Positions 1-41,987 of a stretch of DNA of 41,987 nucleotides are shown here, piece after piece (the first letter of the stretch is position 1; each line of letters begins with the position of its first letter). The notes beneath the pieces were generated by a model. The model was not told the DNA's origin. It searched no databases and was given only the letters and a program-made list of their open reading frames with translations. The translations under genes were made by a program, and so were the position numbers. Source of the stretch: Deltaproteobacteria bacterium (lineage in GTDB: Bacteria; Desulfobacterota; Desulfomonilia; UBA1062); NCBI GenBank assembly GCA_015486075.1, contig WFSG01000049.1, positions 1-41,987 of the forward strand. The letters run 5' to 3'.

Positions 1-87
1 AGGTACAAACATGAGATGCTCCCAATCCCGGCGCGGATAGAGAGTGCTCTTCGACAAGGCGTGGTGCGTGGTGCGTTTCCTGAGATC
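1..87 (+). pseudogene. Truncated 5' fragment of a DAPG-hydrolase-like cassette gene
   Basis: These 87 bases are identical to 1999-2085, codons 6 to 34 of the complete gene at 1984-2754. Identity stops abruptly at 88. The frame runs on through unrelated sequence to a stop at 121-123, so only the first part of the gene survives here and its start lies left of the window. It is most simply a second copy of the same cassette, broken by a later insertion or deletion. Perfect identity suggests a recent duplication. Confidence 0.8.
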
Positions 88-90
88 GGA

Positions 91-121
91 AAAGAAGGGG
101 TCAGGTCTCCACATTTGACAT
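91..121. repeat. REP-like sequence at the truncation point
   Basis: The stretch has a GGGGTCAGGTCT core followed by ACATTTGACA. From memory, this resembles the REP-like tails that accompany REP-associated tyrosine transposases (RAYT, IS200-like) in many Desulfobacterota and Nitrospirota genomes. No transposase gene is in the window. It starts three bases after the 87-bp duplicated gene fragment ends, which fits insertion of a small mobile sequence or a recombination scar. The family assignment is from memory only. Confidence 0.35.
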
Positions 122-197
122 AGGTTTCCATATATTTTCCTTGACGACGTATACCATGCATGGCAAAAATAGGAATAATGCAGAATAATAAAAAGAA

Positions 198-204
198 GTT
201 AGGC
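198..204 (+). other. Possible residual attC R' box
   Basis: GTTAGGC fits the integron R' consensus GTTRRRY and lies 14 bases before the first cassette gene, as in the two complete sites downstream. No matching RYYYAAC half is visible upstream. If real, it is the right half of an attC whose left half was lost with the rest of the preceding cassette. A 7-base match alone is weak evidence. Confidence 0.3.
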
Positions 205-218
205 CATGGAAGATTAAT

Positions 219-1019
219 ATGGCAAAACAACAATTCACACCTGTCTCAAAGTCAGAATTAGATCCATGGCGGGTAATTTTGGGACATTTATTTGAACTCG
301 ACAGTTACTACATTCCTAAGATCATTGACAAAACTGGAATGGTGGTAGATTGGACTCTGACAGAACGGGAAGACTACTCGCATAAATATAGGAAAGCAGC
401 GTATCGGCCGCGTATCAATGCCGTGTATGATTCGCTTTCGGAGCAAGACCGCCTCCGAGTCGCTTACATTGTAGCCTCCAAACTGGCTGATATGGGCTGT
501 GCAGATGCCCTAAACGCCAACCTCGAAGAAATAGGCTGGCGGATTGAACAAGGACGTTTAACCCCCACTAGGACAGATGTTAAGGAGCTTTTCTTTCCCA
601 AAGACACACAGCATGATGCCTATATAGAAATTAGAAAACTATTTCAGAAAGCTAAGGGTTCAATTACAGTCGTTGACCCATATATCGATAGCTCAATATT
701 CATAGTTCTGGGGACTATTTCATCGTTATCTTTAAAGGCGAGATTGCTAACCCACGAAATTCCGAGCGACTTTACTCAGGAAGCTCGTAAATTTCTTGCC
801 CAACACACCAATTTTACTCTTCAAGCTCGAAAGTCCAAAGAATTCCACGACCGATTTGTTATAATCGACGATGATGAATGCTGGCATGTGGGTTGTTCGA
901 TTAAAGACGCTGGTAACAAGGCCTTCATGTTGAGTAAGATAGAGGACAACGTAAATAGAGAGGCATTAATTACTCAACTCGATAAGAGCTGGGCAAAGGC
1001 TGAAATAATAAATTTATAA
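219..1019 (+). CDS. PLD-like (HxD-type) protein in an integron cassette
   Basis: The product is 266 residues. The N-terminal 120 residues are mostly helical with no domain I can name. The C-terminal half looks like a single phospholipase-D-type fold: a core strand VVDPY at 151-155, then H210-D211-R212 followed by FVIIDD, and GCSIKDAG at 225-232. Classical PLD has HxK with a downstream D or N; here the Lys is replaced by Arg (HDR). That variant occurs in proteins linked to abortive infection and other defence genes, as I recall, so nuclease or phosphodiesterase activity is plausible but unproven. There is no signal peptide. The ATG has GGAAGA seven bases upstream. An attC site follows four bases after the stop. 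The gene is the first intact cassette of the array. Confidence 0.8.
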   Translation: MAKQQFTPVSKSELDPWRVILGHLFELDSYYIPKIIDKTGMVVDWTLTEREDYSHKYRKAAYRPRINAVYDSLSEQDRLRVAYIVASKLADMGCADALNANLEEIGWRIEQGRLTPTRTDVKELFFPKDTQHDAYIEIRKLFQKAKGSITVVDPYIDSSIFIVLGTISSLSLKARLLTHEIPSDFTQEARKFLAQHTNFTLQARKSKEFHDRFVIIDDDECWHVGCSIKDAGNKAFMLSKIEDNVNREALITQLDKSWAKAEIINL

Positions 1020-1023
1020 AAGG

Positions 1024-1080
1024 GCCTAACAATGCATTCCAGCGGACGGTTAACCCCGCCGCTGAATTTAGTCGTTAGCC
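1024..1080 (+). other. attC recombination site 1
   Basis: GCCTAAC at 1024-1030 matches the R'' consensus RYYYAAC and GTTAGCC at 1074-1080 matches R' GTTRRRY. Between them, CCAGCGG (1039-1045) and CCGCTGA (1058-1064) can pair, giving the imperfect folded hairpin typical of attC, with a short central loop. At 57 bases it is in the usual size range for short attC sites. It sits between the stop of the PLD-like gene and the next gene, as expected for a cassette boundary. Confidence 0.85.
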
Positions 1081-1093
1081 TATAAGGATCAAC

Positions 1094-1894
1094 ATGCTGA
1101 CAAATTTAGACAAGTACAAAAGTGATCTCGATTCATTGATCAAACTCGGTAGAACAATGGAGTTAGATCTTACTTTTAGACACTTAGAGGAAGAAGACCA
1201 GTTGTCTGCGGAAGAAAAGAAGACCTTTAGGAAATTCAAAGGTTCTTTTGAAAAGCACTATCAACGCTGGTATACAGAATCCACAGCAATAGTTAGGCAA
1301 TTGCTCCCCAACAGACTCATAGAGTTTGAACAACTCTACAAGGGCGATGGCAAGAGAAAAGAGATTAACAGTACTACCTACAATGTGCAGGATTGGCTTA
1401 ATGGCATTCGCGCTGGATTAAATAACTTTACGGGAGAGAAATATTACAATGATTTTGCAGTGGTATCGATGCGATTCCATACGCAATTAGAGATACTAAA
1501 ATCCGTCAAAGCTCGTTTTGAAAGTTCTCTATTTGATATCCGTCAAGTTGTACAAGCGGACCTGTTTGATTCAGAGCTTGATGCGGCAGGGGAACTAATA
1601 AAGCATGGTTTTCTGCGAGCTGCTGGAGCAATTGCTGGCGTTATTTTAGAAAAACATCTCGCGCAAGTTGCAGATAACCATAATATTAAAACTCGAAAGA
1701 AACACCCAACAATAAGCGATTTCAATGACCTACTCAAGAACGGTGGCATTCTTGATGTTCCTTCATGGCGTCAAATACAAAGGTTAGGAGACATCCGAAA
1801 TCTGTGTGATCACAACAAAGATAGAGAACCGACGAAAGAAGAAGTTGAAGAGCTTGTGGAAGGAGTAGATAAGCTTACAAAAACATTATTTTAA
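1094..1894 (+). CDS. HEPN-domain protein in an integron cassette
   Basis: The product is 266 residues and mostly helical. The C-terminal third (about 155-266) has the layout of a HEPN domain and ends with R235-N-L-C-D-H240, an Rx4H motif that forms the RNase active site in HEPN toxins and effectors. The first 150 residues are charged helices without a recognised domain. HEPN RNases occur in toxin-antitoxin, abortive-infection and CRISPR-associated systems. In a cassette with no obvious antitoxin partner, a solitary defence or toxin role is an inference. AAGGATC precedes the ATG. The stop lies three bases before attC 2, so gene and site form one cassette. There is no signal peptide or membrane segment. 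Confidence 0.75.
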   Translation: MLTNLDKYKSDLDSLIKLGRTMELDLTFRHLEEEDQLSAEEKKTFRKFKGSFEKHYQRWYTESTAIVRQLLPNRLIEFEQLYKGDGKRKEINSTTYNVQDWLNGIRAGLNNFTGEKYYNDFAVVSMRFHTQLEILKSVKARFESSLFDIRQVVQADLFDSELDAAGELIKHGFLRAAGAIAGVILEKHLAQVADNHNIKTRKKHPTISDFNDLLKNGGILDVPSWRQIQRLGDIRNLCDHNKDREPTKEEVEELVEGVDKLTKTLF

Positions 1895-1897
1895 AAA

Positions 1898-1957
1898 GGC
1901 TAACAAGCACATCCAGGCGACGGCAAAAAAAGCCGCGCCTGATGTTTGTCGTTAGCC
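1898..1957 (+). other. attC recombination site 2
   Basis: GGCTAAC at 1898-1904 is the R'' box and GTTAGCC at 1951-1957 is the R' box. Inside, ATCCAGGCG and CGCCTGAT pair around ACGGC and GCCG arms with an A-rich tip. The two outer boxes are complementary to each other (GGCTAAC/GTTAGCC). The 60-base length and paired inner arms are typical of attC. It separates the HEPN cassette from the DAPG-hydrolase-like cassette. Confidence 0.87.
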
Positions 1958-1983
1958 GCCAATGAAGAGTGAGAGGAATCACA

Positions 1984-2754
1984 ATGAAAAATTTAGAGAG
2001 GTACAAACATGAGATGCTCCCAATCCCGGCGCGGATAGAGAGTGCTCTTCGACAAGGCGTGGTGCGTGGTGCGTTTCCTGAGATCACGTGCGCTTCTCAG
2101 GTTTTTGCAGAATGGGGCCAGTACTCTGATCGTGTCATTCGTGCCGAAACCGGCCATATCATGGTGGCATGTACCACGGATTTACCTGGCGTTACCCCCC
2201 AAATGATCGACTGGTGGTTTGGCTGGCACTTGCTGGAGTCAGAGCGCTATAGGCTTTGGCATCCGTTAGCTCATGTTCGAGCGCGAGTTAAGGAAGACCG
2301 CTCGAAATTGGGTAGTAATCGCAGGAGATACATAGGGAATGTGTCATATGTTGATGAGTACATTGGAAAGAAGTTAATGCATCTTGCAATCGCGTTTTTT
2401 GATCCAGAGGAAATTGGGCTAAGTCACGTCTATGAGGCAAGTGCAACGGCCATTTGCGCCAGAACGTCAGATCGGGTCTTGAACGTAGACGCAGGGCACT
2501 TGGTCCACTTGGTGTCCCCAACCAGTACGGGTAGTGAGATGAAAAGTGTGTTCTGGCTTGGCGACCTCAACCCGAAATGGCCTTTAGTTGGTGCGCTGAT
2601 AAAGCCGGTGCTGAACACGGAAACTATCCGTAAGTTTTTTGTTACCAACAGCATGGCAACTGACCTGCTTCGACATTGTGCAGAAGAAATGAACCATCTC
2701 CCACGATTCTTACCAGCGTTATACCAGGAGATTGGCGAACGGTATGTGGGCTAA
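1984..2754 (+). CDS. 2,4-diacetylphloroglucinol hydrolase-like protein (PhlG fold)
   Basis: The product is 256 residues. It carries hallmarks of the DAPG hydrolase (PhlG) family: W77-WFGWH82 and YRLWHP ending near H93 in the first half, and H231-C-A-E-E235 near the C-terminus, matching the HxxxE zinc ligands of PhlG. PhlG cleaves a carbon-carbon bond of the antibiotic 2,4-diacetylphloroglucinol; the wider family acts on other acyl-phenolic compounds, so the substrate here is open. The ATG at 1984 is preferred over an in-frame GTG at 1969, because GAGAGGA lies seven bases before it. The TAA stop overlaps attC 3. The first 87 bases from codon 6 are duplicated exactly at the left edge of the window. 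Confidence 0.8.
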   Translation: MKNLERYKHEMLPIPARIESALRQGVVRGAFPEITCASQVFAEWGQYSDRVIRAETGHIMVACTTDLPGVTPQMIDWWFGWHLLESERYRLWHPLAHVRARVKEDRSKLGSNRRRYIGNVSYVDEYIGKKLMHLAIAFFDPEEIGLSHVYEASATAICARTSDRVLNVDAGHLVHLVSPTSTGSEMKSVFWLGDLNPKWPLVGALIKPVLNTETIRKFFVTNSMATDLLRHCAEEMNHLPRFLPALYQEIGERYVG

Positions 2755-2796
2755 CCATTCGCTGCAGGCGCGACGGCCTGAGCTCAAACGCTATAC
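2749..2796 (+). other. attC recombination site 3, degenerate R' box
   Basis: GGCTAAC at 2749-2755 is a good R'' box and overlaps the stop codon of the preceding gene. GCTGCAGG and CCTGAGC form the inner arms. The expected R' box at 2790-2796 reads GCTATAC, two mismatches from GTTRRRY. The site is therefore decayed and may no longer recombine. It marks the right end of the recognisable array. Confidence 0.6.
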
Positions 2797-3053
2797 ATCG
2801 AGAAATTAAGATGGTTGGTACAAATATGATATTATTACAGGGGGACAAAAGATAAAAGAAAACATTAATCAATTGCGTTTAGCACACCAATTTGTAGGAA
2901 ATAGGCAAAAGGTAAAGTAAAATTTAAAGAAAAGGATATTAATTAAGGAAGACATCGCAAACAATATGGATGATCTTACAAGAACAGATATTCAACATCT
3001 CATCCAGAGTTAAGTGTATCATCCCCCTATTCGGTCTCTAGGGGTATCTAGAG
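2797..3053. other. AT-rich junction without a recognised gene
   Basis: No convincing gene is present. A 15-codon ORF at 2966-3013 extends upstream without a start as an open frame from 2921, reading like the tail of a charged helical protein, so it may be a gene remnant. At 3020-3045 an imperfect hairpin (CCCCTA paired with TAGGGG) sits just downstream of the minus-strand carbonic-anhydrase-like gene but lacks a U-run. Confidence 0.45.
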
Positions 3054-3581
3054 TCAAGCATCTTCATCTATTCTCTTGAAACCATTTATGTATTTAGCTG
3101 CAAGATCCACGTAAAGTTGCTTCCCAGAGATCATATATTCCCGATGTCGACGGGAAAGATCTGCCTTGTGGGTAGCAGGAATGCCGGCATATATCTTATA
3201 ATCAGGAATGATCTGACCCTTCTTGACCAAAGAGTGCTCAGCAATGATAGACCACATTCCAACCACTGAGTTATCACTTACGGTGGAATGCATGCCTATG
3301 ACAGCAAAATCTCTGATGGTGGCGTTATGTATTACTGCCCCATGGCCAATAGTAACCCTTTTGCCTATCTGTACCATGTCCGCACAGTGTATAACCACCC
3401 CGTCCTCCACCGCAGTTTCATCAGCGATGATAATTGTGCCAAGGTCCCCTCTAATGATAGCCCCGGGCCCGATCCAGCAATTTTCTCCTATCTTCACATC
3501 CCCTATGATCTCAGCACTTGGCGCAATCCATGTACCTTCACCTATTATTGGCACCTTGCCATTTAACCTATAGACTGTCAT
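3054..3581 (-). CDS. Gamma-carbonic-anhydrase-like hexapeptide-repeat protein
   Basis: The product is 175 residues. It is a left-handed beta-helix of hexapeptide repeats (IIGDVKIGENCWIGPGAIIR and following turns) with a C-terminal helix, the YrdA/PaaY/gamma-carbonic-anhydrase group. His65, His80 and His85 (VIHC, GHG, VIHN) match the three zinc ligands of the family. Likely roles are CO2/bicarbonate interconversion or, as in PaaY, thioester hydrolysis; the sequence cannot decide. The ATG has GGAGGG upstream. It stands alone, with the cassette array downstream and a long gene-poor stretch upstream. Confidence 0.88.
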   Translation of the reverse strand: MTVYRLNGKVPIIGEGTWIAPSAEIIGDVKIGENCWIGPGAIIRGDLGTIIIADETAVEDGVVIHCADMVQIGKRVTIGHGAVIHNATIRDFAVIGMHSTVSDNSVVGMWSIIAEHSLVKKGQIIPDYKIYAGIPATHKADLSRRHREYMISGKQLYVDLAAKYINGFKRIDEDA

Positions 3582-3974
3582 ATCACCCTCCGTTCTGCAG
3601 GGATCTCCAAGGTAAAGAGAATAAGATGATTATCACCTCTACCCCAAATAGTTCCAATCATTAACTTGGGTCAAGGCAAATCAATTGGTAGTCCCTCTCT
3701 CCCCATAGCCATAATCCTTACAAAGGGGATACGATGTTCGTTCCGAGCTCCAAATTATAATGTCTTTACTGTTGACTCTGGCAAGCTCTTTATGACACTT
3801 TTATCTATATAAATAGTCGTTTTTGGCTTTTAAACGTCTGAAATAGCTAAATCTAGTTAACATAACTACTATTGATGTTAACCCTGTATCTCAAGTAAAA
3901 GCCGAGACACGCCTAGTAGATGCCGCATATCCCATTATCGTCTACATTTGCTATCCCTGCACAATCTCGAGCAC
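3582..3974. other. Gene-poor region upstream of the carbonic-anhydrase-like gene
   Basis: No coding region is evident in these bases. The region is AT-rich toward its right half and holds the GTTAACAT dyad described separately. Promoters for the minus-strand gene at 3054-3581 and for a possible small plus-strand unit would have to lie here, but no strong -35/-10 pair stands out. Confidence 0.5.
3856..3882. promoter_or_regulatory. Perfect 8-bp dyad, candidate operator
   Basis: GTTAACAT at 3856-3863 and ATGTTAAC at 3875-3882 are exact inverted repeats with an 11-base spacer. The size and spacing suit a dimeric regulator bound on one DNA face. It lies about 275 bases upstream of the minus-strand gene and about 100 upstream of the possible small plus-strand unit. 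The regulator is unknown. Confidence 0.35.
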
Positions 3975-3991
3975 AGGTGACGCATGTCACT
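3975..3991. promoter_or_regulatory. CRP/FNR-family-like site
   Basis: The sequence GGTGA-N6-TCACT is a dyad that matches eight of ten positions of the CRP half-sites TGTGA-N6-TCACA. It is followed at once by TATATTAT, which could be a -10 element for plus-strand transcription. It also overlaps a possible ribosome-binding site and ATG at 3984, so it cannot serve both uses in one transcript. A chance match cannot be excluded. Confidence 0.3.
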
Positions 3992-4137
3992 TATATATTA
4001 TCTGCTGGCCGAGTTTCTCATTAAAAAACCTTAAGGAAAGGAAGGACGACCTCGAAAGGATGAAAATACTGGACGTGGTAAACCATGCATACCAGAAGCT
4101 TGATAAACTCTTGAGCAATGCAGAAAACAAAAGCTGA
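3984..4137 (+). pseudogene. Possible small protein gene broken by a one-base shift
   Basis: An ATG at 3984 with AGGTGA before it opens a 16-codon frame (MSLIYYLLAEFLIKKP) that stops at 4032-4034. Within the run of six A at 4023-4028, dropping one base joins it to the frame that continues LKERKDDLERMKILD and ends at the TGA at 4135-4137. The joined product would be about 50 residues, hydrophobic then charged and helical. Either a frameshifted remnant, a homopolymer error, or chance. No family is recognised. The downstream part could start alone at ATG 4060, giving 25 residues. Confidence 0.3.
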
Positions 4138-4231
4138 ATGAATCGAGAAAAAACTGAAAACGCGAACAAACTGGACAGTAATGCGCATGAAGCCCGATGA
4201 ATTCATGGTGAAGCCGGTAAAGAAAAGGCTC

Positions 4232-4266
4232 AAGAAAAGGGCCTTCATAATGAAGGCCCTTTTCTT
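4232..4266. terminator. Bidirectional intrinsic terminator
   Basis: A perfect 16-bp stem, 4232-4247 paired with 4251-4266, closes on a three-base loop. The core is GGGCCTTCA/TGAAGGCCC and the arms are A-rich and T-rich, so it reads as a rho-independent terminator in both directions (TTTTCTTTCTT on plus, a T-rich tail on minus). On the minus strand it lies 40 bases after the barrel gene. On the plus strand it would end a transcript from the 3975-4137 area. Confidence 0.85.
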
Positions 4267-4305
4267 TCTTATGAGAGCTCAATTGTAAAGGAGATCACCA
4301 AGTCC

Positions 4306-4740
4306 TTAGAATCTCTTCATTAGTCCTATGCTCAGGATCTTTACCTTGCCATCTGTGTCCTCTCCCAGGTATGCCTTGTCGTCGTCGTACCAGCGGTAGA
4401 CAAAGGAAGAGCTCAAGGTGATATCCTTACGCACATCCCAGTCAAAGCCAGCACTTGCACTTAGCTGATCTATTCTCAGGTCTGACCAGTCTCCAGAACC
4501 CGTGAAATTAGTGTTATTATAAGCTGCTACCCAGCTGTAAGGATCTTGAGACGTGGGATAATAATTGGGATAAAAGTTATTTCCGAAGTATGGATCATCC
4601 ACGGTCGCCACAGAGTGGTTAAAGGTAAAATCAGCAAATATCTTTACTGTATCCTTCGGGGTGTAGTTCAAAGACATGTAAAGCACGTGGTTATCAATCT
4701 CATATTTAACGTCATCTGCACGCGAGCCAACCTGGCCCAC
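4306..4740 (-). CDS. C-terminal part of the MtrB-like outer-membrane barrel
   Basis: These 144 codons are in the same frame as the 617-codon ORF upstream and are separated from it only by one UGA and five sense codons. They show alternating beta-strand patterns (ADFTFNHSV, SASAGFDWDV, TLSSSFVYRWY) and end in Phe, the usual signal of an outer-membrane barrel for BAM recognition. It is thus the last strands of the MtrB-type barrel, not an independent gene. It would be made only by readthrough or recoding of the UGA. The ATG shown is just the first Met after the stop and has no good ribosome-binding site. A bidirectional terminator follows. Confidence 0.75.
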   Translation of the reverse strand: MGQVGSRADDVKYEIDNHVLYMSLNYTPKDTVKIFADFTFNHSVATVDDPYFGNNFYPNYYPTSQDPYSWVAAYNNTNFTGSGDWSDLRIDQLSASAGFDWDVRKDITLSSSFVYRWYDDDKAYLGEDTDGKVKILSIGLMKRF

Positions 4741-4758
4741 AAAGCTATGGCCTGCTCA
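4724..4758 (-). other. In-frame UGA with a SECIS-like hairpin
   Basis: The UGA is at 4758-4756 on the minus strand. Seventeen bases later a 6-bp stem GGGCCA/TGGCTC (4738-4733 with 4729-4724, one G-U pair) closes on the loop GGT. As I recall the published bacterial SECIS model, it asks for a G in the first two loop bases, a stem of at least four pairs and 16-37 bases from UGA to loop; here it is 23. Such hairpins also occur by chance, so a nonsense mutation or a sequence error remains possible. Confidence 0.35.
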
Positions 4759-6609
4759 CCCGCCGAACAGGTTTGCACAGTAATATGTTTCATACTTGGC
4801 CTTTTGATAATCATACCCAGATGTTATGTAGACCTTCTGTACAGGCATAACCCACAGGTTTAGGCCTGCCTGGTAGGTGTTGTTATGCCAGCCATTGTCA
4901 GTATTGTTATTATCCTCGTGTGTGTATTGAACATTGAGGTTAGTGGATAACCATGCCTTTGGGGTCCATGTGGTGGAAAGCTTTAACTTATGGTGGTTCT
5001 CTGGGACGTTTGAGGCATCATTGGTCCTGTAAGCATTTCTGAATATCATGTAGTAAGGCGTAGGAATGGGCATACTGGAATCTATGGATGGGTCTGTACC
5101 AGGTCCATTGATGTTGTAGCCCTCTCCGTAACATATACCATGCCAGTTCTGGAACGGTGAATTAGCGTGATAAAATTCATAAGATAACCTGCCAATAAGC
5201 GTGTTGAATGTCCTGGCATTCAAGGCTAGTTTGAATATGTTGTAAGTAGTAGTTGCATCGCCTAAATACCTGTCATCTGCCAAGGCTGTGTTAAAGTAAT
5301 CTTTATAGTAATCGGTATCCCTCTCCACTCTCTTGAGTGTGTATCCTCCTATCAGGTTATAGCGAGGAGCTATATTATAGTTAAAATCCAGGCCTGTTTC
5401 TGTGACTACCCTGCTCATCGCTGATTTCCTATCGTAGTTCCAATAACTCACTGGGAGGCCACCGTAGCCAGGGCCAGAGACCGATGTATCAGCGGAGATA
5501 TTAACGACATTGTAGCTATCTAGGTCCACTATCACATCTTCATTATCAATATTGTAGTATTTAAAGTGACCGGTAAGACTGAGCCTGTTGTTCAGGAGCA
5601 ACGTGGTGAGCCTAGCAAAATAGGTATCCATGTTGTAGCTGTTGTCCGTAGTGTTGTTAACCACCCTTGAATACACATAGCTACTATAGAATGTTGAATG
5701 GTGAGGTAGGTTTACTCTGGCCTTAAGCGAATCCATGTGTTTCTGAACCCCGGGTGTCTCGCCAAACTGGGAAACAGAATTGTCGTATAGAAGCCTACTT
5801 CTAAAGGCAGGATTATCACCCTCAACACCATCGAAGCTGTGGTAATTTGCCACGGCCTTATTATCGAAATCCCTCTCTGTGTGGAAATAACTTGCCGTAA
5901 CAATGCCATACTTTAGTGTACCACCCACCCTGACATCCGTGGTTTTTTCATCGACGCGAAGACCTGTACCAATGACATGGCAGGCAGCGCATTTTCCAGC
6001 CATAAATGTATGCTGTCTCCAGCCCTTCCGTACCTCCTGGCGGATATTTACTTCTGGTATAACATAAGGAAACGATGGGGCCTGGAACTCAGTGTCCCAC
6101 TTGTGCTCTGCCCTGTGTATCTGGTAATCCCTCCCTGTGTCCAGGTCCGTGTGTTCGGCCCTCTGTGCACCTATCAAATTATATTCGGAACCGTTCCAGA
6201 CCCAGGCAAAGGGATTAACAGCTGTATACCCATCCGTTGTTTTATCCTTGTTTGCAAAGAGACTATCATGCCTAGTCCTATGGATAAAACTGTTATAGGA
6301 ATAATTACTCCTTATCATGCGGGCATAGTCTATATAACCTGACCACTCTTTATCGTGCGTATCATAGTAGTACATGTGCCCACCAAAGAGCAGGTCCCCC
6401 ATTATTGCATCAAAGTCCACACCACCGTCCGGCCCGGAAGAGAGGGTCTCATACTCACCAACCTTGGTCTTGTCATCTGCATGGCCAACAAAATGGTAAC
6501 CCGTCTTCACGCTGCATTTGAATGTGGTCTTGGTCTCTTCTGCACTCGCTACTCCTACTGTCACAAAGAAGGAGATAATCAGAAACCATATCCATTTGCA
6601 TCCCTTCAT
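4756..6609 (-). CDS. MtrB/PioB-family outer-membrane beta-barrel, ends at an in-frame UGA
   Basis: The 617-residue ORF has a signal peptide (about 1-23, cleaved after VASA) and then dozens of alternating beta-strands rich in Tyr and Trp. With the C-terminal part it totals about 767 positions, a normal size for MtrB-type porins, which sheathe a decahaem cytochrome and carry electrons across the outer membrane. Unusually, residues 207-211 read CAACH, a haem c motif, inside the N-terminal region. The residue before the UGA stretch, C611, lies seven positions from the stop codon. The gene starts 18 bases after the decahaem cytochrome gene, with AAGGGGGG upstream of its ATG, so the two form one operon. 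No MtrC-like surface cytochrome follows. Confidence 0.83.
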   Translation of the reverse strand: MKGCKWIWFLIISFFVTVGVASAEETKTTFKCSVKTGYHFVGHADDKTKVGEYETLSSGPDGGVDFDAIMGDLLFGGHMYYYDTHDKEWSGYIDYARMIRSNYSYNSFIHRTRHDSLFANKDKTTDGYTAVNPFAWVWNGSEYNLIGAQRAEHTDLDTGRDYQIHRAEHKWDTEFQAPSFPYVIPEVNIRQEVRKGWRQHTFMAGKCAACHVIGTGLRVDEKTTDVRVGGTLKYGIVTASYFHTERDFDNKAVANYHSFDGVEGDNPAFRSRLLYDNSVSQFGETPGVQKHMDSLKARVNLPHHSTFYSSYVYSRVVNNTTDNSYNMDTYFARLTTLLLNNRLSLTGHFKYYNIDNEDVIVDLDSYNVVNISADTSVSGPGYGGLPVSYWNYDRKSAMSRVVTETGLDFNYNIAPRYNLIGGYTLKRVERDTDYYKDYFNTALADDRYLGDATTTYNIFKLALNARTFNTLIGRLSYEFYHANSPFQNWHGICYGEGYNINGPGTDPSIDSSMPIPTPYYMIFRNAYRTNDASNVPENHHKLKLSTTWTPKAWLSTNLNVQYTHEDNNNTDNGWHNNTYQAGLNLWVMPVQKVYITSGYDYQKAKYETYYCANLFGG

Positions 6610-6627
6610 ACCCTCTTCCCCCCTTCT

Positions 6628-7692
6628 TTACTTGGTAAGCCTGCTACCACCGCCAGGTACAGACAAAGACGGCAGGTCGGACCCGTGTATACTGGAGTGA
6701 CATTGAGTACACCTGGTCATCATAACCATCTGCATGGAATTACCGTGGGGCATCACGCCTGTGCCCCCAGGGCCATGCGGATTGCTTTCAATTGTTCCTG
6801 CATCAGGCCTTAAGGTGGCATGAAAATGGATCCCATGGCACTGCAGGCATAGGAAAGGCTCGTTCTGCTTTAACAGATTATCTGCTACTGTCCCATGGGG
6901 TTCGTGACAGATCGTACAATCTTCAACAACAGGCGGATGTTCAAAGGTAAATGGCCCTTGGTACCTTGTATGGCACTTTAGGCACAACTCGTTTTTCCGT
7001 TCGTCTGTTCTTAATAGTGGTTTCACCTGTGAGCCATGTGGGTTGTGGCAGTCAGTGCAGGTCATCTTGCCTTCCTTTATAGGATGGTGATTGGGATAGT
7101 TGGTCTTGGCCATGATATCCTTGTGACACGAGAGACAGAGCTCAGGCTCAGGCTTAACTAGAAGGGCATCTTTCACATGCTTGTGCCTATAACCCAGCTT
7201 GTCTCTGAAAGCCAGCTTGTTATTAGTCCCGTGGATGCTGTGACATTTTATACAGGAGACACCATTTAGGGCGTGTGTTGAACCCCGCCAATCCATAGTC
7301 TCCTTGTCAGTATGACACTTCTCACATATAGCCGAAGCCTGTACAGGTCTTAGCTTGGCAGGATTGATTATGTACTGTGGATCCCCGGTTTCTATATGCT
7401 TACTGGCAGGTCCATGGCAGGCCTCGCAACCCCTGACCTCCGTGCTAGGCTTTACCTCAAAACCTGCTATTCTTCCATGAATGGAAGTACTGAAATTCTT
7501 AACTATATCCGAATGGCAATAGGCACATGCTTGAGAACCCACGTACTTGGCACCCTCAATCACGGGTAACTTTGCGTTCTCCGACTGTTTCTTTGCATCC
7601 TTCATGGAGACACACGCCCCAAGTCCAGCCAGAAAAACTAGCAGCGCTACAACGATAAGCAACCTTTTCCTCTTCATCTGAACCTTGCTCAT
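6628..7692 (-). CDS. Decahaem c-type cytochrome, MtrA/DmsE family, lipoprotein
   Basis: The product is 354 residues. It contains ten CXXCH motifs (CAYCH, CEACH, CEKCH, CIKCH, CLSCH, CTDCH, CLKCH, CTICH, CLQCH, CTQCH), the count and spacing of MtrA/DmsE/PioA cytochromes. These sit inside an MtrB-type barrel and pass electrons between periplasm and cell surface. The N-terminus is a basic stretch, a hydrophobic run and the lipobox LGAC (C27), so it should be lipid-anchored, whereas Shewanella MtrA is soluble. The ATG at 7692 is chosen because AAGGAGAGG stands six bases before it; an in-frame upstream ATG at 7731 lacks this. The barrel gene follows directly. Direction of electron flow cannot be read from the sequence. 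Confidence 0.92.
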   Translation of the reverse strand: MSKVQMKRKRLLIVVALLVFLAGLGACVSMKDAKKQSENAKLPVIEGAKYVGSQACAYCHSDIVKNFSTSIHGRIAGFEVKPSTEVRGCEACHGPASKHIETGDPQYIINPAKLRPVQASAICEKCHTDKETMDWRGSTHALNGVSCIKCHSIHGTNNKLAFRDKLGYRHKHVKDALLVKPEPELCLSCHKDIMAKTNYPNHHPIKEGKMTCTDCHNPHGSQVKPLLRTDERKNELCLKCHTRYQGPFTFEHPPVVEDCTICHEPHGTVADNLLKQNEPFLCLQCHGIHFHATLRPDAGTIESNPHGPGGTGVMPHGNSMQMVMMTRCTQCHSSIHGSDLPSLSVPGGGSRLTK

Positions 7693-8195
7693 TCTCTTCC
7701 TCTCCTTGAGTATACTAACGAAAAGGCACAAAACATTTAATAACCACTATATTCCCCAAGTATTACATACCTGCCACCATCACAAACTTACATCTCCAAG
7801 ACATCCATAAGACAGATTTAAAAGAACAATATATTAGCAACTTATTACTAATATTACCAACGAGAAATTCCTTTTGTTCAAAAGTTAACATGTATTTAGT
7901 ATTACCTAGGGCAGTCATATAATTAATATGTATAACCTATCGAAACCAAAGTGTCTAATATACCCTAATACACCTTTAATAACAAATGGTCAAGTAATTG
8001 TTTTGTTATTAACAGAATAGATTGTAAATGTCTACAAAAATTCCAAGAGATTATTAGTCGTTGCATCCAAGACTTAATAGAATTCAATCTTGGCTAGAGG
8101 CAATCAAAGATGCTGCTTTGGCTAAGATATCCCACGTGCAGTCAACAATCCAATCCTTTTGACACAGGCTATCCCATAGGGTATAAGGCCTCACA
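7693..8195. other. AT-rich divergent intergenic region
   Basis: No gene is evident in this space between the minus-strand cytochrome operon and the plus-strand M50-trpS operon. It must hold both promoters. It contains two dyads: ATATTAG/CTAATAT (7831-7837 and 7848-7854) nearer the cytochrome gene, and a perfect 11-bp inverted repeat described separately nearer the middle. Confidence 0.5.
7976..8012. promoter_or_regulatory. Perfect 11-bp inverted repeat
   Basis: TTAATAACAAA at 7976-7986 and TTTGTTATTAA at 8002-8012 pair exactly across a 15-base spacer. It is too A/T-rich to be a strong terminator and better fits an operator or a cruciform-prone site between the two divergent operons. Confidence 0.3.
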
Positions 8196-8810
8196 ATGGA
8201 CAAGCAAATATCCCAGATACTTCTGCTTATAGTACCCGTGCTGTTTTCAATAACTGTTCACGAGGTATGCCATGGCTATACTGCCTTCTTGCTGGGCGAT
8301 CCAACAGCAAAAAGGGCTGGGAGACTCACACTGAATCCAATAAAACACATAGATATCATAGGATTGTTGGTATTATTCATAACGCGTATGATTGGATGGG
8401 CTAAGCCTGTGCCTGTTGATCCAAGATACTTCAAGGACCCCAGAAAAGACATGATGTGGGTTGCCTTGGCAGGACCGGCCTCAAACCTAGTTCTTGCCGT
8501 GATATCTGCCTTTATGCTCAAGTTAATAGGCAAGGCACTCACATACTCCTACTTTTATCCCGTTGTATACATGCTCCAGATCATGGTGATCATCAATGTT
8601 GGGCTAGCCATATTCAACCTAATCCCCATACCTCCCCTTGACGGGGGACGCATAATAGTAGGCCTACTTCCCAGAAACATGGCCTATTCATGGGCAAAGA
8701 TTGAACCCTATGGTTTCATAATATTAATACTTCTAATATTCACAAAGGCAATAAACTTTATACTGTACCCCCCCATTAGGGGTATCATAAATATACTGAT
8801 GAAAATATAG
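8196..8810 (+). CDS. Site-2 protease family (M50) membrane metalloprotease
   Basis: The product is 204 residues with about five or six membrane segments. The zinc motif HEVCH (HExxH) is at 22-26 inside the first membrane helix, and the second metal motif NLIPIPPLDGG has its Asp at 149. This is the short M50 type (YwhC-like) lacking PDZ domains, which cuts substrates within the membrane; the substrate is unknown. It lies 13 bases before trpS and heads an M50-trpS-scpA-scpB run that recurs, as I recall, in Desulfobacterota and Nitrospirota. Confidence 0.92.
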   Translation: MDKQISQILLLIVPVLFSITVHEVCHGYTAFLLGDPTAKRAGRLTLNPIKHIDIIGLLVLFITRMIGWAKPVPVDPRYFKDPRKDMMWVALAGPASNLVLAVISAFMLKLIGKALTYSYFYPVVYMLQIMVIINVGLAIFNLIPIPPLDGGRIIVGLLPRNMAYSWAKIEPYGFIILILLIFTKAINFILYPPIRGIINILMKI

Positions 8811-8823
8811 CCGAGGTGAAGAC

Positions 8824-9810
8824 ATGGAAAAACCGCGCATTGTATCTGGAATCAGGCCAACAGGTCCTTTACACCTCGGGCATTACCTTGGAGTGTTGAA
8901 AAACTGGGTAAGCCTGCAGGAATACTACGAGTGCTTCTACTTTGTCGCCGACTGGCACGCACTTACAAGTGAATACAAGAACCCCTCTATAATAAAGGAT
9001 AGCACAAGGGATATAGTGAGGACATGGTTATCCGTTGGTATTGACCCGGATAGAACCGTGGTCTTCAGGCAATCAGACATCAAGGCCCACTCAGAGCTTT
9101 TCTTGTTGCTATCCATGATAACCCCCCTAGCATGGCTTGAGAGAAATCCAACGTACAAAGAATTAAAGGAAGAGCTGAAGGAAAAGGACATAGGCACCTT
9201 TGGTTTTCTCGGCTACCCGGTTCTCCAGACCGCTGACATAGTGATGTACCATGCAGACAAGGTCCCGATAGGAGAAGACCAGCTCCCGCACCTTGAACTC
9301 GCCCGCGAGATAGTAAGGAGGTTCAACTATATATATGGTGGTAGTATACTAAAAGAACCCAAGGAAATACTGACGCAGACCCCAAAGGTACCTGGCCTGG
9401 ATGGAAGAAAAATGTCAAAGTCTTACAATAATGCGATCTCTATAAATGAAACCCCTGAAAGCCTCAGGCAGAAAGTCATGCAGATGTTGACAGACATAAA
9501 GAGAAAGACAAAGAAAGACCCAGGGGAACCTAGGGACTGTAACCTTTACCCTTTCCATGAGCACTTCACTGATGAAGGGACCCGGGAAGAAATAGCCTCT
9601 GGCTGTAGAAATGCTACAATAGGCTGTGTTGAGTGCAAGGAGATTCTCATCAAGAACATGGAAAGGGAATTCTCCCCGATATGGGATAAACTGGCTTACT
9701 TTGAGGGTAAAGACCTACTTATAGATGATGTCTTGAAACAAGGTGCAAGAAAAGCAAGGAAGATCGCAGAAACCACGATGGATAAGGTCAGAGAGGTAAT
9801 GCATGTCTAG
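8824..9810 (+). CDS. trpS: Tryptophanyl-tRNA synthetase
   Basis: The product is 328 residues, the usual bacterial TrpRS length. It charges tRNA-Trp. The class I signatures are present: RPTGPLHLGHYLG with the HIGH-type HLGH at 17-20, and KMSKS at 196-200. GEDQLPHLELARE at 150-162 is the conserved block around the tryptophan and ATP sites. GAGGTGAAGAC precedes the ATG. Its end overlaps the start of scpA by eight bases, so the two are probably translationally coupled. Confidence 0.97.
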   Translation: MEKPRIVSGIRPTGPLHLGHYLGVLKNWVSLQEYYECFYFVADWHALTSEYKNPSIIKDSTRDIVRTWLSVGIDPDRTVVFRQSDIKAHSELFLLLSMITPLAWLERNPTYKELKEELKEKDIGTFGFLGYPVLQTADIVMYHADKVPIGEDQLPHLELAREIVRRFNYIYGGSILKEPKEILTQTPKVPGLDGRKMSKSYNNAISINETPESLRQKVMQMLTDIKRKTKKDPGEPRDCNLYPFHEHFTDEGTREEIASGCRNATIGCVECKEILIKNMEREFSPIWDKLAYFEGKDLLIDDVLKQGARKARKIAETTMDKVREVMHV

Positions 9811-10537
9811 CGTATATGTAAGTTCGGAATTTATCCTGCGATTGCCTCGTTTCGAAGGTCCACTTGACCTGCTACTTTACCTTATAGAGAAAAACAGGTT
9901 CAGCATTGAGGAACTAGAACTGTGCCCCATAATAGACCAGTACATGGAGTATATAAATGCTGTGAGACGCCTCAATATTGAACTGGCAGCCGAGTTCCTA
10001 GACATGGCATCTTACCTGCTATGGCTCAAGTCATCGTCACTCATAAGCATAAACTCGCGCGAGGATACCTACGAGGGAATTAATCCAGCAACCGAGCTAA
10101 AAGAAATGCTAGCCACTTACAGGGGCATAAAGATGGCAGCGCTAAGTCTAAATGAAAGGCTACTACTCTTCAGGGACCGCTTCCCAAAAGGCAAGTCACA
10201 GGTCGTTGAGAAAAAGATCATCAAGACGGATGTAATGGCCATATTAAAGGCAATAGCATCCATAAAGGAGCGTACAAAACGTTACGTACTCCAGGTCAGA
10301 AAGGATAAGTTCAATGTAAGAGAGGTGATGGGAAAAATCAATTCAATGCTGATGAAAAGAAAAAAACTGACCCTTTTTGAAATAGCAGAAACCAAGAGCA
10401 AACCAGAGATTATTGCCATATTCCTGGCCGCACTTGAACTGTCAAAGGCATCCATTGTAAGGCTGTTGCAAAAATCCATTAACGGAAACATATACCTAGT
10501 AAAAAGACTAGAAACGGAGGAGAAAATACAGGTATAA
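9803..10537 (+). CDS. scpA: Segregation and condensation protein A
   Basis: The product is 244 residues. ScpA is the kleisin that bridges the SMC heads and, with ScpB, forms the chromosome-condensing Smc-ScpAB complex. The N-terminal signature FEGPLDLLLYLIEKNRFSIE (about 14-33) binds the SMC neck. A winged-helix C-terminal domain ends the protein. It overlaps trpS by eight bases and precedes scpB by 66 bases. Smc itself is not in this window. Confidence 0.96.
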   Translation: MSSVYVSSEFILRLPRFEGPLDLLLYLIEKNRFSIEELELCPIIDQYMEYINAVRRLNIELAAEFLDMASYLLWLKSSSLISINSREDTYEGINPATELKEMLATYRGIKMAALSLNERLLLFRDRFPKGKSQVVEKKIIKTDVMAILKAIASIKERTKRYVLQVRKDKFNVREVMGKINSMLMKRKKLTLFEIAETKSKPEIIAIFLAALELSKASIVRLLQKSINGNIYLVKRLETEEKIQV

Positions 10538-10603
10538 CCCAACATTCCCTGGATTAGTGGACAAAAGTATAATAAATATTATAACATACAGGCGACAGAC
10601 CAT

Positions 10604-11116
10604 ATGAATACCATAAATCCAAGAGAGATAATAGAAGCTCTCATATTTTCCAGTGATGGGGCAATCGCCACAAAGGAAATACTCAAGATAGTGCCCGAGA
10701 TATCAGAAATGGATGTGGAATCCACCGTGAACGAGCTCAACCGTATATACGATGAATCAGGTAGGAGTTTCATGATAACAAAGGCCTCCGGTGGTTACAT
10801 GTTTGTTAGTAAGGAGACCTACGCCCCATACATCAAGGCCCTCGTGCCCCCCCTAAAGCTCTCAGGGGCATCATTGGAGGTACTAGCGGTAATAGCATAC
10901 AAGGGTCCATGTTCAAAGCAGGACATAGATATGGTAAGGGGGGTAGATTCCTCGTCATCCTTAAAAACGCTCGTGCACCATGAACTCGTGGACGTTATAG
11001 CCGGAAGGCCACTAAAGTATACAACCTCAAAGAAGTTCTTGGAGGTATTTGGCCTTAACTCACTATCTGAGCTACCTGATCTTGACCAGTTCGAGGAGGT
11101 ATTTGGCAAGGCCTGA
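10604..11116 (+). CDS. scpB: Segregation and condensation protein B
   Basis: The product is 170 residues, a little short for ScpB. It has the two tandem winged-helix domains of the family, starting with REIIEALIFSSDGAIATKEIL and continuing through SLEVLAVIAYKGPCSKQDID. It dimerises and binds the middle of ScpA in the condensin complex. No strong ribosome-binding site is seen before the ATG. It ends 20 bases before the convergent minus-strand methyltransferase gene. Confidence 0.95.
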   Translation: MNTINPREIIEALIFSSDGAIATKEILKIVPEISEMDVESTVNELNRIYDESGRSFMITKASGGYMFVSKETYAPYIKALVPPLKLSGASLEVLAVIAYKGPCSKQDIDMVRGVDSSSSLKTLVHHELVDVIAGRPLKYTTSKKFLEVFGLNSLSELPDLDQFEEVFGKA

Positions 11117-11136
11117 ACATGGGCAAGGCATTGAGA

Positions 11137-12600
11137 TTAGTCAGGTTTTCTTATATTCAGGAATAGGTTAATTCCCTCGGGTTCCCTTTCAACCTCTATG
11201 GAGGCGTCTTCAGGTATGCCGGATGCAAGTGCCTTAAGATCCTCTTCGCTTCGGTGAAACAGATACCACTCAGCACCATACTCCATTATGAACCTCTGCG
11301 GATTGTAAGATCCAAAGTTACCAATAATAAGAAGCCCCCCAGGTGCTAAAAGGTTGTATAGTCTGTTTACAAGCCTTATCGATGCCCTTTCCGAGAGGTA
11401 GTCAAACAGCCCGGCACTATAGATAAGGTTTATTCCTTTGTACATGCCGTTATTGACCTCTCTTCCCACGATAAGCCTTTTTATGTTGTCCTCTAAGAGG
11501 CTGACTTCAAAGTCATCCCTGTCCCTGCACAGGGGATCAATACGAGAGCCTGCATCATCAAGTGCGTTCCTGTCCTGATCAATACCTATGAATTCAACCT
11601 TTCTCGATAGCTTCTTTCCTTTAAGAGACACCAGGACATCGTACATCTCCATGGCAGGACCACAAGCAACGCTCATCACCTTCAGAGTGTTATCACCACC
11701 TGTATATGCCCCTTCCCCCACGGTTTTCATTATCTTGTCATAAAGGTATGACCTCCTGTTCCTGACGGCCCTTGCACCAGAACCCTCACAGTCTATCTTG
11801 TTCATAACCTGCGAGAAGACGTCATCACCTTCAAAGTCATTCCTATAAATAATATTCATCATCTCGTAGTCACCTGCATACCCGAGAGGCTTTTCAAATG
11901 CCCTGTTAAATAGCTTGGACTTCATCAGGAACTGGCTTAGCCTCTTTTGAAAAAATTCCTTGTGTATGTAGTGCAGCTTGGAATCTGTAAACCTCGATGT
12001 CACCTTTGAAAGATGGTCATAGTACCTGCTAAGTTCATCCCTCAGTGCATCGTATGCAAGGTCTCTTAGTGTTTCTCTAAGTATGGATATCAGCTCTTCT
12101 GATTCATTTTTTATCTCTTCTTCTTCCTTTGCGATCTTCTCCTGGAAGCCGGCGAGTACATAGTGAAGACGTGACGTAAGGTTCACAAACTCAGGATCGA
12201 GGCCTTCTTCAATTGCCATGGACTGCACGAAGTCCAAGAATTCATTCTGTAGCCTTGTAACCTTGTCCACCCTTATTATGGAATACACGTCCAGCAAGTT
12301 CTCGCTGAAGCTACACCCCACTCTAGAGATAAGCTTGTCGTACTCCTCTTCATCCTGTATGTGTATGATATGGGCCGGACCCTTAAAGATTTCCCTGTCC
12401 TGCGAGTAAAACCTAAGGTCCCTTATTATATCCCCGATCTTGAATATAAGACTACCTTCTTCCATCACGAAAGAAAGACCTGTGCGGGAATAATCCCTTA
12501 TCTGGCACGAGTGTTCTTTTCCTTGGAAGTCGTGAAAGCGCACAACCTTCGTAGTATCAGAGGGTTCCACCATATACCTGAGATCACGCTTGAGCTTCAA
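11137..12600 (-). CDS. PilZ domain-methyltransferase fusion (PhcB-like)
   Basis: The product is 487 residues. The N-terminal 110 residues look like a PilZ domain (c-di-GMP binding): the block DYSRTGLSFV matches its second motif, with a basic N-terminal stretch (KLKRDLRY) in place of a clear RxxxR. A long helical section follows (130-270), then an SAM-dependent methyltransferase core from about 300 (VMSVACGPAMEMYDVL as motif I, FIGIDQD as motif II). The second half resembles the PhcB-type family annotated as 3-hydroxypalmitic-acid methyl-ester synthase. A signalling lipid product is therefore possible but unproven. The start is TTG at 12600, with AAGGGGAG five bases before. Possible output: a cell-density signal made under c-di-GMP control. 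Confidence 0.75.
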   Translation of the reverse strand: MKLKRDLRYMVEPSDTTKVVRFHDFQGKEHSCQIRDYSRTGLSFVMEEGSLIFKIGDIIRDLRFYSQDREIFKGPAHIIHIQDEEEYDKLISRVGCSFSENLLDVYSIIRVDKVTRLQNEFLDFVQSMAIEEGLDPEFVNLTSRLHYVLAGFQEKIAKEEEEIKNESEELISILRETLRDLAYDALRDELSRYYDHLSKVTSRFTDSKLHYIHKEFFQKRLSQFLMKSKLFNRAFEKPLGYAGDYEMMNIIYRNDFEGDDVFSQVMNKIDCEGSGARAVRNRRSYLYDKIMKTVGEGAYTGGDNTLKVMSVACGPAMEMYDVLVSLKGKKLSRKVEFIGIDQDRNALDDAGSRIDPLCRDRDDFEVSLLEDNIKRLIVGREVNNGMYKGINLIYSAGLFDYLSERASIRLVNRLYNLLAPGGLLIIGNFGSYNPQRFIMEYGAEWYLFHRSEEDLKALASGIPEDASIEVEREPEGINLFLNIRKPD

Positions 12601-12860
12601 GATTCTCCCCTTGCAACTTTTTAATCTATTTTCTCTTTCTGCTATCGACCCATGAAAATATTTTCTTTAATTTTGGGATAGAAATGCCTTATCTATTCCA
12701 AAAGATACCATCGTGGCCCAAGGCTCAATCTCATCACTGAGACATTGAAAACAAATAAGGGACAGGATCTCGCCCAGGAATACCCAGGCCAAATTCATCT
12801 AGCCATATCAAATGCCAAGTATATCATGCATCAAAAACCAAACAAGATCATAGAACCTGT

Positions 12861-13370
12861 TCAATCCCTGCTATCATTGAGAGAGGCGCATTCTGTGGTA
12901 TCGCCTGCAATCTTTTCCAAGGCATGCGGTATGGCATCCATTACAGCCCCTAGACAGTCCTTTACCCCACTTGGACTTCCAGGAAGGTTGACGATAAGGC
13001 TTTTTCCTCTCACACCGACTACAGCCCTTGATATCATTGCATGGGGGGTCTTAGAAAGGCTCTTCATCCGCATGACCTCTTCCATTCCAGGAACCCTCTT
13101 TTCTATGACATCCATGGTTGCTTCGGGAGTAACGTCCCTCGGGGAAAGACCCGTTCCACCCGTGGTTACAATAATATCCAGTGACTCACTATCGCACCAT
13201 TGTGTTAGTCTATCCACTATCATGTCCCTGTCATCGGGTATCACATCATAGCACACTATCTCTACATCACCCGCATCTTCCAGCATCTCGCGGGCTATGC
13301 GACCGCTCAAATCTTCCCTCTGCCCCGCTGCACCCCTGTCGCTCAGTGTAAGTATGCCTGCCCTTATCAT
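12861..13370 (-). CDS. mogA: MogA/MoaB-family molybdopterin adenylyltransferase
   Basis: The product is 169 residues. It has the MoCF-binding fold with TTGGTGLSPRDVTPEA (GGTG at 71-74) and NLPGSPSG near 128. MogA adenylates molybdopterin before metal insertion in molybdenum cofactor synthesis; MoaB paralogs are very similar, so the symbol is a best guess. Its ATG overlaps the stop of the upstream helical-repeat gene (ATGA). Being third in an overlapping operon after an EF-G-like GTPase is an unusual context; no other moa/moe gene is near. Confidence 0.88.
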   Translation of the reverse strand: MIRAGILTLSDRGAAGQREDLSGRIAREMLEDAGDVEIVCYDVIPDDRDMIVDRLTQWCDSESLDIIVTTGGTGLSPRDVTPEATMDVIEKRVPGMEEVMRMKSLSKTPHAMISRAVVGVRGKSLIVNLPGSPSGVKDCLGAVMDAIPHALEKIAGDTTECASLNDSRD

Positions 13371-13804
13371 GCCCTCATTTCCTTGAGTCGTCTTTCTGCT
13401 GCAATAGACAAGGCCCTGGGAACTGCCTTTGACTTCACAAGGCTAGATAGATCTCTTGGCCCGAGGCTGGGTATCAGCCTCAATGCCAAGGCCACAGGGG
13501 TCTTTGGATTGTTAACCAGTGCCATCTTGATACTGTAGTTCTTGATCCAGTCCTTCCTGGATACTATGTAACGCAAGATATCTTCTTCCACCTGCCTGTT
13601 ATTAGCAACCATCAATACCTCAGACTCGGTTATCTTGGGCGACTGGATCGCGGCCATCTGAACAACCTTGTTTGGATCCCTCAAGAGCATAGCCCTGGCC
13701 TCCTTTCCTGCCCTGCGGGAAAACTCTATCTTCTGCGCGATTGTCATGTCGCGCACTTGCTGAAGCAGGTTCTTGGGATTCTCCTCGTTGTCCTTACCTT
13801 GCAT
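13367..13804 (-). CDS. Small helical-repeat protein, function unknown
   Basis: The product is 145 residues. I do not recognise a named family. It reads as repeated amphipathic helix pairs of the HEAT/leucine-rich-repeat-variant type: MTIAQKIEFSRRAGKEARAML, then DPNKVVQMAAIQSPKITESEV, then VSRKDWIKNYSIKMALVNNPKTP. Such repeats usually serve protein binding. The start overlaps the end of the EF-G-like gene by 11 bases and its stop overlaps mogA, so all three are coupled. Confidence 0.8.
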   Translation of the reverse strand: MQGKDNEENPKNLLQQVRDMTIAQKIEFSRRAGKEARAMLLRDPNKVVQMAAIQSPKITESEVLMVANNRQVEEDILRYIVSRKDWIKNYSIKMALVNNPKTPVALALRLIPSLGPRDLSSLVKSKAVPRALSIAAERRLKEMRA

Positions 13805-15878
13805 CCTTCTCAGCCTTGGCCTCCTTTACTATTTTCTCCTGTATATTTCTAGGTACCTCCTCGTAATGGGAGAAGCTCATGGTATACACTCCCCTTCCGG
13901 ATGTTATAGAGGTAAGGTCAGAGGCATATGTGAGTATCTCTGCAAGTGGTACCTTTGCCTTCAGTTCCTGGTACTTGCCACGGGATATCATTCCCTCTAT
14001 CTTGGCCCTTCTGCTGTTTAAGTCCCCCATCACATCACCCATTGCATCTTCGGGAACTGTTACGGTTATGTCCATAATCGGTTCTAGCAGAACGGGATTG
14101 CAGTTTTCCATAGCCTTCTTGAAGGCCATGGAGGCTGCTATCTTAAAGGCCAGTTCTGAAGAGTCTACCTCGTGGTAAGAACCGTCATAGAGCTTCACGC
14201 CCACGTCAACTACCGGGTATCCCGCTAGAACACCCGATTTCATCGCCTCAATTATACCCTTCTCCACAGCAGGAATATACTGCCTAGGTATAACTCCACC
14301 CACTATCTGGTTGATAAATTCAAAGCCTGCGCCCCTTTCCCTGGGACTCACCTCTATCCACACATCACCGTACTGACCATGACCGCCTGTCTGCTTTTTA
14401 TACTTCCCCTGCACCTTGGTAACGCCCTGGATGGTCTCCTTGTATGGAACCTTCGGCGTTGTGAGTTCAACCTCTACCCCGAATCTCCTCTTTAAACGGT
14501 CGACAGCCGTTTCAATGTGAATCTGGCCAAGACCCGAGAGAATGAATTCACCTGTCTGCTCATCCCTGTATGCCTTCAGTACAGGATCCTCTTCCATTAT
14601 GCGCTGTAACGCCGGTAGTATCTTGTCTTCGTCCCCTTTGGTCTTGGGTTTAACAGCCATGTTCATTACTGCCTCGGGAAAGATGGGACTCTCAAAGGTA
14701 TAGTCCATGTTTTCCCCCAGAAGGGTATCTCCTGTCTTTGTCTCCTTTAGCTTTGCAACGGCAAATATGTCACCAGGGCCGACCTGGTCCAATGGCCTCT
14801 GCGACTTCCCTTCCAGCACAAGAATCGAACCAATCCTTTCTTTTGTCTTCCTGGTTGCATTGTATATATTCGAATCAGGGTTCAGGGTACCGGAGAAGCA
14901 TCTAATGATGCTCATCTTGCCCGTGTAGGGATCACTCATGGTCTTGAACACATATCCGGAGAACATCTCTTTATCGTCTGGTTTTACAGGTTTCTCGTCG
15001 CCCTTTGCATCCTTCAATATTTTTTCCTTTACCTTGGCCGGTGAGATTGCCGACGAGCTTATGAAATCCATCAGAGGCTGTACCCCCATGTTAAGGAGTG
15101 AAGAACCGGCGAATACAGGTAGAAAATCACCGTGTGAAAGCCCGGTAGACAAAGCCAATGATAACTCCTTTGGACTCAGTTCCCCGCCATCCAGGTATTT
15201 TTCCATGAGCTCATCATCCACCTCGGCAAGATCTTCTATTACCTCGTTATAGGTCTCTTCCACCATGTCGTTCATATCTTGGGGCACAGGGACTTCCTTG
15301 TAGGCCCCAGAACCATCCTTCTCAAATACGAGTGCCTTTTTTCTGAGTATATCGACAACACCGCTGAAATCATTCTCTTTGCCAATAGGTATAGTCAAAG
15401 GCAATGGTTTTATACCGAATATCTCCTTGATGTCTGCCAAAACCTGGCTGAAATCCGCTCTTTCTCTGTCCATTTTGCTGACAAAGCACATCTTTGCTAG
15501 GCCTTCGTCCCCTACCATCTTCCAGAGCGTCTCACTGTGAGGCTTTATGGAATCAATGGCATCAATTACGAAAACCGCGTTCTCGCATGCCTTTAAACCC
15601 AGGATAACCTCTGATATAAAGTTGGAATCCCCTGGTGTATCAAGAAGAACCACCTCTGAGTTATTCCACCTATAGTTATGGATTGCGCTGAATATCGAGG
15701 ATTGTCTCTTTTGCTCTTCAGGCTCAAAATCAAGAACCGAGTTGCCCTCGAGCACCTTACCCAGCCTGGTGGTTGCCTTTGCATTGAACAACATAGCCTC
15801 TCCCAGGGACGTTTTTCCCGACCCTGACTGTGAAACCAGTATGATATCTCTCAGGGCATCTGTACTGTACTTCCTCAT
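13794..15878 (-). CDS. EF-G-like translational GTPase paralog
   Basis: The product is 694 residues with the full EF-G domain order: GTPase, domain II (about 300-385), domains III to V with LNSRRAKIEGM near the C-terminus. The GTPase motifs depart from canonical EF-G: P-loop SQSGSGKTS at 16-24, G3 DTPGDSNF at 80-87 with Asp where EF-G has the catalytic His of DTPGH, and G4 SKMD at 134-137 in place of NKMD. It belongs with the EF-G-like paralogs (EF-G-2 type), not the main fusA, which normally sits beside rpsL/rpsG. GGGAGG precedes the ATG. It leads a three-gene overlapping operon. Confidence 0.88.
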   Translation of the reverse strand: MRKYSTDALRDIILVSQSGSGKTSLGEAMLFNAKATTRLGKVLEGNSVLDFEPEEQKRQSSIFSAIHNYRWNNSEVVLLDTPGDSNFISEVILGLKACENAVFVIDAIDSIKPHSETLWKMVGDEGLAKMCFVSKMDRERADFSQVLADIKEIFGIKPLPLTIPIGKENDFSGVVDILRKKALVFEKDGSGAYKEVPVPQDMNDMVEETYNEVIEDLAEVDDELMEKYLDGGELSPKELSLALSTGLSHGDFLPVFAGSSLLNMGVQPLMDFISSSAISPAKVKEKILKDAKGDEKPVKPDDKEMFSGYVFKTMSDPYTGKMSIIRCFSGTLNPDSNIYNATRKTKERIGSILVLEGKSQRPLDQVGPGDIFAVAKLKETKTGDTLLGENMDYTFESPIFPEAVMNMAVKPKTKGDEDKILPALQRIMEEDPVLKAYRDEQTGEFILSGLGQIHIETAVDRLKRRFGVEVELTTPKVPYKETIQGVTKVQGKYKKQTGGHGQYGDVWIEVSPRERGAGFEFINQIVGGVIPRQYIPAVEKGIIEAMKSGVLAGYPVVDVGVKLYDGSYHEVDSSELAFKIAASMAFKKAMENCNPVLLEPIMDITVTVPEDAMGDVMGDLNSRRAKIEGMISRGKYQELKAKVPLAEILTYASDLTSITSGRGVYTMSFSHYEEVPRNIQEKIVKEAKAEKDAR

Positions 15879-16186
15879 TTATCCTCCCTTCTTGTGTGAG
15901 TATAATAGTACCAAGTACTGAAAATACCCTCTCAAGTCAAGATAAGTAAACGATTGTTTTGTAGCCCAGGGAAAAGTTGTCAGCATCAGCGATTAACCAT
16001 TAGTTTAAAAACATGGAATAACTGAAGGAAATCCCCTTAGGTTTGTCCGTATCCATGGTGAAGACAAGATTAAGATAACACATCTGACCACTAGCTATCA
16101 GACTTCAGGCTTTTACCTAAAACCTGACATCCAGTGCCTTTGTCTTCAAGAGTGTTACCTATGCATTAACCTACCCAAATCTTTTG
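15879..16186. other. Intergenic region, no gene seen
   Basis: No coding feature is evident. The EF-G-like promoter should lie in the first 100 bases. The right part contains short relatives of the repeat block that follows (GCTATCAG, TTACCTAAAACCTGA). Confidence 0.45.
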
Positions 16187-16232
16187 CCTTAAACCTTACG
16201 CCTTATACCTTATACCTTCCACCTTATACCTT
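16187..16232. repeat. 7-bp-period repeat block A
   Basis: Six consecutive 7-base units: CCTTAAA, CCTTACG, CCTTATA, CCTTATA, CCTTCCA, CCTTATA, then CCTT. On the opposite strand the unit is AAGGnnn. It ends four bases before the stop of the ABC permease gene. The same repeat family occurs in the other orientation at 39403-39560. Confidence 0.8.
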
Positions 16233-16236
16233 TTTT

Positions 16237-17067
16237 CTATAGCTTCAGCTCCGGGACACGCAATTTCTTCTTTGTATAATCTATCACAAAGATAAAGAAA
16301 AAACAGACGGCTGCAACCATGATAATAGTTGCTCCTGAGCTCAGGTTGTACACATAAGAAAAGTATAACCCCAAAAGTATAAAGCCGTAACTAAGAATGC
16401 TTGACAACAACATCATGCCTTTCAAGGAGTAGGTATATTTCTCCGCTATGTAGGGAGGTATGCTGAGTAACGCGATGACAAGGATAAGTCCAACAACCCT
16501 TATTACCATTACAACTGTCAATCCTACCATGACCATAAGTACAAAGTATAGCGCCTTGACAGGTACACCCTTTGTCTTTGCAAATTCCTTGTCAAAGCTC
16601 ATTGCAAGAAAGCCTTTATAAAAAATCATGGTTAACCCAAGTATCAGCACCATAAGAGGTACCATCAGCCACAAGTCAGATAAAGGTACCGTCAGTATAC
16701 TCCCGAAGAGAAATCCCATGAGCCCCACGTTGTACCCTGGGGTAAGATCAATGAGTATTATACCAAGGGCCATGCCCACTGCCCAGATTGCCCCGATGGC
16801 CGCATCTGTCCTCTGTGTATTTTCAGCAGAGACACCGGCAATAACAGCCGAGGAAAGTACTGAGAAACCTAAAGTCGATGGTATAACCGGCCAGCCCATG
16901 AAATAGGCAATACCTATGCCCCCGAAACTTGCATGGGCAATCCCACCTGATATGAAAACAATCCTGTTTACCACCACGAGACTACCTATTATACCGCATA
17001 CAATGCTGGTGAACAAACCTGCCAGTATGGCATGTTGCATAAAAGAAAACCTTAGGGCATCAATCAT
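16237..17067 (-). CDS. Metal ABC transporter permease (ZnuB-like)
   Basis: The product is 276 residues with eight or so hydrophobic helices. It is an ABC-3 family permease (ZnuB, MntB, TroC), with the typical GGIAHASFGGIGIAYF block in the early helices and RVVGLILVIALLSIPP in the later half. It should form the inner-membrane channel for zinc or manganese. The ATG at 17067 is chosen, because it overlaps the stop of the ATPase gene in the common ATGATTGA arrangement and has GAGGAA upstream. A longer in-frame start at 17118 would lie well inside the ATPase gene. Confidence 0.9.
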   Translation of the reverse strand: MIDALRFSFMQHAILAGLFTSIVCGIIGSLVVVNRIVFISGGIAHASFGGIGIAYFMGWPVIPSTLGFSVLSSAVIAGVSAENTQRTDAAIGAIWAVGMALGIILIDLTPGYNVGLMGFLFGSILTVPLSDLWLMVPLMVLILGLTMIFYKGFLAMSFDKEFAKTKGVPVKALYFVLMVMVGLTVVMVIRVVGLILVIALLSIPPYIAEKYTYSLKGMMLLSSILSYGFILLGLYFSYVYNLSSGATIIMVAAVCFFFIFVIDYTKKKLRVPELKL

Positions 17068-17836
17068 TCCCAAATTCCTCGTGGTCCCTGAGCACGCGGT
17101 GAGGAATCCCGTGAGCAATCAGGTCAACCGGACAATGATAGACCTTGTTAAGTATATCAGGAGTAATCTCACCGGTATCATGAAAGTATAGCCTTTGGTT
17201 TACGCACGCAACAGATTTAACGTAACTGGATATTGCTGTTATATCGTGGCTTACAACCACTATGGTTACCTTCTTGTTCAGCTCTTTAAAAAAATCATAA
17301 AGTTCTGTCTGGCTTTGCCTGTCAATACTGGAAGTAGGTTCATCCATTATGAATATATCGGGCTTGGCAACAAGTGCCCTTGCTATGGCCACCTTCTGTT
17401 GCTGGCCACCTGATAGCTCGCCTATGTAATGATCCCTGAATTCCCACATGCCCACTCTCTCAAGCGCTTCCCTGGCCAAGGTCTTATCCTTACTAGAGTA
17501 TCTCCACCCGTACTTAGAACGACCAAGCCTTCCCATTAGTGTAACGTCCATGACAGATACAGGAAACTCCCTGTTAACGCTTGTGTTCTGTGGTACGTAG
17601 CCTATCCTGTCCAGGGCCTTCCTGGGTTCTTTACCAAAAATCCTGACCTCGCCCTTCTGTGGAGTCAGTATGCCAAGTACTATCTTGAGAAGTGTGGTCT
17701 TGCCCCCACCATTTGGCCCTAGTATGGCCACAAAATCCCTTTGTCTTACCAAAAGACTCACTCCAGCAAGCACAGGGTAGGTATCATAACTGAACCAGAT
17801 GTTTTTTGCCTCTATGGCAGGTACATCTACTGACAT
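17060..17836 (-). CDS. Metal ABC transporter ATPase (ZnuC-like)
   Basis: The product is 258 residues. It has a Walker A GPNGGGKTTLL, an LSGGQQQKVAIARAL signature and a Walker B IFIMDEP, with the H-loop in VVVSHD. It powers the importer with the adjacent permease and binding protein. GAGGTAG, six bases before the ATG, lies in the last codons of the binding-protein gene. The stop overlaps the start of the permease gene. The order binding protein, ATPase, permease is a standard zinc/manganese operon. Confidence 0.92.
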   Translation of the reverse strand: MSVDVPAIEAKNIWFSYDTYPVLAGVSLLVRQRDFVAILGPNGGGKTTLLKIVLGILTPQKGEVRIFGKEPRKALDRIGYVPQNTSVNREFPVSVMDVTLMGRLGRSKYGWRYSSKDKTLAREALERVGMWEFRDHYIGELSGGQQQKVAIARALVAKPDIFIMDEPTSSIDRQSQTELYDFFKELNKKVTIVVVSHDITAISSYVKSVACVNQRLYFHDTGEITPDILNKVYHCPVDLIAHGIPHRVLRDHEEFGND

Positions 17837-17840
17837 ACTG

Positions 17841-18710
17841 CTACCTCAACGCGGTCCTTATTTTCTTTGCGGCATCCACTAAATTTCTTGCCCAATCTGG
17901 GCTCAATGGATCAAGGTACACCAACCCCGCACCTATTGACTCAGCAATACCACTGGCAATCACCTTGCTCTGTTGCGGTTGTACAAATATCTCCTTTATT
18001 CCATGTTCTCTGGCATAATCTATTAATCTTTCCAGCTCAGCAGCCTTGGGCTCTTTACCCTCGACCTCAATAGACACCTGTTCGAGTCCGTAGGCATCTG
18101 CAAAATACCCCCATGAGGGATGGAAAACCATGAATATATGCTTTTCTCCCCTATTAGAGAATATGTCTTTTATCTCAAGATCGAGATTTACCAATTCATC
18201 GATAAAACGTCTGTATCCTTCATAATATGCCCTCTTATGGTCTGGGTCCACCTTTACCAGCGCATCAAGTATGTTTCTCGCCTGTAACATGACAAGGGGA
18301 GGAGAGAGCCAGCAGTGTGGATCTTTTGATATTGGCATACGACCTCCCCTCTTACCTGACGATGTCTTCATGATCCTTTTCTCTATTCCTTTATCCGTAC
18401 GACAGATGTAAAGACCAGGGTTTATCTTCTCAAACCTGCCAAGCCATGACCTTTCGTAAGGTACTCCTATAGCAAAAAAGACCTTTGACCTTGAAAGCGA
18501 TACCATCTGGGTAGGTTTTGGTTCATACATGCCCGGGAATGCACCAGGCGGGCACATTACTTCTACTCTTACCAGCCCACCGGCTATCCTCTCAACAAAA
18601 TATTTCTGTGGGAGTATGCTTACAGTGACCTGTATAGGTCCCATGGCATGGAGATCAACGTTTATGAAGAAACATCCAAATATAACTCCAAGTATCACTA
18701 AACGTTTCAT
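17841..18710 (-). CDS. Metal-binding periplasmic protein (ZnuA-like)
   Basis: The product is 289 residues with a signal peptide (MKRLVILGVIFGCFF). It is a cluster A-I solute-binding protein (ZnuA, MntA, TroA). Two of the usual metal ligands can be seen: His in DPHCWLSP and His in VFHPSWGYF, with an Asp near PLSPDW. The first ligand, normally His in the PHxYEP block, is missing: the sequence is FPGMYEP. That may alter metal preference. There is no His-rich loop, as seen in zinc-specific ZnuA. The ATG at 18710 has GGAGA upstream and is preferred to the in-frame ATG at 18722 and the longer start at 18773. Confidence 0.85.
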   Translation of the reverse strand: MKRLVILGVIFGCFFINVDLHAMGPIQVTVSILPQKYFVERIAGGLVRVEVMCPPGAFPGMYEPKPTQMVSLSRSKVFFAIGVPYERSWLGRFEKINPGLYICRTDKGIEKRIMKTSSGKRGGRMPISKDPHCWLSPPLVMLQARNILDALVKVDPDHKRAYYEGYRRFIDELVNLDLEIKDIFSNRGEKHIFMVFHPSWGYFADAYGLEQVSIEVEGKEPKAAELERLIDYAREHGIKEIFVQPQQSKVIASGIAESIGAGLVYLDPLSPDWARNLVDAAKKIRTALR

Positions 18711-18883
18711 AAGTTTCTCCATATATTTTAATATACCAAGATAGCCAGATAGACAAGTGGTTATTATAAACATATTGTTATAAGCCAGATACCCTGATGT
18801 TACTTAAATTAACATTAAATTATGGTTGCCATCCATAGAAAATTATTTAAAAATAAAAGATGAATATGGAGGTAGGCCAAACA

Positions 18884-20101
18884 ATGAAAGGGCTTGAGAA
18901 AAATCCCAAGAACGTGAATAAGGCAGATCTTGTCGTCGGTATTCCTTCTTACAACGAGGCATCCAACATTATTTACCCTACAGAGCAGGCAGCCTTGGGC
19001 TTGAGACAATATTTCCCGGATCTTGATACCGTAATCATAAACTGCGATAACAACAGCCCGGATGGCACTGGGAATGCTTTTATGAACGCAGACACAAAAA
19101 ATATACCAAAGATATACATATCCACGCCAGATGGTGTAAAGGGTAAGGGCAATAACTTTAGAAACCTTTTTGAAAAGGTCATAGAGCTTGACGCAAGTGC
19201 CATCGTGGTGGTTGATGCAGATCTAAAGAGTATAACGCCAAGGTGGATAAAAAACCTGGGGGAACCTCTCCTGAATGATTTCGGTTATGTTGCACCGCTA
19301 TACGTACGGCACAAGTACGATGGAACGATCACAAACACCATTGCCTACCCTTTAACTCGCTGTCTTTACGGTCGTAGGGTACGTCAACCCATAGGAGGCG
19401 ATTTTGGCTTCTCAAAGCAACTCGCCTTGAGTTACACAAATACCAACCTATGGAATGAAGACGTGGCACAGTTTGGTATAGATATCTGGATGACAACCCT
19501 TGCGATGAACGAAGGCGTACCCATATGTCAGGCATTCATGGGAAGACCAAAGGTGCACAAGCCAAAAGACCCGAGCGCAGACCTCGGTCCCATGTTCAAG
19601 CAGGTCATAGGCACCATATTTGACCTCATGATCGCATATAGGGAAAACTGGATGGCGGTAAAGTGGAGCAAGCCAACGGCCATATTCGGCTTTGGTCTTG
19701 GAGAGGTGGAAATGCCACCCACTGTCTCGGTCAACAGGGAGAACCTCTACAGGAAATCAAGGCAAGGCTTTAACGAATACATCGATATATACCAAAAGAT
19801 AATATCAAAAGAGAACTTCAAGAAACTAGGGGAAATATTTTCTTTAGAACTTGAGCATTTTGAGATCCCCACGTTTCTCTGGGCGAGAATACTCTTCGAC
19901 CTAGCATTATGTTATAAAAAGGAAACCATGGACAGGGAGAAAACCATAGAGGTACTCATTCCTCTCTACTACGGGATGACCCTATCCTTCGTGAATAAGA
20001 CACGTGACATGAGTATACAGCAGGCCGAAGAGTTTATAGAGGATATATGTAGTGTATTCGAGCAGACAAAGCCCTACCTTATCGAGAGATGGGAGTCATA
20101 G
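18884..20101 (+). CDS. GT-A glycosyltransferase, GpgS/mannosylglycerate-synthase-like
   Basis: The product is 405 residues. The N-terminal GT-A fold has VVGIPSYNEASNI, VKGKGNNF and the metal-binding VVDADLK (DxD type), then QPIGGDFGFS and an acceptor-side region. The layout matches glucosyl-3-phosphoglycerate synthase and mannosyl/glucosylglycerate synthases (GT81/GT78-like). These make compatible solutes and, in actinobacteria, methylglucose polymers. A role in osmolyte or glycolipid synthesis is inferred. The ATG at 18884 is taken because GGAGG precedes it; ATG 18860 is in frame but has no good site. A response-regulator gene follows 21 bases later. Confidence 0.78.
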   Translation: MKGLEKNPKNVNKADLVVGIPSYNEASNIIYPTEQAALGLRQYFPDLDTVIINCDNNSPDGTGNAFMNADTKNIPKIYISTPDGVKGKGNNFRNLFEKVIELDASAIVVVDADLKSITPRWIKNLGEPLLNDFGYVAPLYVRHKYDGTITNTIAYPLTRCLYGRRVRQPIGGDFGFSKQLALSYTNTNLWNEDVAQFGIDIWMTTLAMNEGVPICQAFMGRPKVHKPKDPSADLGPMFKQVIGTIFDLMIAYRENWMAVKWSKPTAIFGFGLGEVEMPPTVSVNRENLYRKSRQGFNEYIDIYQKIISKENFKKLGEIFSLELEHFEIPTFLWARILFDLALCYKKETMDREKTIEVLIPLYYGMTLSFVNKTRDMSIQQAEEFIEDICSVFEQTKPYLIERWES

Positions 20102-20122
20102 GTAGGAAAGGAGTATTGATCC

Positions 20123-20494
20123 ATGGCAAAGATACTTATTGTGGATGACGAGAAACACATTAGACTACTGTACAGGGAAGAACTGGAAGAGGAAGGATAC
20201 GATGTTGCACTTGCATCCGATGGATCTGGCATAAGAGACAGGATAGACAACGAAAAACCCGATGTTGTAATACTGGATATCAAGATGGTAAATTCTAACG
20301 GACTTGATGTACTCCAGGAGATCAGAAACACTTACTACAATCTTCCTGTGATATTATGCAGTGCATATGGGAACTACAAGGTAGACTTGAAATCCATCGC
20401 AGCTGATGCCTATGTGGTAAAGTCCTCTGACATGAAAGAGCTTAAAGACAAAATAGCTCAGGTCCTGGAGGCAAGGGTCCCGGTAAAGGAATAA
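20123..20494 (+). CDS. Single-domain response regulator
   Basis: The product is 123 residues and is a receiver domain only: acidic pair DDEK near 9-12, phospho-acceptor Asp in VVILDIKM, and the conserved Lys in VVKSSD. There is no output domain, so it acts through protein contact (CheY/Spo0F type). AAAGGAG precedes the ATG. It lies between the glycosyltransferase and a PHP-domain gene, one base from the latter. No histidine kinase is encoded nearby. Confidence 0.93.
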   Translation: MAKILIVDDEKHIRLLYREELEEEGYDVALASDGSGIRDRIDNEKPDVVILDIKMVNSNGLDVLQEIRNTYYNLPVILCSAYGNYKVDLKSIAADAYVVKSSDMKELKDKIAQVLEARVPVKE

Positions 20495-20495
20495 T

Positions 20496-21353
20496 ATGAG
20501 TATAGAGGCTGATCTTCACATACACACACGTGCGTCTGATGGTGATCTAAGTCCTTCTGATGTGGTTTCCCGAGCAATCTCCAAGGGCCTCAAGGCAATT
20601 GCAATAACAGACCATGATACCATGTCCGGCGTAAAGGAAGCACTTAAAGCAGCACAGCATGCAAGGATAAAAGTCATCCCTGGCGTTGAAATAAGCGTAG
20701 AGTTTGAGCCAGGGGAATTTCACATGCTTGGATATTTTCCCTTCATACCAGATGGCATGGAAGACATACTTGAAAAGGGCCAACAGGAATCAAGGGCAAG
20801 AAGAAATCCCAAGATAATAGATAGACTGAATAACCTTGGCATGGATATCACAATGGAAGAGGTAAAAGAGGTGGCAGGATCTGCACAACTAGGTAGACCC
20901 CACATAGCACAGGTTTTACTATCAAAGGGCTATGTACGCTCAATGAGAGAGGCTTTCGATAGGTTCCTGGCAAAGGGCAGGCCTGCTTACGTTAACAGGG
21001 AAAAGCTTCCTCCAGCAAGGGCAATAGAACTCATAACATCCCATGGTGGTATAGCTGTACTCGCCCATCCCTTCACACTAGAACTGGATGATAGCGACCT
21101 GAGGGACTATGTAAAAGGTCTGAGCAAAAAAGGGCTTAAGGGTATCGAGACATACTACCCGGAACACACCAAAGGACAGGTAGAACTTTATAGAAATATT
21201 GCAAGAGAAAATGGTCTTGTAACCACTGGGGGCTCTGACTTTCATGGGAAGAGCAAGAACCAGATATCCATTGGTGATGCAGGGATCAGCATGAACATAC
21301 TTGAACAGATCTTTAACCTGTGGGAGATTGCAGCTGCAGAAGTCTCGTCTTGA
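20496..21353 (+). CDS. PHP-domain phosphoesterase, RNase AM / TrpH type
   Basis: The product is 285 residues. PHP motifs are clear: ADLHIHTRASDG at 5-16, ITDHDTMSG, GVEIS and GSDFHG near the end, which bind the metal cluster. The length and pattern match RNase AM (YciV/TrpH), a 5'-3' exonuclease and 3',5'-nucleotide bisphosphatase. It starts one base after the response-regulator stop, so both are in one operon. It is likely cytoplasmic. The exact substrate is not visible. Confidence 0.9.
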   Translation: MSIEADLHIHTRASDGDLSPSDVVSRAISKGLKAIAITDHDTMSGVKEALKAAQHARIKVIPGVEISVEFEPGEFHMLGYFPFIPDGMEDILEKGQQESRARRNPKIIDRLNNLGMDITMEEVKEVAGSAQLGRPHIAQVLLSKGYVRSMREAFDRFLAKGRPAYVNREKLPPARAIELITSHGGIAVLAHPFTLELDDSDLRDYVKGLSKKGLKGIETYYPEHTKGQVELYRNIARENGLVTTGGSDFHGKSKNQISIGDAGISMNILEQIFNLWEIAAAEVSS

Positions 21354-21439
21354 CCTCACGGTTTTAATGGTTTATTCTATGTCATTACCCATAGCACTGG
21401 TGATACAAGCGTGCCCTTGATGCATAGAGGTGAACTATT

Positions 21440-22342
21440 ATGTACACAAAGAACATCCTTGACCAGATAGGTAATACTCCAATCGTCTGCCTCAGGTCAC
21501 TGACAGGTGCAGATATATTTGCCAAGGCAGAGTACCTTAACCCTGGTGGGAGCATAAAAGACAGGGTCGCCCTGTTCATGCTGGAGGAGGCAATAAGAAA
21601 AGGCAGGCTCAAGCCAGGGGATACCATTGTGGAACCCTCGTCCGGTAACACGGGTATCGGTATGGCTCTTGTTGGGGGGCTACTTGGCTTCAAGGTAATC
21701 ATAGTAATGCCCGAGAACATGAGCGAAGAAAGGAAGAAAATAATAAGGGCACTAGGGGCGGACGTCATTCTAACCCCTGCGGAAAAGAGCCTTGCAGGAT
21801 CAGTGGAAAAGGCCAGGGAAATACAAGAGTCCAAGAACAATATCTTCATACCACAACAGTTCGAGAACCCTGACAATCCACTTACACATTATCTCACTAC
21901 CGGACCCGAGATATGGTTCCAGCTGAGGCATCACGTGGACATATTTGTGTCTGGACTTGGGAGCGGAGGTACGCTTGGTGGTGTAGGGAAATACCTGAAA
22001 GAGCGAGACGAAAAGACGATCATAGTTGCAGTAGAGCCCAAGAACGTATCTGCACTCTTGGGTCACGAGCCTGGCTTGCACAGGATAGAAGGCATTGGCG
22101 ACGGTTTTATACCTCCTGTCCTGGACACATCCCTGATCGACGATGTGATGGAGGTCACGGATGAAGACGCCATAGATACATGCAGAAAACTTGCAAGGTC
22201 TGCAGGGTTACTAGTTGGTACGTCTTCCGGCGCTAATGTATGGGCTTGTGAACAGATGGCAGAGAAGTATGGCAAGGACAAAATTATTGCAACGGTTCTC
22301 CCGGACAGGGCAGAGAGATACTTCAGTACAAGCCTGATCTGA
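21440..22342 (+). CDS. cysK: Cysteine synthase (O-acetylserine sulfhydrylase)
   Basis: The product is 300 residues, the usual length. It makes L-cysteine from O-acetylserine and sulfide using PLP. The Schiff-base Lys is K40 in GGSIKDR; the substrate loop SSGNTG and the phosphate-binding GSGGT, and GTSSGAN near the C-terminus, are present. The C-terminal LPDRAERYFST is typical of CysK/CysM. CysK or CysM cannot be separated by eye. AGAGGTGA stands before the ATG. Confidence 0.93.
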   Translation: MYTKNILDQIGNTPIVCLRSLTGADIFAKAEYLNPGGSIKDRVALFMLEEAIRKGRLKPGDTIVEPSSGNTGIGMALVGGLLGFKVIIVMPENMSEERKKIIRALGADVILTPAEKSLAGSVEKAREIQESKNNIFIPQQFENPDNPLTHYLTTGPEIWFQLRHHVDIFVSGLGSGGTLGGVGKYLKERDEKTIIVAVEPKNVSALLGHEPGLHRIEGIGDGFIPPVLDTSLIDDVMEVTDEDAIDTCRKLARSAGLLVGTSSGANVWACEQMAEKYGKDKIIATVLPDRAERYFSTSLI

Positions 22343-22405
22343 TCCTATTTCATAAGTAAAGCCTGGCCTTGTTAAGGGGTGGGAGGTCCTCAAGGGGATA
22401 CGGTA

Positions 22406-23395
22406 GTGGATTCAAGACCAACAAAGATCAGTGTCATAATCCCCATGTTTAACGAAGAGGAAAACGCTAGCCGTACCATACAAAGGGTTATCGATACCCT
22501 AGCTCCTACTGGGGAGTCCTTTGAGATCATACCTGTAAACGATGGCAGCACGGATGATACTCTAAAGGTGCTAGATAACATAGCAGAAAAGGATGCGCGT
22601 GTAAGGGTGGTCTCATACTGGAAGAACGGAGGAAGGGGTAAAGCTATAAGGTACGGGTTCGATGCCGCACGGGGTGAATACATTGTCACCATTGATGCTG
22701 ACCTCTCTTACGATCCCTCCCATATACTGGATATGACAAAGGTACTTGACGAGGAGAGTGACATAGATGTCGTACTCATTAGTGCATACATGGAAGGTGG
22801 TAAAACAGAAGGCGTACCAGGCAAAAGGCTGTTAATAAGCAGACTCGGCAACAGGATCCTTAGCCTAGCCATGCCAGAGCCTGTTCATACGGTAACGTGC
22901 ATAGCAAGGTGTTATAGAAGGAACGTCATTGAAAGCTTAGACCTCGAATCAAACGGAAAGGAGATACACCTGGAGATCCTTTCAAAGGTCATGGCAATGG
23001 GCTACGGAATAAAGGAGATACCTGGCATACTGAAGGCCAGGGAAAAGGGCAAATCCAAGTTTGTGTTTCGCTCCACTGCATTCTCGCACCTTCTCTTCAC
23101 TGTATTCGAGAGACCCATCTTGCTTTTCGGATTGCTGGGTGTGGTTCTTACCATTATTGGTCTAGGTATAGGCATATACATACTGGGCCTATATTACACA
23201 GGCGCTCTTAATCCAGGGCGTCCCCTTTTGACATTCATGATCATCTTCATACTAGGTGGTATACAGATACTATCCTTTGGATTTATAGCATCCCAGATAA
23301 ACTACCTTAGAAAGGAAATCCTCCGCATACGAAAGGCCATGTTCAAGGCAAAACATATAACACACACGGAGAACAAGTCCAAGGGCGGCTCTTAA
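22406..23395 (+). CDS. Membrane-anchored GT2 glycosyltransferase
   Basis: The product is 329 residues. A GT2 catalytic domain (VIIPMFNEEEN, NDGSTDDT, TIDADLSYDP as DxD) covers about 230 residues and two membrane helices near the C-terminus follow, as in dolichol-phosphate mannosyltransferase/GtrB-type proteins that load a polyprenyl carrier. The sugar is unknown. A GTG at 22406 has AAGGGG eight bases upstream and is preferred to the longer in-frame GTG at 22379. It ends about 280 bases before the acyl-CoA dehydrogenase. Confidence 0.88.
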   Translation: MDSRPTKISVIIPMFNEEENASRTIQRVIDTLAPTGESFEIIPVNDGSTDDTLKVLDNIAEKDARVRVVSYWKNGGRGKAIRYGFDAARGEYIVTIDADLSYDPSHILDMTKVLDEESDIDVVLISAYMEGGKTEGVPGKRLLISRLGNRILSLAMPEPVHTVTCIARCYRRNVIESLDLESNGKEIHLEILSKVMAMGYGIKEIPGILKAREKGKSKFVFRSTAFSHLLFTVFERPILLFGLLGVVLTIIGLGIGIYILGLYYTGALNPGRPLLTFMIIFILGGIQILSFGFIASQINYLRKEILRIRKAMFKAKHITHTENKSKGGS

Positions 23396-23457
23396 TCTTA
23401 GCAGGTTTTAAAATAAGGTGCAATGTACAGGGTAGAGGATTTGATGCCGTAATTTCT

Positions 23458-23489
23458 TGCTGAGGACCGAGGACTGCTTGCTCTCAGCA
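23458..23489. terminator. Hairpin after the glycosyltransferase gene
   Basis: TGCTGAG at 23458-23464 pairs with CTCAGCA at 23483-23489 across an 18-base loop. There is no U-run, so termination strength is doubtful. Confidence 0.25.
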
Positions 23490-23552
23490 CACACTAGGTG
23501 TAACAAGCCTGTTGAGTTTAGTTATCACCCGACCTAGCCTACGGATTTGCCC

Positions 23553-23601
23553 ATTGTCATTAGACAATTGACTTGACAATCAACATCTACCATGTTTTAG
23601 T
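23553..23601 (+). promoter_or_regulatory. Promoter with dyad for the acyl-CoA dehydrogenase gene
   Basis: ATTGTC-N4-GACAAT at 23553-23568 is a perfect dyad and the half-site GACAAT recurs at 23575-23580. TTGACA at 23573-23578 is a good -35 and TTTAGT at 23596-23601 (17-base spacing) a fair -10. The dyad next to the -35 fits a repressor or activator site for the downstream gene. Its regulator is unknown. Confidence 0.4.
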
Positions 23602-23674
23602 TTATCTACCACAGTCTGTGAATAAAGATACCCTTTATAAAGACCAAATATCACATGATGAGGAGGTAGAATTA

Positions 23675-25540
23675 ATGGCTAGTTTTATTCTTGATGAAAG
23701 AGACCAAAGATTTATACTCAACGAACTGCTAGAGGTGGGCAAACTGTGCGAGCATCCTACATATGCAGATTTCTCTGAGGACATGTTCAACATGATACTT
23801 GAAGAGGCACAGAAATTCGCAACCGAGGAAATCTTTCCTACGCTAACGGATTCTGACAAGGAGGGCTGCTCATTAGAAGATGGTCAGGTGCATGTTCCAA
23901 AGTCCTTCCATAGGTGTTACAAGCTGTACTGTGAAGGAGGCTGGAACGCTATGAGCCACCCACCCGAGGTCGGCGGCCAAGGGCTCCCCATAGTTATATC
24001 AACAGCTGCCAGGGACTGGTTCATGCATAATTTCGCATTTACAAGCTACCCCGGACTCACAGAAGGGGCAGCCCATCTGATAGAGGTATTTGGTACCGAG
24101 GAGCAGAAGAAAAAATATCTGCCTAAGATGATGACAGGTGAGTGGGGTGGTACCATGGCCCTCACCGAGCCCAATGCAGGATCTGACGTAGGAAACCTTA
24201 GTACAAAGGCCATACGCCAGCCAGACGGAACATTCAAATTGCAAGGAACAAAGATCTTTATCACTGCAGGCGACCACGACCTTGTTGAGAACATAATACA
24301 CCCGGTACTTGCAAGGATAGAGGGGGATCCCCCCGGTACAAAGGGCATATCTTTGTTCATAGTACCCAAGTACATAGTAAACGATGATGGCACCCTTGGC
24401 AGGCGTAATGATTACGAAATAGCCAAGATAGAAGAGAAGATGGGTATACATGGCAGTGCCACCTGCCTCATCAACTTTGGGGATAACAACGAGTGCTATG
24501 CCGAGCTCCTTGGCGAAGAAAAACAAGGTATGAAAATCATGTTCCAAATGATGAACGAAGCACGTATAGGCGTTGGCATGCAGGGGCTGACATCAGCCAG
24601 CATAGCTTACATGCATGCGCTGCAATATGCGAAGGAACGTCTGCAAGGTTCTTCCATAGAGCATTTCAAGGACCCCACGGCTCCACGTACGCCAATAATC
24701 AACCACCCCGACGTGAGGCGCATGCTCCTTTGGATGAAATCATACGTGGAGGCAATGAGGGCCCTCATGTACTTTGCAGCATACTGTGTGGACAAGGAGA
24801 GAATAACAAACGCCGAGGTAGAAAGGGAAAAGTGGCACGGTTTTCTTGAGGTACTCACCCCCATATGCAAGGCCTTCTGCACTGACATTGGATTCAGGGT
24901 ATGCGAGACCGCAATACAGGTATACGGCGGATATGGATACTGCTCCGACTACCCTATGGAGCAATTCTTAAGGGACGAAAAGATTGCATCCATATACGAA
25001 GGTACAAATGGAATTCAGGCCTTGGACCTAGTGGGACGCAAGCTCGGTCTTAACAAGGGCGCCTACTTCATGGGCCTCATAGGGGAGATGAATTCAGTAG
25101 TTGATAGATACAAGGACAATCCCCACCTAAAGGACCTCGCACACGATGTACAGGCAGGGATAAACACGCTTGCTGACGTAAGCATGTTCTTTGCAACAAG
25201 CGCAAAGTCAGGCAAGTTTCTAATACCCATTTCCAATGCCTACCCATTCCTTATGATGATGGGGAACGTAGTCTCGGCATGGCTTCTCCTATGGGAAGCA
25301 GGCATAGCAACGGAAAAGCTTGACACCATATGTTCAGGAAAGGGCATTGACCCATCTGATCATGCTGCTCTAAGTGGCCTGGTAAAGGAAAATAAGGATG
25401 CGGCATTCTACTCAGGTAAGCTTGCGAGCGCCAGGTATTTTATAAAGAATGTGCTCCCCGAGGTGGATGCAACGGCAAAGGCCATAAAGAGTGAGGATCT
25501 TACCGTAATGGAAATAGCTGAAGAAAGTTTTGCCGTCTGA
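23675..25540 (+). CDS. Acyl-CoA dehydrogenase with C-terminal extension
   Basis: The product is 621 residues, near 600 as in the family with the extra C-terminal domain (acyl-CoA dehydrogenase-like C-terminal, PF12806). It oxidises an acyl-CoA with FAD. FAD/substrate blocks MALTEPNAGSD (161-171) and the catalytic Glu E442 in YEGTNGIQ are intact, with QVYGGYGYC just before. The preferred acyl chain cannot be read. The ATG at 23675 has GAGGAGGT eight bases upstream; the longer start at 23573 coincides with the -35 of the likely promoter. No electron-transfer flavoprotein or thiolase is adjacent. Confidence 0.93.
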   Translation: MASFILDERDQRFILNELLEVGKLCEHPTYADFSEDMFNMILEEAQKFATEEIFPTLTDSDKEGCSLEDGQVHVPKSFHRCYKLYCEGGWNAMSHPPEVGGQGLPIVISTAARDWFMHNFAFTSYPGLTEGAAHLIEVFGTEEQKKKYLPKMMTGEWGGTMALTEPNAGSDVGNLSTKAIRQPDGTFKLQGTKIFITAGDHDLVENIIHPVLARIEGDPPGTKGISLFIVPKYIVNDDGTLGRRNDYEIAKIEEKMGIHGSATCLINFGDNNECYAELLGEEKQGMKIMFQMMNEARIGVGMQGLTSASIAYMHALQYAKERLQGSSIEHFKDPTAPRTPIINHPDVRRMLLWMKSYVEAMRALMYFAAYCVDKERITNAEVEREKWHGFLEVLTPICKAFCTDIGFRVCETAIQVYGGYGYCSDYPMEQFLRDEKIASIYEGTNGIQALDLVGRKLGLNKGAYFMGLIGEMNSVVDRYKDNPHLKDLAHDVQAGINTLADVSMFFATSAKSGKFLIPISNAYPFLMMMGNVVSAWLLLWEAGIATEKLDTICSGKGIDPSDHAALSGLVKENKDAAFYSGKLASARYFIKNVLPEVDATAKAIKSEDLTVMEIAEESFAV

Positions 25541-25564
25541 GCCATTAATAGTAAGAACCATGTC

Positions 25565-25604
25565 AAAGTATGGGCAGGTAGCCAAGATTACCTGCCCATA
25601 CTTT
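25565..25604 (+). terminator. Intrinsic terminator after the acyl-CoA dehydrogenase
   Basis: A perfect 16-bp stem, 25565-25580 with 25589-25604 (core TATGGGCAGG/CCTGCCCATA), closes on an eight-base loop. The 3' arm ends CTTTAAATCT, with only a short T-run. It lies 24 bases after the stop and also separates this unit from the regulator. Confidence 0.8.
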
Positions 25605-25756
25605 AAATCTAACCTTCCACGACTTCTGTGTAAATTGTATTAACTGCAAAGGTAACTATGATTTCATATCAAGTTTAATCAATTGCTTATTTCAAAAATT
25701 TTATGTAAAATTTAGGTTATATACATATGTTGTGAGGTTAACAGGCTAAGGAGACA

Positions 25757-27274
25757 ATGAAACAGTTCAATTACGAGGAACTGGCTGCCTTGCACGCTAT
25801 AGCAAGGATCCTTGCCCAGCCCTTAGAACTAAGGGAGCAGCTTGAGAAAATCCTACATGAGCTTAGTTCCAGAGTTGGCATGGAGAGAGGCATGATATCT
25901 ATTCTTGATCAGGAGACAGGGCAGGCATGGCTGGACGTAGCAAGTGGTATAGATCTCTCGGGCAGGGAGGTAACTTATAAGCCTGGAGAAGGTATAACAG
26001 GCCAAGTTGCACAGTCAGGCAGACCCATGGCAATAGCAAACCTGGGCAGGGAAAGCCTGTTCCTTGACAGAACAGGGGCTAGACGCAAGCTCAACCGCTC
26101 CGAGTTGGCCTTCCTGTGCGTTCCAATAATATATGATGGTCGAACAGTCGGGGTTCTTTCTGCAGATAAGGCAGCCCATGCAGTCCATGATCTTGACTAC
26201 GAAATCGATATGCTCTCTGCTGTTGCTGAACTAATCGCAAGGTCAGTACATATGAGGGGTATAGAGGAGGAAAACAGGCGTCTCAGGAAGATCCTAAGCC
26301 TCAACAAGCCCCCCATCCCAGAGATAGTAGCCACGTCAAAGGCAATGCAAGAGGTCTTTGGAATGGTTACTCAAGTTGCCAGATCGAAAACCACTGTTCT
26401 TATACACGGCGAGACAGGCACAGGCAAAGAGCTCCTGGCACGTGCCATACACGTTAACAGCCCCAGGAAGAACAAGCCCCTCGTGCTTGTAAACTGCTCG
26501 GCAATACCGGATACACTACTGGAAAGCGAGCTATTCGGCCACGAGAGAGGCGCTTTTACAGGTGCAACCCAAAGGAGACACGGTCTCTTCAGAAAGGCAC
26601 ACGGGGGAACCATATTCCTCGACGAGGTATCTGAACTCTCTGAGACGGCCCAGGCAAAACTTCTCAGGGTAATACAGGAAAGGGAGGTACAACCGCTTGG
26701 GTCCCCCCAGGTTATAAGCGTGGACGTAAGGATAATAGCCGCAACAAACCGTGATCTGAAACAAGAGGTGGAAAAGGGCAAGTTCAGACCAGACCTCTAC
26801 TACAGGCTGAACGTATTCCCCATATATATACCCCCCTTAAGGGAACGGCCGAGCGATATCATCCCCCTAGCAGACCACTTTGTCTTGAAGTATGCCAAAG
26901 AGCTTGAAAAAGATGTGAAACGTATCTCCAATGATGCGTTGAGCCTTCTCCTGTCTTATAGCTGGCCAGGGAATGTACGGGAGTTACAGAATTGCATGGA
27001 GAGGGCTGTCCTCCTTGCGCAGGGCGATTCCATAGAAAGCATACACCTTCCCCCTTCCCTTCAGAAGAAGTCCTCCGTAAATGGTAAACCTAGGCAGGAG
27101 ACCCTCTATGGTATAATAAGTGAACAGGAAAAGGCCCTTATTCAAGATGCACTCAGAAAGACCACAGGTAACCAGTCCAAGGCTGCCGAGTTGCTCGGAA
27201 CCACGAAAAGAGTTATCCAGTACAAGGTTAAAAAATACGGAATAGACCCCAAAAAATATCGCATAGCTACCTGA
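25757..27274 (+). CDS. NifA-like sigma-54-dependent activator (GAF-AAA+-HTH)
   Basis: The product is 505 residues. A GAF domain (about 18-165) is followed by a linker, the AAA+ core with Walker A GETGTGKE at 218-225, the sigma-54-contact loop GAFTGA at 265-270 and Walker B TIFLDE at 285-290, and then a Fis-type helix-turn-helix (about 460-495, GNQSKAAELLGTTKR). That domain order is NifA/NorR-type. It should remodel the closed sigma-54 complex. It lies just upstream of a clear -24/-12 promoter for the glutamate synthase-glnA genes, so control of nitrogen assimilation is a likely role. The signal sensed by the GAF domain is unknown. Confidence 0.93.
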   Translation: MKQFNYEELAALHAIARILAQPLELREQLEKILHELSSRVGMERGMISILDQETGQAWLDVASGIDLSGREVTYKPGEGITGQVAQSGRPMAIANLGRESLFLDRTGARRKLNRSELAFLCVPIIYDGRTVGVLSADKAAHAVHDLDYEIDMLSAVAELIARSVHMRGIEEENRRLRKILSLNKPPIPEIVATSKAMQEVFGMVTQVARSKTTVLIHGETGTGKELLARAIHVNSPRKNKPLVLVNCSAIPDTLLESELFGHERGAFTGATQRRHGLFRKAHGGTIFLDEVSELSETAQAKLLRVIQEREVQPLGSPQVISVDVRIIAATNRDLKQEVEKGKFRPDLYYRLNVFPIYIPPLRERPSDIIPLADHFVLKYAKELEKDVKRISNDALSLLLSYSWPGNVRELQNCMERAVLLAQGDSIESIHLPPSLQKKSSVNGKPRQETLYGIISEQEKALIQDALRKTTGNQSKAAELLGTTKRVIQYKVKKYGIDPKKYRIAT

Positions 27275-27585
27275 ATTTGCTATTGTTAAACAAAATTGTA
27301 CCATGTATCGTAGATCATGCACAATTATGCTTACCATTCCGATTTACTATATGTAAAGATAAGCCCTACTCACAAACGGCAATGGGACTTGATAAGTTAT
27401 GTCCATACAAACTATTACGACAACCTACGGTGAGTCTCGAGACATTAGCCTGTTCTATATACTAGCCTGTCCATATTTAACTTTGGGGTAAGAATAAACA
27501 TTTTTGTGCCACAATAAACAGCCGCAAACCTGTTATCTCACGAAAACCCACAACAAAACAAGCTAGATACACATTACATGGCACA
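27275..27585. other. Regulatory region between activator and glutamate synthase
   Basis: No gene is present. A dyad at 27295-27325 (ATTGTACCATG facing CATGCACAAT) could be an upstream activator site. The region lies 260-290 bases from the -24/-12 promoter, a normal enhancer distance. Confidence 0.45.
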
Positions 27586-27601
27586 TGGCACACATTTGGC
27601 T
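27586..27601 (+). promoter_or_regulatory. Sigma-54 (-24/-12) promoter of the glutamate synthase operon
   Basis: TGGCAC at 27586-27591 is a perfect -24 element. TGGCT at 27597-27601 is a -12 element with one mismatch to TTGCW. The GG and GC doublets are exactly ten bases apart, as required. Transcription should start near 27612, about 57 bases before the GTG start at 27669. The activator gene encoded just upstream carries the GAFTGA loop needed to use such a promoter. Confidence 0.75.
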
Positions 27602-27668
27602 TTAAATAGAAGGGTTTTTCTGCTATCCCATAGCACTGAAATAATTGTAGAGGAGAAAGGAGAAGGGA

Positions 27669-28799
27669 GTGTGCAGGCTTTTTGCAGTCACGAGTGAAGA
27701 GCCCTTATCCCCAATGATGGCTATCCGCTCTCTATACGCTATGAAAGAGGGTTACGATGGTTCAGGGGTTGGTATGTTCCTTACTGACCTAGGCGGCGAG
27801 CTTGAAGAATTCAAGGATTTTCCAATCCTATCGGGCATATTCACAAATGACGGAATCAAGAAACTGGACCAGTTCATGATGGCGAGTGGCTTTATGACGA
27901 AGCACAAGATGTCCATAAGACCTTCTGGAACACCTCCTACTGGCACGCCTAAAAGGGACATATACCTAATAAGGGCCTACGAATATCCATCTGAGTGGGA
28001 AAGGCTTCCCGAGGAGGAAAAGCAGAAAAGGCTGATGCTTATACGTATACAGCTAAGAAAAATGGGGGAAACCGACGGGTCTATGATGGTCTTCAGTTTC
28101 TGGCCGGACACCATAATGATCAAGGAAATAGGGGAACCCATGGATATAGCCGAGTATCTGGGCCTTGACAGAAAGGAATGGAAGGCTCGAATCATGATGG
28201 TACAGGGCCGTCAGAATACCAACTATGCAATCACACTTTACGCATGCCATCCTTTCTTTATACAGGGTATCTCTACCATGACCAATGGCGAGAATACAGC
28301 CTTTGTGCCCATAAAAGAGTTCCTTATATCAAGAAATTTCCCTGGGTACTTTGACTATCAATCAGATTCAGAGGTGTTCACGCATATAATGCACTATAGC
28401 ATGTACAAGCTCGGTTTTGGGCTTGAGGCATACAAGCATATTATAACTCCGCTAAAGGATGAGGAATTGGAAAGGCACCCCAACGGAAAGACCCTGCGAC
28501 TATTAAAACACAGTCTGAGACCCCTAACCATAGACGGACCCAACTGCGTGATAGGATGCCTACCCGACAAGACTCTTTTCCTTGTACAGGACAGCAAGAA
28601 ATTAAGGCCTGGCGTGGCAGGAGGAAAACCTGGCATGTTTGCATTTGCATCAGAGATGTGTGGACTGGATGTTGCCATACCTGACAGGGACAAGTCAATG
28701 GATTTTCAACCCATGAAGTATGATACGGTCTATGTGGGAGCAGACCGCAAGGAGATGAAGAAATGGACTCAGTGGGAACCATTCAACCTTCTACACTAA
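27669..28799 (+). CDS. Glutamate synthase, class II glutamine amidotransferase subunit
   Basis: The product is 376 residues. It starts GTG-TGC, so the mature protein begins with the nucleophilic Cys2 (CRLFAVTSEEP), the mark of class II glutaminase domains. It should release ammonia from glutamine for the FMN subunit encoded next. AGGAGA sits before the start. It overlaps the next gene by 37 bases. This split arrangement (amidotransferase, ferredoxin-FMN core, GXGXG subunit) is the archaeal-type glutamate synthase also found in Desulfobacterota and other anaerobes, unlike the single gltB of E. coli. Confidence 0.88.
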   Translation: MCRLFAVTSEEPLSPMMAIRSLYAMKEGYDGSGVGMFLTDLGGELEEFKDFPILSGIFTNDGIKKLDQFMMASGFMTKHKMSIRPSGTPPTGTPKRDIYLIRAYEYPSEWERLPEEEKQKRLMLIRIQLRKMGETDGSMMVFSFWPDTIMIKEIGEPMDIAEYLGLDRKEWKARIMMVQGRQNTNYAITLYACHPFFIQGISTMTNGENTAFVPIKEFLISRNFPGYFDYQSDSEVFTHIMHYSMYKLGFGLEAYKHIITPLKDEELERHPNGKTLRLLKHSLRPLTIDGPNCVIGCLPDKTLFLVQDSKKLRPGVAGGKPGMFAFASEMCGLDVAIPDRDKSMDFQPMKYDTVYVGADRKEMKKWTQWEPFNLLH

Positions 28800-30397
28800 G
28801 CACCAAAGACCTGCACTGGCGAATACTGTGGGACAAGGACAAGTGTACACTTTGTGGAAAGTGTACTGCCGTATGTCCTGTACAGGCCATAGAACTTGGT
28901 GTGCACAGGAAAAGGCTGGTGAATGTACCACTCGGTCTGGAAGACAAACCTAGTAATGTTTACACTGTGTACCATGGTATACGGCAAAGGACCGACGTGG
29001 AGCATGCTTGTGTTGGATGTGGAATGTGCAACATGGTCTGTCCAAATAATGCCATAGTACCCGTGCGTAACGAGGAGATCGACAAGCTACGTTATCACAT
29101 TCACAAAGACGGTATACCAAGAAGAAGGGGTGGAAGGAGAAATTCCCCAGAGAGTCTACTGGACAAGATAAAATTCGTCAGGATTTCCATGCTTACTGAC
29201 CCTGCCCTAGATGCAGGACGTCACGAGTTCGAGCTGCGGACATTGCTTGGACGTATATTGCCACCCGAGGAACTGATAGAGAGAGAACGTAATGGTGAGT
29301 GGATACCACCTGTAAGAGAAATATATCCTTTGATAATAGGAAGCATGTCTTTCGGTGCACTCTCCCCCAACATGTGGGAAGGCCTTATGATGGGAGTAGC
29401 CTACCTGAACGAAGAGCTTGGAATGCCCGTAAGAATGTGCACTGGTGAAGGGGGATGTCCTCCAAGGTTACTCCGTTCCAGATTCATAAAGTACGTAATC
29501 CTACAGATAGCAAGCGGATATTTTGGCTGGGACGAGATAATACACGCCATCCCTGAGATGAAGGAAGACCCGTGTGCCATAGAGATAAAATATGGCCAAG
29601 GTGCAAAGCCCGGAGATGGTGGACTCTTGATGTGGTACAAGGTGAACAACCTAATTGCATCGATACGTGGTGTGCCTCCCGGGGTGAGTCTTCCTAGTCC
29701 TCCCACACACCAGACAAAGTATTCTATCGAGGAATCCGTGGCCAAAATGATACAGTCCATGTACATGGCATGGGGATTCAGAGTACCTGTATACCCAAAG
29801 ATATCGGCCACAAGCACAACACTTGCCGTGCTTAACAACCTTGCCAGGAACCCTTACGCTGCTGGCCTGTCCATGGACGGAGAGGACGGAGGTACAGGTG
29901 CTGCATATAATGTATCCATGGACCACATGGGCCATCCAATCGCCAGCAATCTGAGGGATGCCTATTTAAACCTGGTCAAGATAGGAAAGCAGAATGAAAT
30001 TCCGCTGTTCGCCGCAGGTGGCGTTGGTAAAAACGGTAACCTTGCTGCAAACGCAGCGGCACTCATAATGCTTGGAGCCTCAGGGGTACAGGTGGGCAAG
30101 TACATTATGCAGGCTGCAGCAGGCTGCCTGGGATCCGAGACTGATAGGTGTAACATATGCAACATAGGCCTATGTCCCAAGGGTATTACCTCCCAGGACC
30201 CCAGGTTGTACAGGAGGCTGGACCCTGAGAAGGTAGCTGAAAATTTAGTAAACCTCTACCTTAGCTTCGACACTGAACTGAAAAAGATAGTGGCTCCACT
30301 TGGGAGGTCCACATCCCTACCAATCGGAATGTCAGACGCCCTGGGTATAGATGATCGTAATGCAGCTGATCGTCTACAGATCAAGTACGTTGTATAA
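28763..30397 (+). CDS. Glutamate synthase central subunit: ferredoxin and FMN domains
   Basis: The product is 544 residues. Two [4Fe-4S] ferredoxin motifs lead (C28-C31-C34-C38 and C83-C86-C89-C93), then the FMN-binding glutamate synthase barrel with SMSFGALSP, MDGEDGGTGAA and the Fe-S cysteines CNICNIGLCPKG. The N-terminal ferredoxin segment replaces part of the usual electron path, so ferredoxin is a possible donor. It makes glutamate from 2-oxoglutarate and ammonia. It overlaps the previous gene by 37 bases and ends 18 bases before the next. Confidence 0.93.
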   Translation: MDSVGTIQPSTLSTKDLHWRILWDKDKCTLCGKCTAVCPVQAIELGVHRKRLVNVPLGLEDKPSNVYTVYHGIRQRTDVEHACVGCGMCNMVCPNNAIVPVRNEEIDKLRYHIHKDGIPRRRGGRRNSPESLLDKIKFVRISMLTDPALDAGRHEFELRTLLGRILPPEELIERERNGEWIPPVREIYPLIIGSMSFGALSPNMWEGLMMGVAYLNEELGMPVRMCTGEGGCPPRLLRSRFIKYVILQIASGYFGWDEIIHAIPEMKEDPCAIEIKYGQGAKPGDGGLLMWYKVNNLIASIRGVPPGVSLPSPPTHQTKYSIEESVAKMIQSMYMAWGFRVPVYPKISATSTTLAVLNNLARNPYAAGLSMDGEDGGTGAAYNVSMDHMGHPIASNLRDAYLNLVKIGKQNEIPLFAAGGVGKNGNLAANAAALIMLGASGVQVGKYIMQAAAGCLGSETDRCNICNIGLCPKGITSQDPRLYRRLDPEKVAENLVNLYLSFDTELKKIVAPLGRSTSLPIGMSDALGIDDRNAADRLQIKYVV

Positions 30398-30415
30398 CAA
30401 GCAGGTATTAAGCAG

Positions 30416-32749
30416 ATGACTAAGTATCTCAAGATAGACGGCATGCAAAATGGCAAAAGGATAGAATCAAGGATCCTTGAGGAAAGGATACAGGAAGCTA
30501 TAGACAATGGCCACCGTAACATAGAAGTCAAGGCATATGGCCAGCACGGCATAGGAGGAAGGCTCTGGAGAGCTGGAGAAGAAAGGGTAAATGTCAGGAT
30601 AACCGGTGCACCTGGCCAGAGACTGGGTTCTATGGGATTTCCAAACACCTTCATCGAGGTAATGGGCCCTGCATCTGACGACGTGGGCTGGCTGAATGCA
30701 GGCGCTCACATTGTGGTACATGGACACGCCACGAACGGTATTGGAAATGCCATGGCGCAAGGGAAAATATATATAGCTGGTGACATAGGTGCACGTGGAA
30801 TGACCATGACTAAATACAACCCGAGGTTCGATCCACCCGAGCTTTGGGTGCTTGGAGGTGTTGGAGATTCTCTTGCAGAGTTCATGGCAGGTGGTATCGT
30901 CGTTGTATGCGGTTATAAGCCTTTGCATCCGGATAACATCTTGGGACACAGGCCCTGCGTAGGCATGGTGGGAGGCAAGATATTCTTCAGGGGTCCGCAT
31001 AAGGGCTTCAGCACAAAGGATGCAAGGCTAAGATCTGTTGATAGAGAGGAATGGAGCTGGCTCACTAAGAACATAAAGCCCTTCCTTAAGGCCATACACC
31101 GAGAGGAACTTTTTGAGGAGTTAACAAAGGATAGAAATAAATGGCAGGTGCTTGTTGCCTTGAAATCCCACGAAAGGGTGACAAGTAGGCCTGACATGCA
31201 CTGGTTCAGGGTAGATGTCTGGGACAAGGAGCTGGGTGCAGGTGGTTTAATAGGTGATATTACAGATATAGACAGGAGCCCCATACCCGTGATAACCACG
31301 GGTGAACTCAGGCGCTATGTCCCGGTTTGGGAAAATGGCCAGCATGCCTCACCCTGCCAGGCTAACTGTCCCTCTGGAATACCAATACAGAAGAGATGGG
31401 ATCTCATACGCAGAGGGCAGTACCAAAGGGCACTGGATATTGTTCTTGAGTACTCACCTTTGCCTGCTACGGTATGCGGGTATCTGTGCCCCCAGCCGTG
31501 CATGCAGAAATGTACGCGCAGGCAGCAGGGACTTGCAAATCCCGACGTGTCACTGCTAGGAAGAGAGAGCATAGGTGCAAATCCACCTGAGCCAGCCAAG
31601 GCATCCGGTACAAAGGTGGCAATAATAGGTGGTGGTCCTGCCGGCATATCTGCAGCCTGGCAGCTATGGCTCAAGGGGCATGATCCCATTATCTTTGACA
31701 AGGCAAAGGACCTAGGTGGAAAGATAACCAGCGTTATCCCTTCAGAGAGGATCCCCGTGGATGTAGTAAAGGCAGAGCTCAAGCGTATAAGGGAGAGGAT
31801 CAAACATGTATCCCTTGATACACCCGTTGATAAAGAAAAGTTCATGCAGCTTAGGAAAGAATTTGATTTCGTGATCATTGCAACAGGTGCGCAGAAACCA
31901 CGCATGCTTAAGGTAGATGGTATCGAGAATGCAACACCTGCACTTGATTTTCTTACCCTGAGCAAGCAAAATAAGGCACGAGTGGGAAAACGCGTGGTTA
32001 TAATCGGCGCTGGTAACGTGGGTTGCGATGTGGCATCAGAGGCAGCAAGGCTAGGAGCCACTGACATAACACTCATTGATGTACAGGAACCAGCTTCTTT
32101 CGGAGTGGAAAGACAGAATGCCGAGGCAAAAGGTGCCAAGTTCCTGTGGCCAAGGTTCACGAAGGCAATAACAAAAGAGGGTGTCGAACTCACCACGGGT
32201 GAGGTATTAGAAGCCGACACAGTCATAGTCTCCATAGGAGACCAGCCCGAGCTAGACTTCATCACTGACGGTATAGAGACATCAAGGGGTTTCATAAAGG
32301 TCGATGAGAGCTACCGTACATCTGATCCAAGGGTGTTTGCCATAGGCGATACAGTTCACCTTGGATTACTTACTGATGCCATTGGAGCCGGAAGGATAGC
32401 TGCCATGGCAATAGACGACCAATTAAAGGGTAAGGAGCAAACGCTTGATAGGCTTACCCCCATAGATACCAAGCGGGTCAAGCTTGAGTACTACGACCCG
32501 CGTGTCACATCATTCTGCGACATAAACGAAAATGCCAATGCCTGCGCATCATGCGGACTATGCAGGGACTGCGGCATGTGTGAGACGATATGCCCGGAGA
32601 ACGCTATTACAAGGGTTGACCTAGGTAACGGCGACTATGAGTATATCTCTGATGGCGACAAGTGTATAGGTTGCGGGTTCTGTGCCTACGCGTGTCCTTG
32701 TGGTATATGGAACCTCGTGGAGAACAAGCCTTTAGAAGAGTTGGGCTAA
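30416..32749 (+). CDS. GXGXG domain fused to a GltD-like oxidoreductase and ferredoxin
   Basis: The product is 777 residues and a fusion. Residues 1-240 are the GXGXG beta-helix of glutamate synthase (GQHGIGGRL, GHATNGIGN, GDIGARGMT). Then comes a linker with an Fe-S motif (C314, C318, C354, C358, C362, C366). Next is an NAD(P)H/FAD oxidoreductase with GGGPAG at 405-410 and a second Rossmann motif GAGNVG near 534. Two [4Fe-4S] ferredoxin motifs (710-731 and 750-762) end the protein. One polypeptide thus joins the C-terminal part of gltB with gltD and a ferredoxin module, so electrons may come from NAD(P)H and/or ferredoxin. glnA follows 31 bases later. Confidence 0.9.
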   Translation: MTKYLKIDGMQNGKRIESRILEERIQEAIDNGHRNIEVKAYGQHGIGGRLWRAGEERVNVRITGAPGQRLGSMGFPNTFIEVMGPASDDVGWLNAGAHIVVHGHATNGIGNAMAQGKIYIAGDIGARGMTMTKYNPRFDPPELWVLGGVGDSLAEFMAGGIVVVCGYKPLHPDNILGHRPCVGMVGGKIFFRGPHKGFSTKDARLRSVDREEWSWLTKNIKPFLKAIHREELFEELTKDRNKWQVLVALKSHERVTSRPDMHWFRVDVWDKELGAGGLIGDITDIDRSPIPVITTGELRRYVPVWENGQHASPCQANCPSGIPIQKRWDLIRRGQYQRALDIVLEYSPLPATVCGYLCPQPCMQKCTRRQQGLANPDVSLLGRESIGANPPEPAKASGTKVAIIGGGPAGISAAWQLWLKGHDPIIFDKAKDLGGKITSVIPSERIPVDVVKAELKRIRERIKHVSLDTPVDKEKFMQLRKEFDFVIIATGAQKPRMLKVDGIENATPALDFLTLSKQNKARVGKRVVIIGAGNVGCDVASEAARLGATDITLIDVQEPASFGVERQNAEAKGAKFLWPRFTKAITKEGVELTTGEVLEADTVIVSIGDQPELDFITDGIETSRGFIKVDESYRTSDPRVFAIGDTVHLGLLTDAIGAGRIAAMAIDDQLKGKEQTLDRLTPIDTKRVKLEYYDPRVTSFCDINENANACASCGLCRDCGMCETICPENAITRVDLGNGDYEYISDGDKCIGCGFCAYACPCGIWNLVENKPLEELG

Positions 32750-32780
32750 AAATACAAAAACTAAAAGGAGAGGTGTAGAG

Positions 32781-34112
32781 ATGTTAGAGTGCAAAACAAG
32801 TCAGGATGTATTGGACGCTGTTAAGGAGTACAATGTAAGTTTTATCCAGTTCTGGTTCACAGATGTACTGGGGATGCTGAAGAGCTTTAGCATTACCCCG
32901 TCCGAGTTGGAAGAGGGCCTGGAAGAAGGCATGGGGTTTGACGGTTCCTCAATAGAAGGATTCTGCCGCATAGAAGAAAGTGACATGATTGCGAAACCTG
33001 ATCCCACTAGCTTCCAGTTATTGCCCTGGAGACCTGAAGAAAGACCAGTGGCACGCATGATCTGTGACGTTATGAATCCAGATGGAACCCACTTCGAGGG
33101 AGATCCAAGGTATGCCTTAAAAAGGATACTTAAAAAGGCAGCTGATATGGGCTATACCTGCTACCTGGGACCAGAGCTCGAGTACTTTTATTTCAAGGAC
33201 GACATGAGTACTGCTATAATTGATAAGGCTGGTTATTTTGACGCACTTCCGCTAGACCAGGGGCCAAATCTCAGGAGGCAGACTATATTCGCATTACAGG
33301 AAATGGGGATTAGGGTTGAGTACAGCCACCACGAGGTTGCGCCTAGTCAGCACGAGATAGACCTGAGGTACAAAGATGCCCTGGAGATGGCTGATACGGT
33401 CATGACGTACCGCATTGCAGTGAAAGAGATTGCAAGGCTCAACGGGTACTATGCCACCTTTATGCCAAAGCCATTGTTCGGTGAGAACGGTAGCGGTATG
33501 CATACGCACCAGTCCCTGTTCAAGGGCGACAGAAATGCATTCTTTGATGGAAGCGATAAGTACAACTTGTCAGAAGAAGGCAAGCACTACATCGCGGGTA
33601 TACTGAAGCATGCAAGGGAGATAACCGCTGTCAACAACCAATGGGTAAACTCCTACAAGAGGTTGGTACCCGGCTACGAGGCACCGGTCTATGTGTCATG
33701 GGCAAGGAGAAACCGCTCCGCACTTGTAAGGGTGCCCATGTACAAGCCAGGCAAGGAGAAAGCAACGCGCATGGAATTCCGTTCACCTGACCCTGCCTGC
33801 AATCCTTACCTTGCATTCGCATGCCAGATAGCTTCTGGTCTAAAGGGCATAGAGAAAGGTTATGACCTTCCAGAGCCGGTAGAAGAGAACATATTCGAAA
33901 TGGATGAGAAGGCCAGGGAGAAAGCTGGTATAGCATCATTACCAGGTAGCCTTCTGGAGGCCATCCAGATAGTCTCCGAAAGTGAGCTGGTAAAAGAGAC
34001 ACTTGGGGAGCATATATTTGAGAAATTCCTTGAGAACAAGAAAGTCGAGTGGGATAGATTCAGAGTACATGTAAGCGAATACGAGAAGGATTACTACCTG
34101 CCTATGCTTTAG
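32781..34112 (+). CDS. glnA: Glutamine synthetase, type I
   Basis: The product is 443 residues, the size of GSI-alpha enzymes. It makes glutamine from glutamate, ammonia and ATP. GFDGSSIEGF is the beta-grasp signature; the active-site blocks PELEYFYF, GSGMHTHQSL and RMEFRSPDP are present. It stands last in the run amidotransferase, FMN subunit, GXGXG fusion, glnA, so GS and glutamate synthase are co-expressed from the sigma-54 promoter. AAAAGGAGAGG precedes the ATG. Position of the C-terminal GYDLPEPVEE resembles the adenylylation segment, but I would not claim that it is modified. Confidence 0.96.
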   Translation: MLECKTSQDVLDAVKEYNVSFIQFWFTDVLGMLKSFSITPSELEEGLEEGMGFDGSSIEGFCRIEESDMIAKPDPTSFQLLPWRPEERPVARMICDVMNPDGTHFEGDPRYALKRILKKAADMGYTCYLGPELEYFYFKDDMSTAIIDKAGYFDALPLDQGPNLRRQTIFALQEMGIRVEYSHHEVAPSQHEIDLRYKDALEMADTVMTYRIAVKEIARLNGYYATFMPKPLFGENGSGMHTHQSLFKGDRNAFFDGSDKYNLSEEGKHYIAGILKHAREITAVNNQWVNSYKRLVPGYEAPVYVSWARRNRSALVRVPMYKPGKEKATRMEFRSPDPACNPYLAFACQIASGLKGIEKGYDLPEPVEENIFEMDEKAREKAGIASLPGSLLEAIQIVSESELVKETLGEHIFEKFLENKKVEWDRFRVHVSEYEKDYYLPML

Positions 34113-34124
34113 ACTTATCTATTG

Positions 34125-34154
34125 TCTTGGGGCCCATGGATTAGGGCCCCAAGA
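34125..34154 (+). terminator. Hairpin after glnA
   Basis: An exact 11-bp stem (34125-34135 with 34144-34154, TCTTGGGGCCC/GGGCCCCAAGA) closes on eight bases. No T-run follows, so it may only slow or partly stop transcription before carA. Confidence 0.6.
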
Positions 34155-34217
34155 TGTATGTTGACATCCAAAGCCAAGCTAAAGTAAGTAAGACCTTAGT
34201 CTAACCAGGAGGAAAAG

Positions 34218-35369
34218 ATGACCCTCTTCGGCCGGAGAACCCCGGCTATACTTTTACTAGAGGATGGAAGTGTGTACAGGGGATATGCCTTTGCATCCTC
34301 TGGAGAGGTCATGGGTGAGGTCGTGTTTAACACCGGTATGTCTGGCTACCAGGAGATATTGACAGACCCGTCCTACAAAGGGCAGATATTAACCATGACC
34401 TACCCTCTCATAGGCAACTACGGTGCAAACGACGAGGACATGGAATCAGATACCATACACATGGAAGGCTTCATAATAAAGGAATATCAGCCATATCCCA
34501 GTAACTGGCGATCTCAGTACTCACTTAAAGAGTTTCTCGAGGCCCATAACACCCTAGGTGTAGAGGGCATTGATACAAGGGCACTGACCAGGAAAATACG
34601 TACGGCTGGTGCCATGCGGGCAATCCTATCCACCGAGACTGACAATATAAACACTTTAACAAGACGCCTGGAAACCTATCCAGGGTTGGTGGGACAGGAT
34701 CTGGTAAGGCTTGTAAGTTGCAAAAAATCTTACTTATGGAAAAACGGGAGACCTGTAGATATTGTTTCCATAGACTCATTGGAGAAGTCCCGACCCTTGG
34801 TTGTGGTCATAGATTGTGGGGTGAAATACAGTATCCTCCGTAACCTTGAGGAAAAAGGTTCCAATGTCCTTGTAGTACCGTCAAATACTACTGCACAAGA
34901 GATCCTGTCTTACAAGCCCGACGGTGTGCTGCTCTCAAACGGTCCTGGCGACCCAGCACCTCTTACCTACGTGGTAAAGACCACAAAGGAACTTCTGGGA
35001 AAAGTACCCTTATTCGGAATATGCCTCGGACACCAGATACTAGGACAGGCCCTGGGGGCAAGTACGGCAAAGCTTAAATTTGGACATCACGGCATAAATC
35101 AGCCTGTAAAAAACCTAGAGACATTACACATAGACATAACCTCTCAGAACCATGGCTTTATTGTGGTAACTGAGACTCTGCCGCCAGAAGTAAATGAGGC
35201 TTTCATAAATCTAAACGATGGAACATCAGAAGGTATTTATTATCCATCGCTTAAGGCATTCAGCGTTCAATATCACCCTGAGGCTGCACCAGGTCCACAT
35301 GACGCAAGGTACCTCTTTAAGGAATTCCTTGATCTTGTAAGGCACTCAAGTGCACGGGTCCTCCAGTAA
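34218..35369 (+). CDS. carA: Carbamoyl-phosphate synthase small subunit
   Basis: The product is 383 residues. It supplies ammonia from glutamine to CarB. It has the N-terminal CPSase domain and a class I glutaminase with FGICLGHQI (nucleophile C269) and YHPEAAPGPHD (catalytic His and Glu). CAGGAGGAAAAG precedes the ATG, which is a strong ribosome-binding site. carB starts 12 bases after the stop. Confidence 0.97.
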   Translation: MTLFGRRTPAILLLEDGSVYRGYAFASSGEVMGEVVFNTGMSGYQEILTDPSYKGQILTMTYPLIGNYGANDEDMESDTIHMEGFIIKEYQPYPSNWRSQYSLKEFLEAHNTLGVEGIDTRALTRKIRTAGAMRAILSTETDNINTLTRRLETYPGLVGQDLVRLVSCKKSYLWKNGRPVDIVSIDSLEKSRPLVVVIDCGVKYSILRNLEEKGSNVLVVPSNTTAQEILSYKPDGVLLSNGPGDPAPLTYVVKTTKELLGKVPLFGICLGHQILGQALGASTAKLKFGHHGINQPVKNLETLHIDITSQNHGFIVVTETLPPEVNEAFINLNDGTSEGIYYPSLKAFSVQYHPEAAPGPHDARYLFKEFLDLVRHSSARVLQ

Positions 35370-35381
35370 GGGACTAGGTTA

Positions 35382-38300
35382 ATGCCAAGAAGGAACGACA
35401 TCAAAAAAATACTCATAATAGGTTCAGGGCCCATTGTAATAAGCCAGGCATGTGAATTTGACTATTCTGGTACGCAGGCATGTAAGGCCTTAAAAGAAGA
35501 AGGGTACGAGGTTATCCTTATAAACTCGAACCCTGCCACCATCATGACGGATCCGGAGATGGCAGACAGGACCTACATAGAGCCTATCACGGCTGAGGCA
35601 GTTGAAAAGATAATAAAAAAAGAAAGGCCTGATGCCCTCCTTCCTACGCTTGGAGGGCAAACAGGCCTTAACACTGCGGTTGAAGTAGCGGATATGGGTG
35701 TGCTGGACCACTACAGCGTGGAGATGATAGGTGCCTCCATAGACGTGATCCATAAGGCAGAGGACAGGGAGAAGTTCCGTCATGCAGTTGAGAAGATAGG
35801 CCTGAGGGTCCCCAGAAGTGGATTTGCAAGGAGTCTTGAAGAGGCAATAAATGTTGCCGAAGAAATAGCCCTGCCGGTAATAATACGCCCATCCTTCACG
35901 CTCGGTGGAAGCGGTGGTGGTGTTGCCTACAACAGGGAAGATCTGGAACAGATTGCAAAGAACGGCCTTGATGCAAGCCTCATAGGCGAGATCATGCTGG
36001 AAGAGTCGGTCCTTGGCTGGAAGGAGTTTGAGCTGGAAGTCATGCGGGACAGGGCAGATAACGTAGTAATTATATGCTCCATTGAGAACGTTGATCCCAT
36101 GGGTATCCACACAGGGGAATCGATCACTGTTGCTCCGGCGCAGACCCTCACTGACAATGAGTACCAGAAAATGAGGGATGCATCCATTGCCATCATGAGG
36201 GAGATAGGCGTTGAGACAGGAGGCTCCAACGTGCAGTTCGCCATAAACCCTCGAAATGGCGAGATGGTGGCCATAGAGATGAACCCACGTGTGTCGCGTT
36301 CTTCTGCACTTGCATCAAAGGCAACTGGTTTCCCCATAGCAAAGATAGCAGCAAAGTTAGCAGTTGGATACACACTGGACGAGATTCCCAACGACATAAC
36401 AAGAGAGACCATGGCATCCTTCGAACCCACCATTGATTACTGCGTTGTCAAGATACCCAGGTGGACATTTGAGAAGTTTCCGGAAACAGAAGATCTTCTT
36501 ACTACTTCCATGAAATCAGTCGGGGAGACAATGGCGATAGGAAGAACATTCAAGGAGGCACTGCACAAGGCAGTGAGGTCATTAGAGATAGGTAGATATA
36601 GCCTTCACCAGATCCTTCCCCCTGGGATTGAGAACGTACGAAAATTCTTGATACCCAAACTCACCATACCCAACTCCCTAAGGCTATTTTACATTGCAGC
36701 AGCGTTTGAACACGGCATGGGTATTGACGAGGTTTACAGTATGACCAACATTGATCCATGGTTCCTCTACCATATTCGGTCATTGGTTGGAGCAGAATCA
36801 TCGCTTAAAAAGACCAGGCCATCTACTGAAAACCTTAAGGAAGCCAAGATGTTAGGGTTCTCAGACAAACGCCTTGCGCAGCTATGGGACATGAAGGAAA
36901 AGGACGTACGCACCTGGAGGTATCAAGAGGGTATAAACCCAGTATACAAGCTAGTGGATACCTGCGCGGCAGAATTCGAGGCATACACACCATACTACTA
37001 TTCGACATACGAAGAAGAAGACGAAGCAAGGCCATCTTCCAAAAAAAAGGTCATTATTCTTGGTGGTGGACCAAACCGTATAGGTCAGGGTATCGAGTTC
37101 GACTATTGCTGTGTCCATGCATCGTTTGCACTTCGGGAGGAGGGTATTGAGAGCATAATGGTAAATTCAAACCCAGAGACGGTTAGCACGGACTACGACA
37201 CATCTGACAAGTTGTACTTCGAACCTTTGACCCTCGAAGATGTCCTACACATCCTCAGGGCAGAGAGGCCCTATGGTGTCATCGTACAATTCGGGGGGCA
37301 GACCCCTCTCAACCTTGCAAAAAAACTTGAGGCAGAAGGGGCACCCATACTGGGCACATCACCTGATGCTATAGATTGTGCAGAGGACAGGGACAGGTTT
37401 CTCAATATTGTAAGGAAGTTGGATTTGAAACAGCCTGCCAGTGACACAGTAATGTCGGTGGACAAGGCACTTAGGGTGGCAGAGAGGATAGGGTACCCTG
37501 TCCTGGTAAGGCCTTCATACGTGCTAGGCGGTCGTTCCATGGAGATCGTCTACGATGCAAAGAGCCTCAGGGAGTTTATGACAAAGGCCATTGCATTGTT
37601 TCCTGACCACCCCATACTTATTGACAAGTTTCTAGAGGATGCTATCGAGATAGACGTCGATGCAATAAGTGACGGGGAGATCACGGTAATAGGTGGTATA
37701 ATGGAACATATCGAGGAGGCAGGTGTACACTCTGGGGACAGCGCATGCGTGCTCCCACCAATAAGCCTACCCATGGATGTAATTAGTACCATAAGGCACC
37801 AGACAGAAAGGATAGCCAAGGAACTAGGCGTAATAGGCCTCATGAATATCCAGTACGCGCTCAAAGATGGAACGCTGTACGTTCTGGAGGTAAACCCGAG
37901 GGCATCGCGAACAATACCTTTTGTTTCGAAAGCCATAGGTGTTCCCCTTGCCAAGATTGCAACCAAGGTAATGGTCGGCCATTCTCTCAAAGAACTTGGT
38001 TTCACCTCGCAGGTGTGGCCGAGACATGTGTCCGTGAAGGAATCCGTGTTTCCCTTTAACCGTTTCCCTAACGTGGATATATCCTTGGGACCTGAGATGA
38101 AATCCACTGGCGAGGTGATGGGTATAGGTAATTCATTTGGTATTGCATTCGCCAAGGCCCAGTTAGCAACAGGTTACAGCCTGCCCCTCAAAGGTAATGT
38201 TTTCATTAGCGTCCACGACCTCCACAAGGACAGAATAGTCCCTGTTGCTAGGACATTTCTTGACATGGGTTTCAAGATCCTCGCAACAAGGGGTACATCT

Positions 38301-38621
38301 TCGCACCTCAAGAATCATGGCCTTGATTGCGAAACAATACAAAAGGTGAGTGAAGGTAGACCACACGTGGTAGACTATATCAAAAACGGAGAGATCCAGC
38401 TCATAATAAATACAAGCATAGGTCACACACCATCACTGGATGCACACCACATACGCCAAAACGCAATCAGGTACTCAATACCCTACTCTACCACCATAGC
38501 TGGTTCAAAGGCAGTAAGTGAGGCTATAATGGCGCTAAAGAACCTGAAATGGGAGGCATGTCCCCTTCAGGAGTATTACGCAAGGTCTGGACAGGGCCAA
38601 CGGAAAAAGGGAAATATATAA
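35382..38621 (+). CDS. carB: Carbamoyl-phosphate synthase large subunit
   Basis: The product is 1079 residues, full length. Two tandem ATP-grasp synthase halves (each beginning KKxxIxGxGP, near 9 and 553), an oligomerisation segment and a C-terminal MGS-like regulatory domain (about 940-1079) are present. It makes carbamoyl phosphate for pyrimidine and arginine synthesis. Its TAA overlaps the ATG of hisF by one base (TAATG). Confidence 0.97.
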
Positions 38622-39400
38622 TGCTGAGCAAGAGGATAATCGTATGCCTGGACGTAAGGGATGGAAAAACCACTAAGGGGATAAGGTTCAAAGGAAACGT
38701 GGACATCGGTGATCCCGTTGAGATGGCAAAGAAATATTACGAGCAAGGGGTAGATGAACTGGTATTCTACGATATTACTGCATCAGCCGAGGGTAGAGAT
38801 ATAATGGTTGACGTGGTGGATAGGGTTGCAAGAAACATATTCATACCTTTCTCTGTTGGTGGTGGCATCAGAAGCACTCAAGACATGCATAGGATACTGG
38901 ATGCAGGGGCTGAGAAGATAAGTGTCAACAGCGCAGCTGTGCTGAATCCGAAAATCATAAGTGAGGGGGCCGCCCTGTTCGGCAGCCAGTGCATAGTACT
39001 GGGAATGGACGCAAAGAAAGTGCACAAAAGTGAGAGAATACCATCAGGCTACGAAGTAGTAATAAACGGTGGACGTACATACATGGGCATGGACGCGCTT
39101 GAATGGGCAAAAAGGGCAGAGGACCTGGGTGCAGGAGAAATATGTCTCAACTCCATTGACGCAGACGGAACAACAGATGGATACGAGTTAGAGCTGACGG
39201 GCCTTATTTCATCATCGGTATCAATCCCAGTCATAGCATCGGGTGGAGCAGGTAAACCTGAACATCTAAAGGAGGTGTTTGTAGAAGCAGGTGCTGATGC
39301 AGCCCTCATTGCATCCATGGTTCATTACGGATGGTACACCATACCTCAGATAAAGTCCTTCCTCAAAGACCAGGGAATACCGGTAAGAGAAGTGATATAG
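38621..39400 (+). CDS. hisF: Imidazole glycerol phosphate synthase cyclase subunit
   Basis: The product is 259 residues with the (beta/alpha)8 fold. It cyclises PRFAR to imidazole glycerol phosphate with AICAR release, using ammonia from HisH. Catalytic Asp residues are in [10 protein letters not shown] and in [19 protein letters not shown] and ASGGAG bind phosphates. The ATG at 38621 overlaps the carB stop, with AGGGA upstream; a longer start at 38549 would lie inside carB. hisH and other his genes are not present, so placing hisF after carAB is unusual and suggests an operon by chance or by shared glutamine demand. Confidence 0.9.
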
Positions 39401-39402
39401 GG

Positions 39403-39560
39403 TCTCAGGTGCCGGGTGTAAGGTACAAAAGAGGTTCAAGGTGCAGGGTGCAAGGTATAAGGTTAAAGAGATAGGGGTGCCGTGTATCAGGTTCCAGGTA
39501 CCAGGCAAACAAGCTGATAGCTGATGGCTAAAAGACAAGGTACAAAGTTTAAGGTAAATG
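39403..39560. repeat. 7-bp-period repeat block B
   Basis: Units such as CAGGTGC, CGGGTGT, AAGGTAC, CAAGGTG, CAGGGTG, CAAGGTA, TAAGGTT and CAGGTAC run on a seven-base period, with interruptions and a nearby GCTGATAGCTGAT segment. It follows the hisF stop and has the same AAGGTnn unit as block A but on the other strand. Confidence 0.75.
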
Positions 39561-39644
39561 GGTCAAGACACCGGTAACACTTTAAAGATAAAGGCGTAGG
39601 GCCTGTTCAGTTTGCGTATGGACAGGCCCAATACTTTTCTAGGT

Positions 39645-40868
39645 CTAGAACAGAAATATAGGGTAGGAGTCAGGGTTTTTACCAAAGTACGTCAGGTCAT
39701 CAATCTTTTCTATCTCAGGCCCCCTCAGCAGTGCGTAAAGCGTTCTCTCAACACCTATACCTCCACCCATGGTATCAGGGAAGTAAGGTTTTCCATCGCT
39801 ATCCTTCATTGCCACTGCGGCCAAGAAAGGACCGTACCCATCAAGTTCTTCAATATTGGTAATGTTCCCGTTTTCAAAGATGGGCTTTACCTTAATCACG
39901 CCATTATCTATAAGCCTCTCCAGTATAGGCTCGTATAACCATTCCCTTATCGCGCCAGAAAGTATCTCCACCGCAGAAGTGAATTTACCCGTATCTCTTA
40001 TCATGGACTTGGCGCATATGTCATAATTATAGACCATGTCCGAGGTGACTTCCCCAAGGGGATACTTAGTATCGTTAGAGAGCAGATACGGATATATGAG
40101 GTCATAGTTCTCCCTCGGGATGCCTGTTATCCAGAAGAACTGGGCAGGTGTGTTGTCTCCAAGCTTGGCATCCAGGTCTGCCTTGCCGTACTTTTTTATC
40201 GCTTCGTCATACCTGAATCTTGGAAATGGCTGCTTGGGTACATCTATTGCAACACCAAGAGTCTTAAGGTCCTCATCGTTTTTAGACGCAATCTCCTCCA
40301 TTGCAAATATTACCATTCGTTCAAAGAAATCTAGGGATTTCTCCATGTCTTCTCTCAAAACCTTTTTTACTCCTTCTTGGTCGTTCTTGTACCTGTCAAG
40401 GTCTATGCCCCTGTTTCTCCTCATCTCAACGTCTATCTGCGAAAAGTCGATAAGGTACTTCCCCCTCTGCTTTCTTTGTGGGCTCTCTATCTCGAGCCTT
40501 ATATTGTGCGAGTCAACGAATATACCCTTTATGTAAGGGTTAAAACATGCAAGGAACTTGCTGTATATCATGGAATGCGTTGTAACGTAGGGCATGCCCT
40601 TGTAATGGATCGTCGGCACGTGCTCAACATCGTGCGCAAGAGGATCTGTAACAGGGCTTAAGGATACCCTCTCCATGTTCAAAAGACCTTCCTTTACAAG
40701 GAAACTAGTTACTGCTGTAACCAGGGTCGTACGTACGGCCTCGGCAGCAGCCAGGCTCTTACTCGTCCACTTGCTGACATAATTTTCCTTTACAAAATCT
40801 TCAAAGGATGAACCAGCCTCTATTAGACTTGCCTGAAAATGGAAAAGATCTTCACCTATAAAACTCAT
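39645..40868 (-). CDS. Archaeal-type asparagine synthetase (AsnRS-like)
   Basis: The product is 407 residues. It has the class II aminoacyl-tRNA-synthetase catalytic core: motif 2-like LIDFSQIDVEMRR and motif 3 MGGGIGVERTLYALL. The N-terminal OB-fold tRNA-binding domain of AsnRS/AspRS is absent, as in the archaeal asparagine synthetase related to AsnRS (described for Pyrococcus). That enzyme turns aspartate, ammonia and ATP into asparagine without tRNA. This is more likely than a tRNA synthetase, but a side chain specificity cannot be confirmed from the sequence. AGAAGGAG lies before the ATG. It stands alone on the minus strand. Confidence 0.8.
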   Translation of the reverse strand: MSFIGEDLFHFQASLIEAGSSFEDFVKENYVSKWTSKSLAAAEAVRTTLVTAVTSFLVKEGLLNMERVSLSPVTDPLAHDVEHVPTIHYKGMPYVTTHSMIYSKFLACFNPYIKGIFVDSHNIRLEIESPQRKQRGKYLIDFSQIDVEMRRNRGIDLDRYKNDQEGVKKVLREDMEKSLDFFERMVIFAMEEIASKNDEDLKTLGVAIDVPKQPFPRFRYDEAIKKYGKADLDAKLGDNTPAQFFWITGIPRENYDLIYPYLLSNDTKYPLGEVTSDMVYNYDICAKSMIRDTGKFTSAVEILSGAIREWLYEPILERLIDNGVIKVKPIFENGNITNIEELDGYGPFLAAVAMKDSDGKPYFPDTMGGGIGVERTLYALLRGPEIEKIDDLTYFGKNPDSYPIFLF

Positions 40869-41288
40869 ATTTGACTCCTTCTTTTAATAAAGATACTGCA
40901 TTCAAGCATAACTAAAAGATTTGTGCAACCAGGTTAAATCCTATACTCCAATTCACCTACCTTCTAACAGCAAAAAATGTACCAGCATATCATTTAAATA
41001 AAAGGTGCGTGTTTAACCCCAAAATACAACTCACCGGCTGCCTTTAGAAACAATGGCTAGCTGCAAAAGTCTTCGAATAACATGACATGTACAAATATTC
41101 CCTAACCCACAGCAATCAACCATAATCTTCATCCTTCGTAAACCTTTTTGTTCCTTTGCATTGAAGAAAAGCAACAATTTTGTGCATACATCCAGCAAGA
41201 CCACTTGCCATGGTCTGTTTAAGCAAGGTATCACTGGTATACAGGCAGGCTTGGCCCTATACTAGTATGTACGGATCGCACCTTTATC
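40869..41288. other. Intergenic region, no gene seen
   Basis: No gene or strong hairpin is evident in these 420 bases. The region must contain the promoter of the asparagine synthetase gene near its left end. Confidence 0.45.
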
Positions 41289-41987
41289 TCAAAACCTCCA
41301 CGTTACCTTCACCATGATACCTCTACCTGAGTTATCTAAGCTGAACATTATGTTTCCCTTTGACTCTGGGCTAAAGAATGCTTTATTTACGAAGACAGCG
41401 AAGAAGTTTCCAATAGCCATACCTGCCAGTGCATCAGATGCATAGTGCCTTTTAGCCTCTACTCTTGCCCATGCAGCAGCAAATTCAAGACCACCAAGAC
41501 CCAGGTGTAATACGGTCTTGGTCCTATCAGTCACAGGGAGATAATCCACGTTTTCGTATGCCAGCATGGAATATACCGCTGCCGTGGAGCTGTGCGAGGA
41601 CGGGAAACTCCTGCGATTAGATTTGTCCGGCCTTCTTCTATCCGCTATCCCCTTCAACTTATTGGTTGTACCCCTTGTGAAGGCCGCCGCCATAGCACCG
41701 GTGCTCAGACCCTTTATCTTTGCCTTGAGCCAGTCATTGGGACCACCTGCTTCAGGCGTGACAATACTCGTAAGATAATAGGCCACTTCAGCTGTATCCC
41801 TAAGGTGATCACTTGCATTCTCTGCACTGTCTCTCGATCCAAAGACAGGCCTATGCTTTGAACCCCAGTGGGTTAGCCTTCCGTCCATGTCATCTAACTG
41901 CAGTGCAAGTGCAGTGAAGGCAGGTAGCCACACCCCAGGTGACTTCAGAGCATCCGTAGCAGCCCTACCCACATGTTGCCACCCTGG
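41289..41987 (-). CDS. PAP2-family phosphatase, 5' end cut by window edge
   Basis: The open frame runs off the right edge, so the start is not visible; a GTG at 41972 is in frame but has no support. At least 232 residues are seen. The three acid-phosphatase motifs are present in order: K...RRRP, then FPSSHSS, then ARVEAKRHYASD. PAP2 enzymes remove phosphate from lipids such as phosphatidate or undecaprenyl diphosphate. The last stretch (NIMFSLDNSGRGIMVKVTWRF) ends in Phe and looks like beta strands, so a barrel or surface association is possible. Confidence 0.85.
   Translation of the reverse strand, partial: PGWQHVGRAATDALKSPGVWLPAFTALALQLDDMDGRLTHWGSKHRPVFGSRDSAENASDHLRDTAEVAYYLTSIVTPEAGGPNDWLKAKIKGLSTGAMAAAFTRGTTNKLKGIADRRRPDKSNRRSFPSSHSSTAAVYSMLAYENVDYLPVTDRTKTVLHLGLGGLEFAAAWARVEAKRHYASDALAGMAIGNFFAVFVNKAFFSPESKGNIMFSLDNSGRGIMVKVTWRF

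Follow-up and report, generated by a model that had tools for sequence, protein, structure and literature searches.

A short integron gene-cassette array, probably of the integrase-less CALIN type, at the start of a contig from a Deltaproteobacteria bacterium

Many arrays of integron gene cassettes are known that have no integrase of their own, and IntegronFinder classes such an array as a CALIN when it has at least two attC sites and no integrase (PMC9024848). The authors of IntegronFinder 2.0 caution that CALINs are overcounted in draft genomes, since contigs tend to break at repeated attC sites (PMC9024848). With regard to the sites themselves, a study of five integrases found that T-N6-G sites were excised efficiently by all of them, with some exceptions for VchIntIA (PMC3053210). 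Compared with CALINs as described (PMC9024848), the array reported here is alike in having at least two attC sites that each follow a single gene on the same strand, and no integrase found in the genome, and is unlike them in lying at a contig edge and in the decay of its last attC site. Since at least two attC sites are present and no IntI is found in the assembly, we class it, with good but not complete confidence, as a short integron gene-cassette array of the CALIN type. The array is real but ordinary, one more well-supported case of a known gene-trading element, and it comes from an environmental lineage in whose family IntI integrons occur. Of greater use, as a by-product, is the family of its second cassette, in which a gene with a HEPN motif occurs as a gene cassette in several phyla.

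The window, meaning the whole stretch of DNA analysed (41,987 bases), is contig C49 from base 1, and the array touches the contig start. The assembly (G000) comprises 2.3 Mb in 49 contigs, with 100% completeness and 0.11% contamination. Three plus-strand genes occupy the first 2.8 kb of the window, and the remaining genes include those for a multihaem cytochrome, a hexapeptide-repeat protein, two tRNA-synthetase-family proteins, EF-G, glutamine synthetase and the carbamoyl-phosphate synthase large chain. The synthetases, EF-G and the carbamoyl-phosphate synthase bear out the preliminary description, in which the array was said to lie inside a housekeeping region. An empty insertion site was sought by way of the downstream hexapeptide gene, and the neighbourhood of its closest homologue, in a relative from the same family (G005), was not syntenic. 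Copies of GTTAGCC near the ends of contigs C27, C35 and C41 were considered as further arrays and rejected, being found beside coding, rRNA or tRNA sequence instead.

Two of the sites are complete and lie on the plus strand: attC1 at 1024-1080 (GCCTAAC-AA-N7-CAGCGG-A-CGG..CCG-CCGCTG-N9-GTTAGCC) and attC2 at 1898-1957 (GGCTAAC-AA-N7-CAGGCG-A-CGGC..GCCG-CGCCTG-N9-GTTAGCC). They have a common layout of left core, AA, seven bases, six-base stem arm, A, short terminal stem, second arm, nine bases and GTTAGCC, begin 4-5 bases past the stop codon of the preceding gene, and are near one another, with 874 bases from start to start. Their bottom strands fold better than shuffled sequences (z -3.67 for attC1 and -5.43 for attC2) into hairpins with paired outer cores, an inner stem and bulges, in which a T and a G are extrahelical and six bases apart (T-N6-G). 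Both are genuine attC sites, and their geometry predicts that IntI would recombine them. The positions given for them in the preliminary description were exact, whereas its account of the site ends as RYYYAAC and GTTRRRY holds for the left core of attC1 (GCCTAAC) and fails, on a strict reading, for the left cores of attC2 and the third site, attC3 (GGCTAAC in both), and for all the right cores (GTTAGCC, GTTAGCC and GCTATAC); AAC and GTT are nonetheless intact in attC1 and attC2. Because the right cores and the left core of attC2 deviate from the consensus, a strict text search for RYYYAAC...GTTRRRY missed all three sites and returned chance pairs only.

An Rfam scan of the window gave zero matches, and covariance models were therefore built anew. 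The first model, R1, was made from attC1, attC2, one Omnitrophota site and the aadA7 attC. Of the 59 other genomes that it was run on, ranging from the same genus to the same phylum, 32 gave attC-like sites; the matches include regular arrays adjoining IntI in three family relatives (G007, G019 and G020). The second model, R2, was made solely from 17 attC sites at the IntI-bearing loci of these three genomes. In the window R2 gave attC1 60.3 bits (E 1e-13) and attC2 62.8 bits (E 2.3e-14), and on the 2.3-Mb genome, at E<=10, it matched these two sites and attC1 reversed (E 9.7) and nothing more, with a mild circularity in that attC1 and attC2 were both part of R1, which chose the R2 training sites. 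The training sites are true attC sites on separate grounds, because they are regularly placed beside IntI. The arrays of these three relatives resemble the present one in attC length, spacing, bulge positions and inner-stem sequence (CAGCGGACG), and are unlike it in having an adjoining IntI, in having many more attC sites in two of the three, and in a right-core consensus of GTTAGGC rather than the GTTAGCC found here. The attC site of aadA7, a class 1 integron cassette, has the same core-AA-N7-stem6-A layout and T-N6-G bulges as attC1 and attC2; it differs in its stem sequence and cores, and it belongs to a resistance gene as opposed to the present cassette genes. In G005, in which IntI was not detected, single attC-like sites were seen on contigs C183, C71, C257 and C314 (L077-L080), and two of these sites are close to the end of their contig.

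The left end of the window shows that the array, or decayed array material, extends leftward past the contig start, since both a second, truncated cassette-3 gene start and a cassette edge are found there. The truncated copy (1-87, plus strand), within which the contig begins, is an exact match to 1999-2085 and the sole second copy in the genome; this 87-bp repeat may have caused the contig to break there. The edge is a GTTAGGC (198-204, plus strand), read directly as the right core of a lost upstream attC and the left edge of cassette 1, 15 bases ahead of gene 1; no left core matching it was found upstream within the contig. A probable remnant of a mobile repeat (GGGGTCAGGTCTCCACATTTGACAT; 97-121, plus strand) resembles an arm of a palindromic repeat in a family relative. 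This arm, GGGGTCAGGTCTC(C/A)ACAT(T/A)TGACA, is found at 97-121 of the window and at 4165 (plus strand) and 1782 (minus strand) of L084, an IntI-bearing contig of that relative, where it is present as a full palindrome.

No IntI over the TIGR02249 cut-off was found in the assembly, in which the array lies at a contig end, in agreement with the earlier description of an array without an integrase in view; the intI and attI of a complete integron are not seen beside the array. The two closest TIGR02249 matches, weak and split, on contigs C18 and C5, were examined as IntI candidates and rejected: one is XerD, over its own curated cut-off, and the other is a XerC-like gene beside hslV, just under the XerC cut-off. 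Of the 23 other genomes of the family, 11 have an IntI over the cut-off, as do 19 of all 60 genomes searched.

As the contig begins within the array, this could also be the tail of a complete chromosomal integron, with its IntI-attI end beyond the break on the left and absent from the assembly. We consider this unlikely. Contig breaks at repeated attC sites do inflate CALIN counts in drafts (PMC9024848), and here the array reaches the first base of the contig, where the 87-bp repeat sits at the break; in related genomes of the family, IntI is accompanied by arrays with many attC sites, and an integrase could adjoin the array in unassembled or unbinned DNA. Against this, IntI over the cut-off is lacking from every contig of the 100%-complete assembly and attC sites from every contig but this one. 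One further genome of the genus was searched (82% complete), and the attC search and the IntI search of it both listed no match. The preliminary description had offered both a CALIN and the tail of an array starting left of the window, and that pairing is upheld by the presence of at least two attC sites, the lack of IntI in the assembly and the contact of the array with contig base 1.

Each cassette is made up of a single plus-strand gene with its attC site behind it. If the array is a CALIN, as we favour, the cassettes would have been inserted by IntI, either from an integron that the host has lost or supplied in trans. The family relatives that still have IntI and arrays would be in line with a lost host integron. 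At present the cassettes are likely to be immobile here, but an incoming IntI could still act on the folded bottom strands of attC1 and attC2, on either side of cassette 2; it probably could not act on attC3, which is decayed. Since promoter-like signals are no more frequent than in shuffled sequence, the cassette genes may be expressed by read-through.

The third site, attC3 (2749-2796, plus strand), has a left core GGCTAAC that contains the stop codon of gene 3, a 5-bp stem (CAGGC/GCCTG) and a right core GCTATAC, in which the crossover GTT is lost; its terminal stem and T-N6-G are absent. R2 gave it 18.3 bits (E 0.022) in the window and did not list it among the genome-wide matches (E<=10), and the fold of 2752-2798 was no better than that of shuffles (z +0.2). 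It is a decayed or hybrid attC, at the position where a third, degenerate site had been proposed, and it is weak. It may have arisen at a junction, by an exchange of the right core immediately behind the G, but simple mutation of a GTTATAC-like core would explain it just as well. The claim that each site follows one plus-strand gene likewise stood, the third by way of the stop codon inside its left core. That the three sites are terminator hairpins or chance palindromes between operon genes is very improbable, for although G+C-rich stems directly follow each stop codon and the cores deviate from strict GTTRRRY, no T-run terminator was called at the three sites, model E-values near 1e-13 go with conserved AA, spacer lengths and bulges, and a moving unit has its ends at core sites, and the R2 scores refute this reading for attC1 and attC2; attC3, taken alone, might be of that kind.

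The gene of cassette 1 (219-1019, plus strand) encodes 266 amino acids, the C-terminal half of which resembles PDC-S05 of PADLOC, a candidate anti-phage protein (E 2.4e-29), and weakly a PLD-like domain; this half is joined to an N-terminal half that is matchless. No homologue of it was confirmed in viral contigs. The gene of cassette 3 (1984-2754, plus strand) encodes 256 amino acids from the ATG, with an in-frame GTG at 1969, and belongs to the DAPG/phloretin hydrolase (PhlG) family (Pfam PF18089, E 3e-48; PDB 5xe5, 5xey and 3hwp). A search next to the distant homologues of cassettes 1 and 3 revealed no attC. Among 395 genomes of the phylum, the present one included, cassette 1 has homologues in 12, cassette 2 in 5 and cassette 3 in 9, a patchy spread that is consistent with horizontal gain.

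The gene of cassette 2 (1094-1894, plus strand; 266 amino acids) contains the motif RNLCDH (HEPN R-x4-H), invariant in nine homologues. A Pfam search with its protein gave nothing over the cut-off, and the best PDB matches of its predicted structure (pLDDT 84) were HEPN domains, at Foldseek E-values above 0.1. A homologue in a genome from another family of the same phylum (G259) has 89% DNA identity to it over exactly 1074-1906, from the GTTAGCC of attC1 to the GGCTAACAA of attC2, such that two families of the phylum share the same cassette ends. The KSB1 and Omnitrophota homologues likewise have their start after a GTTAGCC and their end at a GGCTAAC, and the one in Omnitrophota (L010) is flanked by two attC sites belonging to a run of four. 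Judged from these alignments, the bounds of cassette 2 are those expected of a mobile gene cassette. The array might be a small defence stock, in which a PDC-S05-like candidate anti-phage protein accompanies a putative RNase with a HEPN motif, the gene of the latter moving among several phyla (this one, Omnitrophota and KSB1) as an integron cassette, and in cassette 2 environmental integrons would have a single-gene anti-phage or toxin cassette of a kind not described before; we offer this idea tentatively and regard it as rather unlikely.

The KSB1 homologue (L009, 6866-7660) has a stop codon within the matched stretch, and this copy may be broken. The unit in G259 lacks the inner part of its attC, with GGCTAACAA followed only by six bases and GTTATAC, and R2 found no attC site at this locus; the attC there is seemingly reduced to its two cores. 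The unit in G259 (C12:20016-20813, minus strand; L114) lies between two copies of a repeat of about 100 bases (GCTAACAAAGA..GTTATA.., then AAAGCCGTCCGGGG..CCGGGCGGCTTT).
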